Assembly: GCF_009828055.1 (NCBI RefSeq)
Contig: NZ_WTYB01000001.1
Span: 1,131,183-1,195,182 of the forward strand
Source: Erythrobacter ramosus
Lineage (GTDB): Bacteria > Pseudomonadota > Alphaproteobacteria > Sphingomonadales > Sphingomonadaceae
Length of the DNA stretch: 64,000 nt
Direction: 5' to 3'
Positions within the stretch are counted from its first letter, which is position 1. Each line of letters begins with the position of its first letter. The notes below the pieces were generated by a model. The model was given only the letters and a program-made list of their open reading frames with translations. It was not told the DNA's origin and ran no database searches. Positions 1 through 64,000 of the stretch are shown piece by piece. Both the position numbers and the translations under genes were made by a program.

Positions 1-212
1 ATCGCGATGTCGGATTGCGGGATGTAATAGGTGGGCGGATGCGAGGTTTCGAGCGTGCGCCACGCGGCGCGTGCGTCGGCGATCACCACATCGCGATGAA
101 CGATGCGAATATGCCGCGATGTCGGTTCACAGATGGGAGGGCGGGGGTAGTCCCACACGCTTTCCTGCCCCGGTAGCAGCGGATCGGGATCGGGATGGTG
201 CGGCTGGCGCAT
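1..212 (-). CDS. DUF427 domain protein, 3' end cut by window
   Basis: The first 70 residues of a minus-strand protein can be read before the window ends. The segment around residues 58-67 (ETSHPPTYYI) is the hallmark of DUF427 (nucleotidyltransferase-like beta-barrel) proteins, whose biochemical role is not established. The ATG at 212 starts 10 bases after the clpS stop, so the two genes are probably co-transcribed. In many alphaproteobacteria clpS is followed by clpA; here it is followed by this gene instead. The family call rests on the conserved N-terminal half only. Confidence 0.72.
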   Translation of the reverse strand, partial: MRQPHHPDPDPLLPGQESVWDYPRPPICEPTSRHIRIVHRDVVIADARAAWRTLETSHPPTYYIPQSDIA

Positions 213-222
213 GGCCCGCCGG

Positions 223-639
223 TCAGGCTTTCTCAAGCGTGCATTGCAGCGGATGTTGGTTCTGCTTGGCGAAGTCCATCACCTGATTGACCTTGGTTTC
301 GGCCACTTCATAGGTGAAGATCCCGCAGACGCCCACGCCGCGCTGGTGGACGTGGAGCATGACACGGGTGGCCTGCTCCAGATCCATCCCGAAGAAGCGT
401 TTCAGCACGAGCACCACGAATTCCATCGGAGTGTAATCGTCGTTGAGCATCAGCACTTTGTACTGGCTCGGCTTCTTGGCCTTGGCGCGGGTCTTGGTGG
501 CGACGCCGACCTGATCCTTGCCATCGCCGTCCCCATCCTTGCCAGCGCCGCCATCCTCGTCATTCGCGCGCACGGGAAGGACAAGCGGCGCGTGCGGCTC
601 GACCATGGCGGCGAGGGGAAGGAAGGACGGGTTCGGCAT
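223..639 (-). CDS. clpS: ATP-dependent Clp protease adaptor ClpS
   Basis: A 138-residue cytoplasmic adaptor that hands N-degron substrates to the ClpA unfoldase of ClpAP. The core starts near residue 57 ([19 protein letters not shown]) and runs to the end. It includes the conserved [10 protein letters not shown] loop and the [15 protein letters not shown] segment that form the N-degron pocket. The first 55 residues are a charged, low-complexity extension, common in alphaproteobacterial ClpS. A GGAGG stands 3 bases before the ATG at 639, slightly closer than usual; an internal Met at residue 12 is an alternative start. The downstream gene is a DUF427 protein rather than clpA. Confidence 0.95.
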
Positions 640-720
640 GAGCCTCCATTATGGGAAAGGCACGCGCGTGTGCAAGCGGTTGGTTAGATTCATTTGGGGT
701 CGGCCATGCAGGCGCCCAGA

Positions 721-757
721 ATAAAAAGGGCCGGCCAGACGCTGGTCTGGCCGGCCC
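721..757 (-). terminator. Rho-independent terminator of the phasin gene
   Basis: A perfect 13-bp inverted repeat (728-740 with 745-757, GC-rich, 4-base loop) is followed on the minus strand by TTTTTAT. It lies about 70 bases after the phasin stop codon and before clpS. It should end phasin transcription and keep it separate from the clpS unit. Confidence 0.9.
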
Positions 758-828
758 GCGCTTTTCAGCGCTCTTTCGTGAACCGGGTTGGGAGAGAGGA
801 GAGAGGCCCGGCTCAGAAACTTTTTGGC

Positions 829-1617
829 TTACGCAGCCTTCTTGATCTTTTCCGCGGCGACGCTGACGCGGTTCGAGATCGGGGCGAAGGCTTCGTTGTA
901 GAGCTTCACCCAAGCTTCGGTGCGCTTCGAGCCGTAAGAAACCAGCGCGTCGAAGTTGCGACGGGCGATTTCACCCTGAAGCTGCATCAGTTCGGTCGGC
1001 GACTTGACGGCGGCAACCTTCTTGGCGTCTTCGGTGACGGTTTCGATCACGGTCTTGCCGGTTTCGACGTTGTCCTTGAGCAGCTCCTGCGCGCCGGCGA
1101 TGAAGATCTTGCCGCTTTCGACGACAGCTTCGACATTCGCCTTGGTGAACTCGGTGGCTTCCGAAGCCAGCACGGTGGTCTGGGCGTAAGCAGTCTTCGC
1201 GCGGGTCTGAACGTCAGCGATGACGTCCTTGGCAGTCGCGGCAATATCGGTGTTCTTGGCAGTGGCCATGATGGTGTCCTTGAGCTTGATGACGGGGTTG
1301 GTCTTCGGCGCGGCGGGCTTGCTCGTCTTGACGGCAGCCTTCCTAGCCAGCACCGGCTTCTTGACCGGGGTTTTGGTTGCCGTCTTCTTGACGGTCTTGG
1401 CAGCGGCCTTCTTGACTGGGGTTGCCTTCTTGGCAGCCGGAGCCTTCTTGGGCGCAGCGATCTTCTTGGCGACCGGAGCGGCTTCAACCTTCGGCGCTTC
1501 GACGGCCTTGGCCGATGCTTCGGCGTAAGCCTTCTCGGCAGCAGCGTCGATCTTGGCGACGGGAGCCTTGGCCTCGGTGGCCTTTACTTCGGCAGCAGTG
1601 TTTTCAACTTCGGACAT
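829..1617 (-). CDS. Phasin family protein with histone-like Ala/Lys/Pro tail
   Basis: A 262-residue polyhydroxyalkanoate granule-coat protein. The phasin domain fills roughly residues 115-260; it is helical, free of Cys, and includes TELMQLQGEIARRNFDALVS. Residues about 48-108 are a basic Ala-Lys-Pro stretch (repeats such as AAPKKAPAAKKA), like the DNA-binding tail of histone H1 and of Pseudomonas PhaF. In PhaF that tail is C-terminal; here it is N-terminal. A phaC synthase lies just upstream on the same strand, which supports the granule role. GAGG precedes the ATG by 6 bases. The promoter is flanked by two palindromic operators (see 1633-1694), and a strong terminator follows. Confidence 0.9.
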   Translation of the reverse strand: MSEVENTAAEVKATEAKAPVAKIDAAAEKAYAEASAKAVEAPKVEAAPVAKKIAAPKKAPAAKKATPVKKAAAKTVKKTATKTPVKKPVLARKAAVKTSKPAAPKTNPVIKLKDTIMATAKNTDIAATAKDVIADVQTRAKTAYAQTTVLASEATEFTKANVEAVVESGKIFIAGAQELLKDNVETGKTVIETVTEDAKKVAAVKSPTELMQLQGEIARRNFDALVSYGSKRTEAWVKLYNEAFAPISNRVSVAAEKIKKAA

Positions 1618-1632
1618 GGTAGCCTCGCTTCA

Positions 1633-1647
1633 TGTTGCACTGCACAA
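1633..1647 (-). promoter_or_regulatory. Operator 1 of the phasin promoter (PhaR-like)
   Basis: On the plus strand this 15-mer has a TGCA-C-TGCA core. It matches the second site at 1680-1694 in 13 of 15 positions when both are read on the same strand. It overlaps the downstream edge of the phasin -10 element, so a bound protein should block initiation. PhaR repressors of PHA genes are known to bind TGC...GCA palindromes; assignment to PhaR is inference, since no phaR gene lies in the window. Confidence 0.7.
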
Positions 1648-1673
1648 AATAGTCAATGCGGATGCGAAGTCAA
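1646..1673 (-). promoter_or_regulatory. Phasin promoter
   Basis: Read on the minus strand, TTGACT (1668-1673) and TATTTT (1646-1651) are separated by 16 bases, a good sigma-70-type arrangement about 30 bases before the phasin ATG. It sits between the two operator palindromes. Confidence 0.65.
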
Positions 1674-1679
1674 GCCTTT

Positions 1680-1694
1680 TTGTGCAGTGCACAA
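1680..1694 (-). promoter_or_regulatory. Operator 2 of the phasin promoter (PhaR-like)
   Basis: TTGTGCA-G-TGCACAA is a perfect 15-bp palindrome around its central base. It lies just upstream of the -35 element, 47 bases centre-to-centre from operator 1. Two such sites bracketing one promoter suggest cooperative repression by a PhaR-type regulator that senses PHA. Confidence 0.72.
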
Positions 1695-1765
1695 AAATGT
1701 AAGAATGTATGCAGATTCAGAGTTTTGGTGCTTAGGGCAGCGTGGACTTGCTGAACAAAACCCCG

Positions 1766-3694
1766 TTAGCGCGTCTTCACATAGCGTCCCGGCGCGTCCT
1801 CTATCACGGTGTCGCCCTTGCTGCCGGGCACGCGCTTCCCGCTTGCAGGAACACGCGCATCGGACTGGCGGTGAAGCCATTCGAGCCAGTGCGGCCACCA
1901 GCTACCCGGATGCTCGGTCGCGCTTTCGACAAAGGCCTTGAGCGACGGCGCGGCGCTATCGCCGACCCAGTACTGGTACTTGCCAGCAGCAGGTGGATTG
2001 ACCACGCCGGCGATATGGCCGGAGCCTGCCAGCAGGAACTCCATTGGCCCGGTGAAATGCTTGGTGATCCGCCACACGCTTTCGGCGGGCGCAATGTGAT
2101 CCTCCCGGCCTGCCTGCACGAAGCTGGGGGTGGCGACCTTGGTGAGGTCGATCGGCGTGCCGTCGGCCTCCAAGGCGTCCGGCACCACCAGCTTGTTGTC
2201 GCGGTAGAGATCGCGCAAGTAGGCGTTGTGCCATTTCGATGGCAGGTTGGTGACGTCGCCGTTCCAGTGGAGCAGATCGAAGGCGGGGTAATCCTCGCCC
2301 ATCATGTAGTTGTTCACCACATAGTTCCAGATCAGGTCGCGGCCCCGAAGCGCGTTGAACGCGGCGGCGAGATAGCGCCCATCAAGGTAGCCATGCGGCG
2401 ACAGCTGCCCGATCATTTCTAGCTGGCCATCGTCGATGAAATTCTTGAGATCGCCGCTCTTCTCGAAATCGACCTGAGCGGTGAAGAAGGTGGCGGACTT
2501 GACCTTGTCCGCTTCACCGCGGCGCGACAGGATCGCGAGCGTTGCCGCTAGTGTCGTCCCCGCGACGCAATAGCCGATGGTGTGGACGGCCGGCACATCG
2601 AGCCGCGCACGGACATGGTCGATCGCTTCCATCTGGGCGCGGATGTAATCGTCCCACACCACATCGCCCATGGTTTCGTCCGCCGATTTCCAGCTGACCA
2701 CGAACACGGTGATCCCCTGATCCACCGCCCATTTGATGAAGCTCTTCTTGGGCGTCAGGTCGAGGATGTAGAAGCGGTTGATCCACGGCGGGAAGATGAT
2801 CAGCGGCACTTCCAGCACGGTATCGGTCGTGGGGCTGTACTGGATCAGCTGGAAGATCGGCGTTTCGTGGACGACCTTGCCCGGCGTTGCGGCCAGATTC
2901 TCACCCAGCCTGAAAGCGTTGGGATCGGTATGGGTCAACTGCCCGCGCCTCATGTCGTTGATGAGGTGCTGCATCCCGCGCACGAGGTTCGCCCCGCGGC
3001 TTTCGATCGTGCGCTTCATCACCACCGGATTGAGGGCGAGGAAATTGTCCGGGCTCATCGCTTCGGCCAGCGCCGACACAGCGAATTCGAGCTGCTGGCG
3101 CTTGGCACGGTCGAGCCCGTCCATGCCCTTCACCGCCTGCCGGAAATAGTCGGCCAGCATCAGATAGGTCTGATGCAGCAGCAGGAAGGCCGGATGTTCG
3201 CGCCATGCCGCATCGGCAAAGCGCCGGTCGCTCTTGGGCAGGGCGGCTGCTTCGGGGGCTTCAGCCATCTTTCCGCCTGTTGCGCCCGCAGCAAAGCTCT
3301 GCATCACGCCTGACCACAGCTGCATCTGATCCTGCGCCAGCTTGGCCGACGCTTCGAACATGCCCTTGGGCATCTGGCCGAGCATCGACTGCGACATCAC
3401 CAGCCACTGCGCCGGGTCCAGCCTGTTGCTGCCCCCCATGCTCCCTTTGACGGCTTTCTCGGCGGCGGCTTGCGCCTGATGCGTCGCGAAATCGAACCAC
3501 AGCTGCTGGAGCTGCGTCGCAGTGGAGGCCCATTCCGCCAGCTCGGCAGGGTCCATGCCCCACTTCATGCCAGCGCCGAGCAGCGAATCGAACGCTTTGG
3601 CTCCCAGCATCTCGCGCATGGCGTCGCCCTGCATATCGAAGAAGCCTTTCAGCCCCTCGCCTGCCGTCGCCATCAGGTCGGTATCCTGTGCCAT
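1766..3694 (-). CDS. phaC: Class I poly(3-hydroxyalkanoate) synthase
   Basis: A 642-residue enzyme that polymerises (R)-3-hydroxyacyl-CoA into storage polyester at the granule surface. The length fits class I synthases. The N-terminal PhaC domain (about residues 60-270) precedes an alpha/beta hydrolase fold. The lipase-like box GYCVAG places the catalytic Cys at 376; the partners are Asp532 (GREDH) and His560 (GSGHIAGVVNPP). The box has Ala where GYCVGG is more common. The stop lies about 150 bases upstream of the phasin start, on the same strand. An AAGGGA precedes the start at 3694 with long spacing (about 12 bases), so Met8, which has its own AGGA, is an alternative. Confidence 0.96.
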   Translation of the reverse strand: MAQDTDLMATAGEGLKGFFDMQGDAMREMLGAKAFDSLLGAGMKWGMDPAELAEWASTATQLQQLWFDFATHQAQAAAEKAVKGSMGGSNRLDPAQWLVMSQSMLGQMPKGMFEASAKLAQDQMQLWSGVMQSFAAGATGGKMAEAPEAAALPKSDRRFADAAWREHPAFLLLHQTYLMLADYFRQAVKGMDGLDRAKRQQLEFAVSALAEAMSPDNFLALNPVVMKRTIESRGANLVRGMQHLINDMRRGQLTHTDPNAFRLGENLAATPGKVVHETPIFQLIQYSPTTDTVLEVPLIIFPPWINRFYILDLTPKKSFIKWAVDQGITVFVVSWKSADETMGDVVWDDYIRAQMEAIDHVRARLDVPAVHTIGYCVAGTTLAATLAILSRRGEADKVKSATFFTAQVDFEKSGDLKNFIDDGQLEMIGQLSPHGYLDGRYLAAAFNALRGRDLIWNYVVNNYMMGEDYPAFDLLHWNGDVTNLPSKWHNAYLRDLYRDNKLVVPDALEADGTPIDLTKVATPSFVQAGREDHIAPAESVWRITKHFTGPMEFLLAGSGHIAGVVNPPAAGKYQYWVGDSAAPSLKAFVESATEHPGSWWPHWLEWLHRQSDARVPASGKRVPGSKGDTVIEDAPGRYVKTR

Positions 3695-3866
3695 CGCGTC
3701 AAATTGTCCCTTACCTATCGCACCGTCATACCAGTGTCGCCCATCCGGCCAAGCCGCAATTGGCGAAAACGCCTTCCCACGATCCGCGGGTTTAGCCTAG
3801 GGAGAAGGCGCGGGGGTCTGATCAGAGCCGCTGAAGGCCCCGCGCAAGACAAGGTGATGACAGACG

Positions 3867-5066
<1,200 letters not shown>

Positions 5067-5073
5067 CAGCTGG

Positions 5074-5103
5074 CTTGCGGGTCGACGTTAGTCGATCCGC
5101 AAG
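5074..5103 (+). terminator. Terminator hairpin after alaC
   Basis: A 13-bp inverted repeat (5074-5086 with 5091-5103) has one G-U-capable pair and a GTTA loop. It starts 7 bases after the stop codon. The tail is only pyrimidine-rich (TCTTCTC), so it is an imperfect intrinsic terminator. Confidence 0.65.
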
Positions 5104-5188
5104 GTCTTCTCATCCAAAACGGCAAAAATTCAATCCGTTTTGCGTTAGTTTAGGTGTAACCCGCACCGGACAGATGAAGGAGATCGAC

Positions 5189-5836
5189 ATGACGTCCGGA
5201 GCCGCACGGCGGCTGACCGACAGACAGCGGGCCGTGATGGAACGCATTGACCGGCGTGTGCCTATCAAGGTGATCGCGCTGGAACTCGGCGTGTCCGAGA
5301 CCCGCATCAACCAACATATCCGCGCACTCAAAGACTTTTACGACGCAGGCAACCTTGGCGATCTGGTGGAGAATTACCGCGCCACGCTCACACCGGAAGC
5401 GGCTGAAGCATCAGCGGGAAATGACTTAGGTTCCCACGCGGATACGGTTTTGCTGAAGCCCTTCAGTGAAGCTGCATATAGATATTCTCAGCTTAGCCCG
5501 GCGGCTGATCCGGCCGATTTCGGTCAGCGGGATGACCCGGGACAGCTTGTTCTCAGCGATGCGATGCCCTTGATCGAGCAAGCGCCATGGCTGAGGCAGG
5601 GTGAACCTCGGGTGGTCCCCGGAGTGCTCGATGGGGAGCATGCCGTCCTGGTTCGCTTGGGGGCAATCGTCGGAATTGCATCGGGCATTTTGGCCGCTGT
5701 CATTCTCGCGGTAACCGCCGTGAAGACACTGAGCGAAGCGACGGACAAGGCTACCTACTCCGCGGAAACTAGGGTCGCTGCCGGGCGAACACCGGCACCG
5801 CAGGAGTGTATCGATGGAAAATCGTATCCTTGCTGA
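5189..5836 (+). CDS. Membrane-anchored LuxR-type helix-turn-helix protein
   Basis: A 215-residue protein. The start is fixed by AAGGAG 6 bases before the ATG at 5189; upstream codons in frame lack such a site. Residues 9-50 are a LuxR/GerE-like helix-turn-helix (LTDRQRAVMERI, then VIALELGVSETRINQHI). A long acidic, unstructured linker follows. One transmembrane helix lies at about 155-180 and a short tail with two Cys follows (ECIDG...C). This puts a DNA-binding domain in the cytoplasm and a tail outside, as in ToxR/CadC-like one-component sensors but with a different HTH type. It is the first gene of a five-gene operon (5189-7519), and its last 23 bases overlap the next gene. Function is not known. 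Confidence 0.8.
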   Translation: MTSGAARRLTDRQRAVMERIDRRVPIKVIALELGVSETRINQHIRALKDFYDAGNLGDLVENYRATLTPEAAEASAGNDLGSHADTVLLKPFSEAAYRYSQLSPAADPADFGQRDDPGQLVLSDAMPLIEQAPWLRQGEPRVVPGVLDGEHAVLVRLGAIVGIASGILAAVILAVTAVKTLSEATDKATYSAETRVAAGRTPAPQECIDGKSYPC

Positions 5837-6158
5837 CGCATACAATCTCAAGAAGCTGATCCGCGAAGCCGAAGCGCTCGCCGATGAAGCGATCATGGCC
5901 ATGGCGCGGCTCAAGCAGGCCATGCTGGCGGCCCGCCAGAACCCTCTCGTCGAAGGCCACACCGGACAGCGCGCGCTCGTCCGTCTGACCGAAGCGGAAA
6001 GCCAGGCTATGGCGATGTCCACCAACCTGCTCAGAGTGCATGACGAACTGAGCAAGGTCGCGCAGGTTCACGCTTCGGGCGACTCCGGCGTGCCGACCAA
6101 GATTGCTGCGGCGGATTTGAACGCTGGCCAGGCCGAGCCGGAGCGGCTGCGGGCCTGA
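5814..6158 (+). CDS. Small helical protein, unknown function
   Basis: A 114-residue protein rich in Ala, Glu, Leu and Met, predicted almost wholly helical (residues 1-85), with heptad-like spacing that suggests a coiled coil. It has no signal peptide, membrane segment or Cys. I do not recognise a family. The start overlaps the HTH gene by 23 bases and the stop overlaps the next start (TGATG), so translation is coupled on both sides. The context suggests a cytoplasmic partner linking the membrane-anchored regulator to the downstream membrane protein; this is inference from gene order only. Confidence 0.72.
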   Translation: MENRILADAYNLKKLIREAEALADEAIMAMARLKQAMLAARQNPLVEGHTGQRALVRLTEAESQAMAMSTNLLRVHDELSKVAQVHASGDSGVPTKIAAADLNAGQAEPERLRA

Positions 6159-6667
6159 TGCACAGCGACCTGCTCGATTTGTTCAACACGTACCGGGTCG
6201 CCGCGCAGCACCTTACCAGTTTCCTGCTTGCAGCAGCGATCTGGCGTTGGGGCGGCGCTCCCGAGCGTTGGCTGATCGGGGTCTTCATCGCCACCATGGT
6301 CCTGCCGATGTATGTCGGGTTCTGGCTCAATCTGGGAGCGTTGGAGACCGGGCCCTATGCGCCCGTCATCTTCCTCATCGATGTCATTGCTGCGGCCATG
6401 TTCGTCGCCATCGCGCTCAATGCCAACCGCAATTACCCGCTGCTCATCGCCGGATTTCAGTTGGTTTCGGTGGTTGCGCACCTTGTTCAGTCGATGGTCG
6501 ATGTCGCCTCGACCTTGGCCTTTGCGATCCTGATCATCAGCCCGTCCTATGGTGAGCTGCTGGTGTTGCTTGGCGGATTGGTACGCCATTGGCTGCGGGA
6601 GCGCCGCTTCGGCCCTTACCGCGATTGGCGGCTGACTGCGCCCGGCATCCACTGGCAGCGCCTGTAA
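6158..6667 (+). CDS. Four-helix membrane protein, unknown function
   Basis: A 169-residue integral membrane protein with about four hydrophobic helices (around residues 15-30, 39-60, 68-85, 95-135). A short basic C-terminal tail (RHWLRERRFGPYRDWR) is expected in the cytoplasm. No catalytic motif is visible and I recognise no family. It starts at the ATG that shares its A with the stop of the preceding gene, so it belongs to the same operon. A gap of 58 bases separates it from the JAB gene, the only break in the operon. Confidence 0.75.
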   Translation: MHSDLLDLFNTYRVAAQHLTSFLLAAAIWRWGGAPERWLIGVFIATMVLPMYVGFWLNLGALETGPYAPVIFLIDVIAAAMFVAIALNANRNYPLLIAGFQLVSVVAHLVQSMVDVASTLAFAILIISPSYGELLVLLGGLVRHWLRERRFGPYRDWRLTAPGIHWQRL

Positions 6668-6684
6668 CTCCCGGGAGACACCTC

Positions 6685-6738
6685 ATGCCTGATGCCGCTG
6701 TCCCAGCTGCCCTGAGCACCCTCCAATGTCGGTCTTGA
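6685..6738 (+). CDS. Possible 17-residue leader peptide ahead of the JAB gene
   Basis: GGGAGA stands 6 bases before an ATG that opens a 17-codon frame ending in TGA at 6736-6738. The frame overlaps the first 13 bases of the JAB gene in another frame. The JAB start itself has no clear ribosome site, so reading this mini-frame could deliver ribosomes to it. It might instead be the relic of an earlier, longer N-terminus lost by frameshift. Only the sequence arrangement supports it. Confidence 0.35.
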   Translation: MPDAAVPAALSTLQCRS

Positions 6739-7154
6739 CGCTTGCCCGCCTGACGCCGCGCGAAGAGGCGCTCTCGCCCGAACAGCGGGCGGGCGGGATG
6801 ATCGCCTACCTGCAGCAGGTCGTGCTCGCCCCTCCCTTGGTGCATGAGCGCGGTCATGCGATCTTCGTCAATGCCGATAGCATCTGGTTGGGCGATGCGC
6901 CGTGCGGGATCGGCACCATGACCGCGCTCAGCCTCAGGATGCGTGCCTTGCTGGGTGAGGCACTGCGCTACGACGCAGCTGGCATCATCCTCGCGCACAG
7001 CCACCCGTCGGGCCACTGCCGGCCGAGCGGCTGCGACATCGCTGCCACCCGCCGGCTGGCTGAGGTCGCGCGCGCGCTCGATATGGCGCTGATCGACCAT
7101 CTGATCTTTACCGTCGATGCGGTCTATTCGATGCGGGCGGGTGGGCTGGTATGA
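6726..7154 (+). CDS. RadC-like JAB/MPN domain protein
   Basis: A 142-residue protein consisting of little more than a RadC-type JAB1/MPN+ domain. The zinc motif is complete: His91 and His93 in HSHPSG, and Asp104 thirteen residues after His91, followed by the family helix (ATRRLAEVARALDMALIDHLIF). The N-terminal helix-hairpin-helix half of normal RadC (about 220 residues in all) is missing. JAB domains can be metal isopeptidases or proteases; RadC proteins have no proven activity. It is the fourth gene of the operon and its stop overlaps the start of the winged-helix gene (ATGA). Its pairing with two DNA-binding proteins and two membrane proteins suggests a signalling role. Confidence 0.85.
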   Translation: MSVLTLARLTPREEALSPEQRAGGMIAYLQQVVLAPPLVHERGHAIFVNADSIWLGDAPCGIGTMTALSLRMRALLGEALRYDAAGIILAHSHPSGHCRPSGCDIAATRRLAEVARALDMALIDHLIFTVDAVYSMRAGGLV

Positions 7155-7519
7155 ATGCGATGAGCGCCCGCGGCGAATTCCCTGACGGCGATGTGATGAT
7201 CTCCCGCTTCCGCGAGGCGGGCGATGTCACGCTCGACCTGTTCCACAGTGACGGCCGGGTCGAGGATCGCTGGCTCGACCTCCTTCCGCGCGAATTCGCA
7301 CTGCTGTGGCGGCTGGCTGAGTATCCGGGGGAGCGCATGACCCGCCAGCAATTGCTGGCCGAAGTGTGGCGCATCCAACTCGACCCCGACGCTAACATCC
7401 TGGCCATCCATGTCGCGCGGGTGCGGGCCAAGCTTGAGCCGTTCGGTCTGGCGCACCTGATCGCCGCCCACCCGGATGGCGGCTATTTCCTCGACGTCCC
7501 ACCGGCTGCCGGTCTGTAG
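7151..7519 (+). CDS. Stand-alone OmpR/PhoB-type winged-helix protein
   Basis: A 122-residue protein whose residues 20-118 match the C-terminal effector domain of OmpR/PhoB response regulators. Visible elements are LLPREFALLWRLAEYPGERMTRQQLLAEVW, the recognition helix region NILAIHVARVRAKLE and the wing HPDGGYFLD. No receiver domain is present and no histidine kinase lies nearby, so it cannot work as a classical two-component regulator. The start overlaps the JAB gene by 4 bases. It ends the operon begun at 5189. Confidence 0.85.
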   Translation: MNAMSARGEFPDGDVMISRFREAGDVTLDLFHSDGRVEDRWLDLLPREFALLWRLAEYPGERMTRQQLLAEVWRIQLDPDANILAIHVARVRAKLEPFGLAHLIAAHPDGGYFLDVPPAAGL

Positions 7520-7612
7520 TGCCTTGCAGGTGCGGCCTAGGCACCTCTGGACAGGGCGCGGCGGATCAGCCAATCTTGCTGCCAAAGCCACGCCTTGAGG
7601 GATCACATCGTC

Positions 7613-8431
7613 ATGTCCGCCACCGCCACCACGATCGCCAATGACCGCGTCGCCATCGACCTTGGCGAAGACGGCGTCGCCGAAGTTCGCTTTGTGCGGG
7701 GCGACAAGATGAATGCGCTCGATCCGGAGATGTTTCAGCGCATCATCGAAGCGGGCAGCACGCTGCAACGGATGAAGGGACTGCGCGCGGTTGTGCTTTC
7801 GGGTGAGGGCCGAGCGTTCTGCGCCGGGCTCGACCTGTCGAATTTCTCGCGGAAAGTCCCCGAGGATGAGCCCAGCCTGACCGAGCGCACCTATGGCAAT
7901 TCCAACCGCGCGCAGCAGGTGGCGATGCAGTGGAGGAAGCTCCCTGTCCCGGTGATCGCGGCGGTCCACGGCGTGTGCTTTGGTGGCGGCTTGCAGATCG
8001 CCAGCGGTGCCGACATCCGCGTCGTCCATCCCACCACCCGCATGGCCATCATGGAGCTGAAGTGGGGCCTCGTCCCCGACATGGGCGGCTATGCGCTGTG
8101 GCGCGGGCTGGTGCGCGACGATGTGCTGCGCGAGCTGATCTACACCAACCGCGAGTTCACCGGAGCCGAAGCGCAGACGCTCGGCCTTGCAACCTACCTC
8201 GACGAGAACCCGCGTGAACGGGCGCTCGCCATCGCCCGCCAGATCGCGAACAAGAACCCTCACGCAATCCGCGCCGCCAAGCGGCTTCAGGCGGGTATGT
8301 GGGAGCGTGAGACCGATGCGATCCTGCTGGAGGAAAGCATCGAGCAGCACGCGATCATGCGCAGCCGCAATCAGGTCGAAGCGGTGATGGCCGAAATGGA
8401 GCGCCGCAAGCCCAATTTCGAAGACGTGTAA
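7613..8431 (+). CDS. Crotonase/enoyl-CoA hydratase family protein
   Basis: A 272-residue crotonase-fold enzyme acting on acyl-CoA. The oxyanion-hole segment is AFCAGLDLSNF and the second motif is FGGGLQIASGADIR. The position that carries the first catalytic Glu in true hydratases (GGG-x-E) holds Gln. The second Glu is kept (IMELKWGLVPDMGG), together with an Asp in the place used by dienoyl-CoA isomerases. Hydration may therefore not be the reaction, and isomerisation is possible. I chose the ATG at 7613, preceded by GAGGGA, over an upstream TTG at 7595. The enzyme probably serves fatty-acid breakdown. Confidence 0.85.
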   Translation: MSATATTIANDRVAIDLGEDGVAEVRFVRGDKMNALDPEMFQRIIEAGSTLQRMKGLRAVVLSGEGRAFCAGLDLSNFSRKVPEDEPSLTERTYGNSNRAQQVAMQWRKLPVPVIAAVHGVCFGGGLQIASGADIRVVHPTTRMAIMELKWGLVPDMGGYALWRGLVRDDVLRELIYTNREFTGAEAQTLGLATYLDENPRERALAIARQIANKNPHAIRAAKRLQAGMWERETDAILLEESIEQHAIMRSRNQVEAVMAEMERRKPNFEDV

Positions 8432-8465
8432 GGGCACGCTCAGCGACCCGGCAGCCTGTGGGCGT

Positions 8466-8483
8466 ATGGGGTATTTACCCCAT
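8466..8483. promoter_or_regulatory. 8-bp palindrome upstream of the permease gene
   Basis: ATGGGGTA and TACCCCAT face each other across a TT centre. There is no T-run, so it looks more like an operator than a terminator. It lies 57 bases before the permease start and directly abuts the TGCACTGCA-type site at 8483-8497. Confidence 0.45.
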
Positions 8484-8497
8484 GCTGCACTGCAAAA
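8483..8497. promoter_or_regulatory. Third PhaR-like site
   Basis: It contains the same TGCACTGCA core as the two phasin operators, but the flanks match less well. It lies 43 bases before the TauE/SafE permease start. A nine-base core can occur by chance in 64 kb, so this is a weak call. Confidence 0.35.
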
Positions 8498-8539
8498 ATT
8501 CGCTTGGCGATTAGAGCCGTGAGCCTATTCTTCGCGTGA

Positions 8540-9358
8540 ATGAGCCTCCTCTCCCCACTCGCCTTCGCGCTACCGGCCCTGCTGATCGCGGGCGCTGCGG
8601 CCGGTTTTGCCGGCGGCCTGTTCGGGATCGGCGGCGGGTTCGTAGTTGTCCCGGCGCTGATGTTCCTGCTGCCGGTGCTGGGGGTCGCGCCAGAGCAGAC
8701 CGCGCATGTCGCCGTGGGCACCTCGCTCGCCTCAATCATCTTCACCTCGATCCGCTCGACCAGCAGCCATGCCAAGCGCGGCTCGGTTGATTTCGGCCTG
8801 CTCAAGGGCTGGTCGATCTGGGTGGTGCTGGGCACCGCTGTCGGCACGGTGCTGGCCGACTGGATTTCAGGCGCGCACCTCGCGCTGATCTTCGGCACCG
8901 GGGTGCTGGCCTTTGCGGTCTATTTCATGCTGCCTGCCCGGCAAGGCGAGCCGTTGTTTGCCGCGCTGCCATCCGGCCTGCCGCGCGCCGGGATTGCCAG
9001 CGCGCTGGGGGTGTTCTCGACCTTGCTCGGCATCGGCGGCGGCACGCTCACCACCCTGACCATGACGGTCTGCGGCACGCCAATCCACCGCGCGATCGGC
9101 ACGGCGGCCGGGATGGGCGCCATCATCGCGATCCCGGCGACCATCGGCTTCATCGTGATCGGGCTGGAGGAGAGCGGGCGCGGCTGGGGTTCGCTCGGCT
9201 TTATCAACCTGCCCACCGCTGCTGTTCTGATCGCAACCTCAGTGCTCTTCGCGCCGCTGGGCGTGGCGGCGGCGCACATGCTGTCGCCTGCCATCCTGCG
9301 CCGCGTCTTCGGCCTCTATCTCACGTTTATCGGCGTCTTGATGATCGCCAAGTTCTGA
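8540..9358 (+). CDS. TauE/SafE family permease
   Basis: A 272-residue inner-membrane protein of the TauE/SafE (sulfite/organosulfonate exporter) family, with about eight helices. The family's internal repeat is clear: a glycine-rich FGIGGGFVVVPAL near residue 30 is mirrored by LGIGGGTLTTLTM near residue 160. Members move small anions such as sulfite, sulfonates or sulfoacetate; nothing nearby identifies the substrate. No good ribosome site precedes the ATG. Palindromic sites upstream (8466-8497) may control it. Confidence 0.9.
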   Translation: MSLLSPLAFALPALLIAGAAAGFAGGLFGIGGGFVVVPALMFLLPVLGVAPEQTAHVAVGTSLASIIFTSIRSTSSHAKRGSVDFGLLKGWSIWVVLGTAVGTVLADWISGAHLALIFGTGVLAFAVYFMLPARQGEPLFAALPSGLPRAGIASALGVFSTLLGIGGGTLTTLTMTVCGTPIHRAIGTAAGMGAIIAIPATIGFIVIGLEESGRGWGSLGFINLPTAAVLIATSVLFAPLGVAAAHMLSPAILRRVFGLYLTFIGVLMIAKF

Positions 9359-9389
9359 CCCTGTGCCACCTGACCTAAAGGAGCTCACC

Positions 9390-10520
9390 ATGCCGACCAC
9401 TCGCCGATCTTTCATCGCTGGTGCCAGCCTGACGGGCGGGCTTGGCGCCTTGCCGTTCTCCGCGCTTGGCGCAGCGGTAGCCGCTCCGGCTGCCGAGCCC
9501 GATTTCGGGCCGAAGATCGGTCAGGCGCTGCTCAGCCGGAACGAGAACCCCTATGGCCCCGCCCCCTCGGCGCTGCGCGCGATTGCCGAGACGTCGAAGA
9601 TGGGCTGCTATTACGCCGACCGTGGCCTGATGCGGCTGACCGCTATGATTGCCGAACGGCACGGCGTCACCCCCGCGCAGGTGGTCGTCGGCGCCGGGTC
9701 GACCGAGATCCTCTGCGCCATTGCGCTGGCCTGGGGCCGGGAAGGCGCGATTCTGTGCCCCGATCTGTTTTGGGATACCACGGTCATCTATGGCGAGCGG
9801 CAGGGCATCACCTCAATCCGCGTGCCGCTGACGACCGATATGAATGTCGATCTGCCAGCGATGGCGGCCAAGGCGCCTGACGGGGTTGCGCTGATCCAGC
9901 TGTGCAATCCCAACAACCCCACCGGCGTGCTGATCGAGCCTGCCGCACTGCGCAGCTTTGCCGCGCAAGTGACCCCGCATGCCACCCTGCTGGTGGACGA
10001 AGCCTATAACGAGCTGACCGACCGGCCCGAAGACAACGCGATGGTCGATCTGGTGCGCGGCGGCGCCGATGTGATCGTGTGTCGCACCTTCTCCAAGATC
10101 TACGGCATGGCGGGCCTGCGCGTCGGCTACGCCATCACCAGCGAAGCCAATGCCAAGCGCATCCAGTCGCACCTGATGAGTTTTGGCGGTAATCTCGCCG
10201 GGCTGGCAGCGGCGATTGCGAGCTACGACGACACGCCGTTCCTCACCCAATCGCGCGCCGCCGTGCTGGAAGGCCGCGCGATGATCCTGGACGCGGTTGC
10301 CAAGGCAGGGCTGACCGCGCTGCCTTCCCAGACCAATTTCGTCTTCGTGAAAGTACCCGATGCCGACGCCCTGCGCGATGCGATGGGCCAGCGCGGGATT
10401 TCCATTCGCGGTACCTATGGCGAATGGAAAGGTTATTCGCGCGTCAGCACCGGGCGGATGGAGGATGTCTCCCGTTACGCTGCTGCGCTACCGGAACTGA
10501 CCCAGAAGCTGTGGGGCTAA
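9390..10520 (+). CDS. Tat-exported class I/II aminotransferase (HisC-like)
   Basis: A 376-residue fold-type I PLP enzyme resembling histidinol-phosphate aminotransferase. AAAGGAG lies 6 bases before the ATG at 9390. The N-terminus is a twin-arginine signal (TTRRSFIAGA, then a hydrophobic stretch to about residue 33 ending AAVAAP). Motifs follow in order: RNENPYGP, CNPNNPTG, VDEAYNE and the PLP lysine in CRTFSKIYGMAGLRVGY. Tat export would carry a folded, cofactor-loaded aminotransferase to the periplasm. The biosynthetic HisC is cytoplasmic, so this paralogue probably has another substrate. It follows the permease gene by 31 bases and may be co-transcribed. Confidence 0.88.
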   Translation: MPTTRRSFIAGASLTGGLGALPFSALGAAVAAPAAEPDFGPKIGQALLSRNENPYGPAPSALRAIAETSKMGCYYADRGLMRLTAMIAERHGVTPAQVVVGAGSTEILCAIALAWGREGAILCPDLFWDTTVIYGERQGITSIRVPLTTDMNVDLPAMAAKAPDGVALIQLCNPNNPTGVLIEPAALRSFAAQVTPHATLLVDEAYNELTDRPEDNAMVDLVRGGADVIVCRTFSKIYGMAGLRVGYAITSEANAKRIQSHLMSFGGNLAGLAAAIASYDDTPFLTQSRAAVLEGRAMILDAVAKAGLTALPSQTNFVFVKVPDADALRDAMGQRGISIRGTYGEWKGYSRVSTGRMEDVSRYAAALPELTQKLWG

Positions 10521-10528
10521 CGCGGGCG

Positions 10529-11308
10529 CTAGCCAAAAACGGCGACGCACTGAATCCCGTCGAGCACTTGCCGGCCATCGGCGTCCCACAGCCGCAGCCG
10601 CTCTGACGAATAGCCCGCTGCGGCGTGCTGGCTGGCGTTTTCGGCCAGATACCAGCCATCGCGTGATCGGCTTTCGGGATCGAGCACGTTGAACGACCAG
10701 TTGATCGAGCTGATCGAGCCTTGCCGCTGCATCACCCGCATCGCGCCGGGCGGCATGACGTCGCCCATCAGCACCAGCTTTGAAACCGGGTCGAGATCAT
10801 GTGCCTCGGTCAGCCGCGCCCAGCGCCGCACGGTCGCCCCGCGATCGTCGCCCCGGGTCTGGCCGTGGCGCAGTTCGAAGTTCTTGGCGACAAAGCTCGG
10901 CGCGAAGCTGTGGGTGACCTCTTGGGTGTCCTCCGGCGGTCCCGGCCAGTTTTCAGGCGGCGGCGCCGGTTGCAGCGCATTCGCCTCACGCCCTTCGGCA
11001 AACAGCCAGAAGGCGCTAAGCGCGACCTTGCCGTCGCTGATGATCTCGCTGCGCACCTGAGTGACATTGCGGCCCTGCCGGATGATCTCGGCGGAAAGCG
11101 CGATCTCTTCGCCCACCGGTGCGACAAAGGCGATCTGGCCGGCGCGCAAGGGGGGGAGGTCAGCAAAGGCGCGGGTCGCCATGGTGTACGCCACCAGCGC
11201 CGAAGCCCCGCCATACAGCGTGCGCCCCTGCATCCAGTCGGCGGCATGGGTGAGGCGGGCCGGGCCGGGTTGGCCGGTGACGGGTTCGAGCAGGCTGGCG
11301 ATGGTCAT
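10529..11308 (-). CDS. Thioesterase family protein (double hotdog)
   Basis: A 259-residue protein of the TesB-like acyl-CoA thioesterase group. The N-terminal hotdog has the LYGGASALVAY helix start, and the RAGQIAFVAPVGEEIALSAE strand region follows. The second half has MGDVMPPGAMRVM and the SINWSFNVL strand with GWYLAENASQHAAAGYSSE. It should hydrolyse acyl-CoA to free acid and CoA in the cytoplasm; chain-length preference cannot be read. It converges with the exported aminotransferase gene, 8 bases apart. Confidence 0.85.
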   Translation of the reverse strand: MTIASLLEPVTGQPGPARLTHAADWMQGRTLYGGASALVAYTMATRAFADLPPLRAGQIAFVAPVGEEIALSAEIIRQGRNVTQVRSEIISDGKVALSAFWLFAEGREANALQPAPPPENWPGPPEDTQEVTHSFAPSFVAKNFELRHGQTRGDDRGATVRRWARLTEAHDLDPVSKLVLMGDVMPPGAMRVMQRQGSISSINWSFNVLDPESRSRDGWYLAENASQHAAAGYSSERLRLWDADGRQVLDGIQCVAVFG

Positions 11309-11449
11309 AGCGGCCAGCTTTGCCGCGTGATCGCAGCGCGGTCCAGACTGACGTTGCGTAAACTGGGGCGTCCTGAAACATGCATTGCCAAGCAGCCCCC
11401 GAATCGCTAGTGCGCCGCTTCCGTCCGAGGCATCTGCCTTGGGTGGCTC

Positions 11450-11523
11450 GGCCCGATGGCGGAGTGGTTACGCAGAGGACTGCAAATCCTTGCACGCCGG
11501 TTCGATTCCGGCTCGGGCCTCCA
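11450..11523 (+). tRNA. tRNA-Cys (GCA)
   Basis: A complete cloverleaf with acceptor GGCCCGA/TCGGGCC, anticodon loop CTGCAAA giving GCA, T-loop TTCGATT, discriminator U and encoded CCA. U73 is the identity base expected for tRNA-Cys. Confidence 0.97.
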
Positions 11524-11573
11524 CCTTTGCATTGCGCCCGCGCGCCCACACGATTAGGGCCGCGAGCAGGAAT

Positions 11574-11649
11574 GCCGCTTTAGCTCAGTCGGTAGAGCAC
11601 ATCATTCGTAATGATGGGGTCACGTGTTCGAGTCACGTAAGCGGCACCA
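11574..11649 (+). tRNA. tRNA-Thr (CGT)
   Basis: A complete cloverleaf with acceptor GCCGCTT/AAGCGGC, D-arm AGCTCAGTCGGTAGAGC, anticodon loop TTCGTAA giving CGT, T-loop TTCGAGT and encoded CCA. It lies 50 bases after tRNA-Cys, probably on the same transcript. Confidence 0.97.
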
Positions 11650-11701
11650 CCTGCCTTCAGGCACTCTCCCGAATAGAATGTTTGGGATACCGATCGGCCG
11701 A

Positions 11702-13000
11702 TTAATCCAGTTCGATCACTGTTCCGCGCGCCATGACAAACTGAACATCCTTGTAGACCGACACATCCTTCAATGGGTCGCCCGAGACCGCGATGATGTC
11801 GGCGCTTTTGCCCGGTGCGATTGTGCCGACCTTATCGGAAAGGCCGAGTAAGTCGGCGGCGTTGATCGTCGCTGCGACCAATGCGCTTTCGGGCGTCATG
11901 CCGTGCGCGACCATGAGCTCGAATTCGTCGCCATTGCGGCCGTGCTTCGACACGCCAGCGTCAGTGCCGAAGGCGATACGGACGCCGCGCGGGACGAGCG
12001 TCTCAAGCGTTTTGCCGGTGATATCGATGCGCCATTTGATCTTGGCGAGGACATCGGGTTCATAGGCATCAGGGTTAGCCGCGAGCCTTTCCTTATATCC
12101 GTTCACTGTGGACAGCGTCGGGACGTAATAGGTCTTGCTCTTCGCCCACAGCGCGATGACTTCCTCAGAGAGCATCGTGCCATGTTCGATCGAATCGACG
12201 CCGAGCTTGAGCGCCTGGAGAGTCCCGTCGGCGCCGTGCGAATGGACCGCCACCTTCCGTCCGAACATCCGCGCGGTCGCGACAACCGCTGCGGCCTCAT
12301 CATCGAACATCTGGCTGCCGAGCCCCGCGCCAATCCGGCTGTTGACGCCGCCGGTGATGGTCATCTTGATCACGTCCGCGCCGCGCCCAATCTGTTGTCT
12401 CGCTGCACGGCGGCAGTCTTCGGCCCCGTCGCAGGTACTGCCCGAGCCCGCAAAGAAGGGGCGCAATTCGTCACGATAGCCGAGCGCATCGTCAGAATGG
12501 CCGGCCGTACCCGACAGGCTACTACCGGCATCAACGATCCGCGGCCCCATCGCTTTGCCGGCATTGACCGCGTCGCGCAGCGCGAACACCGCGCCGTCGC
12601 CGTCGCCGAGATTGCGCACCGTGGTGAAGCCCGCTCGCAGCGTTTTCATCCCATTAGCCTGCGCATTGAAGGCTTGGGCGGCCGGGGACAAAGTCACAGC
12701 CTCCAACTGTCCCGCCAGCCCGCCGGAATCGCTGGTCAAATGCACGTGGCTATCGATCAGTCCGGGGAGCACCGTATGATCGCTCAGGTCGATGAACGCG
12801 GCCCCGTCAGGACGTTCCGCATAACCATCAACGATTGATACGATCAGACCATCTTCGACAATGATCGTCGATGGTCCGCGCGGCGCTTCGCCGGGCACGT
12901 CGATCAGGCGGCCTGCATGAATGACGGTGGTCTGCGCCACGACCATCGACGGCATGATGATCGACATGCCGACGGTGGCTGCAAAGATTACCGATTTCAT
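11702..13000 (-). CDS. Exported metal-dependent amidohydrolase (imidazolonepropionase-like)
   Basis: A 432-residue amidohydrolase with a cleavable signal peptide (residues 1-22, ending MVVAQ). The zinc ligands of the superfamily are visible in order: HVH in GLIDSHVHL, the carboxylated Lys in VIKMTITGG, His in AVHSHG, His in SIEHGTML and Asp in FGTDAG. The overall pattern matches exported Xaa-Pro/Xaa-Arg dipeptidases and related amidohydrolases of the Sphingomonadales and Xanthomonadales. It probably cleaves dipeptides or N-acyl amino acids in the periplasm, but substrate cannot be set from sequence. No gene flanks it closely. Confidence 0.88.
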   Translation of the reverse strand: MKSVIFAATVGMSIIMPSMVVAQTTVIHAGRLIDVPGEAPRGPSTIIVEDGLIVSIVDGYAERPDGAAFIDLSDHTVLPGLIDSHVHLTSDSGGLAGQLEAVTLSPAAQAFNAQANGMKTLRAGFTTVRNLGDGDGAVFALRDAVNAGKAMGPRIVDAGSSLSGTAGHSDDALGYRDELRPFFAGSGSTCDGAEDCRRAARQQIGRGADVIKMTITGGVNSRIGAGLGSQMFDDEAAAVVATARMFGRKVAVHSHGADGTLQALKLGVDSIEHGTMLSEEVIALWAKSKTYYVPTLSTVNGYKERLAANPDAYEPDVLAKIKWRIDITGKTLETLVPRGVRIAFGTDAGVSKHGRNGDEFELMVAHGMTPESALVAATINAADLLGLSDKVGTIAPGKSADIIAVSGDPLKDVSVYKDVQFVMARGTVIELD

Positions 13001-13676
13001 ACATTTTTCCCCTGTTCCCGGCCAACCGTCTAGCTTCTGCGCTAGGCTCGCTCAAGCGGCATTGTCTGCTCATGGCTTGGGGCAAGCGGCTCTCGCCCAG
13101 TCTGGACGGACGACGCCATCCTAATGGCGATAATCTTGCCGAAGCTGCCCGTCCGGTTTCAGCCGTGAGCCGCACTGCTGAAGATAACTGAGACTGGGTG
13201 GGATGACGAATGAGGCAGGATTGGGGGCGCTAGCTGAAGGGCTACTTTTGGGTCAGGCATCGCCGAAGCAGATCCACTGATCCGGGCCCCGGCCGGGTCG
13301 CATTTCCCACACCGACCAAGGCGGAAGCCCTTTGGCTAGGCACCATCTTTCTGTTTTCCGAAGATTACCGATCCGCTGCGCTCTGCCCGCCCGGGCGCTC
13401 CAATTTGTGCGTCCGTGCATCTTGCGGAGCCTGATGTCCTGTTCGTCGATAAAGTCCTACGCTTCGTCGTGCGGCTTGCCCGTGTGCAGGGAAGGGTTGC
13501 TAGCGATGCTGGACCGGGGCGACACACTTGTCGGGCGGGGGCTGCCATCCATACCGTGCTGAGCGGTTTGATTACCGTGCGGACTTCCGGCACCAATGTG
13601 CCCCGTTGCAGAACTATGGCCGGATTGCCTTCGGATTCCCCGAAGGACGCAGCGGGCCGGGTTGAGGAGTATTCAC
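13001..13676. other. Gene-poor stretch between amidohydrolase and tldD
   Basis: About 675 bases with no convincing intact gene on either strand. The only recognisable content is a probable decayed recombinase at 13415-13580. The last 15 bases hold the tldD ribosome site. The tldD operon promoter should lie here, but I could not pick one out with confidence. Confidence 0.6.
13415..13580 (+). pseudogene. Probable remnant of a serine resolvase/invertase
   Basis: Two fragments in different frames appear in the order and spacing of a serine recombinase N-terminal domain: LFVDKV at 13439-13456, then REGLLAMLDRGDTLV at 13488-13532. In resolvases, an FxDKxSG motif is followed about ten residues later by RPGL-x(4-5)-L-x-x-GDTLVVW. 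After GDTLV the frame runs into unrelated residues and a stop, and the catalytic N-terminus is gone. At least one frameshift and one deletion are needed, so it is dead if the call is right. Confidence 0.4.
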
Positions 13677-15311
13677 GTGGACAGACGCGATTTTCTGGCG
13701 CTCAGCACCTTCTTTACAGGTATGGCGCTGACGCCTTCCATCTTCGGCAAAGCGATCGCGGCTGAGCAGCTGCAAGACGCCATCGACATCGCGGTCAAGA
13801 AGCGGCTCGCCGATGCGGCGCTCGGCGCAGCGACGGCGGCGGGCGCGAGCTATTGCGACGTCCGGGTCGGTCGCTACCTGCGCCAGTTCGTCATCACCCG
13901 CGAACGCAATGTCGAAAACATCGTCAACACGGAATCGACCGGCACCGGCGTGCGCGTGATCGCCGATGGCTCGTGGGGCTTTGCGGCCACCAACGAGATG
14001 ACCGAGGATGCCGTCGCCAACGCCGCGCGTCAGGCGACCGCGATTGCCAAGGCCAATGCCCGCATCCAGACCGCACCGGTGCAGCTCGCGCCGACGCCGG
14101 GCGTCGGCGAAGTCAGCTGGCGCACCCCGATCCAGAAGAACGCGATGGACGTGCCGATTGCGGATAAGGTCAATCTGCTGATGTCGGTCAACGACGCCGC
14201 ATTGGGGGCCGGGGCGAGCTTCGTGAATTCGCTGCTGTTCCTCGTCAACGAGCAGAAGTATTTTGCCTCGACCGATGGATCCTACATCGATCAGGACGTC
14301 CACCGCATCTGGGCACCGCTGACGGTGACCGCCGTTGACACAACCACCGGCAAGTTCCGTTCGCGCGAAGGCCTCTCGGCGCCGATGGGCCTCGGTTATG
14401 AATACATGGACGGCCGCGCGGAGGACAAGTTCGTGCTGTCCAACGGCCTGACCACTTACGGCAAATCCTATGACATGAAGGAGGATGCCATCGCTGCGGC
14501 GCAAGATGCGCAGGCGAAGCTCAAGGCCCCGTCGGTCAAGCCGGGCAAGTATGACCTCGTGCTCGATCCGAACCATCTCGGCCTCACGATCCATGAATCG
14601 GTCGGCCACCCGCTCGAGCTTGACCGTGTGTTGGGCTACGAAGCCAATTACGCAGGCACCAGCTTCGCCACGATGGACAAGCGCGACGAGGGCTTCAAAT
14701 ACGGCAGTGAGATCGTCAATCTGTTCGCTGACAAGACCCAGGTGGGCTCGCTCGGCGCGGTCGGCTACGATGACGAAGGCGTGAAGTGCAAGCGCTGGGA
14801 TCTGGTCAAGGACGGCATCCTTGTCGACTACCAGACCATCCGCGATCAGGCCCACATCGTTGGCAAGGACGAGTCGGACGGCTGCTGCTATGCCGACAGC
14901 TGGTCGAGCGTTCAGTTCCAGCGCATGGCGAACGTCAGCCTCGCCCCCGGCAAGACCAAGATGAGCACCGCCGACATGATCGCGGGCGTCGAAAACGGCA
15001 TCTACATCGCCGGCCGTGGGTCGTTCTCGATCGACCAGCAGCGCTACAATGCGCAGTTCGGCGGGACGGTGTTCTATGAGATCAAGAACGGCAAGCTTGG
15101 CCCCATGATCGAGGACGTCGCCTACCAGATGCGCACGCCGGAATTCTGGGGCTCGTGCTCGGCCATCTGTGACGAGAGCGACTATCGCATGTTCGGATCG
15201 TTCTTCGACGGGAAGGGGCAGCCAAGCCAGGTCTCGGCGGTCAGCCACGGTTCGTCGACCACCCGTTTCGACGGCATCAACGTCATCAACACCGCCCGGT
15301 CGCTGGGCTGA
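13677..15311 (+). CDS. tldD: Tat-exported TldD-type metalloprotease
   Basis: A 544-residue TldD-family protein. The start is the GTG at 13677, with GAGGAG 7 bases before it; this gives an N-terminus with a twin-arginine signal (DRRDFLALS, hydrophobic to about residue 28). The metal motif HESVGH (residues 306-311) is intact. TldD works with TldE/PmbA as a heterodimeric metallopeptidase on unfolded or modified peptides (for example microcin B17 and CcdA). Standard TldD is cytoplasmic; the Tat signal here points to the periplasm. The tldE gene follows after 22 bases, and six more genes of the operon follow that. Confidence 0.92.
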   Translation: MDRRDFLALSTFFTGMALTPSIFGKAIAAEQLQDAIDIAVKKRLADAALGAATAAGASYCDVRVGRYLRQFVITRERNVENIVNTESTGTGVRVIADGSWGFAATNEMTEDAVANAARQATAIAKANARIQTAPVQLAPTPGVGEVSWRTPIQKNAMDVPIADKVNLLMSVNDAALGAGASFVNSLLFLVNEQKYFASTDGSYIDQDVHRIWAPLTVTAVDTTTGKFRSREGLSAPMGLGYEYMDGRAEDKFVLSNGLTTYGKSYDMKEDAIAAAQDAQAKLKAPSVKPGKYDLVLDPNHLGLTIHESVGHPLELDRVLGYEANYAGTSFATMDKRDEGFKYGSEIVNLFADKTQVGSLGAVGYDDEGVKCKRWDLVKDGILVDYQTIRDQAHIVGKDESDGCCYADSWSSVQFQRMANVSLAPGKTKMSTADMIAGVENGIYIAGRGSFSIDQQRYNAQFGGTVFYEIKNGKLGPMIEDVAYQMRTPEFWGSCSAICDESDYRMFGSFFDGKGQPSQVSAVSHGSSTTRFDGINVINTARSLG

Positions 15312-15333
15312 ACCGCGCGCAGGAGAAGCAGCA

Positions 15334-16656
15334 ATGAGCATTCTTTCAGAAGCGCAGGCAAAGGCGATCCTCGACAAGGTGATCGCCTTTTCCACCGCGG
15401 ACAACGCCAGCGCCGTGCTGAGCGGCGGGATCGGCGGCAATGTCCGGTTTGCGCGCAACGACATTTCCACTTCGGGCATCGTCGATGATGTCCAGCTCGC
15501 GGTTGAGGTCTTGTTCGGCCAGCGCGTGGGTACGGCCTCGATCAACCAGTTCGACGATGCCTCGCTCGAACGGGTTGTGCGCCGGGCCGAGGATCTGGCC
15601 AAGCTTGCACCGGAAAACCCCGAATACATGCCGCCGGTCGGCAAGCAGACCTACACCGCGACCGACACCTTCAGCGAAGCGACCGCTGCGCTGACGGCGG
15701 AGGCCCGCGCCAAGATCGCCGAAGCCTCGATCCTGCCCTGCCGTGAGCGTGGCCTGATCGCAGCGGGCTTCCTGGAAGACGGGCACACCTTCTTTGCTCA
15801 CGCCAATTCCAACGGCAATTTCGGCTATCAGCGCTCCACGATCGCGGATTACACCTGCACCGTGCGCACCGAAGACGGGCGCGGGTCAGGCTGGGTCGCC
15901 AGCAACGTCAAGGACGTGGCGGAATTGGACGCGGGCACCGACATCCAGATCGCGATGCGCAAAGCGGCGGCCTCCGTCGACGCAAAGGCTCTGGAACCCG
16001 GCAAGTACACCGTCATCCTTGAACCTGCGGCCGCCTCTGGTCTCATCAGCTTTATGATGAACTTCTTCGACGCGCGTTCGGCGGATGAAGGGCGCAGCTT
16101 CCTCAGCAAGCAGGGCGGCGGCAACAAGATCGGCGAGCAGATCATGGATCCGCGCGTCAACATCTACACCGATCCGGCCAACCCCACGGTGCCCGCCATG
16201 CCGTGGGATGGTGACGGCCTGCCGCGCGGACGGACCAAGATCATCGATGCGGGCAAGGTCGCGAACCTCCAGTATTCGCGTTACTGGGCGTCCAAGCAGG
16301 GCAAACCCGAAACCGCGGGCTGGGGCAACACGATCATGGAGGGCGGCACCAAGTCGACCGCCGAGCTGATCGCCAGCACCGAGCGCGGCATCCTCGTCAC
16401 CCGCACCTGGTACATCCGCATGGTCGATCCGCAGACGGTGTTGCTCACTGGCCTCACCCGCGACGGCACGTTCTATATCGAGAACGGGCAGCTGATGTAC
16501 CCGATCAAGAACTTCCGCTTCAACGAAAGCCCGGTCATCATGCTCAACAATATCGACGAGCTGGGCCGGTCGGTCCGCGTCGAAGATGGGTCGATGATGG
16601 TTCCGCCGATGAAGCTCCGGGACTTCACCTTCACCTCGCTGTCGGACGCCGTCTGA
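15334..16656 (+). CDS. pmbA: TldE/PmbA family protein
   Basis: A 440-residue partner of TldD, lacking the HExxxH metal motif as expected for TldE. AGGAG precedes the ATG by 8 bases. The N-terminal half has the family pattern (RFARNDISTSGI, VEVLFGQRVGTASI), and the C-terminal half has GRTKIIDAGKVANLQ and the long barrel ending near the stop. It has no signal peptide, although its partner carries a Tat signal. Either it is carried out with TldD as a folded complex, or the pair is held on opposite sides of the membrane. It is the second gene of the 13.7-24.4 kb operon. Confidence 0.92.
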   Translation: MSILSEAQAKAILDKVIAFSTADNASAVLSGGIGGNVRFARNDISTSGIVDDVQLAVEVLFGQRVGTASINQFDDASLERVVRRAEDLAKLAPENPEYMPPVGKQTYTATDTFSEATAALTAEARAKIAEASILPCRERGLIAAGFLEDGHTFFAHANSNGNFGYQRSTIADYTCTVRTEDGRGSGWVASNVKDVAELDAGTDIQIAMRKAAASVDAKALEPGKYTVILEPAAASGLISFMMNFFDARSADEGRSFLSKQGGGNKIGEQIMDPRVNIYTDPANPTVPAMPWDGDGLPRGRTKIIDAGKVANLQYSRYWASKQGKPETAGWGNTIMEGGTKSTAELIASTERGILVTRTWYIRMVDPQTVLLTGLTRDGTFYIENGQLMYPIKNFRFNESPVIMLNNIDELGRSVRVEDGSMMVPPMKLRDFTFTSLSDAV

Positions 16657-16669
16657 CGCGGCAGGAACA

Positions 16670-17419
16670 ATGGGCGCGGGTCACGTGAGCAATTCAGCGA
16701 TGAGCCGCGCCCGTTTCCTCAGGTTGCTGGGAGGCGGACTCGCCGCTGCGGTGATGGGCAGTCGCCTTACCGCAGCCCAGCGCGCGGGCGGCGCGGCTAC
16801 GGGCGGGTTCGATTTCTGGTTCACCCGGCTCAAATACAATTCCGGCGATTGGGATGTCGATCAGCGGATGCCCGCCAACCTGCTGACGTCGCTCGTCGAT
16901 TACACCACCTTGCGCATCGATCCCGAGGAACACGTCGTCGCCCTCAGCGATCCGAGGATGCTGTCGGCGCCGTTCTGCTACCTCGCCGGGCACAAGGCGG
17001 TCGAATTCTCGGATGTCGAACGCCGCAATTTCGAGCGTTACGTGCGCAATGGCGGCTTTGTGTTCGTCGATGATTGCAACCACGATATCGACGGCCTGTT
17101 CGCCAAGTCGTTCGAAGCGCAGATGGCCGGGATCTTCGGCGGCGAGGCGATGAAGAAGCTGCCGAACAATCACCCGCTCTATTCAAGCTTCTTCAAGTTC
17201 GCCGGGCCGCCTGCCACCAGCTTTGAACTCAACGGCTGGGGCGATGACCTGATCCACGATTACCTCAAGGGCATCACCATCAACGGCCGTCTTGGCGTGC
17301 TTTACAGCAACAAGGACTATGGCTGCGAATGGGACTATGACTGGCGCAACAAGCGCTTCCTCGCCGAGGACAATACCCGCTTCGGGGTCAATATCATCAT
17401 GTACGCGCTCTCCAATTGA
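16670..17419 (+). CDS. DUF4159 domain protein with signal sequence
   Basis: A 249-residue DUF4159 protein. The N-terminus (SRARFLRLLGGGLAAAVMG) looks like a signal, perhaps a degenerate Tat signal with one Arg replaced by Ala. The mature part opens with the family sequence FWFTRLKYNSGDWDVD and contains the ThuA/glutamine-amidotransferase-like fold (YVRNGGFVFVDDCN, then NHPLYSSFF and GRLGVLYSNKDYGCEW). Function is unknown. DUF4159 genes recur next to MoxR-DUF58-BatA operons, as here. The start may be this ATG (AGGA 5 bases upstream) or the GTG at 16685. Confidence 0.85.
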   Translation: MGAGHVSNSAMSRARFLRLLGGGLAAAVMGSRLTAAQRAGGAATGGFDFWFTRLKYNSGDWDVDQRMPANLLTSLVDYTTLRIDPEEHVVALSDPRMLSAPFCYLAGHKAVEFSDVERRNFERYVRNGGFVFVDDCNHDIDGLFAKSFEAQMAGIFGGEAMKKLPNNHPLYSSFFKFAGPPATSFELNGWGDDLIHDYLKGITINGRLGVLYSNKDYGCEWDYDWRNKRFLAEDNTRFGVNIIMYALSN

Positions 17420-17446
17420 GGGGCAGCAATTGAAGGGTTTGAACAC

Positions 17447-18454
17447 GTGTCACAGCAGGCTCCGGTAAGCGCGGCGGATCTTGAGCGGCGGATGGCCAAG
17501 CTCGGGGACCTGAAGCGCGCCATCGCGACTGCGATCGTCGGACAGAACGATGTCGTCGATCAACTGCTGATCGGGCTGCTGGCGGGTGGGCATTGCCTGC
17601 TCGAAGGCGTGCCCGGGCTGGGCAAGACGCTGCTGGTGCGTACGCTGGGCGATGCGCTGGAGCTCGATTTCCGGCGCGTCCAGTTCACGCCCGACCTGAT
17701 GCCGAGCGATATCCTCGGCACCGAACTGCTCGAAGAAGATCACGGCACCGGCCACCGCAGCTTCCGCTTCCAGCAAGGCCCGGTGTTCACCAACCTGCTG
17801 CTCGCGGACGAACTCAACCGCACGCCGCCCAAGACCCAGGCGGCGCTGCTTGAGGCGATGCAGGAAAAGACCGTCAGCTACGGTGGGCAGACCTATCAGC
17901 TGCCGAAGCCGTTTTTTGTTCTGGCGACCCAAAACCCGCTGGAGCAGGCGGGCACCTATCCTCTGCCCGAAGCGCAGCTTGACCGGTTCCTGTTGCAAAT
18001 CCGGGTCGGCTATCCGACCGCCAGCGAAGAACGCGACATCTTGGCGCTCACTACCGGCCGTGAGGGCGAAGCCGTGCCGCGGGTCATGGAAGCCGGTGAT
18101 GTGCTGGCATTGCAGGCGAATGTGCGCGAGGTCTACCTCAGCGATGATCTGCTGAGCTGGATCACGACCCTCGTGCGCGCGACCCGGCCCGGCGATGCGG
18201 CCGCCCCGCCTGAAGTCGAAAGCTATGTGCGCTGGGGCGCGGGGCCGCGCGCAGGTCAGGCGCTGGTGCTGTGCGCAAAGGCCCGCGCCTTGCTGAGCGG
18301 CCGGTTCGCCGCGACGCGTGAGGATATCGCCGCGCTGGCCGCGCCGGTGATGCGCCACCGCCTGCTCTTGTCCTTCGCAGCCGAGGCCGAGGGCAAGAGC
18401 GCGGATGATGTGGTGGCCGCGCTGCTGGCACGCATCCCTCCCCCGGCGGGCTGA
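17447..18454 (+). CDS. MoxR-family AAA+ ATPase
   Basis: A 335-residue AAA+ ATPase. Walker A is GVPGLGKT (54-61) and Walker B LLLADELNR (from 117). The sensor segment LATQNPLEQAGTYPLPEAQLDRF is typical of MoxR. These ATPases act as chaperones that insert metals or mature complexes, always with von Willebrand-type partners; the DUF58 gene follows after 3 bases. The start is a GTG with a modest GAAGGG upstream. Its place in a run with DUF58, BatA-like and DUF4175 genes fits the MoxR operon plan, with TldD/TldE added at the front. Confidence 0.94.
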   Translation: MSQQAPVSAADLERRMAKLGDLKRAIATAIVGQNDVVDQLLIGLLAGGHCLLEGVPGLGKTLLVRTLGDALELDFRRVQFTPDLMPSDILGTELLEEDHGTGHRSFRFQQGPVFTNLLLADELNRTPPKTQAALLEAMQEKTVSYGGQTYQLPKPFFVLATQNPLEQAGTYPLPEAQLDRFLLQIRVGYPTASEERDILALTTGREGEAVPRVMEAGDVLALQANVREVYLSDDLLSWITTLVRATRPGDAAAPPEVESYVRWGAGPRAGQALVLCAKARALLSGRFAATREDIAALAAPVMRHRLLLSFAAEAEGKSADDVVAALLARIPPPAG

Positions 18455-18457
18455 GCC

Positions 18458-19354
18458 ATGGCGCGCACGCCGCTGACGATCCCGCCCGAAATCCGGGGCC
18501 GATTGAAGCGGCTCTCGCTCAGAACCCGGCGCATCTCCGGCACGCGTGGCTTCGGGATGCACGCCAGCCGCAGCAAGGGCGCCGGCCTCGAATTCGCGCA
18601 ATACCGCGCCTACGAGCCGGGCGATGAACCGCGCCGCATCGATTGGAAGCTGTTTGCGCGCTCCGACAAGTTCTTCGTGCGTGAGGCGGAGGAGGAAAGC
18701 CCGATTGCGATCTGGATCCTGCTCGATGCCAGCGCGTCGATGGCGCAGGCTGACCGCGTGCAGCCGGACTGGTCGCGGTTCGATGCGGCCAAGTTGCTCG
18801 GCCTGTGCATTGCCGAACTCGCGATGCAGCAGGGCGACCGGTTCGGCTGGATCGCCTTGCAGGAGGCCGCGCTCGGTGTGGCCGATCCGCGCGCAGGACG
18901 CGCTCAGGCGGGCCGGATGCAGATCGATTTCAGCCGCCTAGAAGCCGCTGGCACCTTTCCCGATGACGCGACCCTTGCGCCGCTGTGGGAGCGGATCGGG
19001 GCGCGTGACCTGGTGCTGTTTGTGAGCGACTGTTTTGACGAAGGCGGCATCGCGCTGATCGAGCGGCTGGCCAAGGCGGGACGCGAGGTGGTGGCGATCC
19101 AACTGCTCACCACTGAGGAGCGCGATTTCCCGTTCGATGGCGGCTTCCGGTTCCGCGATCAGGAAAGCGGGGCGGAGTTGATCAGTGACGGGGCGGCGCT
19201 GCGTGAAACCTTCCTCAGCCGGTTTGCCGCGGCGCGGGCTGCGCTAGACGAGCGGCTCGACAAGGCGGGAATCCGCCATGCCACAGTCGTGATCGACGAG
19301 CCGATCGACCGGCCCTTGCACGTCTTGTTCGGGTCAGGGGTAGCGCCGACGTGA
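18458..19354 (+). CDS. DUF58 domain protein
   Basis: A 298-residue cytoplasmic protein with the DUF58 core: EFAQYRAYEPGDEPRRIDWK (residues 45-64), followed by a VWA-like segment WILLDASASM (87-95) that carries a MIDAS-type DxSxS motif. DUF58 proteins are the usual partners of MoxR ATPases and may present substrates to them. It starts 3 bases after the moxR stop, and its TGA overlaps the GTG of the next gene, so the three are translated together. Confidence 0.92.
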   Translation: MARTPLTIPPEIRGRLKRLSLRTRRISGTRGFGMHASRSKGAGLEFAQYRAYEPGDEPRRIDWKLFARSDKFFVREAEEESPIAIWILLDASASMAQADRVQPDWSRFDAAKLLGLCIAELAMQQGDRFGWIALQEAALGVADPRAGRAQAGRMQIDFSRLEAAGTFPDDATLAPLWERIGARDLVLFVSDCFDEGGIALIERLAKAGREVVAIQLLTTEERDFPFDGGFRFRDQESGAELISDGAALRETFLSRFAAARAALDERLDKAGIRHATVVIDEPIDRPLHVLFGSGVAPT

Positions 19355-20490
19355 CGCCGTTGCTGCTGGCCCCGCTTGGCCTTGCAGCGCTGGCCGCGCT
19401 GATCGTGCCGCTCTTGATCCATCTGCGGCGGCGGACGGAGGAAGTGCCAGTCGATTTCGCCGCGCTGCGCTGGCTCGACGCGCTGCCCCGTCCGCGCAAC
19501 AAGCTGCGCTTTGACGAGCTGTTGCTGCTCGCCTTGCGGATGCTGCTGGTCGCGCTGCTGGCGCTGTTGCTGGCGCGGCCTGCGGTGCTGGGGTGGCACG
19601 ATGACGCCCCGCCGATCCTTGTCGCGCCCGGTGTTGAACCGGCCGCGGCACGCGCCAGTGGTGGGCCGGAGGCTGACCTGCGATGGATTGCGGCGGGCTT
19701 TCCTAGCATCGAGACGCCCCCGCCACCCCAGTCCCCCGTGTCCAGTCTGATCCGCCAGTTCGATGCCGAGCTTGCGCCGGATGTGCCGCTGACGATCCTG
19801 GTGCCGCCAGTGCTGAACGGCGTCGATGCCGAGCCGCTCAAGCTGACACGCGCGGTCAAATGGCAGGTCGTCAAAGGAAGCCAAAAGGCAGAGGATCCCG
19901 CCCCCGCTGCAAGCCCGGCCTTGGTGGTCCGCTATGTAGCCGGCGGGGAAGCGCCGGTGCGATATTTCCGCGCAGCGGCTCAGGCGTGGCGTGAAGAGCC
20001 ACGGTTTGAGGCTCGCGCGGCAAGCGAACTGCCACCGCGCGATCAGGTGCTGGTCTGGCTCGCGCCCGGACGGGTGCCGCAAGCGGTGGTGGACTGGGTG
20101 AGCGCCGGCGGCACCGCTGTGCTCAGCAATGCCGCTGAGGTCGCCATGCCCGATACCACCACGGCGTTGTGGCGCGACGATGTGGGCGAGACGCTGGTGG
20201 AAGGTGGGCCCCTCGGCGCGGGACGATTGCTGCGCTTCACGCGCCCGCTGGAGCCTGCCGCGATGCCCGCCCTGCTCGAAGCCGACTTCGCCGCCCGCCT
20301 GCGAGATCTGATCACCCCCGCAGCGCCGCCGCCTTCCCGTGTGGTGTCCACCGCCTTTGCGCCCAAGGCAGGCACCCCGCCGTTCCCGCTGCCGCCGCGT
20401 GAGCTGTCCGCGTGGCTGGGCATCCTGATCGCGCTCGTCTTCCTCGCCGAACGACTGCTGGCGAGCAGACGACGGAGGTTCGCGCCATGA
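19351..20490 (+). CDS. BatA-like membrane protein
   Basis: A 379-residue protein beginning with the BatA (aerotolerance) N-terminal region. A hydrophobic helix (about 5-25) leads to LLIHLRRRTEEVPVDFAALRWLD, then a second helix (about 55-78). A long soluble part follows, and a final helix (about 350-372) ends in a basic tail. The soluble part probably sits in the periplasm and contains a segment shaped like the DUF4159/amidotransferase fold. The start is a GTG overlapping the DUF58 stop (GTGA). BatA-type proteins anchor MoxR/VWA complexes to the membrane. Confidence 0.82.
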   Translation: MTPLLLAPLGLAALAALIVPLLIHLRRRTEEVPVDFAALRWLDALPRPRNKLRFDELLLLALRMLLVALLALLLARPAVLGWHDDAPPILVAPGVEPAAARASGGPEADLRWIAAGFPSIETPPPPQSPVSSLIRQFDAELAPDVPLTILVPPVLNGVDAEPLKLTRAVKWQVVKGSQKAEDPAPAASPALVVRYVAGGEAPVRYFRAAAQAWREEPRFEARAASELPPRDQVLVWLAPGRVPQAVVDWVSAGGTAVLSNAAEVAMPDTTTALWRDDVGETLVEGGPLGAGRLLRFTRPLEPAAMPALLEADFAARLRDLITPAAPPPSRVVSTAFAPKAGTPPFPLPPRELSAWLGILIALVFLAERLLASRRRRFAP

Positions 20491-22604
20491 GCCGGGAGCT
20501 CAACCCGAACCACTGGGTCGCCCCGGCGCGTCAGCGCGCGGCGATCAACGCTGTGCTGGTGTGGAGCCCGGTGGTGCTGGTGCTCGCAGGCCTATGCTGG
20601 CGGCTGGGCGGTATCGGGCTGGCAGCAGCTGTGCTGGCACTGGGCGGCCTTGCATTAGGATTGGCCGCAAGACACCTTGCAAGCCGGTTCGACCAAGGCT
20701 GGCTCGTCCGGCGTCTGAACGCGCGCGAGGCGCGGCTTGAGGACAGCGCCGGGCTGGTCTTCGCCGCCGCCGATCTCGCCCCGCTCGAACAATTGCAGGC
20801 CGAGCGGATCGCGGCCCGGATCGAAGCTATCGACCCTGAAACCCTAGCCGATGGCTGGTCGCAGCGCCCCATCATTGCCGCGTGGTTGCTGGGAGCCGTT
20901 GCGCTTGCAGCGATTATCCTCTGGCCCGCCGAAGCGTCAGCGCCGCCGCTCGCTGCTCCATCACAGACCGAAGCGGCAGCGCCCGGCCAACCCCGCCTCA
21001 CCGGTCAGCGCGTGCGGATCATCCCGCCCGCCTATACCGGCCTGCCTGCGCGCTATGCCCAAAGCCTCGACATTCGCGCGCCGATGGGCTCGCGGATCGA
21101 ATGGACGCTCGCCTTTACCCCGCAGGCCAAATCCGCTGCGCTGCAATTGGTCGGCGGGCAGACACTGCCTCTGACGCTGGGCGAGGAGGGGTGGTCGGGA
21201 TCGCTGAGGCTCGACATCCCGTCGCTCTATCATGTCACCGCCGAAGGGAACCGGATGTCGCGGACCGCGCACCGGCTTGAACCCATCACCGACGAACCGC
21301 CGCAGGTGCAGGTGATCGAACCGGCGTCGGGTTTGGTGATGATCCAGCCCGGACAGCGGCGATGGCGCGTCGTGTTCGAGGCGAGCGATGATTACGCCGT
21401 CGATCAGATGGCCCAGCTCACGCTCACCACCGCGATTGGTGAGGGTGAGAATGTGAGCTTTTCCGAGCGCAGCCGGATGGTCTCCGGCACGGGCGATCCG
21501 AAGCGCCGCCGCTTCGTCGTTGACCTCGATCTGGCTGCCTTCGGGCTTCAGCCGGGAAGCGATCTGGTGGCGCAGCTGACGGTCGCCGACACGCGCGCGC
21601 CCGGCCCGCAGGTGGTGCGCGGCCCCGGTGTCATTCTGCGCTGGCCCGGCGCCGTGCCGGCGTCTGCCGACGGGCTTGAGCTGATGGCGAAGCAGACCAT
21701 GCCCGCCTATTTCCGCAGCCAGCGGCAGGTCATCATCGACACCGAAGCGCTGATCCGGGAACGCGGGAAGCTGAGCGCTGACGACTTCATGGTGCGCTCC
21801 GACACAATCGGCGTCGATCAACGTCTGCTGCGCCTGCGCTACGGCCAGTTCGTCGGGATGGAAGCGGAGGAAGCGCCGCGCCGCCCGCCGCTCCCGGTCG
21901 CCGAAAAGGATGCGCCCGCCGAGCAGGCCGAGGGCGAGCATCACGATGGCGACGGCCACGATCATGGCGACGCGCCGGAATCGCCAGTGTTCGGCGGGCT
22001 CGGCAATATCACGGCCGAATATGGCCATGTGCATGACGAGAGCGAAGCGGCGACCTTGCTCGATCCCGACACGCGCGAACTGCTGAAAAGCGCCCTCGAC
22101 GCGATGTGGGATGCCGAGCTCAACCTGCGCTCGGGCCAGCCAGAAAAGGCGCTACCGTTCGAGCTGAAGGCGCTCGATTTCATCAAGCGGGTCCAGCAGG
22201 CGAGCCGCATTTATCTCCCCCGGATCGGTTCGATCCAGCCCCCGCTCGATATGGCGCGGCGGATGGCTGGCAAGCGCGAAGGGATCGTGGCGGGCGGAGC
22301 AAGTTTGACCCCCTTTGCGATTGAGGACGCTGTTCCCGCTACGGCGTGGCGCGCACTATCGTCGCCGCAAGCGATTGACCTGGGCGGACTAGATCGCTGG
22401 GTGCGGACCAACAGCGCCCGCATCCGCGACCCGCTGGCCGTGCTCGCTGCAATTGATGCGCTGCGCGGCGACCCTGCGTCCGGTGCCCTGCGCGAGAAGC
22501 TGCGCCAGCAGCTCTGGGCTGTGCTGACGCGCCCGCCAGCCCAGGTGCGGCGGCGCCACGACGGCGGCTCTGTGGGGCGGCGCTATATGCAGGGCCTGCG
22601 CTGA
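20487..22604 (+). CDS. DUF4175 family membrane protein
   Basis: A 705-residue protein starting at the ATG that overlaps the BatA stop (ATGA). It has two N-terminal helices (about 24-72) and a third (about 129-148). A large extracytoplasmic part follows, with the DUF4175 pattern (RIIPPAYTGLPAR, then beta-rich repeats and ASDDYAVDQM). Around residues 482-495 lies a His/Asp-rich loop (EGEHHDGDGHDHGD) that looks able to bind metal ions. The C-terminal third is helical. DUF4175 proteins of alphaproteobacteria commonly sit beside MoxR operons; role unknown. Confidence 0.85.
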   Translation: MSRELNPNHWVAPARQRAAINAVLVWSPVVLVLAGLCWRLGGIGLAAAVLALGGLALGLAARHLASRFDQGWLVRRLNAREARLEDSAGLVFAAADLAPLEQLQAERIAARIEAIDPETLADGWSQRPIIAAWLLGAVALAAIILWPAEASAPPLAAPSQTEAAAPGQPRLTGQRVRIIPPAYTGLPARYAQSLDIRAPMGSRIEWTLAFTPQAKSAALQLVGGQTLPLTLGEEGWSGSLRLDIPSLYHVTAEGNRMSRTAHRLEPITDEPPQVQVIEPASGLVMIQPGQRRWRVVFEASDDYAVDQMAQLTLTTAIGEGENVSFSERSRMVSGTGDPKRRRFVVDLDLAAFGLQPGSDLVAQLTVADTRAPGPQVVRGPGVILRWPGAVPASADGLELMAKQTMPAYFRSQRQVIIDTEALIRERGKLSADDFMVRSDTIGVDQRLLRLRYGQFVGMEAEEAPRRPPLPVAEKDAPAEQAEGEHHDGDGHDHGDAPESPVFGGLGNITAEYGHVHDESEAATLLDPDTRELLKSALDAMWDAELNLRSGQPEKALPFELKALDFIKRVQQASRIYLPRIGSIQPPLDMARRMAGKREGIVAGGASLTPFAIEDAVPATAWRALSSPQAIDLGGLDRWVRTNSARIRDPLAVLAAIDALRGDPASGALREKLRQQLWAVLTRPPAQVRRRHDGGSVGRRYMQGLR

Positions 22605-24398
22605 ATGCTGTCCTTTCAGACATTGACGGCGGTGCTGATCGCAGTGGGCGCGCTGGCGGCGGCTATCGCAATGCTGTGGCGGCGCCGCGACTGGCGAGTG
22701 GGCGTGCTGGCGGCGCTGACGCTGGTAAGCGGCCTGCTGCTCTATCTCGCCCTGTTCCCGCCGCGCCTTCCGGTCGGGGGAGAGACCCTAGTGATTGCCA
22801 CCGCTGAGTCTCCGCTGACAGCCAAGGCGCAGCCGGGCGAGCGCCTGATCGCTTTGCCCGAGGCACCCGCCATCAACGGCGCCGAGCGCGTGCCCGATCT
22901 GGCGACGGCGCTGCGGCGGCATGAACAGGCGCAGCGCGTGCGGCTCATCGGGCGGGGCCTCACCCCGCGTGACCGCGATGCCGCAGCGGGCTTGCCGATC
23001 ACCTTCACCCCTATGCCCGTCCCGCGCGGCCTCATCCGCCTGGATCCGCCGGCCGATACGCCGGCCGGAGCAATCTTTACCGTCGCGGGCGAGGCAAACG
23101 GGATGGAGGGCGGCGCGGCCGAGCTGCTCGACCCTGCCGGACGCCGGGTGGACCGCCGGGTCATTGGCACAGACGGCGCTTTTGCGATGGGCGGAACGGC
23201 GCGCGCGCCCGGCCTTGCCGCCTTCACGCTCCGCCTGCGCGGGCGGGATGGCAAGATCGTTTCGGATACGCCGGTGCCGCTGCGGACGATCGCCCAACCG
23301 CCCTTGCGCGCGCTCCTGATCGGAGCGCCTTCGCCGGAAGCCAAATATCTGCGCCGCTGGGCTGAGGATTCGGGCATCGCCTTGCAAAGCAGGCTGGAGG
23401 CGGGCGGCGGCGTCAATCTGGGCGGCGAGAGCGTGTCTCTGAATGCGGCCACGTTGCGCGAAGTTGATGTGGTGATCATCGACGATCAATCGCTCGGCAG
23501 CGGGTCGCGCGCCGTTCTTGCCCAAGCGGTTGCGGGCGGCCTTGGCGTGGTCGTCAGAATGACGGGCCCGGCCAGCGCGGCCGCGCGCGGCAATTGGGGG
23601 GCGCTTGGCCTTACGGTTGAGGGCGGGAGCGAAGCCGTGCCGGTTACGCTGTCTCCGCTCGCGCCGGACGCGGACACGCTGACATCGCTGCGCGGGCCGG
23701 GGTCGGTGGATGCGCCCGCTAGCATTAATACGGTCGATGATCCCGCTCCCGATCTCGGGCGATGGGCGGTGCGCGCTGCCCCTGCTTTCGTGCCCGCTGT
23801 CACCGACGCGGACGGCGGCGTGCTGTCCGGCTGGCAGCAGCGTGGCCAAGGCCGTGTCGCCCTGTGGACTGTCGCCAACAGCTTCACGCTGGTGCTCAAC
23901 GGGCAGGCGGATCGCTACTATCAATGGTGGAGCGAGACGGTGAGCGCGGTGTCTCGGCCCGATAGCACCTTCCGCCCTGTAGTGCCGGCTCTGCCCGAAG
24001 TGGGCGAGCGGATGGTGATTTGCGGTGTCTTGGGGACCGTCCGCGTGATTGGCCCGGATTCAACCGAAACCGCGCTCGCCATCGATCCCTTGGCCGGGGC
24101 GCAGGGTTGCGCAGCGTACTGGCCCGCCAGCGCGGGCGTTCACCGAATCGTGCAGCCGGGGTGCGACGGCATGCAGGAGTTTGCCTTGCTGGTCTTGCCC
24201 AAGGGCGCTCTGACGGTCGCCAAGGCGAAGGAGATGGGTGAGACCACCCGCCGCTGGGCCGCCGAACAGAACGCCCCTGCGGCCCGCGATACACCTGAAC
24301 GGCGCGGCCCGGCTTGGCCCTATGTCCTCGCCTGGTTGCTGGTTAGCGGATTGCTGTGGCTTGGTGAGCGCCGCTGGCTCACTCGCCCGTCCCCATAA
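22605..24398 (+). CDS. Large membrane protein closing the MoxR operon
   Basis: A 597-residue protein whose ATG follows the DUF4175 stop directly. It has two N-terminal helices (about 5-25 and 32-52), a long extracytoplasmic part and a final helix (about 572-590) with a basic tail. A segment near residues 225-330 (LLIGAPSPEAKYLRRW, then REVDVVIIDDQ) resembles the glutamine-amidotransferase-like fold found in the last genes of MoxR operons. No catalytic triad is evident, so it is more likely a structural or binding domain. Likely part of the same envelope complex; not assigned further. Confidence 0.75.
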   Translation: MLSFQTLTAVLIAVGALAAAIAMLWRRRDWRVGVLAALTLVSGLLLYLALFPPRLPVGGETLVIATAESPLTAKAQPGERLIALPEAPAINGAERVPDLATALRRHEQAQRVRLIGRGLTPRDRDAAAGLPITFTPMPVPRGLIRLDPPADTPAGAIFTVAGEANGMEGGAAELLDPAGRRVDRRVIGTDGAFAMGGTARAPGLAAFTLRLRGRDGKIVSDTPVPLRTIAQPPLRALLIGAPSPEAKYLRRWAEDSGIALQSRLEAGGGVNLGGESVSLNAATLREVDVVIIDDQSLGSGSRAVLAQAVAGGLGVVVRMTGPASAAARGNWGALGLTVEGGSEAVPVTLSPLAPDADTLTSLRGPGSVDAPASINTVDDPAPDLGRWAVRAAPAFVPAVTDADGGVLSGWQQRGQGRVALWTVANSFTLVLNGQADRYYQWWSETVSAVSRPDSTFRPVVPALPEVGERMVICGVLGTVRVIGPDSTETALAIDPLAGAQGCAAYWPASAGVHRIVQPGCDGMQEFALLVLPKGALTVAKAKEMGETTRRWAAEQNAPAARDTPERRGPAWPYVLAWLLVSGLLWLGERRWLTRPSP

Positions 24399-24499
24399 AA
24401 ATGGGCGGCGTAGCGCAGGTGGCGCATACATCTTGCCTGCTGTAATCATTTTGCAACAGTCCCGCGCCCGGCCACGGGCCGTCGCCGCGTGCTCTATGC

Positions 24500-24527
24500 T
24501 TGAAATTCGGCCGGTCATGCTTGATAT
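24500..24527 (+). promoter_or_regulatory. Candidate promoter of the glycan-modification cluster
   Basis: TTGAAA and TGATAT are 16 bases apart, in the 228-base gap between the MoxR operon and the glycosyltransferase gene. It is the best sigma-70-like pair in an otherwise GC-rich spacer. Confidence 0.4.
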
Positions 24528-24626
24528 AGCAGCGCCCGGCGCGGGCGCTTGGGTCACGCCGGCCCGTCGACCCCAACCCGCCATTTTTCCGTTATCACCG
24601 CCGTTGGCTTCAGGAGGGCCGGAGAC

Positions 24627-25667
24627 TTGCAGGTTTCGCAATCATTCTCAGGCTCCTGCGAGCTTTCCGTGGTGATTCCGGTCTATAACGAGGAGGCCGG
24701 GCTCGATGCGCTGATCGCGCGGGTGATCCCTGCGGCCGAGGCGATCTTTGCCGACCGGTTCGAGCTTGTCCTGATCAATGACGGATCGAAGGACGCCAGC
24801 TGGGATGTCATCTGCAAGCACGCTGAGCGTGATCCAAGGATCGTCGCAATGAACCTGTCGCGCAATCACGGCCACCAGCTCGCGCTGACCGCTGGGCTCA
24901 ACCATGTCCGCGGGCAGTTGGTGTTCGTGCTCGATGCCGACCTGCAAGACCCGCCCGAACTGCTCGGCCCGATGCTGGAGCAGCTGCGCAAGGGCTATGA
25001 CGTTGTCTATGGCCAGCGCAGCAAGCGCCACGGCGAGACCGCTTTCAAGCGCGGCACCGCCTCGTTGTTCTACCGGATGCTCGGCAGCATGGTCGATACC
25101 CACATCCCGCGCGACACGGGCGATTTCCGCCTGATGACCCGCCGGGTGGTCGACCAGCTCAATGCCATGCCGGAGCGCTACCGCTTCATTCGCGGGCTGG
25201 TGAGCTTCGTCGGCTTCAACCAGATCGCCTTCCCCTACGAACGCGATCCGCGCTTCGCCGGGGAAACCAATTACCCGGTGCGCAAGATGATCGCGCTGGC
25301 GGTGGACGCCGTCACCAGCTTTTCGACCGTGCCGCTGCGGTTTGCCTCGCATCTGGGGATGGTGTTTGGGTTAGCGGGCCTCGTCTCGCTGATCGGGATT
25401 GTCTGGGTGTGGATGCAGGGCGGCACGGTGGAGGGCTGGGCGAGCCTTGCCGCGCTGATCCTCATCATGGGCAGCGTTCAGCTTCTGGTGCTGGGCGTGT
25501 TCGGCGAGTACCTCGGCCGGATGTACATGGAAGCCAAGCAGCGCCCGCTGTTCATCATCGCCGAGGTGCGCCGCCATCCGGTCAGCCTTGATGCAAGGCA
25601 GAGTGACGAAGCCGCCGCTGCCGCGACCCCCACCGAACCGCATGAGGGCCTCCATGTCGCAGGCTGA
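24627..25667 (+). CDS. GtrB/DPM1-type polyprenyl-phosphate glycosyltransferase (GT2)
   Basis: A 346-residue GT-A enzyme that transfers a sugar from a nucleotide sugar to a polyprenyl phosphate on the inner membrane face. ELSVVIPVYNEE opens the fold. The metal-binding DAD sits at about residues 101-105 (VLDADLQDPPEL), and RDTGDFRLM and RGLVSFVGF mark the acceptor side. Two C-terminal helices (about 235-305) anchor it, as in GtrB and ArnC. The start is uncertain: the TTG at 24627 has AGGAGG 9 bases before it; a longer frame opens at 24549. The next gene overlaps by 14 bases. Confidence 0.88.
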   Translation: MQVSQSFSGSCELSVVIPVYNEEAGLDALIARVIPAAEAIFADRFELVLINDGSKDASWDVICKHAERDPRIVAMNLSRNHGHQLALTAGLNHVRGQLVFVLDADLQDPPELLGPMLEQLRKGYDVVYGQRSKRHGETAFKRGTASLFYRMLGSMVDTHIPRDTGDFRLMTRRVVDQLNAMPERYRFIRGLVSFVGFNQIAFPYERDPRFAGETNYPVRKMIALAVDAVTSFSTVPLRFASHLGMVFGLAGLVSLIGIVWVWMQGGTVEGWASLAALILIMGSVQLLVLGVFGEYLGRMYMEAKQRPLFIIAEVRRHPVSLDARQSDEAAAAATPTEPHEGLHVAG

Positions 25668-26343
25668 ATTTGACGCTTACGTAGATGAATATGACGCGCA
25701 GCACGCCGCCTCGGTCAGGTTGAGCGGCGAGGATCCCGATTTCTTCGCGGCCTACAAGGCCATTGAAGCGGCGCGGATCATGGCGGCGGCGGGGATCGCA
25801 CCCCGGCGGATCATGGATTTCGGCGCGGGGCGGGGTAATTGCATCGCACACTTGCAGCGCGAATTTCCCGATGCGGCGCTGACCGCGCTCGATGTGTCAT
25901 CGCGCTCGCTCAGCCATTGCGAGGCGCGGGCGATCCGCCCGATCGATGCGGTGTGCTATGATGGCCAGACCCTGCCGTTCGATGCCGGAACCTTCGACCT
26001 CGTGTTCACGGCCTGCGTGTTCCATCACATCCCGGCCGAGGATCACATCCGCTTGCTCAGCGAGATCCGTCGCACGCTGACCCCGCAAGGGCGCTTCGTG
26101 CTGTTCGAGCACAACCCCTGGAACCCGGCGACCCAGCACGCGGTGCGCACCTGCCCGTTCGATGCGAACGCCGTGCTGATCAGCGGGCCGGAGATGCGCC
26201 GCCGGTTGCGGGCGGCAGGCTTTGCGGATGTGGGTTTGCGCTGGACGCTGTTCTTCCCCGCGATGCTCGCTCCGCTGCGCCCGCTCGAACGCGGGCTCGG
26301 CTGGCTGCCGCTGGGCGCGCAATACGTGCTGGTTGCGCGCTGA
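25654..26343 (+). CDS. Class I SAM-dependent methyltransferase
   Basis: A 229-residue cytoplasmic methyltransferase. Motif I is IMDFGAGRGN (about residues 47-56), the acidic end of strand 2 is TALDVSSRSL, and motif II/III is FDLVFTACVFHHI and RTLTPQGRFVLFEHNPW. I chose the ATG at 25654, which has GAGGG 5 bases before it and overlaps the end of the glycosyltransferase gene; 25642 is the alternative. The substrate is unknown; its place between the GtrB-like and GtrA-like genes suggests a sugar or lipid-linked sugar. Confidence 0.85.
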   Translation: MSQAEFDAYVDEYDAQHAASVRLSGEDPDFFAAYKAIEAARIMAAAGIAPRRIMDFGAGRGNCIAHLQREFPDAALTALDVSSRSLSHCEARAIRPIDAVCYDGQTLPFDAGTFDLVFTACVFHHIPAEDHIRLLSEIRRTLTPQGRFVLFEHNPWNPATQHAVRTCPFDANAVLISGPEMRRRLRAAGFADVGLRWTLFFPAMLAPLRPLERGLGWLPLGAQYVLVAR

Positions 26344-26347
26344 GACC

Positions 26348-26731
26348 ATGCTTCAGCGCCTTGGCCGTTTCCTGCTGACTGGCTTTGCCAATTCCGCTGT
26401 CGGCTGGGCGGTGATCTTTGGCGGCTTGTGGGCGGGCCTCAGCGGGCTCGCGGCCAACGCCGCTGGCTATGCGGTCGGACTGGTGGTGTCCTTCACCCTC
26501 AACCGCCACTACGTGTTCGGCGTCAGAGGGCCGGTTTCGGCGCGCGAAGTCCTGCGGTTTCTGGCGGCCTTCGGCTTTGCCTATGGGGTGAATGTCGCTG
26601 TGCTATTGGCCGCGCAATCAGTGCTGGGCGCGGACAGCGCGCTGGCGCAAATCCCGGCGATCGGGGCCTATGTCGTGATCTTCTTCCTCCTCTCCCAATG
26701 CTTTGTCTTCAGGCCCGCAGCTTCGGAATGA
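26348..26731 (+). CDS. GtrA family membrane protein
   Basis: A 127-residue protein with four hydrophobic helices and the GtrA pattern (RFLLTGFANSAVGWAV near the start, VSFTLNRHYVFG in the middle, FFLLSQCFVF at the end). GtrA-like proteins are thought to flip polyprenyl-phosphate sugars made by GtrB partners, and the GtrB-like gene is two genes upstream. It starts 4 bases after the methyltransferase stop, and its own stop overlaps the next start (ATGA). Confidence 0.88.
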   Translation: MLQRLGRFLLTGFANSAVGWAVIFGGLWAGLSGLAANAAGYAVGLVVSFTLNRHYVFGVRGPVSAREVLRFLAAFGFAYGVNVAVLLAAQSVLGADSALAQIPAIGAYVVIFFLLSQCFVFRPAASE

Positions 26732-28290
26732 CCCCTTCAGATACCATTGAGAGCGTGCCGCTCGGCGGCACGGCGCAGGCGTTCGGCTGGCTGGATCGCT
26801 GGCCGGTCATTCTGCTCGTCTGCCTTGCCGCGATCACGCCGCTGCTGCTGGTCGACTTCCCGCCGCTGGTCGATCTGTACGGCCATCTGGGGCGCTATGC
26901 GGTGCAGACCGAGTTGGCCAATCGGCCCGAGCTGCAAGCCTTCTACACTTACCAATGGAAGCTGATCGGCAACTTGGGGGCCGACATTCTGGTGCAGGTG
27001 TTGCACGGCGTGCTCGGGCTGGAAGCCTCGGTCCATTTTGTGGTGATCCTGACCCAGTTTCTCGGCGCGCTTGGCCTGCTGCTGATCGCGCGCGAAGTGC
27101 ATGGCCGCGTCACGCCGTTCGCGGTCGCGGCGATCCCGCTGCTGTATGGCTACCCCTTCAACTACGGCTTCATCAATTATGCGCTGAGCATGGCGCTGGC
27201 GATGCTGGCCTTCGTGATGTGGCTGCGGCTGCACCGGGGCGAGCGCGAGGTCGCGGCGCGGCTGTGGCTGGGCGTGGCGGGGGCCGCGATCTGGGTGTGC
27301 CACACCTATGGCTGGGCGTTCCTCGGGCTGATGGCTGGATCGGCGATGCTGGCCGAAATCTTCGCCGCGCGCACCCGCCCGGTCGCGGCGGTGCTGCGTA
27401 TTCTCGGCGCGTGCTGGCCGCTGCTGCTGCCGATCATCCCGATGGTAATCTGGCGGGCGGAATCGACCGGCGCCGCGATGGGGGACTGGTCGCTCGATTT
27501 CAAGCTGTTCTGGCTGATCTCGCCGCTCAGGACGCAGTGGTACAATCTTGATGTTGGCGCGTTGGCGGTGATCGGCGCGCTGATGGGCTGGGCGCTGTTC
27601 AGCAAGACAGTGCGATATGATCGAAGCGTCGGGACGGCGGCACTGCTGTGCTTCGTCTGCTACGCCATCATGCCGAGCCGGGTGTTCGGATCAGCCTTTG
27701 CCGACATGCGGTTGGTGCCTTATGCCTTCGCGCTGGCGCTGGTGGCGATCGGGCCGGTCAGGCTGGGGTCAAAGGTTTTGCAGGCGGCAGGCGCCATCGC
27801 GCTGGCTCTGTTCGCAGGACGTATGGCGGTGACCAGCGTCGCCTATATTCAGCAGGACCGCAGGGCGCAGGCCGAACTGACCGCGCTTGAGCCGATGCCG
27901 ATGGGCGCGAGGATCGCCTTCTTCGTGGTCAAGCCATGCTGGAACCCTTGGGCGATGCCGGTGCTCGACCATGTGGTCGGCGCGGGGATTGCCCGGCGCA
28001 ATGCCTTCGTCAATGACCAGTGGCAGCAGCCGGGCGTCAACCCGATGCGGGTGCACTATCCCGCGGCGGGGCCGTTCTACCGCGATCCTTCACACTTGGT
28101 GCAGCGTGAGGATTGCAGCCACCGCATCCGCCCGAAGCTGTCGCAATCACTGGCGAAGCTGCCGCTGGGCGCATTCACCCATGTCTGGATCGTCGGCGAT
28201 TTTTCGCAGCCGGTCGCCGTTCCTGACGGTCTGGTGCCGGTGCCTTACGGCGGTGCCGGGCTGCTTTATGCCATCGAACCTCAGGACTAG
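26728..28290 (+). CDS. Polytopic membrane protein, possible GT-C glycosyltransferase
   Basis: A 520-residue protein with about ten membrane helices in residues 25-395 and a soluble C-terminal part of about 120 residues. The first extracytoplasmic loop carries acidic and aromatic residues (PPLVDLYGHLGRY), the place where GT-C enzymes keep their catalytic Asp. I recognise no named family. Being last in a GtrB-methyltransferase-GtrA row makes a GtrC-like role plausible: moving the flipped sugar onto a surface glycan. That is inference from context. It ends with a 4-base overlap into the convergent deacylase gene. Confidence 0.7.
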   Translation: MTPSDTIESVPLGGTAQAFGWLDRWPVILLVCLAAITPLLLVDFPPLVDLYGHLGRYAVQTELANRPELQAFYTYQWKLIGNLGADILVQVLHGVLGLEASVHFVVILTQFLGALGLLLIAREVHGRVTPFAVAAIPLLYGYPFNYGFINYALSMALAMLAFVMWLRLHRGEREVAARLWLGVAGAAIWVCHTYGWAFLGLMAGSAMLAEIFAARTRPVAAVLRILGACWPLLLPIIPMVIWRAESTGAAMGDWSLDFKLFWLISPLRTQWYNLDVGALAVIGALMGWALFSKTVRYDRSVGTAALLCFVCYAIMPSRVFGSAFADMRLVPYAFALALVAIGPVRLGSKVLQAAGAIALALFAGRMAVTSVAYIQQDRRAQAELTALEPMPMGARIAFFVVKPCWNPWAMPVLDHVVGAGIARRNAFVNDQWQQPGVNPMRVHYPAAGPFYRDPSHLVQREDCSHRIRPKLSQSLAKLPLGAFTHVWIVGDFSQPVAVPDGLVPVPYGGAGLLYAIEPQD

Positions 28291-30011
28291 GCCGCGCGGT
28301 AACCTGCGCCGCGCACCAGCTGGCCCGGGCGCGCACCAGTCGACTGGTCGAAGCGGCGGATCACTTCCCCTGCGACGATGGTTGCCTCGTAGCCCGTAGC
28401 GCGCTGATGCAAGCGGCGGCCGCCGGCGGGCAGATCGCGCACGACTTCGGGCAGGTGGAGTCGCAGGCCGTCGAGATCGATCACATTAAGGTCCGCCCTG
28501 CCGCCCACGTGCAGCGTACCGCGATCAGTAAAGCCCACCGCCCGCGCCGCCTTGGCGCTGAGCATGTGCACCGCCTCGGCCAGCCCCAATTGCAGCGGCC
28601 CTTCCTGCTGCACGAACTGGGTCAAAAGGTAAGTCGAATAGCTCGCATCGCAGATCGCCCCGTAATGCGCGCCGCCATCGCCAAGGCCGGGGACGCAGTA
28701 AGGGTGGCGCAGCATTTCATGCGCGGAATCGAGCGTGGCGTTCTCGTAATTGCCGAGTGCGGCGAGGAACAGCCCGCGCCCCTCGGTCGCCAAAAGGCGA
28801 TCATAGGCGACCTCCTGCGGGGTGCAGCCGCGCGCCGCCGCCTGACCTGCCATACTCATCGAAGCGGGCGGGGCGTAGTTCGGCGGATCGTCGAGCGGGA
28901 ACAGCCAGCGCCAATTGCGGGCGAGCTCGTTGAAGGGATGGCCGGGGGCAAAGTCCTCGGTGAGGAGTGCGGCGCGCAAATCGGGATCGCGCATGGCGGC
29001 AACTTGCTCCGGGATCGACAGGTGCGCGATCTTCGCCCAGCTCGGGCAGAGGACGAAGGGGTGCACCGTCAGCTCAAGCCCTGCGATGAGGCCAATCGGG
29101 CGCGGCATCACCTGCGCATTGGCGACACCGCCCGCGGCATTGGTGGCCTCCAGCATTTCCAGCACCCGCCTCCAGCGCGGCGGCGCGTCATTGCCGGATG
29201 CGAGGGTGAAGGTCGCCGGACGGCCCGAGGCGGCGATCACCCGCTCGATCACCTTGTATTCCTTGTCCCACCCGACGAAGGCATCGAGCACCACCTGAAA
29301 CGTCCCCGCGCCTGCATCCCTCATGCCGCTGGTGATGGCTTCGAGTTCGGCAATATCGGTGTCGAACGTCGGGATCGCCTGCCCGTCCGCGGTCTTGTGA
29401 ATGCTGAGGCGCGATGTGGCGAACCCGATGGCGCCCGCGCGCATGGCGTCGGCGGTCAGTTGTCGCATCATCGCAAGGTCGTTGTCGGTCGCTACCTCGC
29501 GTGCAGCACCCCTTCCGCCCATCGCATATACCCGCAAAGGGGAATGCGGCAGGTAGGCGGCGACATCGATATCGCGCTTCCCGGCGGCGACCTTGTCGAG
29601 ATATTCGGGGAAGGTCTCCCAGTCCCAGTCCAGCCCCTCGGTCATCACGATGCCGGGAATGTCCTCGACCCCCTCCATCACATTGATGAGCATGTCGTGA
29701 TCGGCGCGGCGGCAGGGCGCGAAACCGACCCCGCAATTGCCCATGACCGCTGTGGTGACGCCGTGGGAGGAGGAGGGGGAAAGCTCCTCGGCCCAGATGC
29801 ACTGGCCATCGTAATGGGTGTGAACGTCGATGAAGCCGGGCGTGACGATCCGCCCGCGCGCGTCGATCTCCTCGCGCCCGCTGCCGCTCACTTGCCCGAT
29901 GGCAGCGATGCGCCCGGCAGCAATCGCGATGTCGCCGTCGACAAGATCGCCGCCAGTCCCATCGGCAATAGTGCCGCCGCGGATCACCAGATCATAATCG
30001 GCCTCAGCCAT
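28287..30011 (-). CDS. N-acyl-D-amino-acid deacylase family amidohydrolase
   Basis: A 574-residue D-aminoacylase-type amidohydrolase. The N-terminus has the small beta-sandwich (DLVIRGGTIADGTGG) and the metal motif PGFIDVHTHYDGQ, then HGVTTAVMGNCGVGFAPC, the bridging region typical of this family. The C-terminus returns to the sandwich (GTLHVGGRADLNVIDLDGL). It should release acyl groups from N-acyl-D-amino acids or related compounds. There is no signal peptide. I placed the start at 30011, where GAGG precedes the ATG; upstream codons in frame look non-coding. It is divergent from bciA. Confidence 0.88.
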   Translation of the reverse strand: MAEADYDLVIRGGTIADGTGGDLVDGDIAIAAGRIAAIGQVSGSGREEIDARGRIVTPGFIDVHTHYDGQCIWAEELSPSSSHGVTTAVMGNCGVGFAPCRRADHDMLINVMEGVEDIPGIVMTEGLDWDWETFPEYLDKVAAGKRDIDVAAYLPHSPLRVYAMGGRGAAREVATDNDLAMMRQLTADAMRAGAIGFATSRLSIHKTADGQAIPTFDTDIAELEAITSGMRDAGAGTFQVVLDAFVGWDKEYKVIERVIAASGRPATFTLASGNDAPPRWRRVLEMLEATNAAGGVANAQVMPRPIGLIAGLELTVHPFVLCPSWAKIAHLSIPEQVAAMRDPDLRAALLTEDFAPGHPFNELARNWRWLFPLDDPPNYAPPASMSMAGQAAARGCTPQEVAYDRLLATEGRGLFLAALGNYENATLDSAHEMLRHPYCVPGLGDGGAHYGAICDASYSTYLLTQFVQQEGPLQLGLAEAVHMLSAKAARAVGFTDRGTLHVGGRADLNVIDLDGLRLHLPEVVRDLPAGGRRLHQRATGYEATIVAGEVIRRFDQSTGARPGQLVRGAGYRAA

Positions 30012-30114
30012 TGCCTCACGCTCCCTCTCAGGCCCCACCCTAGCGCTGCCCGAGCGGGGGGCAATCCGGCAACTCGCACTTTTGCGCTCGGCCTGCGCGC
30101 GGTAGGGTGATTGC

Positions 30115-31011
30115 ATGAACCCAGACCGTCCCACGCCGCGCCGTATCGTCCTTGCCGGAGCAAGCGGCACCATTGGTTCAGCGGTGGCGGCGCAGCTGGC
30201 GGCTGAGGGGCACGCAGTCACCGCTCTGCCGCGTGCGGCGCTGGCTGACGGGGCGGCGTTGGCAAAGGTCATGGATGAGGCGCAGCCCGAGGTTGTGATC
30301 TCGTGCATCGCCTCACGCAGCGGCGCACCCAAGGATGCCGAGGCGGTGGATTACCGCGCCAACCTTGCACTGCTTGAGGCTGCTGAGGCGGCGGGTGCGG
30401 GGCACTTCATCCTGCTCTCGGCGATCTGCGTGCAGAAGCCGCTGCTCGCCTTCCAGCACGCCAAGCTGAAGTTCGAAGCGCGGCTGACCGCGGGCGGCCT
30501 GACCCATACCATCATCCGCCCTACGGCCTTCTTCAAGTCCTTGTCCGGACAGGTAAGGCGGGTGAAGGCGGGCAAGCCGTTCCTCATCTTCGGGGACGGT
30601 AATCTCACCCGCTGCAAGCCGATCAGTGACGGCGATCTGGCGCGGTTTACTGCCTCTGCCATCGACAATCCTGAGGCCGCGAACCGTATCCTCCCCATCG
30701 GCGGCCCTGGCCCGGCGATCTCCTTGCGCGAGGCGGGGGAGATGCTTTTTGAAGCCGCAGGCAGACCGCCGCGGTTCAAATCGGTCTCGCCCAAAATCTT
30801 CACCTATGCCGAGCGGGCGCTGGGACTTGGTGCGGGGGTATCGGACTGGTTTGCCGAGAAAGCCGAATATGCGCGCATTGCGCGCTATTACGCGACCGAG
30901 TCGATGCTGGTGCGCGATCCGGCGACCGGCGAATATTCTGCTGACCTCACCCCCGAATATGGCAGCGAGACCCTGCGCGCGCATTACGAGCGGTTGCTAA
31001 AGGGGGTCTAG
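30115..31011 (+). CDS. bciA: Divinyl chlorophyllide a 8-vinyl reductase
   Basis: A 298-residue NADPH-dependent reductase that turns 8-vinyl (divinyl) chlorophyllide into the 8-ethyl form in bacteriochlorophyll synthesis. The Rossmann motif is VLAGASGTIGSAV. The signature blocks of plant DVR and bacterial BciA follow in order: SCIASRSG, HFILLSAICVQKPLLAFQHA, LKFEARL, RPTAFFKSLSGQV, GKPFLIFGDG, CKPISDGDLA, LPIGGPG, ARYYATESML and DPATGEYSADLTPEYG. This match is much more specific than general NmrA-like proteins. The gene stands alone, with no other photosynthesis gene in the window. Its last 15 bases overlap the convergent GH42 gene. Confidence 0.9.
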   Translation: MNPDRPTPRRIVLAGASGTIGSAVAAQLAAEGHAVTALPRAALADGAALAKVMDEAQPEVVISCIASRSGAPKDAEAVDYRANLALLEAAEAAGAGHFILLSAICVQKPLLAFQHAKLKFEARLTAGGLTHTIIRPTAFFKSLSGQVRRVKAGKPFLIFGDGNLTRCKPISDGDLARFTASAIDNPEAANRILPIGGPGPAISLREAGEMLFEAAGRPPRFKSVSPKIFTYAERALGLGAGVSDWFAEKAEYARIARYYATESMLVRDPATGEYSADLTPEYGSETLRAHYERLLKGV

Positions 31012-32901
31012 GTGCCAGCTGGCGGGGCCGAGGGTCAGGCCAAGATGGGGCACGAACACCGGCGCAGCACTGTAATTGAATGTGAAAACATGGGTGCGCG
31101 TGCGGCGTATGCGGATGCCTTCGGGCAAGTGGGTCAGCGGCACATCGGCCTCGGCCGCCATGCGTTCCACCAGCAGCCCCAGCAGTTTGGCGTCGGGCCA
31201 GACCGCGCAGTAGCGGATATTGGCGTGGGCGTAGACCACACCGCGCCCTTCGGCATCGGCCCATTCGGGCGCAAGGTCGCTCGCCACATCTTCGCGCCAG
31301 CGGGTGACGGCGAAGCCCTCGGCCGGTTCGGAGATGCCATCGCGTAAGGACTCCACGCGGGTGACAGTCAGCGGGATGACGTCACGCAAGGACCCCGGCG
31401 CAAGGCCTTCGGGCATGCAGAAACTGTCCGTCTTGCTACCTGATCGCGGCCCGACCAGCACCGGGCAGGTGAGGGCGCCAAGTTTGTCGGCAAAGCCTTC
31501 GGGCAGGATCGGCAGACTAGGCACCACCACCATGCGGTATCCCGACAGGTCAGCCTCGGGCGACACGATATCGACATCCAGCCCGCGCGCCCGCAGCGCC
31601 GAGTACCAAGTGAACACGAGCTCCAGATAGCGGAAGCTCTGCCCCTGCGGCTGGATGCCGATCACCCATGCCGGCGCATAGGAAAACACCAGCGCCACCG
31701 GAGCCTGTGCGGTCTGCTGCGGGCCAATGGCGGCGAGCACTTCTGCTGCCTTCCGCACTTCGGGCGCGGCTTCGGCTTCGGTGCTGTCGGGGCGCAGCAG
31801 GCCTGCGTGCATCTGCTCCTGCGCGAAGGGCGCCTGCCGCCAGCGGAAATAGCTGGTGAGTTCTGCCCCGTGCGCGGCAGCCTCCAGCGTCCATAGCATG
31901 ACCATCCCCGGTAGCGGCGCGGGATTGTAGCGCGCCCAGTTCACCGGCCCCGGTTGCTGCTCCATCACCCCCCAGCGGCCGTTCGAGCACCCCCGATAGA
32001 GATCATGGTGGAAGGCGGCGATATCGGGGTGGCCTTGCCGCAGGTAAGCCGCCTTCTCTTCGCGCGAGAACCAGAACTGTTCGAGGAACCCGAGCGGATA
32101 GGAATCCCACGTCGCCACATCGATATCGCGGCCGACATCGTGGTGATCGAACTCGGTAAAGAAGCCCATGAAGTTGTGGGTGATGTCCACGCCGGGCGAG
32201 AGCCGCCGAAGGATATCGACCTGTTCGCGGTTGAAGCTCGCCACCTGATCGGAAGCAAAGCGGCGGTAGTCGAGCCAATGCGCCGGGTTCGCTTCGGTCA
32301 CCGTCAGATGCGGCGGATCGACCTCGGCGAAGGAGCGATACTCCATGCTCCAGAAGATATTGCCCCACGCCGCGTTGAGCGCATCCACCGTGCCGTAACG
32401 CGCTGCGAGCCAGCCTCGGAACGAGGCGGCGGCGGCGTCCGAGAAGCTTAGCACCGTGTCGTGGCAGCCATATTCATTGTCGGTCTGCCACATCACGACC
32501 GCCGGGTGCGCGCCGTAACGTTCCGCCAGCGCGGTCACGATCCGGCGGCATTCGGCGCGGTAGCCTTCGTGGCTAAAGCAGTAATGCCGCCGCGAACCGA
32601 AGCCGCGCGGGCGACCCTGTTCGTCGATGGCGACCATGTCGGGCATATGATCGACCAGCCACTTGGGCGGCGTCGCGGTCGGCGTGCCGAGGATCACTTG
32701 CAGTCCCGCCGCGTGCAGTGTTTCGATCGCCCGGTCGAGCCAGCCCCACTCGTAGCGCGCACCTCCTTCGGGCTCGATCCGGCTCCACGCGAATTCACCG
32801 ATCCGCACTAGCCGCAAGCCCATCGCCGCCATGCGCCGCGCGTCCTCAGCCCAGATCGCCTCGGGCCAATGTTCGGGATAGTAGCAACAGCCGAGTTTCA
32901 T
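30997..32901 (-). CDS. Beta-galactosidase, GH42
   Basis: A 634-residue glycoside hydrolase family 42 enzyme that removes terminal beta-galactose. It begins with the typical GCCYYPEHWPE. The acid/base Glu143 lies in WQTDNEYGCHD and the nucleophile Glu314 in GVMEQQPGPVNW. A trimerisation domain and a beta-rich end follow. There is no signal peptide, so it works on imported oligosaccharides. The ATG at 32901 overlaps the GH36 stop (ATGA), so the two glycosidases form one operon. It faces away from the sugar symporter and the galT-galK genes. Confidence 0.94.
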   Translation of the reverse strand: MKLGCCYYPEHWPEAIWAEDARRMAAMGLRLVRIGEFAWSRIEPEGGARYEWGWLDRAIETLHAAGLQVILGTPTATPPKWLVDHMPDMVAIDEQGRPRGFGSRRHYCFSHEGYRAECRRIVTALAERYGAHPAVVMWQTDNEYGCHDTVLSFSDAAAASFRGWLAARYGTVDALNAAWGNIFWSMEYRSFAEVDPPHLTVTEANPAHWLDYRRFASDQVASFNREQVDILRRLSPGVDITHNFMGFFTEFDHHDVGRDIDVATWDSYPLGFLEQFWFSREEKAAYLRQGHPDIAAFHHDLYRGCSNGRWGVMEQQPGPVNWARYNPAPLPGMVMLWTLEAAAHGAELTSYFRWRQAPFAQEQMHAGLLRPDSTEAEAAPEVRKAAEVLAAIGPQQTAQAPVALVFSYAPAWVIGIQPQGQSFRYLELVFTWYSALRARGLDVDIVSPEADLSGYRMVVVPSLPILPEGFADKLGALTCPVLVGPRSGSKTDSFCMPEGLAPGSLRDVIPLTVTRVESLRDGISEPAEGFAVTRWREDVASDLAPEWADAEGRGVVYAHANIRYCAVWPDAKLLGLLVERMAAEADVPLTHLPEGIRIRRTRTHVFTFNYSAAPVFVPHLGLTLGPASWHLDPL

Positions 32902-34991
32902 GCGGGCAGTCTCTCCAGCGCGATCAGCCACGCGGTTTCAGGGTGGGTAAGGGGCAGGGCAAGGCCCTGCGTCATCAGCGCCGCGCCGGACAGCGTCAGG
33001 CCGTCGCGCCATGCGTCAGGATTGGCGAGGTAGTGCTTCGCCCTCGGCGGCCAAGGTTCGGGCAGGGTCACACGGTAGCGCGCCTTCGGATCCAGTCCGG
33101 CAAGGCGGATCGGCGCGGCGTCGAACACGGGCGAGAAACCGGTCTGTGCGGCGAGCGCCAGCGCCTTGTCGCCATGCGTCACCATCATCCCCGTCACGCC
33201 CGCGTCCGGATGCGCAAGGTGGTGCAGCCGTCCCGTGTGCAGCACCCCGCGCCATGCCTTGTAGAGCGCGATATGCACTGCAAGGGTTCCGCGCTCCTTG
33301 TCGCTCATCCGCGCGGGATCAGCCTCGACCCCCATGTGCCCGAACACTGCGACCTTGGTGCGGAAGTCGATCCCGACCCGCCGCCCGGTGATGGGATTGG
33401 GCGAGGGGCCGACATGATTGCCGAGCACTTCCAAGGGCAGGAAGCGGCTCCATTCACGCATGATCCGCACCCGCTCGATCGCGTCGTTGTTATCCGACGG
33501 CCAGACCCGCTCGATTAGCCCGAGCATGGCCATGTCGATCCGCCCGCCGCCGCTCGAACAGCTTTCGATCATGGTTGCCGGGAACTCGCGGCGCAGGGCG
33601 AACCAAATGTCTTGGAGCTGGCCGACCTGCGAAAGATCCGGCGCGGCGGGGAACAGGCGGCGGTTGTGGTCCCACTTGAGGTAGGCGATGTCGTTCTCGC
33701 GCAGCAGCCGGGCGATGCATTCCCGGATGTGCGCGGCGACTTCGGGCTTGGTGAAATCGAGCACCAGCTGATTGCGCTCGGTCGGGCGGGGCAGGCCGGG
33801 TTCGTGCAGGCACCAGTCGGGATGGGCGCGATAGAGGTCGCTGTCGGGCGAGACCATCTCTGGCTCGACCCACAGGCCGAAATTCATGCCGAGCGCCTTT
33901 ACCTGCGCAATCAGCGGGCCGAGGCCGTTCGGAAAGCGGACGGGATCGGGCGTCCAGTCGCCCAGCCCGGCGCGGTCGGAGCTGCGGCCCTTGAACCAGC
34001 CGTCATCCAGCACGAAGCGTTCCGCGCCGATGGCGGCGGCATCCTCGGCAAGGCGCATCAGGCGGGCCTCGTCGAAGTCGAAGGCGCAGGCTTCCCAGGT
34101 GTTGAAGTGGACGCGGCGGGTGCGCGGCGGGTTGGCGTACTGCCGTGTGAGGCGCTGGCGGGCGTGGGCGTGGAAGGCGTGGGTGAGGGTGCCCCCATCG
34201 GGCGCCCATACGATCAGCGCCTCGGGCGTGTTGAACAGTGGCGCGCCCGGCGCAGGGATCGGCGTTTCGGCAACCAGCGTGGCATTGCCATCGTCATTGC
34301 GCTCGATCCGCACAACGTGATCGCCGGTCGCAGCGATGTGGAAGCCGAGCTGCGCGCCGCTGCCAGCGTCATCGAACACCAGCCAGTCCCCGCCTGCGAA
34401 GGCCGGTTTGCCCCCACGCGAGGCCCAGCCGAGACCGGCGCGGGTCAGGCGCACGCGCTCGGCCCGCATATCGTCCGCCCAGCGCCCGCCGAAGTGGGTG
34501 ACGTGATCGAACCCGCGCGGCAATGGCAGCAGCAGCGATGCGCAGCGGGTGGCGCGGGTGCCGCGATCTTCGGTGTTGAGGAACTGCGTGCGCGTGGTGA
34601 TGACGTCGCCCGCGCCCATCGTCCAGCTGACCGACAGGGTTAGAGCGAGGTTCTCGTCCCGCCAGTTAGCAACGATGCGGCGCTCTTCGGGGAAAGAGTC
34701 GATGGACAGCCCCGTCCAGCGCGGTGTGACGGGCAGGCCCTCGAAGGCGAACTCCCCGAGAAGCGGCCCGCGCCAGCCGCTGCGCGGATCGGGCAGCAGG
34801 CCGCCGGTCGGGGGAATATCGGGCTGGTTTTCGTGCCGCCCGCGCGCGGCAGCAGCGGCGAGTGCGGCGAGATCTTCGTTCGCTGCAAGCCGCGGGCCGA
34901 GATAAAGGCAATCGAGCGCATCCCCGCAGGCCATCCAGACCACACTGGTGCGATCCCCGTCGAGCCGTGCAAATACCGGACTAGCGCGCAA
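32898..34991 (-). CDS. Alpha-galactosidase, GH36
   Basis: A 697-residue GH36 enzyme that removes alpha-linked galactose (melibiose, raffinose type). The N-terminal beta-domain leads to the barrel: FVLDDGWFKGR, GLWVEPEMVSPDSDL, the nucleophile Asp441 in YLKWDHNR, ESCSSGGGRID, and the acid/base candidate Asp500 in WPSDNND. No signal peptide is seen, so it is cytoplasmic. The frame opens with a TTG at 34991, behind a strong GGGAGAGGG. Divergent from the symporter gene across a 96-base control region. Confidence 0.93.
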   Translation of the reverse strand: MRASPVFARLDGDRTSVVWMACGDALDCLYLGPRLAANEDLAALAAAAARGRHENQPDIPPTGGLLPDPRSGWRGPLLGEFAFEGLPVTPRWTGLSIDSFPEERRIVANWRDENLALTLSVSWTMGAGDVITTRTQFLNTEDRGTRATRCASLLLPLPRGFDHVTHFGGRWADDMRAERVRLTRAGLGWASRGGKPAFAGGDWLVFDDAGSGAQLGFHIAATGDHVVRIERNDDGNATLVAETPIPAPGAPLFNTPEALIVWAPDGGTLTHAFHAHARQRLTRQYANPPRTRRVHFNTWEACAFDFDEARLMRLAEDAAAIGAERFVLDDGWFKGRSSDRAGLGDWTPDPVRFPNGLGPLIAQVKALGMNFGLWVEPEMVSPDSDLYRAHPDWCLHEPGLPRPTERNQLVLDFTKPEVAAHIRECIARLLRENDIAYLKWDHNRRLFPAAPDLSQVGQLQDIWFALRREFPATMIESCSSGGGRIDMAMLGLIERVWPSDNNDAIERVRIMREWSRFLPLEVLGNHVGPSPNPITGRRVGIDFRTKVAVFGHMGVEADPARMSDKERGTLAVHIALYKAWRGVLHTGRLHHLAHPDAGVTGMMVTHGDKALALAAQTGFSPVFDAAPIRLAGLDPKARYRVTLPEPWPPRAKHYLANPDAWRDGLTLSGAALMTQGLALPLTHPETAWLIALERLPA

Positions 34992-35087
34992 TTCCCTCTC
35001 CCCTGCCGGTGATGATTAACGCCCCAAGGCTTGTCCGGCACCCGCTAATGCGCTGTAACCGCCCCGCAAGAGAGGGGAAAGCGCACA

Positions 35088-36578
35088 ATGTCGCAAGTGG
35101 TGATGTCCGGGGGGACAGGCGGAAGCCTGATCCAGATTGCCATCTGCCTTGGCGTGACGGCGGTCATCGGGCTGGTGACTTGGCTTACGATCCGCCGCGA
35201 AAAGCATGATGGATCGCGCAAGGATGTCTATCTGGCGGGGGGCAAGCTGAGCTGGCTGTTCGTCGCAGGCGCAATCACGCTGACGAACCTGTCCACCGAT
35301 CAGTTGGTGGGGATGAACGGCAACCAGATGCTGCTCCTCGCCTGGTGGGAGATCAGTGGGTTCATCGGTCTGCTGATCCTCGCCTTCGTGTTCGTGCCGA
35401 TCTATTACCGCTCCGGGGTGACGACCGTGACCGAGTTGCTGGAACAGCGCTACGGCGGCGGCGGGATTCGGACGCTGGTGTCGGCGCTGTTCCTGTTCGG
35501 GATGGTGCTGATCTATCTGCCCGCCGGGCTCTATTCGGGGGCGCTGTTCCTCAAGACCGCCGGGATCGACCTGCCGCTGCTGGTGCTGGCGGGGTTCCTC
35601 GGCGTGGTCGCGGCGGCCTATACCATGGCGGGCGGATTGCGGGCGGTCGCGGTGATGGAGACCTACGCTGGGATCGGCGTGCTGGCGATTGCGGTGCTGA
35701 TCGTTGTGCTGGCGCTAAATGCAGTCGACTGGGACATTGCGCGCGGGGTGCCCGCCGAACGGCTGACCATGGTGGGCGGAGCGGACTCCCCCATCCCGTT
35801 CCATACCCTCTTCACCGGCATGATCTTCATCCAGATCTATTACTGGTCGACCAACCAGCCGATCACCCAGAAGGCGATGGCCGCCCCCAATGTGCGTGAG
35901 GCGCAGAAGGGCGTTCTGGCGGCCGCCGTGGTGCGCATCCTGATCATTCCGGCGATTGTCGTGATCCCCGGCGTGGTCGCCTACCAGCTGTTCGGCGATA
36001 TCGACGATGCCGCCTATGGCCGGCTGGTCGGCGCGGTGCTGCCGCCGTGGCTGTCAGGCATCTTCGCTGCCGCCATCGCTGCTGCGGTGATCGCGCATAC
36101 GGCGGCGGTGATGAACGCGGCGGTCGGGCTCTATGCGGTCGATTTCCACGAGAAGTTCGTCGCCAAGGTTGAGAGTCACTGGCGGCTGTCGAGCATCGTC
36201 ACCGTGCTGCTGACGATCAGCTCGATTGCGCTGGTGCCGGTGTTCGCTTCGGCCAAGAGCATCATCAACCTGCTCCAGCAATTGAACGGGCTCAGTTCGA
36301 TGCCAATCCTGTCGGCCTTTGCGGTCGGGCTGCTGTTTACCGGGGTGGAATCGCGGGCGGCGATTATCGGCGTGCTGTGGGGTTTTGCGTTCTATGCGGC
36401 CTATACCTTCATCGCTCTGCCGCTGGGCGCGGTCACGCTGCATTACATCGACATGATGGTGGTGACGCTGGTGACGAGCATTCTCGCGGCGCTCGCCTTC
36501 AACCGCTTCGTGCTGGGCGGGCGGGCGACGTTCGCCCCGCGTTCGGCCTTTGCGCAGCGGGTGGCCGGAGCGGGGTGA
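35088..36578 (+). CDS. Sodium/sugar symporter, SSS (SLC5) family
   Basis: A 496-residue inner-membrane protein with about 14 helices. The family pattern of vSGLT-like sugar symporters is visible: DVYLAGGKLSWLFVAGAI, ITLTNLSTDQLVGMNG, TVTELLEQRYGG and the fifth-helix region YTMAGGLRAVAVMETY. The motif YYWSTNQPITQKAMAA is typical of sodium/galactose-glucose carriers. Given galT and galK immediately downstream and two galactosidases upstream, galactose or a galactoside is the likely cargo. AGAGGGGA precedes the ATG. Its stop overlaps the galT start (TGATG). Confidence 0.9.
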   Translation: MSQVVMSGGTGGSLIQIAICLGVTAVIGLVTWLTIRREKHDGSRKDVYLAGGKLSWLFVAGAITLTNLSTDQLVGMNGNQMLLLAWWEISGFIGLLILAFVFVPIYYRSGVTTVTELLEQRYGGGGIRTLVSALFLFGMVLIYLPAGLYSGALFLKTAGIDLPLLVLAGFLGVVAAAYTMAGGLRAVAVMETYAGIGVLAIAVLIVVLALNAVDWDIARGVPAERLTMVGGADSPIPFHTLFTGMIFIQIYYWSTNQPITQKAMAAPNVREAQKGVLAAAVVRILIIPAIVVIPGVVAYQLFGDIDDAAYGRLVGAVLPPWLSGIFAAAIAAAVIAHTAAVMNAAVGLYAVDFHEKFVAKVESHWRLSSIVTVLLTISSIALVPVFASAKSIINLLQQLNGLSSMPILSAFAVGLLFTGVESRAAIIGVLWGFAFYAAYTFIALPLGAVTLHYIDMMVVTLVTSILAALAFNRFVLGGRATFAPRSAFAQRVAGAG

Positions 36579-37618
36579 TGGCGGTCGATTTCGCCCGCCC
36601 GCACCGGCGTTACAACCCGCTCACTGGCGGCTGGGTGCAGGTTTCCCCGCAGCGCATGGGGCGGCCATGGCAGGGCGAGGTCAGCCTGCCCGATCCGCCG
36701 CCGCCCTCATACGATCCTGCCTGCTACCTCTGCCCCGGCAACCCCCGCGTCGGCGGCGAGGTGAACCCGGCTTACGAGGGCGTCCATGTCTTCGATAACG
36801 ACTTCCCGGCACTGGCCGAGGATCAGCCGAGCGAGGCTGATCATGACCCGCTGCTGCGGGCCGAGGCTTCGGCGGGCGTGTGCCGGGTGATCTGCTTCTC
36901 CCCGGATCACGGTAAGTCGCTGCCGCTGCTCACCCCTGAGCAACTGCGCGCCGTGGTTGACGTGTGGGCCGATCAGACCGCTGAACTCGGCCAACGCTTT
37001 GCCAATGTGCAGGTGTTCGAAAACAAGGGCGCGATGATGGGGTGTTCTAACCCTCACCCCCACGGGCAGGTCTGGGCGACGGCGCACCTCCCGCAGGAAC
37101 TCGCCGCCGAGGACGCCCACCAGCGCGCCTACCTCGCAGACCACGGAAGGGCGCTGCTGCTCGACACAGCGACGCGCGAAATTGCGGCGGGCGAGCGGGT
37201 GGTCGAGATCAACGACGACTGGCTCGCCATTATCCCCTTCTGGGCGGCCTGGCCGTTCGAGACGCTGCTACTGCCGCGCTTTGCCGTGCAGCGGATGCCG
37301 CAGCTGACCGGCGAACAGCGCGCCAGCCTCGCCAGCATCCTCAAGGCGCTGACCACGCGTTACGACAATCTGTTCCAGACCAGCTTTCCCTATTCGATGG
37401 GCTGGCATCAGGCGCCTTATGGCCCGGATTCCTTGTCGCCTGATATCGACCACTGGCAACTCCACGCGCATTTCTACCCGCCGCTGCTGCGCTCGGCTGA
37501 GGTGCGCAAGTTCATGGTGGGTTACGAGATGCTGGCCGAGCCTCAGCGCGACCTCACCCCGGAACGCGCGGCAGAGATGTTGCGCGCGGTCAGCGGTCTG
37601 GTGCATTACCGCGCCTAA
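36578..37618 (+). CDS. galT: Galactose-1-phosphate uridylyltransferase
   Basis: A 346-residue Leloir enzyme that exchanges UMP between UDP-glucose and galactose-1-phosphate. The HIT-like active site is SNPHPHGQVWA, with the catalytic His in HPHPHG-type context. The N-terminal RRYNPLTGGWVQVSPQR, the zinc-site Cys pair CYLCPGN and the C-terminal HWQLHAHFYPPLLRS are all in place. It begins at the ATG overlapping the symporter stop and is followed by galK after 15 bases. No galE or galM lies in the cluster. Confidence 0.96.
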   Translation: MAVDFARPHRRYNPLTGGWVQVSPQRMGRPWQGEVSLPDPPPPSYDPACYLCPGNPRVGGEVNPAYEGVHVFDNDFPALAEDQPSEADHDPLLRAEASAGVCRVICFSPDHGKSLPLLTPEQLRAVVDVWADQTAELGQRFANVQVFENKGAMMGCSNPHPHGQVWATAHLPQELAAEDAHQRAYLADHGRALLLDTATREIAAGERVVEINDDWLAIIPFWAAWPFETLLLPRFAVQRMPQLTGEQRASLASILKALTTRYDNLFQTSFPYSMGWHQAPYGPDSLSPDIDHWQLHAHFYPPLLRSAEVRKFMVGYEMLAEPQRDLTPERAAEMLRAVSGLVHYRA

Positions 37619-37633
37619 CGAAGGGAACGCAGC

Positions 37634-38818
37634 ATGGATCGCCGCGAGAGACTGATCGCCCGCGCCCGGCAGGGCTTCCGTCTGGCCTATGGGGTCGAGC
37701 CGCACCGCTTTTTCGCTGCCCCCGGCCGGGTCAACCTGATCGGCGAGCATGTCGATTACAATGATGGCTTCGTCCTGCCCTGCGCGATCGACCGCGAAGC
37801 GATCGTCGCGCTCGGCCCGGCGGACAAGGACGCCGCGGTCCCGCTGTTCGAGGCGGTCGCGCTCGACATGGGCGACATGGCGAGTGCGCGGGACAGCTTC
37901 GATCTTGCCAGTCCGATCGTGCCGAGCGAGAACAACTGGCAGAACCATGTGCGCGGTGTGGTGCAGGCGCTGGGGCGGGATGGCTACCGGGTCAAACCGG
38001 CGCGGATCGCGATTGCCGGCGATGTTCCCATCGGGGCGGGCCTGTCATCCTCGGCCGCGTTCGGCGTGGCGGTGGCGCTGGCCTGTTCGGACTATTCAGG
38101 GCTGGACCTGTCGGCGGAAACGCTCGCCCGGGTGGCGCAGCGCGCCGAGAACGACTTTGTCGGCTGTGCCTGCGGGATCATGGACCAGATGGCCTCCGCC
38201 GCCAGCGTCGCGGACAATGCGCTGCTGCTCGATTGCCGCAGCTTGCAGCACATGCCGATCCCGATTCATGCGAGCCTTGCCATTACGGTGATCGACACGG
38301 GCCTGCGCCGCAACCTCACCGAAAGCGCCTTTAACGAGCGGCGCGCGCAGTGCGAAGCGGCGGCGGCGTATTTCGGGCTGACGGCCTTGCGCGATCTGGA
38401 CTTCGCCACGCTGGAGGCGGCCCAGACCAGCCTCGACCGGACGCTCTACCGCCGCGCACGCCATGTGGTCGGTGAGATCGAGCGGGTCGAGCCGGTCGCG
38501 GTTGCGCTGACGCAGGGGGACACGGCATTGCTGGCCGAGGTGATGCGCGAGGCGCACCTCTCGCTGTCCGCCGATTTCGAGGTTTCACTGCCGCCGATTG
38601 ACCGGCTGGCCGGGCTGATCGGTGAGGCACTGGGCGATGCGGGCGGCGTGCGGTTGACTGGCGCTGGCTTTGGCGGATGCCTTGTCGCGGTCAGCACCCA
38701 TGATGCTGGCATCGCCATCGACGAGTCGGTCGCGCGCTACAATGTCGCCGCCGATCTGCCCGCGCGGGCCGAGACCTTCCGCCCGGTCAGGGGAGCTGCG
38801 CCGATCTCGCTGGGTTGA
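37634..38818 (+). CDS. galK: Galactokinase
   Basis: A 394-residue GHMP kinase that phosphorylates galactose at O1. The galactokinase signature GRVNLIGEHVDYNDG is at residues 31-45, the ATP motif is PIGAGLSSSAAFGVA, the GIMDQMAS segment provides the catalytic Asp region and the third motif is RLTGAGFGGCLVA. GAAGGGA precedes the ATG. It is the last gene of the symporter-galT-galK operon. Confidence 0.96.
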   Translation: MDRRERLIARARQGFRLAYGVEPHRFFAAPGRVNLIGEHVDYNDGFVLPCAIDREAIVALGPADKDAAVPLFEAVALDMGDMASARDSFDLASPIVPSENNWQNHVRGVVQALGRDGYRVKPARIAIAGDVPIGAGLSSSAAFGVAVALACSDYSGLDLSAETLARVAQRAENDFVGCACGIMDQMASAASVADNALLLDCRSLQHMPIPIHASLAITVIDTGLRRNLTESAFNERRAQCEAAAAYFGLTALRDLDFATLEAAQTSLDRTLYRRARHVVGEIERVEPVAVALTQGDTALLAEVMREAHLSLSADFEVSLPPIDRLAGLIGEALGDAGGVRLTGAGFGGCLVAVSTHDAGIAIDESVARYNVAADLPARAETFRPVRGAAPISLG

Positions 38819-38879
38819 GCAAGTGCGTTCCGGGGGCTGACGTAGCAAGTCTTTGCGAGCACCCATCGTCAGCGGACGA

Positions 38880-38907
38880 TTTACAGATATAAAAATATCT
38901 TTATATG
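38880..38907 (+). promoter_or_regulatory. Promoter of the methionine operon
   Basis: TTTACA (38880-38885) and TATATG (38902-38907) stand 16 bases apart, ending 11 bases before the ArsR-fusion start. The spacer and -10 box are almost entirely covered by the palindrome at 38887-38906. Confidence 0.55.
38887..38906. promoter_or_regulatory. 20-bp palindromic operator of the methionine operon
   Basis: ATATAAA and TTTATAT frame a central ATAT; only one pair of the 20-bp palindrome is mismatched. An AT-rich island in GC-rich DNA, it lies between the -35 and -10 boxes, directly before a gene for an ArsR-family regulator. This is the expected place for an autoregulatory repressor site. ArsR-family regulators of methionine genes (SahR and SamR) are known in other Proteobacteria. 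Confidence 0.75.
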
Positions 38908-38918
38908 ATGTTCGCACA

Positions 38919-39902
38919 ATGATGATCGAGGACATCTTCAAGGCGCTGGGCGATCCGACTAGGCTGCGCATTGCCCGCTTGCTCGGGACGATGGAACTGG
39001 CTGTGGGCGAGTTGGCACAGGTGCTCGGCCAAAGCCAGCCGCGCGTGTCGCGCCATGTCGGCATCCTGTGCGATGCGGGCCTCGCCGAACGCCGCCGCGA
39101 AGGCAGCTGGGTGTTCCTGCGCCAGAGCGAATCGAGCGCCCCGGTGATCGAAGCGGTGCAGCGCCTGCTCGCGCTGGCCGAAACCGAAGAACCCGCCTTT
39201 GCCGCGCTGTGCGAAACTGACCGCCGCAAACTCGCCGCGATTCGCAATGCGCGCGAAGCTGCGGCGGAGACCTATTTTGCCCGCCACGCCGGGGAGTGGG
39301 ACGAGCTGCGCGCGCTCCACAGCGCCGATGCTGATGTCGAACGCGGCCTTGCCGAAGCGCTGGCTGATGCGCCGCTGGGCGCGCTGCTGGATATTGGCAC
39401 TGGCACCGGGCGCATGGCCGAACTGTTCGCACCTCATGCCGAACGCATCGTCGCGCTCGACAAGAACCTCGAAATGCTGCGCGTCGCCCGCGCCAAGCTG
39501 CAACATCTGCCGACCGCACAGATCGAGCTGGTGCAGGGCGACTTTGCCGATCTGCCGTTCTCCGACGCCAGTTTCGATACCGTGGTGCTGCATCAGGTGC
39601 TGCACTTCGCCGCCGATCCTGCCCCGGCACTGGCCGAGGCGGCGCGGGTGCTGCGCAGCGGTGGGCGGATCGCGATTGTCGATTTTGCCAGCCACGATCA
39701 CGAGGAACTGCGCACTCGCCACCAGCACGTCCGGCTTGGCTTTACCGATCGTCAGATGGCCGAATTGCTGCGCGGCGCCGGGTTCAGCGTCAGCCCGCCG
39801 CTCGCGCTCGAAGGTGGGCCGCTGGTCGTCAAGATCTGGACGGCCAAGCGCCGTTCCGCCCCCGCTTTGAAGACCCCTGCCAGCCTCACGGAAACCGTCT
39901 GA
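38919..39902 (+). CDS. ArsR-family regulator fused to a SAM-dependent methyltransferase
   Basis: A 327-residue two-domain protein. Residues 1-75 are an ArsR winged helix (DIFKALGDPTRLRIARLL, then VGELAQVLGQSQPRVSRHVGIL). No Cys pair of metal-sensing type is seen. Residues about 115-315 are a class I methyltransferase fold with SAM motif LLDIGTGTGR (156-165) and FDTVVLHQVLHF. As first gene before metF and metH it probably represses them and reads SAM or SAH through its methyltransferase domain, like SahR-type control; this is inference. The start is ATG 38919 or the next ATG, 38922. Its stop overlaps metF (TGATG). Confidence 0.9.
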   Translation: MMIEDIFKALGDPTRLRIARLLGTMELAVGELAQVLGQSQPRVSRHVGILCDAGLAERRREGSWVFLRQSESSAPVIEAVQRLLALAETEEPAFAALCETDRRKLAAIRNAREAAAETYFARHAGEWDELRALHSADADVERGLAEALADAPLGALLDIGTGTGRMAELFAPHAERIVALDKNLEMLRVARAKLQHLPTAQIELVQGDFADLPFSDASFDTVVLHQVLHFAADPAPALAEAARVLRSGGRIAIVDFASHDHEELRTRHQHVRLGFTDRQMAELLRGAGFSVSPPLALEGGPLVVKIWTAKRRSAPALKTPASLTETV

Positions 39903-40831
39903 TGACCCCGACTCTCGACCAGCTCCACGAATACCGCACAGCCACCGACATGCCGCTGTTTTCCGGCCTGCCGGGGGATGTTGCGGTGAGCTTCGAATTC
40001 TTCCCGCCCAAGAGCGAGAAGATGGAAGAACAGCTGTGGGATGCGGTGACGCAGCTGAAGCCGCTGGGGCCGAGCTTTGTTTCGGTCACCTACGGCGCGG
40101 GCGGTTCGACCCGCGAGCGCACCCACGCCACGGTGGCGCGGATCATTGGCGAGGCGAAGCTCCCTGCCGCAGCGCATCTGACCTGCGTTGCGGCGTCGAA
40201 GGCCGAAATCCGCGAGGTCGCCGAACATTATTGGGAAGCGGGCGTGCGCCACATCGTCGCGCTGCGCGGCGATGCGGGTGAACCCGGCGCGCCCTTCACC
40301 CCGCACCCTGAAGGCTATGCCAGCGCGGCGGAGCTGGTCAGCGGGCTGAAGGCCATTGCGCCGTTCGAAATCTCGGTCGCCGCCTATCCGGAAACCCACC
40401 CTGATGCGCTTAGCCCACAGGACGATATCGACAATCTGAAGCGCAAGCTGGATGCTGGGGCCACCCGCGCGATCAGCCAGTTCTTCTTCTCGCCCGAAGC
40501 CTTCTTCCGCTTCCGCGATGCCTGCGCGGCGAGCGGGATCGACGCCCCGATCCTGCCCGGCATCCTCCCTGTCACCAATGTCGCGCAGGCGCGTAAGTTC
40601 GCCGCCGCGTGCGGGGCGTCAATCCCGGCATGGATGGACGGCTTGTTCGAAGGCCTCGACGAAAAGCCCGCCGCGCGCCAGCTGGTCGCCGCAACGGTCG
40701 CCGCTGAACTGTGCCGCCGGCTCTATGCGGGCGGGGTGCGCGATTTCCACTTCTACACCTTGAACCGCCCCGAGCTTGCCTATGCGATCTGCCACATGCT
40801 CGGGAAGCGTCCGGTCGGAGACGACGCATGA
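39902..40831 (+). CDS. metF: 5,10-methylenetetrahydrofolate reductase
   Basis: A 309-residue FAD enzyme that makes 5-methyltetrahydrofolate for methionine synthase. The TIM-barrel blocks are clear: VSFEFFPPKSEKMEEQLWD, SVTYGAGGSTRERTH, AHLTCVAAS, RHIVALRGDAG, VAAYPETHPDA, AISQFFFSPEAFFRFRD, PGILPVTN and the final FHFYTLNRPELAYAIC. It overlaps the preceding regulator (TGATG) and the following metH part 1 (ATGA), so all three are translated in series. Confidence 0.96.
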   Translation: MTPTLDQLHEYRTATDMPLFSGLPGDVAVSFEFFPPKSEKMEEQLWDAVTQLKPLGPSFVSVTYGAGGSTRERTHATVARIIGEAKLPAAAHLTCVAASKAEIREVAEHYWEAGVRHIVALRGDAGEPGAPFTPHPEGYASAAELVSGLKAIAPFEISVAAYPETHPDALSPQDDIDNLKRKLDAGATRAISQFFFSPEAFFRFRDACAASGIDAPILPGILPVTNVAQARKFAAACGASIPAWMDGLFEGLDEKPAARQLVAATVAAELCRRLYAGGVRDFHFYTLNRPELAYAICHMLGKRPVGDDA

Positions 40832-41871
40832 GTGCGCGTGAACAATTGCTCGCAGCCGCCGCCAAGCGCGTGCTGATCTTCGACGGCGCGTTCGGCACGC
40901 AGATCCAGAACCGCAAGCTGACCGAAGCCGATTACGCGGGCGATCTGGGCCTTGCCGCGGATCAGAAGGGCAATAACGACATTCTGGCGCTGACCCGCCC
41001 CGACGTGATCGGTGACATCACCCGCGCCTATCTGGATGCGGGATCGGATGTGGTCTCGACCAACACCTTCTCGGCCAACCGCATCAGCCAGGCCGATTAT
41101 GCGACCGAAGGTCTGGTGCGAGACATCAACGTGGCGAGCGGCAAGCTCGCCCGCGCGCTCGCGGATGAATATGCCGCCAAGGATGGCCGCCCGCGCTTTG
41201 TCGCGGGAGCCATCGGGCCGACCAACAAGACTCTGTCGCTCAGCCCTGATGTCGAAGACCCCGGCTACCGCGAGATCGACTTTGATGAACTCGTCGCGGT
41301 CTACAAGGAACAGGCTGCCGCGCTGGTCGAAGGCGGGGTGGACTTCATCCTGATCGAGACGGTGTTCGATACCTTGAACGCCAAGGCGGGGATCATGGCG
41401 GTCAAGCAGTTGGAGCGCGAGACGGGCCGGGACATCCCGCTGATGATCTCGATGACACTGACCGACCTGTCGGGCCGCAATCTGTCGGGCCACACGGTCG
41501 AGGCGTTCTGGTACGCGGTGCGCCATGCCAAGCCGGTCACCATCGGTTTGAATTGCAGCTTCGGCGCAGAGCAGCTGCGCCCGCACGTCAAGGTGCTCTC
41601 GCAGATCGCCGACACGCTGCTGATGATCTATCCCAACGCGGGCCTCCCCAACGAGCTCGGCGAATATGACGAGCAGCCCGACACCACCGCGGGGTTGGTC
41701 AAGGACTGGGCCGATCACGGTCAAGTCAATATCCTCGGCGGCTGCTGCGGATCGAGCCCGGCGCATATCGCCGCGATTGCCAAGGCGGTGGCCAAGTCCG
41801 AGCCGCGCAAGGTGCCGCACCCCGAGCCTGCGATGCGGCTGGCGGGGCTCGAAGCCTTCATTGCGGCCTGA
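40828..41871 (+). CDS. metH: Methionine synthase, homocysteine-binding part (split MetH)
   Basis: A 347-residue protein equal to the first domain of cobalamin-dependent MetH. It binds homocysteine through zinc, with Cys ligands in GLNCSFG and the GGCCGSSP pair. It opens with the family sequence RVLIFDGAFGTQIQ and contains TNTFSANRISQADY. The pterin, cobalamin and activation domains are encoded by the next gene, 20 bases downstream, so the enzyme is made from two polypeptides. This split is common in alphaproteobacteria and is not a recent frameshift, since the second gene has its own start. Confidence 0.94.
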   Translation: MSAREQLLAAAAKRVLIFDGAFGTQIQNRKLTEADYAGDLGLAADQKGNNDILALTRPDVIGDITRAYLDAGSDVVSTNTFSANRISQADYATEGLVRDINVASGKLARALADEYAAKDGRPRFVAGAIGPTNKTLSLSPDVEDPGYREIDFDELVAVYKEQAAALVEGGVDFILIETVFDTLNAKAGIMAVKQLERETGRDIPLMISMTLTDLSGRNLSGHTVEAFWYAVRHAKPVTIGLNCSFGAEQLRPHVKVLSQIADTLLMIYPNAGLPNELGEYDEQPDTTAGLVKDWADHGQVNILGGCCGSSPAHIAAIAKAVAKSEPRKVPHPEPAMRLAGLEAFIAA

Positions 41872-41891
41872 TTTGAACTGAGAGTTTCCAA

Positions 41892-44504
41892 GTGACCCAA
41901 CCCTCCTCCGCCCGCTTCATCAACATCGGTGAACGCACCAACGTCACCGGATCGGCGGCGTTCAAGAAGCTGATCATGGCGGGCGATTATCCAACGGCCG
42001 TCGAAGTCGCGCGCCAGCAGGTCGAAAACGGCGCGCAGGTGATCGACGTCAACATGGACGAAGGCCTGCTCGACGCGGTCCACGCCATGACGACCTTCCT
42101 CAAGCTGATCGCCGCCGAGCCCGATATCGCGCGCGTGCCGGTCATGATCGACAGCTCGAAATTCCACGTGATCGAGGCTGGGCTGAAATGCGTCAGCGGC
42201 AAGCCGATCGTCAATTCGATCAGCATGAAGGAGGGCGAGGCCGCCTTCCTCGAACACGCCCGCATCTGCATGGATTACGGCGCGGCTGTGGTCGTCATGG
42301 CCTTCGACACGGTCGGTCAGGCCGACACCAAGCAGCGCAAGGTCGAAATCTGCAAGCGCGCCTATGATCTGCTGGTGGCCGAGGGCTTCCCACCCGAAGA
42401 CATCATCTTCGATCCCAACATCTTCGCGGTCGCGACCGGGATTGAAGAACACAACAATTACGGCGTCGACTTCATCGAGGCGGTCAAGGAACTGCGCGAG
42501 CTGTGCCCCTACGCGCATTATTCGGGCGGGCTCTCCAACCTCAGCTTCAGCTTCCGCGGCAATGAACCCGTGCGCCGCGCGATGCATTCGGTGTTCCTCT
42601 ATCACGCGATTCCGGCGGGCCTCGACATGGCGATCGTCAACGCGGGGCAGCTCGACGTTTACGACCAGATCGATCCGGCCCTGCGTGACGCCTGCGAAGA
42701 CGTGATCCTCAACCGCGATCCGGACGCGACCGAACGCCTCATCACGCTGGCCGAAAGCTTCAAGGGCAAGTCGGTTGCGGATGAAAAGGCCGCCGAGGAA
42801 TGGCGCGGCTGGGCGGTCGAAAAGCGGCTCGAACACGCGCTGGTCAAGGGCATTGACGCGCATATCGTCGATGATACCGAAATCATGCGCGCCGCCATTG
42901 CCGAGGCTGGCGGGCGGCCCATCGAAGTGATCGAAGGCCCGTTGATGGACGGGATGAACGTGGTCGGCGACTTGTTCGGCAGCGGCAAGATGTTCCTGCC
43001 GCAGGTGGTCAAATCCGCGCGCGTGATGAAGAAGGCGGTCGCCCACCTCATCCCCTTCATCGAGGCCGAGAAGGACCTGCTTCCCGAAGAGGAACGCAAG
43101 GCCAAGGGCAAGATCATCATGGCGACGGTGAAGGGCGATGTGCACGACATCGGCAAGAACATCGTCGGCGTCGTGCTCCAGTGCAACGGCTATGACGTGA
43201 TCGACTTGGGCGTGATGGTGCCGTGGCCGACGATCCTCGCTTCGGCCAATGACAACAAGGCCGACATGATCGGGCTTTCGGGCCTCATCACGCCCTCATT
43301 GGACGAGATGGTGACCGTCGCCGAGGAAATGCAGCGCGCCGGCATGACCATGCCGCTGCTGATCGGCGGGGCGACCACCTCGAAGGTCCACACCGCGCTG
43401 AAGATCGATCCGGCCTACGAAGGCCCCGTGATCCACGTGCTCGACGCGAGCCGCGCGGTGGGGGTGGCGTCCAAGCTGCTGTCCGACACCCAGCGCGATA
43501 GCTACGTCGCCGAGGTCGAGGACGAATATATCGCCGTGCGCGATGCCCGCGCGGGCCGGACCGTGAGCGCGCTGCTGCCGCTGGACGAAGCGCGCGCCAA
43601 TGCCTTTCCCGCCGACTTCGCCGCCAAACCCGCCGCACCTGCGCAGCCGGGGGTGCATGTCTTCCCCGACTGGAGCCTTGAGCACTTGCGCGGCTTCATT
43701 GACTGGACGCCGTTCTTCCGCGCGTGGGAGTTGCACGGCAATTACCCCGCGATCCTGACCGACGAAGTGGTCGGCGAAACCGCGACCCAGCTGTTCGCCG
43801 ATGCCAACGAAATGCTCGATACAATCATCGCCGAAAAATGGCTGACCGCGCGCGGTGTCGCAGGCCTGTGGCCGTGCGGGCGCGACGGGGATGACATCGT
43901 GCTCGACAACGGCGCGCGCCTCCCGATGCTGCGCCAGCAGGTCAAGAAGTCGCGCGATCGGGCCAATATGTGCCTCGCCGATTTTATCGACCCGGCGGGC
44001 GACTGGATCGGCGGTTTTGCCGTCGGCATCCACGGGATCGACAGCCACTCGGCGCGGTTCCAGGCGGACAAGGACGATTATTCCGACATCCTGCTGAAGG
44101 CGCTGGCCGACCGTTTCGCGGAGGCATTCGCCGAAGCGCTGCATCAGCACGTCCGCACCACGCTGTGGGCCTATGCGCCGGGCGAGCAGCTGACCTGCGA
44201 GGCGCTGATCAAGGAAGAATATCGCGGGATCCGCCCCGCGCCGGGCTATCCCGCCTGTCCCGATCACTCGCTGAAGCCGATCCTGTTCGACCTGCTCGAT
44301 GCGCCGACCAACACCGGCCTGACCCTGACCGAAAGCTTCGCCATGTGGCCGACGGCGGCGGTTTCAGGCTTCTATTTCGGTCACCCCGAAGCGGCCTATT
44401 TCGGCGTTGCCCGCGTGGGGCCGGATCAGGTCGAGGAATATGCCGCCCGGCGCGGGGTCGATCTGGCGACGGCAGAACGCTGGCTGCGGCCGAATCTCGA
44501 TTGA
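41892..44504 (+). CDS. metH: Methionine synthase, folate/cobalamin/activation part (split MetH)
   Basis: An 870-residue protein with the remaining MetH domains. The pterin-binding domain comes first ([14 protein letters not shown], then [16 protein letters not shown]). The cap and cobalamin domain follow, with the cobalt-ligand His418 in [11 protein letters not shown] and the [13 protein letters not shown] segment. Last is the SAM-binding activation domain (about residues 560-865, [13 protein letters not shown]). It methylates homocysteine from 5-methyltetrahydrofolate through methylcobalamin and is reactivated by SAM. The start is a GTG; only a weak GAGAG lies upstream. Confidence 0.95.
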
Positions 44505-44523
44505 CGCGGGCGCAGGGGCAGCG

Positions 44524-45756
44524 ATGATGCGCGGTATGATCCGCCGCTTCCTCGCCGCTTTGGTGTTCATCGCCGCCCCCGCCACCGCGCAAGAGACCGC
44601 GCCGTCGCCTGCCACGCCGCCTGCTACAGTGGTGGTCGCCTTCAACCGCGAGACCATCACCCCGCTGATCGTCGAGGGGCTGGCGAACCTTGAGACCGCG
44701 CGCCCGGTCGCAGCCAATGATCCGGTGCGGATCGCGTCGATCTCCAAGCTGATCATGGCGCTCACCGCGCTCAGGCTGGTGGACGAGGGCAAGCTTGATC
44801 TCGACCGTGATGTTTCGGACTATGTCGGGTGGAAGGTGCGCTCGCCTTACCATCCCGACGCGCCTGTCACGCTGGCGCACTTGCTGTCGCACCGCGCGGG
44901 GCTGAGCGACAAGGCGGGTTACATTATCCCCCTGGGCGAGAGCCTTGAGGCGAAATTTGCCGACCCTGCCGCCTGGCGCGACACCGGCCCGTCGGGGGAG
45001 GCGGCGTTTGAATATGCCAACCTCGGCTCACCGCTGGTCGCCACCGCGCTCGAAGCTGCTTCGGGTGAGCGGTATGACCGGCTGGTCGAACGGCTGGTGT
45101 TTGCGCCGCTGGGGGTGAAGGCCTGTCTCAACTGGATCGGCTGCGATGCCGATATGCAGGCCCGCAAGGTGACGCTCTACCGCCACACCGGCGAAGTCGC
45201 AGCCGACGGTGCAGGCAGACTGCCGTCCGCCTGCACCATCCCGGTGGCGGAGGGCATTGCCTGCGAGCTGGCGAACTATGTCCCCGGCACCAATGCCTCG
45301 ATCTTCTCCCCGCAAGGCGGGGTCCGGATCGGGATGCTGGACCTCGCGAAGATCGGGCAGGCGTTCGGTGAGCCCCGCGCCTTCTTCTCGGATCGTGCGA
45401 AGCAAGGCTTCGATCGCGCGTGGAACACCAGTTTCCATCCCGATCAGGAATTCTTCTGCATCTATGGTCTGCATCTACAGATCATCGATTCGTCCCAAGC
45501 GCTGTGGGCGAATGCGGAGCAGCCCAAGCCGGCGACGTGCCGGGACGAGCTGTTTGGCGACGGCGTAGCAAGGGTGGGCCATTCGGGCGAAGCTTACGGC
45601 CTGCAATCGGGCCTCTGGTTCGACCTCGGCACGGGCCGGGGCTTCGCCTACTTCCTCACCCAAGTCCCGCCCCCGGCAGGCGGCGAGGACACTGGCGGCT
45701 TCACGGCGCGCGAGAAGGCGCTGATGGCGCGGGCGCAGGCGATGATTCGCAAATAG
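44524..45756 (+). CDS. Exported serine hydrolase, beta-lactamase/esterase fold
   Basis: A 410-residue protein with a signal peptide (about residues 1-22, ending TAQ). The class C-like motifs are present: SxxK as SISK (Ser72, Lys75), YxN as YAN (Tyr164, Asn166), and HSG near residue 354 in place of KTG. This combination is usual for family S12 peptidases and esterases, so drug resistance should not be assumed. AGGGG lies 5 bases before the ATG at 44524. It follows metH by 19 bases and may share its transcript, though no functional link is apparent. Confidence 0.85.
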   Translation: MMRGMIRRFLAALVFIAAPATAQETAPSPATPPATVVVAFNRETITPLIVEGLANLETARPVAANDPVRIASISKLIMALTALRLVDEGKLDLDRDVSDYVGWKVRSPYHPDAPVTLAHLLSHRAGLSDKAGYIIPLGESLEAKFADPAAWRDTGPSGEAAFEYANLGSPLVATALEAASGERYDRLVERLVFAPLGVKACLNWIGCDADMQARKVTLYRHTGEVAADGAGRLPSACTIPVAEGIACELANYVPGTNASIFSPQGGVRIGMLDLAKIGQAFGEPRAFFSDRAKQGFDRAWNTSFHPDQEFFCIYGLHLQIIDSSQALWANAEQPKPATCRDELFGDGVARVGHSGEAYGLQSGLWFDLGTGRGFAYFLTQVPPPAGGEDTGGFTAREKALMARAQAMIRK

Positions 45757-45774
45757 CGGCGCAACTGAAGTTTG

Positions 45775-45872
45775 GTTCGCGCCAAGCCGCCAAGGAGCCA
45801 AGAAGGACCTATTGTAGCGCAGCCGTGGTACCAGACCTTGGCATCTTGGCCCTTTGGCGGCTTGGCGCGAAC
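45775..45872. repeat. Long intergenic palindrome (29-bp arms)
   Basis: Arms 45775-45803 and 45844-45872 are complementary at 27 of 29 positions around a 40-base loop. Each arm holds short GCCAAG-type repeats at 8-9-base steps. It starts 18 bases after the serine hydrolase stop, between convergent genes. It could stop transcription from both sides, or be a copy of a dispersed palindromic (REP/MITE-like) family. No terminal target duplication or open frame was seen. Confidence 0.8.
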
Positions 45873-46140
45873 GACTTTTGGGGCGCCGCTGTCGCGGCGA
45901 GGGCTTATCGCCCTATCGCCGCCGCTGCACCCAGCCTGCCCCCAGGTGCGGACGCATGGCAGGCTAAAGCGCTTTCCTACCTGCACATGGATTGACAGGG
46001 TCCGCGGGCATGAATCCCTGTACCCCCTCTTCTGACTGCCACCCCGCAATGATCCTGCGTGTGCGACGATACTTTTTTCTGTTCCTGGACAGTGTCTCAT
46101 GTGTCTCCAACACGAGACCGTGGCGGCGGAAGGGGTGGCT
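45873..46140. other. Intergenic spacer without a gene
   Basis: This 268-base spacer lies between the palindrome and the stop of the convergent antiporter gene. I see no gene, RNA or convincing terminator. A plus-strand run of six T (near 46072) is not preceded by a good stem. Confidence 0.5.
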
Positions 46141-47340
46141 TCAGGCCTCGGCCTTCACCCGCTCGCCCAGCTTGGCGATCAGCGGCGTCGCGAAGGGCTT
46201 GGTCAGCATCGTGCTGCCCACCGCCATCAGCAGCAGCGCGGTGAAGGTCGTGGGCGTGATGACCTGCTTGTCGAGCAGGATGTTGGCGAAGATGATCATG
46301 ATCAGCGCCTTGGTCTGGAGCAGCCAGCCGATCAGGCTCGCCTCGGTACGGCTCCAGCCGAGCATCCGCCCGGCGATGTGGACGCCGATGAGCTTGCCGC
46401 CGACCGCCGCCACCAGCAACAGCGCGGCAACGCCGAAGACGGCGAGCCCGCCGCCCTCCCACTGGGTGCGCAGGCCGGTCGAGAGGAAGAACACGGGCAT
46501 CACGGTGAGCAGCACGACATTGCGGAACCGGTCCATCGCCTCGTGGCCGAACCACTTGGCGTCCAGCACCACGCCCGCGAGGAACGCGCCGACCATGAAG
46601 TGCAGCCCCGACCAGTCGCCCGCCAGCCCGCACAGCGCCAGCCAGATCAGACCGACCGGCCAGCGGTCAGCCTCGGACAGGCGCTGCATGAGCCAGCGCA
46701 CCGCCCACGCCGCCAGCATGAAGCCGACGAGGAACACCGCCTGCCGCCCGATCCGCTCCCAATCGAGCAGGATCAGCGCCAGCACGCCCCAGATCGCGAT
46801 GTCATCGAGGCTGGCGTACCGCAGGATGCGTTGGCCGAGCTGTTCGCGCAGGATGCCGAGCTTCTCCATCAGCAGCACGAGGATTGGCAGCGCCGTCACC
46901 GCGCAGGCCATGCCGATGCCCAGCAAGGCCTGCCAGTATTGGCCGTTCGGCCCGCGCCAGCCGGGGAATTGCAAGATCACCGCCGCCGCCAGCGTGCCAG
47001 CGATCAGCGGCGCGCCGAGCGCCAGTCCCGCAGTGAGTCCCGTCTCGCCGCGATGCTTCCATGCTTGGGAAAGGTCGAGCTCAATCCCGGCGATCCACAC
47101 GAACAGCATCACCGCCCACCATGCGACGCCGTTCAGCGCGATGATCACATCGGGCCGGAACACGAAAGCGTAGTAATCGGGGAAGACCGCGCCCAGCACA
47201 CCGGGTCCAAGCAGGATGCCCCCCACGATCTGCACCACCACAAGCGGCGCCCAGTAATCCGTGCGCAGCACGCGCCACACCAGCCACGGCACGGCGAAGA
47301 TGATCGTTAGCGCGATCAGGTAGATTTCAGTGAGGTTCAT
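46141..47340 (-). CDS. Monovalent cation/proton antiporter (CPA2-like)
   Basis: A 399-residue inner-membrane protein with about 12 helices, of the Na+(K+)/H+ exchanger fold. Recognisable parts are the early VVVQIVGGILLGPGVLG, the WIAGIELDL segment after the third helix, the acidic SLDDIAIWGVLALILL (the core Asp pair of CPA2 proteins) and the LQTKALIMIIFANILL helix near the end. It has no C-terminal TrkA/RCK domain, unlike KefB/KefC. The ATG at 47340 sits behind a G-rich tract; upstream codons in frame look non-coding. It is divergent from the glycine riboswitch. Confidence 0.88.
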   Translation of the reverse strand: MNLTEIYLIALTIIFAVPWLVWRVLRTDYWAPLVVVQIVGGILLGPGVLGAVFPDYYAFVFRPDVIIALNGVAWWAVMLFVWIAGIELDLSQAWKHRGETGLTAGLALGAPLIAGTLAAAVILQFPGWRGPNGQYWQALLGIGMACAVTALPILVLLMEKLGILREQLGQRILRYASLDDIAIWGVLALILLDWERIGRQAVFLVGFMLAAWAVRWLMQRLSEADRWPVGLIWLALCGLAGDWSGLHFMVGAFLAGVVLDAKWFGHEAMDRFRNVVLLTVMPVFFLSTGLRTQWEGGGLAVFGVAALLLVAAVGGKLIGVHIAGRMLGWSRTEASLIGWLLQTKALIMIIFANILLDKQVITPTTFTALLLMAVGSTMLTKPFATPLIAKLGERVKAEA

Positions 47341-47486
47341 CCCGCCCCCGTGTCTATTCAGCCTCGCAGGGAAGCGCAAATGCGTTTTCCCCCAAGCCTG
47401 CGCGTTTCGCCCGATTGACGCGATGCAGCAAATCAAGCAGGGCGAGATCGTCTTCCGCCGCAGGAGCGATTCTGTGGCGGGCAGGC

Positions 47487-47690
47487 GAGCGGGAGAGCCC
47501 GATGCGCACGCTGTGCGCAAAGGCGCCGAAGGAGCAACCGCCCCGGAAACTCTCAGGCCACCGGACCGCTCGGCTGCGTGACACTCTGGAAAGCGTCCCG
47601 GATTCGTCCGGGGCCACCGAAGGGGAGGTGTCCCGCCACGTTGGCGGATGCGCCGAAGCTCTCAGGTCACCCGACAGAGGGGGCAGTTAT
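47487..47690 (+). promoter_or_regulatory. Tandem glycine riboswitch (gcvT element)
   Basis: Two consecutive glycine aptamers are visible. The first runs from about GAGCGGGAGAGCCC through GCGCCGAAGGAGCAA and AACTCTCAGGC to about 47590. The second runs through CCGAAGGGG and GCGCCGAAGCTCTCAGGT to 47690. The repeated GCCGAAG...CTCTCAGG cores and the position 55 bases before gcvT are diagnostic. In this family glycine binding generally turns the glycine cleavage genes on. A 7-bp hairpin follows at 47694-47712, without a T-run, and may be part of the expression platform. Confidence 0.95.
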
Positions 47691-47744
47691 GCAGCAGCGC
47701 CGCGTGCGCTGCCGGACTGCCGTATTCTGCCGGGGATATTCCGA

Positions 47745-48884
47745 GTGACCGACCACGATACCGAAGACCATCTCGAAGATATCCCCTTGGACGCGCTGCC
47801 GCTTGATGCCTGGCACCGTGCGCGCGGCGCGCGGATGGTGCCGTTCGCGGGATACGAGATGCCGATCCAGTATGAAGGCATCGTTGCCGAGCATAGTTGG
47901 ACGCGGGAGAGCGCGGGGCTGTTTGATGTGTCGCACATGGGCCAACTGCTGCTGTCCGGCCCCGATCTCGATGCGGCGGTCGAGGCCGTGCTGCCGATCG
48001 ACCTGTCGACGCTGAAGCTCGGCCAGCAGCGCTATTCGCTGTTGCTAGATGAAGAGGGCGGGGTGCTCGACGACCTGATGGTCTCGCGCTGGCCCGAGGC
48101 GCTGTATCTAGTCGTCAACGGCGCGACCAAGTGGGACGATATGGGCACGCTGCGTGAAGCGCTGCCCGACGACATCACGCTCAACTACCTCGATGACCGT
48201 GCGCTGCTCGCCTTGCAGGGGCCGAAGGCGGCCGATGCGCTTGCTCGCCATACGACCGGCGAATATCCGCTGAGCGCGCTGACCTTCATGAAGTTCGGTC
48301 AGTTCAAGCTGGCGGGCCATGAAGTGACCATCGCGCGGGCGGGTTACACTGGGGAGGACGGGTTCGAAATCTCGCTCCCCGCCGATGCCGCCGCCGAAGT
48401 CGCGGACCTGCTCTGCGCCGCACCCGAGGTGAAACCCATCGGCCTTGGCGCGCGGGATTCGCTGCGGCTTGAGGCGGGACTGCCGCTCTACGGCCACGAC
48501 ATGTCGCCGGAGACCAGCCCCATCGAAGCGGGCCTGGTGTTCGGTATCAACAAGCGCCGCCGCACCGAGGGCGGCTTCCCCGGTGCCGACCGGATCGTCC
48601 GTGAAATCAATGAAGGCACGGCCCGCAAGTGGGTCGGCCTGACCATTGCAGGCCGCCTGCCCGCGCGTGAAGGCGCCGAAGTCTTTGCAGGCGAGGCGCA
48701 TATCGGAATCGTCACCAGCGGCGGCTTCTCGCCCACCTTGGGCGCGCCTATCGCCATGGCCTATGTCGCGAGCGAATATGCCGCCATCGGCACCGCGCTC
48801 GAAGTCGAGGTGCGGGGCAAGCGCCTCGCTGCCACCGTTTCGCCCACGCCTTTCGTACCCCACCGCTATTACCGAGGGAGCTGA
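47745..48884 (+). CDS. gcvT: Glycine cleavage system T protein (aminomethyltransferase)
   Basis: A 379-residue folate enzyme that takes the aminomethyl group from lipoylated H protein, releasing ammonia and forming 5,10-methylenetetrahydrofolate. Clear blocks are GARMVPFAGYEMPIQY, LFDVSHMGQLL, EEGGVLDDLMVSR, ARAGYTGEDGFEIS and GLGARDSLRLEAGLPLYGHD. The start is taken as the GTG at 47745 with GGGGA 8 bases upstream; longer readings would run into the riboswitch. The order gcvT-gcvH-gcvPA-gcvPB follows on one transcript. Confidence 0.95.
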   Translation: MTDHDTEDHLEDIPLDALPLDAWHRARGARMVPFAGYEMPIQYEGIVAEHSWTRESAGLFDVSHMGQLLLSGPDLDAAVEAVLPIDLSTLKLGQQRYSLLLDEEGGVLDDLMVSRWPEALYLVVNGATKWDDMGTLREALPDDITLNYLDDRALLALQGPKAADALARHTTGEYPLSALTFMKFGQFKLAGHEVTIARAGYTGEDGFEISLPADAAAEVADLLCAAPEVKPIGLGARDSLRLEAGLPLYGHDMSPETSPIEAGLVFGINKRRRTEGGFPGADRIVREINEGTARKWVGLTIAGRLPAREGAEVFAGEAHIGIVTSGGFSPTLGAPIAMAYVASEYAAIGTALEVEVRGKRLAATVSPTPFVPHRYYRGS

Positions 48885-48887
48885 CCC

Positions 48888-49256
48888 ATGCGTTACTATA
48901 CTGACGAACACGAATGGATCGATGTCGAAGGCGATATCGCCACCGTTGGCATCACCGAATATGCGCAGGGCCAGCTTGGCGACATCGTGTTCGTCGAACT
49001 GCCCGAAGTCGGGGCGCTGATCGAGCAGGGCAAGGACGCCGCCGTGGTCGAAAGCGTCAAGGCAGCATCGGACGTCTACGCCCCGATCACCGGCGAGATC
49101 ACCGAAGTGAACCCGGCGCTGGAAGAAGACCCCGCGCTGGTCAACACCTCGCCCGAAGATGGCGGCTGGTTCTTCAAGATGACCATTGCCGACGAAGGCG
49201 AGCTTGACGGGCTGATGGACGAAGATGGCTACAAGGCCTTCGTCGAAGGCCTCTGA
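48888..49256 (+). CDS. gcvH: Glycine cleavage system H protein
   Basis: A 122-residue lipoyl carrier that shuttles the aminomethyl group between P, T and L proteins. It starts with [14 protein letters not shown], and the lipoylated Lys lies in [21 protein letters not shown] precedes the ATG, 3 bases after the gcvT stop. Confidence 0.97.
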
Positions 49257-49299
49257 CCACACACTCAACCTCTCCCCTCTCCACACGAGGCTGAACACC

Positions 49300-50673
49300 A
49301 TGCGCTACCTCCCCCTCACCGATACCGACCGGCAGGCGATGCTGGCGACCATCGGCGCCGCCACGGTCGATGATCTGTTCGTGGACGTGCCCGAAGTGGC
49401 GCGGCTCGACGGCCCGATCCACGGTCTGCCGATGCACGCGAGCGAAATGGCGGTCGAACGCCATATGAAGGCGTTGGCGGCCAAGAACCTCGTGGCGGGC
49501 GAAGTGCCGTTCTTCCTCGGCGCGGGGGCCTATCGCCACCATGTCCCCGCCAGCGTCGACACCATCATCCAGCGCGGCGAGTTCCTGACGGCCTATACGC
49601 CCTACCAGCCGGAAATCGCGCAAGGCACGTTGCAGGTACTGTTCGAATTCCAGACGCAGGTCGCGCGGCTCTATGGCTGCGCGGTTGCCAACGCCTCGCT
49701 CTATGACGGGTCGACCGCGTGCTGGGAGGCGGTGGCGATGGCGACCCGTGTGACCAAGCGTAAGCGCGCCGTGCTGTCGGGCGCGCTGCACCCGCATTAT
49801 GCGCAGGTCGTGAAGACCATGGCGCATTTCACCGGTGACACCATCGCCGACGCCATGCCTGCCATCACTGCTGAGCCTGATCTGGACGGGTTGATCGCCC
49901 GGATCGACGAGGACACCGCCTGCGTTGTGGTGCAGTATCCCGACATTCTGGGCCGTATCAGCGACCTCACCCCAGTGGCCGAAGCCGCCCATGCCAAGGG
50001 CGCGCTTCTGGTGGTTGTGAACACCGAGCCGGTGGCCCTAGGCGCGATCAAGTCTCCCGGTGAAATGGGCGCGGACATCGTGGTAGGTGAAGGCCAGTCG
50101 CTCGGCGTCGGCCTGCAATTTGGCGGGCCGTATCTCGGGTTGTTCGCGGTGCGCGATCCCAAGCACGTGCGCCAGATGCCGGGCCGTTTGTGCGGTGAGA
50201 CCACCGATGCGGAAGGCAAGCGCGCCTTCGTGCTCACCCTGTCCACCCGCGAACAGCACATCCGCCGCGAGAAGGCGACGAGCAACATCTGCACCAATTC
50301 CGGGCTGTGCGCTCTGGCCTTCACCGTCCACATGACGCTGTTGGGCGAAAAGGGCCTGCGCGAACTGGCGGCGGATAACCACCGCTTGGCCTGCCTCGCC
50401 GCTGACCGGCTCGCCAAGGTGCCGGGCGTCGAAGTGCTCAATAATTCCTTCTTCAACGAGTTCACTCTGATGCTCGGCGGCAAGCCCGCGCGGGAGATTG
50501 TGCGTGATCTGGCTGACCGGGGCGTGCTCGGCGGGGTGTCGCTCGGGCGGCTCTATCCGGGGGTCGAAGCGCTGGAACACGCGTTGCTGGTCGCTGTGAC
50601 CGAGACCACCACCGAGGAAGATATCGAGCGCCTTGCGCAGGAGCTGGAAGCCAGCATCAAGGAGACCGTGTGA
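49300..50673 (+). CDS. gcvPA: Glycine dehydrogenase (decarboxylating) subunit 1
   Basis: A 457-residue N-terminal subunit of the two-part P protein, which decarboxylates glycine with PLP. The start at 49300 gives the usual [15 protein letters not shown] opening and has GAGG upstream. Later blocks such as [30 protein letters not shown] and [14 protein letters not shown] match the family. The PLP Lys is in subunit 2. The stop overlaps the next start (TGATG). Confidence 0.95.
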
Positions 50674-52229
50674 TGAACGCCCCCAACCAATCCGGCTGGA
50701 AGCCCGCGATGGAACTCTCCGAAGACGGGATGCACAATGGCCCCGCCACCACCACCGGCAACCGCGCACTGATGCTGGAAGAGCCGCTGCTGTTCGAAAT
50801 CGGCCGAGTCGATGTGACCGGCGTTGATCTGCCCGCGATCGATCCCGCCGCACCGACCCGCCTCGGTGGGCTGGCGCGCAGCGAACCCATCGGGCTCGTC
50901 GGCCTAACCGAACCTGAAACGGTGCGCCACTACACGCGCCTCAGCCGCCAGAACTACGGGATCGACCTCGGCTTCTTCCCGCTCGGCAGCTGCACGATGA
51001 AGCACAATCCGCGCCTCAACGAGAAGATGGCGCGGCTTCCCGGCTTTGCCGACATCCACCCGCTCGCCCCGCAGTCGACAGTGCAGGGCGCGCTGGAAGT
51101 GATCCACCAGCTCGGTGGCTGGCTGTGCACGCTGACCGGGATGCCGGCGGTCGCGATGAGCCCCAAAGCCGGTGCGCATGGCGAGCTGTGCGGGATCCTC
51201 GCGATCCGCGCGGCGCACGAAGCCCGCGGCGATGCGCGCGAAGTGGTGCTGGTGCCGGAAAGCGCGCACGGCACCAACCCCGCCACCGCCGCCTTCGCTA
51301 ACTACCGCGTCGAGGATATCCCCGCGACGCCGGAAGGCCGGGTCGATGTGGCAGCACTCAAGGCTCGCCTGGGGCCGGATGTCGCGGCGGTGATGATCAC
51401 CAACCCCAACACCTGCGGCCTGTTCGAAAAGGACTTCCGCGAAATCGCCGATGCGGTTCATGCGGTGGGCGGCTATGTCTATTGCGACGGGGCGAACTTC
51501 AACGCCATCGTCGGCAAAGTGCGCCCGGGCGATCTGGGCGTGGATGCGATGCACATCAACCTGCACAAGACCTTTTCCACCCCGCACGGCGGCGGCGGGC
51601 CGGGTTCGGGGCCGGTGGTGCTGTCGGAGGCGCTGGCGCCCTATGCGCCGCTGCCCTTTGTGCGCAAGGATGATGCAGGCACGTTCTACCTCGTCGAGGA
51701 AGAAGACCGTGAGGAGCGCGGGCCGACCTTTGGCCGCATGACCGCGTTCCACGGCCAGATGGGCATGTTCACCCGCGCGCTCACCTACATGCTCAGCCAC
51801 GGCGCGGACGGGCTGAAGCAGGTGGCAGAGGATGCGGTGCTCAACGCCAATTACATCCTGCGCGCGATGGAAGACATCCTCCACGCGCCCTTTGCCGCCA
51901 GCGGTCCGTGCATGCATGAGGCGCTGTTCGGCGACAAGGATTTCGGCGGCGGGTTGTCGACTCTGGATGTGGCCAAGGGGCTGATCGACGAGGGCTATCA
52001 CCCGATGACGGTCTATTTCCCGCTGGTGGTCCACGGCGCGATGCTGGTCGAGCCGACCGAGACGGAGAGCAAGGCCGCGATTGACCAGTTTGTCACCGCC
52101 TTCCGCGCGGTGGTGGAACGGGCGCTGGCAGGTGACGAAGCGCTGAAGCAGGCGCCCTACTACGCTCCCCGCCGCCGGCTTGATGAAACCGGCGCGGCGC
52201 GGAAGCCGAAGCTGGCTTACGAGGGGTGA
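50673..52229 (+). CDS. gcvPB: Glycine dehydrogenase (decarboxylating) subunit 2
   Basis: A 518-residue C-terminal subunit of the split P protein, carrying the PLP lysine in MHINLHKTFSTPHGGGGPG. Other family blocks are GFFPLGSCTMKHNPR, SPKAGAHGELCGIL, ESAHGTNPATAAF and NPNTCGLFEKDF. AAGGAG lies 8 bases before the ATG; a GTG one codon earlier is possible. It ends the riboswitch-controlled operon. A short hairpin follows. Confidence 0.95.
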   Translation: MNAPNQSGWKPAMELSEDGMHNGPATTTGNRALMLEEPLLFEIGRVDVTGVDLPAIDPAAPTRLGGLARSEPIGLVGLTEPETVRHYTRLSRQNYGIDLGFFPLGSCTMKHNPRLNEKMARLPGFADIHPLAPQSTVQGALEVIHQLGGWLCTLTGMPAVAMSPKAGAHGELCGILAIRAAHEARGDAREVVLVPESAHGTNPATAAFANYRVEDIPATPEGRVDVAALKARLGPDVAAVMITNPNTCGLFEKDFREIADAVHAVGGYVYCDGANFNAIVGKVRPGDLGVDAMHINLHKTFSTPHGGGGPGSGPVVLSEALAPYAPLPFVRKDDAGTFYLVEEEDREERGPTFGRMTAFHGQMGMFTRALTYMLSHGADGLKQVAEDAVLNANYILRAMEDILHAPFAASGPCMHEALFGDKDFGGGLSTLDVAKGLIDEGYHPMTVYFPLVVHGAMLVEPTETESKAAIDQFVTAFRAVVERALAGDEALKQAPYYAPRRRLDETGAARKPKLAYEG

Positions 52230-52241
52230 GAAAAGACAGCA

Positions 52242-52260
52242 CTCGCTCACCCTGAGCGGG
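52242..52260 (+). terminator. Weak hairpin after gcvPB
   Basis: An 8-bp stem (CTCGCTCA with TGAGCGGG, one T-G pair) and a CCC loop lie 12 bases after the gcvPB stop, between convergent genes. No T-run follows, only an AT-rich GATTATAATC, so it is a poor intrinsic terminator at best. Confidence 0.4.
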
Positions 52261-52261
52261 A

Positions 52262-53575
52262 TTATAATCTAGGAGGGGCGGGCGGATTGTCCGCCCCTTC
52301 AGCGTCAGGCTCGTCCACCACCAGCCGGAACTGCTTCAGGTTCACGATGGCGAGATAGAACCCTACCACGGTCAGCACGCTCGACCCGAGCACCGCGAAG
52401 CCCGCGCCCTGTGCGCCCTTCCACCCGATCGCCAGCTCCAGCATCACCAGCGCAAGGATTGTCGGGAACAGCCGGACAAGAAAGGCGACATGCGCCTTGC
52501 CGGCCGAAATCAGCAGGCTTTCAAGGCTCGCGCCCACCAGCTCCACCGCGCCCGCAATGCTGAGGATGATCATCGCCCAGTAGAACCCGGTGAACTGCTC
52601 GCCCGCGATCAGGGCAAGGCCGGGGCGGCCGAACAGGATCGCCGTCACCACCGCCGTCACCCCGGCAATCGCCGCGATGTTCGCCATCCGCCGCGCAATC
52701 TCGACCGCGCCGTCGCGCGATTGCACGAGCTCTGGCAGGATCGCCTTCGAGATCGTCTGCGCCAGCGCGATCAGCGCCACGCCCAGCTGGTTGGCGATGC
52801 GGAAGCCGCCCGCGAGGTATGCCCCGCCAAAGGTGCCGACCAGCAGGATCATCACCTGCTTGCCCGCCACCGCGAGGCTGCCCGACATATTGGTCGACAG
52901 CACGAACCGCCACGCGTCCTTGTGCCGCGCGGGGATCGCCCGCAGGCTGATCGAGGACAGCGGCACCGGCTGCACCCGCGCGGCGACGATCCATAGGGCG
53001 ATGGCCGTGCCGACTTCAGACAGGGCAAAGGCAAGGATGAAGCCCGTCACATCGGGCATCGCCCACCACGCCAGCACTGCGCCGCCCGCGCGGATCACCG
53101 GCTGCACCGCTTCGGCCCAGGTCGCGCGGCCATATTCGGAATGCAGCCGCAGCATCCCGGTGGGCGTGGTACGGATCGTCAGCAGCGAGATGACACAATA
53201 GGCAAAGGTCAGCCACATCAGCTCCGCCGGCACATCGAGCCAGAGCGGCGCGGTCAGCACCAGCACCGCTGACGCTAGCGTGCCGACCGCGACTGACACG
53301 CCATCAAGCGCGACCGCAAACCCCGTCGCCTCGCGTGCGCGCTGGAGATCGACGCCCGGCTCGTCCGGGTTGGCCCCCCAGCGGACGATGAACTGCCAGG
53401 TCTGGAAGCTGGAAAAGCCGGTGATCGCCTGCCCCAGCGCGATGATCAGCGCGAAATGGCCGAAGCCTTCCGTGCCCAGCGTGCGTGCGGCAATGGCGAG
53501 GTAGACGAGGCTCAGGACCGCGTTGAACCCGCGTCCACCCAAGAGCCAGCCCATGTTGGCGAAGACCTGCTTCAT
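52262..53575 (-). CDS. Wzx-type polysaccharide flippase (MOP superfamily)
   Basis: A 437-residue inner-membrane protein with about 12 helices, of the oligosaccharide/polysaccharide exporter family. It opens with MGWLLGGRGFNAVLSLVYLAIAARTLGTEGFGHFAL-type sequence (first helix plus the family's R-x-LG-x-EGFG motif). Middle segments such as LSTNMSGSLAVAGKQVMILL and GGAYLAGGFRIANQLG also fit. It probably flips a lipid-linked glycan, but no polymerase or glycosyltransferase gene lies beside it. No close neighbour shares its strand. Confidence 0.84.
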   Translation of the reverse strand: MKQVFANMGWLLGGRGFNAVLSLVYLAIAARTLGTEGFGHFALIIALGQAITGFSSFQTWQFIVRWGANPDEPGVDLQRAREATGFAVALDGVSVAVGTLASAVLVLTAPLWLDVPAELMWLTFAYCVISLLTIRTTPTGMLRLHSEYGRATWAEAVQPVIRAGGAVLAWWAMPDVTGFILAFALSEVGTAIALWIVAARVQPVPLSSISLRAIPARHKDAWRFVLSTNMSGSLAVAGKQVMILLVGTFGGAYLAGGFRIANQLGVALIALAQTISKAILPELVQSRDGAVEIARRMANIAAIAGVTAVVTAILFGRPGLALIAGEQFTGFYWAMIILSIAGAVELVGASLESLLISAGKAHVAFLVRLFPTILALVMLELAIGWKGAQGAGFAVLGSSVLTVVGFYLAIVNLKQFRLVVDEPDAEGADNPPAPPRL

Positions 53576-53726
53576 GCGTGTCCGGGTCAGGCCTTAACGT
53601 ATCGCCGGGACGGTCAGGGGTTGGTTTACCATAGCGCGGCGGTGCTTAGCCGCAAATGATGCATCACGCCAAGCGCGGATGGCGCATGTCTAGCAACTTA
53701 TGTGGCGGGGTGTGCGCGGGCCCGGC

Positions 53727-54209
53727 TTAGGCCGGGCAGCGCTTGCGCAGCGGATCGTCCGGACTCTCGGGCTTGAGCGCATCGGAAATCCGCAGCTGCT
53801 CGCCGTCCGGCAGGGTTTCGAGCGAGAGGCGGGCGGGTTGCACCCAAGTCTCGCCCTCACCTTCCATCACGAGGTCGGCGATCGCATCGTCGCCCTCGCT
53901 CCCCATACCGGAAACGTCGCCGACGCTCTCGTAATATTCGATCCGCCGCGATGTGATTTCCACCCGCATGTCCGAGGCGGGATCGCATGTGCCGGTCACT
54001 GCGTCCCACACGCCGTGGAAGCGTGCGGGAATCTCACCGGCGGCAATCGCCGGATCGAGCGGCGAGTCTGCGCCATCGCTGATGCCACCACCGGGTTCAC
54101 CCGATATCGGGGTTTCGGCGGGCGTATCGGGCGCAGGATCGACCCGGCTGTCGCAGGCCGGCAGCAAGAGGGTAAGGGCGATCAGAGGAAGGCGGCGCAC
54201 CTCTATCAC
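53727..54209 (-). CDS. Small lipoprotein, unknown function
   Basis: A 160-residue protein with a lipoprotein signal: a short hydrophobic helix ends in LLPAC, giving lipidated Cys19. A Pro/Gly/Asp-rich spacer follows, then a compact domain from about residue 60 (ARFHGVWDAVTGTCDPASDMRVEI), with a second Cys and a basic Cys near the end. I do not recognise the family. Its ATG overlaps the mmsA stop by 4 bases (ATGA), so it is co-translated with a central metabolic enzyme that has no obvious link to the envelope. Confidence 0.75.
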   Translation of the reverse strand: MIEVRRLPLIALTLLLPACDSRVDPAPDTPAETPISGEPGGGISDGADSPLDPAIAAGEIPARFHGVWDAVTGTCDPASDMRVEITSRRIEYYESVGDVSGMGSEGDDAIADLVMEGEGETWVQPARLSLETLPDGEQLRISDALKPESPDDPLRKRCPA

Positions 54210-55699
54210 CCCATCGTGGGGATCACGAAAGCGTTGGAGCCGTCAGGCGAGCCATCGGGCCAGCGCTGGGTGATCTTCTTGTTCTTGGTCCAGAACCGCA
54301 GCCCTTCGGTGCCATATTGGTCGATGTCGCCAAAGCCTGACCGCTTCCACCCGCCGAAGGAGTGATAGGCGACCGGCACCGGGATCGGCACATTGATGCC
54401 GACCATGCCCACGTTCACCCGCGCCGCAAATTCGCGCGCGGCGTGGCCGTTGCGGGTGAAGATCGCGACGCCGTTGCCATATTGGTGCTCGCTGGGCAGG
54501 CGCACGGCTTCCTCGAAGTCCTTCGCGCGCACAATCTGGAGGACTGGGCCGAAGATTTCCTCCTGATAGGACTTCATCTGCGGGGTGACGTGGTCGATAA
54601 GCGTCGGGCCGACGAAAAAGCCCTTCTCATGCCCCTGCAAGGTGTACCCGCGCCCGTCGACGACGATCTCTGCGCCTTCTTCCTCGGCGGTGGTGATCCA
54701 CTGTTCGATCCGCGCCTTGTGTTCAGGGGTCACGACCGGGCCGTAATCCGCCTCGGGGTCGTTCGACACACCGATGCGTAAGGCAGCGATGGACTTGAGC
54801 AGCTTCTCTTTGAGCCGCTCGGCCGTCTCCTCGCCCACCGGCACCACCACCGGCAGCGCCATGCAGCGCTCGCCCGCCGAGCCGAAGGCCGCGCCGGTCA
54901 GGTCAGTGACGACCTGATCGAGATCGGCATCGGGCAGCACGATCCCATGGTTCTTCGCCCCGCCAAACGCCTGCACGCGCTTGTTGTTCGCAGAACCGCG
55001 GGCGTAGATGTATTGCGCGATGTCCGAGCTTCCGACGAAGCTGATCGCGGCGATATCGGGGTGGTCGAGGATCGCGTCGACCATTTCCTTGTCGCCGTGG
55101 ACGACCTGCAACAGACCCTCGGGCGCGCCCGCCTCAAGGAACAGTTCGGCCAGACGCACCGGCACGCTCGGATCGCGTTCCGAGGGCTTGAGGATGAAGG
55201 CATTGCCCGCCGCGCAGGCCATGCCGAACATCCACATCGGGATCATCGCCGGGAAGTTGAACGGGGTGATGCCGACCCCGATGCCGAGCGGCTGGCGCAT
55301 CGAATAGACATCGATCCCCGGTCCCGCACCGTGGGTATATTCGCCCTTCATGATTTGGGGCAGGCCGCAGGCATATTCGATGACTTCCAGCCCGCGCTGC
55401 ACATCGCCCTTGGCGTCCGGCACGGTCTTGCCATGCTCCGACGAGAGCATCTCGGCGAGGCTCTGCATATTCGCTTCGACCAGCGCCTTGAAGGCGAACA
55501 TCACCCGCGCGCGGCGCTGTGGGTTGGTGGCCGCCCACGCAGGCTGGACGCGCTTGGCAGTCTCCACCGCGCGGGCAAGCAGCGCGGCATCGCCCAGCGC
55601 GACTTCGGCCTGTACTTCGCCGGTCGAGGGGTTCCAGATGGCGTGCTTGCGGGTCGGGGCCGGGCTGTCGCCGACGATGAAATGGTCGATCTGACGCAT
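54206..55699 (-). CDS. mmsA: CoA-acylating methylmalonate-semialdehyde dehydrogenase
   Basis: A 497-residue aldehyde dehydrogenase that oxidises (methyl)malonate semialdehyde to propionyl-CoA or acetyl-CoA in valine, thymine and inositol breakdown. The start at 55699 has AGGAG upstream. The family pattern includes ITPFNFPAMIPMWMFGMA, KPSERDPSVPVRLAELF, FVGSSDIAQYIY, the active-site Cys in GSAGERCMALPV and GWKRSGFGDIDQYG near the end. It is divergent from the SMP-30 gene, and the lipoprotein gene follows with a 4-base overlap. Confidence 0.94.
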   Translation of the reverse strand: MRQIDHFIVGDSPAPTRKHAIWNPSTGEVQAEVALGDAALLARAVETAKRVQPAWAATNPQRRARVMFAFKALVEANMQSLAEMLSSEHGKTVPDAKGDVQRGLEVIEYACGLPQIMKGEYTHGAGPGIDVYSMRQPLGIGVGITPFNFPAMIPMWMFGMACAAGNAFILKPSERDPSVPVRLAELFLEAGAPEGLLQVVHGDKEMVDAILDHPDIAAISFVGSSDIAQYIYARGSANNKRVQAFGGAKNHGIVLPDADLDQVVTDLTGAAFGSAGERCMALPVVVPVGEETAERLKEKLLKSIAALRIGVSNDPEADYGPVVTPEHKARIEQWITTAEEEGAEIVVDGRGYTLQGHEKGFFVGPTLIDHVTPQMKSYQEEIFGPVLQIVRAKDFEEAVRLPSEHQYGNGVAIFTRNGHAAREFAARVNVGMVGINVPIPVPVAYHSFGGWKRSGFGDIDQYGTEGLRFWTKNKKITQRWPDGSPDGSNAFVIPTMG

Positions 55700-55842
55700 G
55701 GGAATGATCTCCTGTCTGGCCTCCCCAATGCCCCCCGCGTGAGGCTTTCGCAACCCTTGCGGCTCCCCTCAAAAGTGCTGGCGCATCCGCCGGTGAAAGC
55801 GCAAGCAGAGGCATTGCGGGCCAGAAAAGGGATAAGCCGTTC

Positions 55843-56799
55843 ATGCGCAACATGTGGGGATTGATCGCTGGAATTGCGGCGCTGGCAGCCAGCAGCGCGT
55901 GCGCGCAAGTGCCCGATCGCTGGCCAGTGGAAGATGACGGCGTGTTCGTTCCTGGCAGCATGGAAAAGGTGGGTGAGGGATACAACTTCACCGAAGGCCC
56001 GGTGTGGGACGGGGCGCGAGTGATCTTCAGCGATATCTCGGGTGATACGGTCTATGTAATGACCCCCGGCGAAGCACCGCGCGTGCTTTACACCCCGTCA
56101 TCGCGCGCCAACGGCCATACTTTCGATCGCGCCGGCGCTCTGCTCAATGCCGAACATGGTAGCGGCACATTGACCCGCTGGACGCCGCAGAGCGGGCGGC
56201 AAACCGTGGTTGCGGCCTATCAGGGCAAGCATCTCAACAGCCCCAATGATATGGTGGTGCGCAGCGACGGGCTGATCCTGTTCACCGATCCGCCCTATGG
56301 CCTTGGCAGCGCCTATGACGGTGTGCAGCGCGCGTCCGAAGTCGGCTTCAACGGCGTCTATGCCTTCGATGAGGCGAGCGGGCGGATGGTGCTGATTGAC
56401 GACAAGCTTGACCGACCCAACGGCATCGCGCTCTCCCCTGACGAAGCGACGCTCTATGTCAGCGATTCCGCGACCAACACCGTTTGGGCCTACACCCTCG
56501 CCGTTGATGGCAGTGCCCGGGACAAGCGGCTGCTGGCCGATCTGGCGCTGGAGGGCGCGCGGTTCCCGGTCGATGGCTTGCGGGTGGACAGCGAAGGCCG
56601 CGTTTTTGCCACCTGCCCGGCGGGGGTCTGCGTGATCGCCCCGGACGGATCGCGGATCGCGACTCTGGAACTGCCGATCCGCGCGAGCAATGTCGGCTGG
56701 GGCGGGTCGGACCTGTCGGACCTCTACATCACCTCGGATTCCGAAGTGTGGAAGGTGAGCACCCGCGCGAAGGGCATCGGTTCGTCGATCCGCCGTTAA
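55843..56799 (+). CDS. Exported SMP-30/gluconolactonase-like protein
   Basis: A 318-residue six-bladed beta-propeller protein with a signal peptide (residues 1-22, likely cut at ACA-QV). Motifs of the SMP-30 family are present: FTEGPVWDG with the metal-ligand Glu, SPNDMVVRSDG with Asn-Asp, TDPPYGL, RPNGIALSPDE and DGLRVDSEGRV with Asp. These supply the divalent metal site. It is probably a periplasmic lactonase; the sugar is not known. Its last 4 bases overlap the convergent M24 peptidase gene. Confidence 0.9.
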   Translation: MRNMWGLIAGIAALAASSACAQVPDRWPVEDDGVFVPGSMEKVGEGYNFTEGPVWDGARVIFSDISGDTVYVMTPGEAPRVLYTPSSRANGHTFDRAGALLNAEHGSGTLTRWTPQSGRQTVVAAYQGKHLNSPNDMVVRSDGLILFTDPPYGLGSAYDGVQRASEVGFNGVYAFDEASGRMVLIDDKLDRPNGIALSPDEATLYVSDSATNTVWAYTLAVDGSARDKRLLADLALEGARFPVDGLRVDSEGRVFATCPAGVCVIAPDGSRIATLELPIRASNVGWGGSDLSDLYITSDSEVWKVSTRAKGIGSSIRR

Positions 56800-58148
56800 T
56801 CCGACGGGATTAGCGTGATTTCCGTCTGGCGTCCGTCGATGTAGCGCACGGTTGTGCCGTCGAAAAAGGCGTCTTCCTCGGTGCGGAAGTCGACCCGTTG
56901 GCCGCCCCATTCCGGCACCGCCGCATAGGAGGTCAACTCGATCGACCAAGCGGTGTTCGCGCGGATCGGACCGCTGCCGCGTGGGTCAGCCTTCTGGTTG
57001 TCCCAGAACCCGATGCTCGGCCCCGCGCCGTGGCCGTGGTGGCCGATGGGGTGGGTGTAGATTGACGGATCAAGCCCCGCGGCAATCGCATCCTTGCGCG
57101 CCTGCGCCAGAGCATCATTGCCGCTGATGCCCACCTTGAAGGCGCGGGTGAGGAAATTCTGCACCTTGTTCGAATTCGCCAGCCCCGCGCGCAGCCCCGC
57201 AGGCGCTTCGGTTTCGCCGGGCTTCAACACATAGGCCAGATGCTGGGTATCGGTGTTGAGCCGCAGGTAGGTGATGCCGAAATCTGTCCACAGCAGATCA
57301 CCCGGCAGGATCACCTCGTCGCCCTCGATCATGCCCTTGGCACCCTGTCGCTGGATCGCGACCGAAGGGTGGAACCACGGATCAAGGCCCAGCGCCATCA
57401 GCCGGTCACGATACCACCATTGCACTTGGCTTGCCGTGGTCACGCCCGGCGTGATGACCTTGCGAGAGAACGCCTCGCCGATCACCGAATGCGCGAGGCG
57501 CACTACCGTGGGGTAAAGTTCCATCTCTGAAGGCGTCCGCGTTTCGAGCCAGCGGATCGCGAGGTTCTCACCGCTCACGATCCGGTCATGCATCGCGGGC
57601 GGGAGGGCCTGCATAAATTTGTCGTACTGGCTCAACGTCATGCCATCAGCGAACTGGTAGAGATCGGAGGAGTTAATCGCGATCTTCGCCGGGTCTCTCG
57701 CCGCGATCAGGTCGGCGACGGCCTGCCACTGGTCGGGCTGCTTGTCGGGATCCCACGTGGGTGCGAACAGCCCGCCAAGGCCATAGCGGCTGACGGTCAG
57801 GCGCTCGACTGGCTTGCCCTCGCCCGGATCATGGAACACGAGGATCGTCCGCCGGCGCGCGTGCATGTTCTCGGCATCGAGCATGGTGGCGACCACCGGC
57901 TCTTCGAAATATTCGCGCGCCACCAGCAGCCACAGGTCGATCCCCTCTTCACGCATGATCTGCGGGATGATGGTATCGAGCCGTTCGGCAAGGATGCGGT
58001 TTTCAAGGCTTGCGCGCTCGCGCGGGGCGAGGATACGCGGCAGGGCGGGGGCCGCCTGCTCCGTCTCGCTCAGGGTGAGCGGCGTGTCGGCCAGCACAGG
58101 CGTTGCCGCCAGCAGCGCTGCCAAAGAAATGAAATGCCGCGCGATCAT
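56796..58148 (-). CDS. Exported M24 family metallopeptidase (Xaa-Pro type)
   Basis: A 450-residue peptidase with a signal peptide (residues 1-20, ending VLA). The pita-bread domain in the second half keeps the expected ligands: Asp in LLWTDFGITY, Asp in LNTDTQH, His in THPIGHHGHGAG, Glu in WSIELTSY and Glu in RTEEDAFF. Relatives are Xaa-Pro aminopeptidases. It should process proline-containing peptides in the periplasm. It is monocistronic; a gap of 62 bases separates it from the upstream-reading citryl-CoA lyase gene. Confidence 0.88.
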   Translation of the reverse strand: MIARHFISLAALLAATPVLADTPLTLSETEQAAPALPRILAPRERASLENRILAERLDTIIPQIMREEGIDLWLLVAREYFEEPVVATMLDAENMHARRRTILVFHDPGEGKPVERLTVSRYGLGGLFAPTWDPDKQPDQWQAVADLIAARDPAKIAINSSDLYQFADGMTLSQYDKFMQALPPAMHDRIVSGENLAIRWLETRTPSEMELYPTVVRLAHSVIGEAFSRKVITPGVTTASQVQWWYRDRLMALGLDPWFHPSVAIQRQGAKGMIEGDEVILPGDLLWTDFGITYLRLNTDTQHLAYVLKPGETEAPAGLRAGLANSNKVQNFLTRAFKVGISGNDALAQARKDAIAAGLDPSIYTHPIGHHGHGAGPSIGFWDNQKADPRGSGPIRANTAWSIELTSYAAVPEWGGQRVDFRTEEDAFFDGTTVRYIDGRQTEITLIPSD

Positions 58149-58210
58149 GTTCGTCCCCTTGTCCGTGTTGCGCCGACAGTGGCGCGCGTCGGGCGCCGGA
58201 TCAAGCGCGC

Positions 58211-58993
58211 TTACTCGCTCCCGTCGTCGAACCCGATCCGCTCCGCCGCCGCGCCGCTCATGATGAAGCCGATGGGCCGCTCGGTCTCTTCCTGCAAATG
58301 CGCGATCAGGCTGGCGGTGCGGGCGAGGAGCGAGATGCCCTTCAGCGCCGCGAGCGGGAAGCCTGCATCCAGCATCACAGCGGGGATTGCTCCGTTGACG
58401 TTAATGGGAAGCGAGCGGCCGATCGCCTCTGGCAGCACGGCTTCGATGGTGCGCAGCATGGCGATGTGCTTGCCTTCCATGCCGTGCTCCTTGGCGAGCG
58501 CCAGCAGCCGGTGCGCGCGCGGATCCCCGCCGGAGTGCTGCGGGTGGCCGAAGCCGGGGATCGCCTTCTTCTCGGCCCGCAGCGCCTTGATCGCGGCGAT
58601 GGCGGTCGCGGCGGGATCGCCCTCTTCCGCATCGGCGACGACCTGCGCGTAGAACTTGCCCGCGACCTCGGCGCTCCCAAGCACCACAGAACCGCATCCG
58701 AGCAGCCCTGCTGAGACCGCGCCGTGGAAGGCTTCGGGCGCGGCGGCGTAGGTCATGCGGGTGGCGACCACGCTCGGCACTAGGCCGTGTTCGGCAATCG
58801 CGCACAGCACCGCGTCAGCCAGCGCCTTCTGCGGCGTGGAGGGCATGGTGCCCGTCACCAGCAGCCAGAAGTAGCTCGTGAAGTCGACATGACCGATCAC
58901 CTCGCTACACAGATCCATGCCCCGCACCGTGATGCTCTCGGCGTCCGAGGTGCAGATCGAAGTCACGGCGTTATCCTGCTTGCCGATGCGCAT
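58211..58993 (-). CDS. Citryl-CoA lyase-like protein (small citrate synthase fold)
   Basis: A 260-residue protein of the citrate synthase superfamily, short like citryl-CoA lyase. Two catalytic His are visible: His90 (EAFHGAVSAG) and His150 (PGFGHPQHSGGDPRA). The third catalytic residue, normally Asp (NVD), reads Asn200 here (INVNGAIPAV), so the exact reaction may differ. The expected chemistry is retro-aldol cleavage of a citryl-CoA-like thioester into acetyl-CoA and a keto acid. AAAAGGA stands 8 bases before the ATG. It is divergent from the CoA-transferase gene; the double operator at 59006-59037 lies just upstream. Confidence 0.82.
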   Translation of the reverse strand: MRIGKQDNAVTSICTSDAESITVRGMDLCSEVIGHVDFTSYFWLLVTGTMPSTPQKALADAVLCAIAEHGLVPSVVATRMTYAAAPEAFHGAVSAGLLGCGSVVLGSAEVAGKFYAQVVADAEEGDPAATAIAAIKALRAEKKAIPGFGHPQHSGGDPRAHRLLALAKEHGMEGKHIAMLRTIEAVLPEAIGRSLPINVNGAIPAVMLDAGFPLAALKGISLLARTASLIAHLQEETERPIGFIMSGAAAERIGFDDGSE

Positions 58994-59005
58994 GGGGCGT
59001 TCCTT

Positions 59006-59037
59006 TTCGATATTCGAAGTTGATTTCGTTATGCGAA
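59006..59037. promoter_or_regulatory. Double IclR-type operator, divergent promoter
   Basis: Two 13-bp boxes of the form TTCG-N5-CGAA (59006-59018 and 59025-59037) are separated by GTTGAT. The same arrangement, matching at 26 of 34 positions (59004-59037 against 61234-61267), stands before the TonB receptor gene. TTGATT at 59020 and TATAGT at 59041 are a plausible, short-spaced promoter reading towards the CoA-transferase. The IclR regulator encoded at 60238 is the likely binder. Confidence 0.78.
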
Positions 59038-59096
59038 GAATATAGTGTCACATCGAACTCAAGGCAAGCTTGGGGCAAGCAGATGGGATTTGTTGG

Positions 59097-60257
59097 ATGA
59101 CAGCTCGGCCATTAGCAGGCGTTATTGTGCTCGAAATGGGCACTTTCATCACTGGCCCTGCCGCCGGGATGCTGCTGGCCGACCTGGGCGCGGATGTCAT
59201 CAAGGTGGAGCAGCCGGGCACGGGCGATCCGTTCCGCAGCTTCAAGGGCGAACTCTATTCGCCGCATTTTCAGACGTACAATCGCAATAAGCGTTCGATC
59301 ACGATCGACCCGAAGAACCCTGAAGACCTCGCGGTGCTAGACCGTCTGGTCGCAGACGCGGACGTGTTCATCCAGAACTTCCGCCCGGGCGTTGCCGACC
59401 GGTTGAAGGTGGACGCGAAGCGCCTTCAGGCCATCAACCCGGCGCTGGTCTATGCTTCGATTTCCGGCTTCGGCAGCGAGGGGCCGGAGCGTGATCGCCC
59501 CGCTTTCGACACCGTCGCGCAAGCCGCGTCCGGCTTCCTCAGGCTGCTGGTCAACCCCGAACACCCCCGCGTCGTCGGCCCCGCCATCGCCGATGCCATG
59601 ACCGGCTTCTACACCGCCTTGGGCATCCTCGCCGCCCTCAACGAGCGGCACCTGACCGGCAAGGGCCGGGTGGTCGAAACCTCGATGTTCGAGGCGATGT
59701 GCCACTTCAACCTCGACGATTTCACCCACCTGCTCTCCGCCGATCAGGTGATGGGGCCTTACAGTCGCCCGCACGTGTCCCAGAGCTACGTGTTCCAGTG
59801 CGCCGACGGCAAGTGGCTGGCGCTGCACATGTCGTCCCCGCCCAAATTCTGGGAGAATCTCGCGGTCGCTGTGGGCCAGCCCGATATGCTGAGCCTGCCA
59901 GCCTTTGAAAGCCGCGAGGCGCGGATTGCCCATTACGAAGATGTGGTCGCCTTCCTCGCCCCGATCTTCGCGAAGCAGACCCGCGACCACTGGACCGCTG
60001 AGCTGACTCGCCTCGAAGTTCCCAATTCGCCCGTTTACGACAGTGCCGAAGTGCTGGCGACCGAGCAGGCCAAGGTGCTCGGGATCGAAGTCAGTGACCC
60101 CAACGGGCCGAAGGGCACCTTCCGCACGATCCGTTTCCCGCTCAGTTTCGATGGCGAGCGGATGGACAGCGTCACCGCGCCGCCCCTATTGGGAGCCGAC
60201 GACGCGGCTGTTCGCCGCTCCATCGAAAGGCCAGTGCATGGGATCCGCAGGGGCTGA
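59097..60257 (+). CDS. CaiB/BaiF family (class III) CoA-transferase
   Basis: A 386-residue CoA-transferase that moves CoA between carboxylic acids through a covalent aspartyl intermediate. The N-terminal RPLAGVIVLEMGTFITGPAAG and LADLGADVIKVEQPGTGDPFR are typical. The catalytic Asp166 lies in VGPAIADAMTGFYTALG. The start at 59097 is preceded only by GTTGG, so it is uncertain. The 3' end overlaps the IclR gene by 20 bases. Coupled with the divergent citryl-CoA lyase-like gene, it probably activates a di- or tricarboxylic acid for cleavage. Confidence 0.9.
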   Translation: MTARPLAGVIVLEMGTFITGPAAGMLLADLGADVIKVEQPGTGDPFRSFKGELYSPHFQTYNRNKRSITIDPKNPEDLAVLDRLVADADVFIQNFRPGVADRLKVDAKRLQAINPALVYASISGFGSEGPERDRPAFDTVAQAASGFLRLLVNPEHPRVVGPAIADAMTGFYTALGILAALNERHLTGKGRVVETSMFEAMCHFNLDDFTHLLSADQVMGPYSRPHVSQSYVFQCADGKWLALHMSSPPKFWENLAVAVGQPDMLSLPAFESREARIAHYEDVVAFLAPIFAKQTRDHWTAELTRLEVPNSPVYDSAEVLATEQAKVLGIEVSDPNGPKGTFRTIRFPLSFDGERMDSVTAPPLLGADDAAVRRSIERPVHGIRRG

Positions 60258-61068
60258 ACCCGCAGACAAGGTTGCCGGGGGGAAAGACCCGGAATTTCTC
60301 TCGACGCTGGAGCGCGGCCTGCGCGTCCTCAAGGCGTTTGACGAGGACCACCCTGAGATGACCCTGTCCGAGGTGGCGGCCAAGACGGCGCTGCCCCCGG
60401 CAGTGGCGCGGCGGTGCCTGATCACGTTGGTGGAGCTGGGCTATGTCGGCCAGCACGAGCGCAAATTCCTGCTGCGCCCCGCAGTGCTGACAATCGGATC
60501 GGCTTTCCTCGCTTCGATGCAGATCGAACAGGTGGTGCTGCCACCGCTGCAAGGGTTGCGTGATCAAACCGGCGACAGCGCCAGCCTCGCCGTGCTGTCG
60601 GGCGCGGAAATCCTGTATGTGGCGCACGTTAGCACCGACCGGCGATTCCGGGTCGCGGCAGGGGTGGGCACCCGCTTTCCGTTCCACGCGACCTCGCTCG
60701 GCAAGGCACTGGCTGCGTATCTGCCCGAAGGCGAGCGGACCGCGCTGATGGCGGGCGCACCGTTCCAGCGCTTTACCGAACGCACGGTCACCGACGGCGC
60801 AGCCCTCGCCGAACGGCTCAATCTGATCACGCAGCGCGGTTACGATTCGGCGCTGGACGAGCTGGATTACGGCATCGTCTCTGTCGCTGTGCCGATCTTC
60901 GGGCGCGACAAGCGGGTCATCGCCGCGATCAATTGCTCCACCTCCACCACCCGCATCTCGCAGGACGAACTGGTCCGCACCCGCCTGCCGTTGCTGCGCG
61001 CAGCAGCCGGGGAGATTGAGGCCTCGCTCAAGCGCTGGCCCGCGCTGGAGGCGTCTTTGCGGCCTTGA
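60238..61068 (+). CDS. IclR family transcriptional regulator
   Basis: A 276-residue regulator. Residues about 21-80 are the winged helix (FLSTLERGLRVLKAFDEDHPEMTLSEVAAKTALPPAVARRCLITL-type, given here in pieces: LERGLRVLKAF, LSEVAAKTALPPAVARRCL). The rest is the GAF-like IclR effector domain (GVGTRFPFHATSLGKALAAY, then LDELDYGIVSVAVPIFG and the INCST segment). AAAGG lies 7 bases before the ATG, inside the end of the CoA-transferase gene. The paired operators at 59006 and 61236 are its probable targets, so it would control its own operon, the divergent lyase gene and the TonB receptor. Confidence 0.92.
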   Translation: MGSAGAEPADKVAGGKDPEFLSTLERGLRVLKAFDEDHPEMTLSEVAAKTALPPAVARRCLITLVELGYVGQHERKFLLRPAVLTIGSAFLASMQIEQVVLPPLQGLRDQTGDSASLAVLSGAEILYVAHVSTDRRFRVAAGVGTRFPFHATSLGKALAAYLPEGERTALMAGAPFQRFTERTVTDGAALAERLNLITQRGYDSALDELDYGIVSVAVPIFGRDKRVIAAINCSTSTTRISQDELVRTRLPLLRAAAGEIEASLKRWPALEASLRP

Positions 61069-61115
61069 TGCCTGCCTCGGCTCAGGCCGGCAGGGTCGCT
61101 ACCTTCAACCGGCCG

Positions 61116-61159
61116 ATAACCCGCGCATAACCCGCGCATAACCCGCCCATAACCCGCCA
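61116..61159. repeat. Four tandem 11-bp repeats
   Basis: The unit ATAACCCGCGC is repeated four times without spacers; copies 1 and 2 are identical, copy 3 has one change and copy 4 two. It lies between the IclR stop and the TonB-receptor promoter. The 11-bp step is near one helical turn, so protein binding on one DNA face is possible. Confidence 0.85.
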
Positions 61160-61235
61160 ACCACACGCCGACCGCATATAGCGAAACGGCGCGCGCGAGC
61201 CTTGCCGTTGCTCTGCCGCCACACCTAGTAATGTT

Positions 61236-61267
61236 TTCGCATATCGAAGTTGACTTCGCATTGCGAA
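61236..61267. promoter_or_regulatory. Double IclR-type operator of the TonB receptor gene
   Basis: Boxes TTCG-CATAT-CGAA (61236-61248) and TTCG-CATTG-CGAA (61255-61267) are separated by GTTGAC, 19 bases centre-to-centre, exactly as at 59006-59037. The second box fills the space between the promoter's -35 and -10, so binding should interfere with polymerase. Confidence 0.8.
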
Positions 61268-61278
61268 TTTCATAACTC
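61250..61278 (+). promoter_or_regulatory. Promoter of the TonB receptor gene
   Basis: TTGACT (61250-61255), a 17-base spacer and TAACTC (61273-61278) form a sigma-70-type promoter about 60 bases before the ATG. The -35 box lies in the gap between the two operator boxes. Confidence 0.55.
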
Positions 61279-61338
61279 ACTTTAAGGGAGGGATCGCCAA
61301 TAGAGCGACGCGATGACGCGCGCACAGGGGAGAGAGAT

Positions 61339-63558
61339 ATGACGACTTCGGGCATCGGCCGCGCCACGCGCAGGCTTATCAGCACCACTGCTCTGACGGC
61401 CGCCGCGCTGGCAGCAACGCCGCTCGCCGCGCAGGAGGCCGCTCCCACTGAAGAGGCGATCGACGATCAGGGTATCGTCGTCACTGGCCTGCGCCGCAGC
61501 GAAACGCTTCAGGACACCCCGGCTGCCGTCACCGCGTTCGATTCGCAGGCGATCAGCAATGCCGGGATCGAGCGTCCGGCCGACTTCATCGCGCTGACCC
61601 CCAATGTCACGCTGGTCGAGACGCAAAACGCGGGCAACGCCTTCGTCATCATTCGCGGGATCACCCAGAACCGCAATTCCGAGCCTTCGGTCGCAGTGAT
61701 TGTTGACGGGGTGCAGCAAGTAAACCCCGCACAATTCAACCAGGATCTGTTCGATATCGAGCAGATCGAAGTGCTCAAGGGCCCGCAAGGGGGGCTTTAT
61801 GGTCGTAACGCCATCGGCGGCGCGATCATCATCACCACCAAGGCGCCGACCGACGAATTCGCGGGCAACATCACTGCGGGCGTCGACAATGGCTTCGGCT
61901 ATTTCCTGCGCGGCGGGATCAGCGGGCCACTGGCGGAGAACGTCAAGTTCCGCGTCGCAGGCTCGTACTACAACACCGACGGTTTCATCGAGAACACCTT
62001 CCTCAATGACGAAGCCGATCCGGTCGAAGATTTCAGCCTGCGCGCCAATCTGCTGATCGAAGCCACCGACAAGCTGACCTTCGACCTGCGCGGGTCGATG
62101 AACCAGCTGCGCACGCAGGGGCTCTATTACAACATCGTCAATGACGTGAACACGGTTGCTCCGGTGCGGGTGAACAACCCCGGCCAGAACGACCGCGATA
62201 TCTACAATGCTGCGCTGAAGATCGAATATGCCGGTGACAACGCGGTGTTCACCTCGATCTCGTCCTACGACACGGTCAAGGAAGTGCTGACCGGCGACGC
62301 CTTCGACTTCCTGCCGATCCCGGACAGCTTCTTCTTCAACCTGTTCGAAGCGATCATCGGACCCGGTAAGGGGTTTGACCTCAACCAGAGCCAGTATCTC
62401 AACGTGAAGGCCTTCAGCCAGGAAGTGCGCCTTGCCTCGCCCGAGGATGGCCGCGCCTTCAACTGGATGGCCGGTGGCTACCTGATCGACACCACGCGCT
62501 TCATTTCGACTGGCAACATGATCGATACGAACAACGGCGTCTTCCCGGTGTTCCGTTCGCCTTCGACCAATCCGCTCAACCCGCAGTTCTCCTATCTGGC
62601 CGATGGTCAGGAGAACTTCGCTTGGGCGCTGTTCGCCAATGCGGGCTATGAATTCTCCGATCAGTTCCGCGTTGATGCTTCGCTGCGCTATGACCGTGAC
62701 AAGCGCCGCCAGACCACGCTGACCCCGCAGGGCTTCCTGCCCGTGGTGCCCGGCGTGCCGCAGGCGCAGAGCGGCGAGGTCCGCACTGCGGTGTTCGACG
62801 ATTGGCAGCCGAAGCTGACCCTGACCTATGAGCCGACCCCCGATCTGACGATCTACGGCGGTTACAGCCGGGGCTTCCGTTCAGGCGGGTTCAACCAGAC
62901 CGGCGTCGGAGCGGAAGCCTCTGCGGCCGCGATCGTCGGCGTGGGCGACATCTTCCGTGCGGAAACCGCCGATACCTTTGAGATCGGCGCCAAGGCGCAG
63001 CTCGGCCCCGTCCGTCTGGCAGGCGCGGCCTACACCACGCTGTCGAAGAACAGCTACTTCTTCGTCTTCCTTGCCCAGTCCTCGACCCAGAACCTCGGCA
63101 ACATCCCTGAAACCCGCCTCAACGGTTTCGAGCTGGAAGCGACCGCGGAAATCCTGCCCGATTTCGACATCAACGCCGCGATTGGCGTGACCGATAGCGA
63201 GATCAAGGACTTCCCTGACGCGAGCGTGATCGGCAACAAGGCGCCGCAGATCTCGAACTACACGCTCAACCTCGGCGCGCAATATGCCGGTGCGATCAGC
63301 GACACCGTCGATGCGCTGGTGCGGATCGATTACCGCCGCACGGGCAAGACCTGGTGGGAGCCGTTCAACACCACGGTGCGCCAGCCGGTCGATATCGTTG
63401 ACGCGCGCGCGGGCGTAACGCTGGCCAATGGCGTGTCGCTCACCGCCTTCGCGCAGAACCTGTTCGACGAGACTTACAACGCCGAATTCTCGCCTGGCGG
63501 CTTCGTGTTCCGCGCCCGTCCGGCGCGCTACGGCTTTGAAGTCGGCTACAAATTCTAA
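61339..63558 (+). CDS. TonB-dependent outer-membrane receptor
   Basis: A 739-residue receptor for active uptake across the outer membrane. Order: signal peptide (about 1-31, ending PLAAQ), TonB box-like GIVVTGLRR (about 46-54), plug domain ([11 protein letters not shown] through [18 protein letters not shown]), then a 22-strand barrel ending [10 protein letters not shown] with the C-terminal Phe. GGGGAGAGA precedes the ATG. The sequence is of the broad sphingomonad type used for organic molecules as well as siderophores; ligand unknown. The IclR operator upstream links it to the CoA-transferase/lyase genes, suggesting it imports their substrate. Confidence 0.93.
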
Positions 63559-63571
63559 AGGAAACGCGCGC

Positions 63572-64000
63572 ATGACCAAGGTGCTGGTGCTCTACTATTC
63601 GAGCTATGGCCATATCGAGGCGATGGCCGCTGCGGTTTCTGAAGGCGCTGCCAGCGTCCCCGGCACCGAGGTTTTCGTGAAGCGTGTTCCCGAATTGGTG
63701 CCCGATGAGGTCGCCAAGGGTGCGGGGATCAAGCTCGATCAGGCGGCCCCCCTTGCCGACCCGAATGAGCTTGCCGATTATGATGCAATCATCTTCGGCA
63801 CCCCCACCCGCTTTGGCAACATGGCGGCGCAGATGCGCAACTTCCTCGATCAGACCGGTGGGCTGTGGTTCACCAAGGCACTGGTCGGCAAGGTCGGGAG
63901 CGTGTTCGTTTCCACCGCCAGCCAGCACGGCGGGCAGGAGACGACCATCACCTCGTTCCACACAACGCTGCTGCATCACGGCATGGTGATCGTCGGCCTG
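63572..64000 (+). CDS. wrbA: WrbA-type NAD(P)H:quinone oxidoreductase, 3' end cut by window
   Basis: The first 143 residues of a flavodoxin-like FMN protein. The phosphate-binding loop is [15 protein letters not shown], then [30 protein letters not shown] and [15 protein letters not shown], all hallmarks of WrbA (usual length about 200). It reduces quinones by two electrons. AAAGGA precedes the ATG at 63572, 13 bases after the receptor stop, so it belongs to the receptor operon. The window ends inside the gene. Confidence 0.93.

Follow-up and report, generated by a model that had tools for sequence, protein, structure and literature searches.

SahR has been described as an SAH-responsive regulator of the ArsR family that recognises a 20-bp palindrome; its core regulon comprises sahR, ahcY, metH, metH2, metF and metK, and was reconstructed in seven of seven Sphingomonadales genomes (Leyn et al. 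2014, PMC4239095). In the same work, SamR of the Xanthomonadales was presented as a regulator of methionine synthase genes, and it is the same type of fusion placed before them. SAH-dependent binding is also stated in PMC8877191 with reference to Desulfovibrio work, and in the Ensifer experiments of that paper the sahR promoter was most strongly expressed when sahR had been deleted, which supports autoregulation. A third description concerns ArsR^M, an arsenite methyltransferase according to its authors, from Brevundimonas sp. M20, in which the same fusion is the first gene of the operon arsR^M-metF-HMT-1-metH (PMC10190100); here the likeness is drawn from the published description. An AT-rich palindrome precedes its start codon, as it does that of sahR here, and the fused protein was gel-shifted on its own promoter.

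The locus reported here lies in a window of 64,000 nucleotides of Erythrobacter ramosus DNA, by which the whole analysed stretch is meant. No publication on an Erythrobacter SahR protein was found in a literature search. The following features could be assigned.

38880 to 38885, + strand: TTTACA, putative -35 box of the promoter for sahR-metF-metH (promoter scan and relatives)
38887 to 38906, no strand assigned: SahR operator, the 20-bp palindrome ATATAAAAATATCTTTATAT (palindrome search, pattern scans and conservation)
38904 to 38909, + strand: putative -10 box TATGAT (promoter scan; overlapping alternative TATATG at 38902-38907)
38919 to 39902, + strand: sahR, 327 amino acids, ArsR winged helix (residues 12-57) and class I methyltransferase-like domain (about 115-313) (open reading frame, families and AlphaFold model)
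39902 to 40831, + strand: metF, methylenetetrahydrofolate reductase (PF02219), its ATG sharing one base with the sahR stop
40828 to 41871, + strand: metH1, homocysteine S-methyltransferase part of a split methionine synthase (PF02574), its ATG overlapping the metF stop (ATGA)
41892 to 44504, + strand: metH2, activation and pterin-/B12-binding parts of the split methionine synthase (Pterin_bind, B12-binding, Met_synt_B12), with a GTG start

Family assignment of the first gene product revealed HTH_5 (ArsR) at residues 12-57 with 37 bits (cut-off 22) and Methyltransf_11 at residues 157-253 with 94.2 bits (cut-off 21.2), both above their cut-offs, in agreement with the original prediction of a winged helix joined to a SAM-binding domain. 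A longer sahR frame from TTG at 38853 was rejected, since the palindrome would fall within the coding region. The locus combines the features by which SahR is recognised, namely the fusion of an HTH and a methyltransferase-like domain, a 20-bp operator of its own, the core regulon and a place within the Sphingomonadales range, and the gene is almost certainly sahR. No substantial difference from the published SahR regulon was seen in autoregulator family, palindrome or targets; the genus operator departs from the SahR consensus at position 8, where G is replaced by A. Immediately upstream, at 35088-38818 on the + strand, lie galactose genes (a sodium/solute symporter, galT and galK), and no link between these and the methionine operon was seen. 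Another HTH_5 match, at C3:895168, was considered as a second fusion and rejected as a SahR paralog, since inspection by eye suggests an HTH of the MarR type followed by a GNAT-like tail.

The operator ATATAAAAATATCTTTATAT consists of two 10-nt arms in which nine of the ten pairs are complementary, confirming the AT-rich 20-bp palindrome with one mismatched pair that had been predicted. When both strands of the window were scanned for this pattern with up to three mismatches, one match was obtained, and the maximum in 100 dinucleotide-preserving shuffles was zero. The TTTACA and TATGAT boxes, separated by an 18-nt spacer, form the sole promoter-like pair upstream of sahR; the region 38700-44800 contained two such pairs compared to a shuffle mean of 0.6. 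Most of the spacer is occupied by the palindrome, which also takes in the first three bases of the -10 box, so that its predicted placement between the two boxes is nearly exact. With promoter and operon also found in place, the proposal of an ArsR-methyltransferase protein behind its own operator, heading metF-metH, held. A TTTACA or TTGAC-type box stands directly 5' of the palindrome in most family-level relatives; among genus relatives the bases 3' of the palindrome are variable and the TATAT within it is invariant. The sahR ATG lies 9 nt 3' of the TATGAT box (38904-38919), and the distance from palindrome to start was 8-15 nt in 50 of the 57 family-level loci, with the start placed by alignment. 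Given the -10 box at the palindrome end and this short distance, the sahR message probably has no leader, or hardly any. The SamR-type 24-bp palindrome (ATC-10 nt-GAT) was absent from the operator, which is of the 20-bp alpha type. An Rfam scan of 38500-44700 detected no riboswitch and returned a single snoRNA match (E 0.27, far under the gathering score), which was taken as chance; riboswitch control was dropped.

Extending the pattern scan (up to three mismatches) to the 3.24-Mb genome, in 10 contigs, yielded two matches, and the reversed-pattern control yielded none. The second match, L039:1501-1520, ends 91 bp before the ATG of a frame that was named by eye as S-adenosylhomocysteine hydrolase, AhcY. 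The metK gene, located via family PF00438, is preceded 59 bp upstream of its start by the weak site ACATAAAGGTTTCCTTATAT, which agrees with 16 of 20 consensus positions and has six of ten complementary pairs. An element agreeing at 15-17 of 20 positions was found before metK in all 30 genus loci, these being the ones fetched out of 37 matches, and every one outscored the full set of 200 single-base shuffles made from the stretch upstream of that metK, among which the highest score was 14. The search for the motif before ahcY and metK, proposed along with the original prediction, was therefore positive for both, more weakly for metK, and the operon together with these two sites matches the known SahR regulon, which bears out the expected ArsR-type SAM/SAH control of methionine genes. 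Two metK copies were present in genome G022, as against a single copy in each of the 35 remaining genus genomes that matched.

Conservation was assessed in 177 loci, 57 from the family, 20 from the order, 20 from the class and 80 from named genomes; these sets overlap in that a few named loci are contigs of another set. Of 594 named relatives the best 80 were taken, mostly from Erythrobacter, Novosphingobium and other Sphingomonadales. An operator agreeing with at least 15 of 20 consensus positions was observed upstream of sahR in 173 of the 177 loci, including all 57 family-level loci by their best upstream element; L148, L206, L207 and L209 fell below this value. Decay is seen in L148, from Erythrobacter sp. 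QSSC1-22B, where the best match before sahR keeps 14/20 operator positions and 4/10 pairs, although the locus retains metF on the sahR strand. Downstream of sahR, metF follows on the same strand after 0-157 nt in every one of the 77 family and order loci, metH1 follows in 76 of them, and metF shares the strand in 172 of all 177 loci. Among 118 order genomes, the SahR protein was detected in 106 (E 1e-40) and at least one operator site within three mismatches in 111. The reversed-pattern control matched in 33 of the 118, once in 25 of these, and equalled or exceeded the pattern in five (G092, G098, G129, G132 and G149); one weak match by itself is therefore no proof. Half of the 12 genomes lacking the protein also lacked a site. 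Among the six with a site, five are 66-77% complete, and in the sixth, G048, the gene is split over two contigs.

Three near-complete genomes of the window's family, G062, G065 and G134, contained no sahR (E 1e-40), no operator within three mismatches, no metF (E 1e-30) and no metH2 (E 1e-20); regulator, operators and target operon were missing together. G063, which shares its genus with two of these, has kept sahR, metF and metH2, and its operator has drifted to 15/20, with none found within three mismatches. Methionine-synthase-like proteins with strong PF01717 matches occur in all four genomes (E 4e-30 or better, compared to a best value of 1.9e-10 in the window's genome), which suggests that MetH may have given way to a different methionine synthase in them.

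The AlphaFold model of the protein had a mean pLDDT of 94.5 and a pTM of 0.87. In the VIA-align comparison, which drew mainly on residues 56-314 and in which rows within 1 of the top Z were regarded as tied, residues 138-313 matched the putative methyltransferase 1vl5_A (Z 23.7, rmsd 1.8, 174 residues). The top Foldseek matches included the two-domain proteins Rv2258c, DnrK and RdmB, which like SahR carry an N-terminal winged helix and a class I methyltransferase domain but, unlike SahR, are listed in the PDB as methyltransferases or their relatives; their superposition over both domains, at an rmsd of about 16-20 Å, gives little information on domain arrangement. In methyltransferases of the Rv2258c, DnrK and RdmB type, the winged helix serves dimerisation and is not known to bind DNA. 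Each PDB sequence match, among the 60 listed of 97, covers one domain alone, so an SAH-driven movement of the winged helix has probably not yet been seen in a structure. The effector domain of SahR is itself reportedly related to SAM-dependent methylases, a relation attributed to Novichkov and co-workers in 2014.

Alignment of 181 alphaproteobacterial sequences (the 177 loci and four more, with a few duplicates) revealed an intact motif I, with D158, G160 and G162, as well as D181, kept in all 181. From residue 110 onward, 39 positions were identical in at least 175 of the sequences, including W127, R131, H225, H229, H259, E262, R265, H270 and R272. These residues fit a specialised ligand pocket, which would be compatible with the presence or the absence of catalysis.

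Relatives in other classes of the phylum were searched with a profile of the whole fusion (E 1e-25). Among 18 matches, 16 could be fetched, and the profile matched across both domains in all of them; as a full-length query retrieves fusions and leaves unfused regulators invisible, these counts are silent on the frequency of the latter. Twelve of the 16 fusions stand before metK (L221-L232), ten of them with palindromes of the ATATCA...TGATA type, and four stand before metH1 (L217-L220), three of them with ATATCTCTATATCGCGATAG; the latter four share 34-36% identity with the window protein. Judged from context, the metK and metH groups look like the gammaproteobacterial SahR and the Xanthomonadales SamR of PMC4239095. 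At pocket positions, the metK group has N225, D270 and W272 instead (12 of 12) and the metH group M225, T229 and N272 (4 of 4); H259 and G274 are common to all 197 sequences. The suggestion that the fused form goes beyond SahR and SamR failed, since the relatives recovered by the full-length query at known SahR and SamR places, in front of metF-metH in Alphaproteobacteria and of metK or metH in other classes, are fusions as well. The fusion is the known form of SahR, and whether the sensor is a retired or an active enzyme is not a new question.

The SAH response reported for Desulfovibrio and the Brevundimonas gel shift make repression at the operator with release by SAH the best explanation of the locus. 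A SahR dimer would bind the 20-bp palindrome through its winged helices, and, as the palindrome takes up most of the spacer and reaches into the -10 box, the bound protein would block RNA polymerase at sahR-metF-metH1-metH2, amounting to autoregulation; dimer geometry and steric repression are presumed here. From the matching sites, SahR is predicted also to repress ahcY and probably metK. Accumulated SAH, the ligand expected in this species by analogy, would bind the methyltransferase-like domain and cause the repressor to leave the DNA, and the genes for clearing SAH and remaking methionine and SAM would then be switched on. We regard the whole of this statement, an SAH-released repressor of the SAM cycle controlling its own operon, ahcY and probably metK, as very probable.

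A bifunctional arsenite methyltransferase and regulator, linking arsenic detoxification with methionine synthesis, is the reading that the Brevundimonas work would favour. There, the fused protein heads the same type of operon, induced E. coli showed a higher As(III) MIC, and a kit signal was obtained with SAM, As(III) and the protein (PMC10190100). If the numbering shifts by two, the docking residues H223, Q224, H227, F254, R263 and H268 of that paper correspond to H225, Q226, H229, F256, R265 and H270 here, with Q226 conserved in 162 of the 181 relatives; the arsenic contact Y228 would be F230 in the window protein, a position with Y in 73 of 181. Against this reading, the window protein has cysteines only at positions 51 and 98 and none in its methyltransferase half, and 116 of the 181 relatives in the Alphaproteobacteria are cysteine-free from residue 115 to the end. 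Known ArsM enzymes bind As(III) through cysteine thiols, and the cysteine absence speaks against a putative arsenite methyltransferase. With the same shift, the arsenic-site C134 of M20 corresponds to A136, a position with cysteine in one of 181 sequences (four at position 135), and this cysteine is not present in the window protein. PMC10190100 itself contrasts its protein with cysteine-based ArsM, defines its activity unit by the SAH formed, gives no arsenic speciation in its methods section, and does not mention SahR. The regular company of metF, which shares the strand with sahR in 172 of the 177 loci, likewise argues against it, and arsenite methylation is highly improbable as the role of this protein.

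The same targets, metF-metH and probably metK, could also be explained by end-product repression, with SAM acting as corepressor in a SamR-like logic; the cofactor motif is intact, and the SamR effector is left open in PMC4239095. The sole other operator within three mismatches in the genome lies, however, before the gene of the SAH hydrolase, ahcY, and the SamR-like metH relatives, so named from context, differ from the window protein in both operator and pocket (M225, T229 and N272 vs H225, H229 and R272), which makes a SAM-responsive sensor very unlikely. A domain that is still catalytically active on a small molecule of its own, and whose turnover state sets DNA binding, would account for the nine residues from W127 to R272 kept beyond the cofactor motif and for the match of the domain to solved methyltransferases (Z up to 23.7). 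No substrate gene was seen in the operon, and conservation is equally expected of a lidded pocket selective for SAH, so this reading is considered unlikely; it is compatible with SAH-released repression except for the domain's role as a sensor only. PMC10190100 reports methyltransferase activity for a fusion encoded in this type of operon, and that does count against a pure sensor, which would show none. A related conjecture takes up the conserved pocket candidates, which are rebuilt differently in the metK and the SamR-like metH clades: the sensor might be a live methyltransferase, not a retired one, or one of three ligand pockets, with turnover of SAM to SAH resetting DNA binding. This conjecture is considered unlikely.

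The SahR regulon is already known, and the gene at this locus is an ordinary copy of sahR. The reports on SahR as an SAH sensor and on ArsR^M as an arsenite methyltransferase are unconnected, though they seemingly deal with the same kind of protein. The SahR regulon, a reading already published for the family, is here confirmed for a further genus, Erythrobacter.
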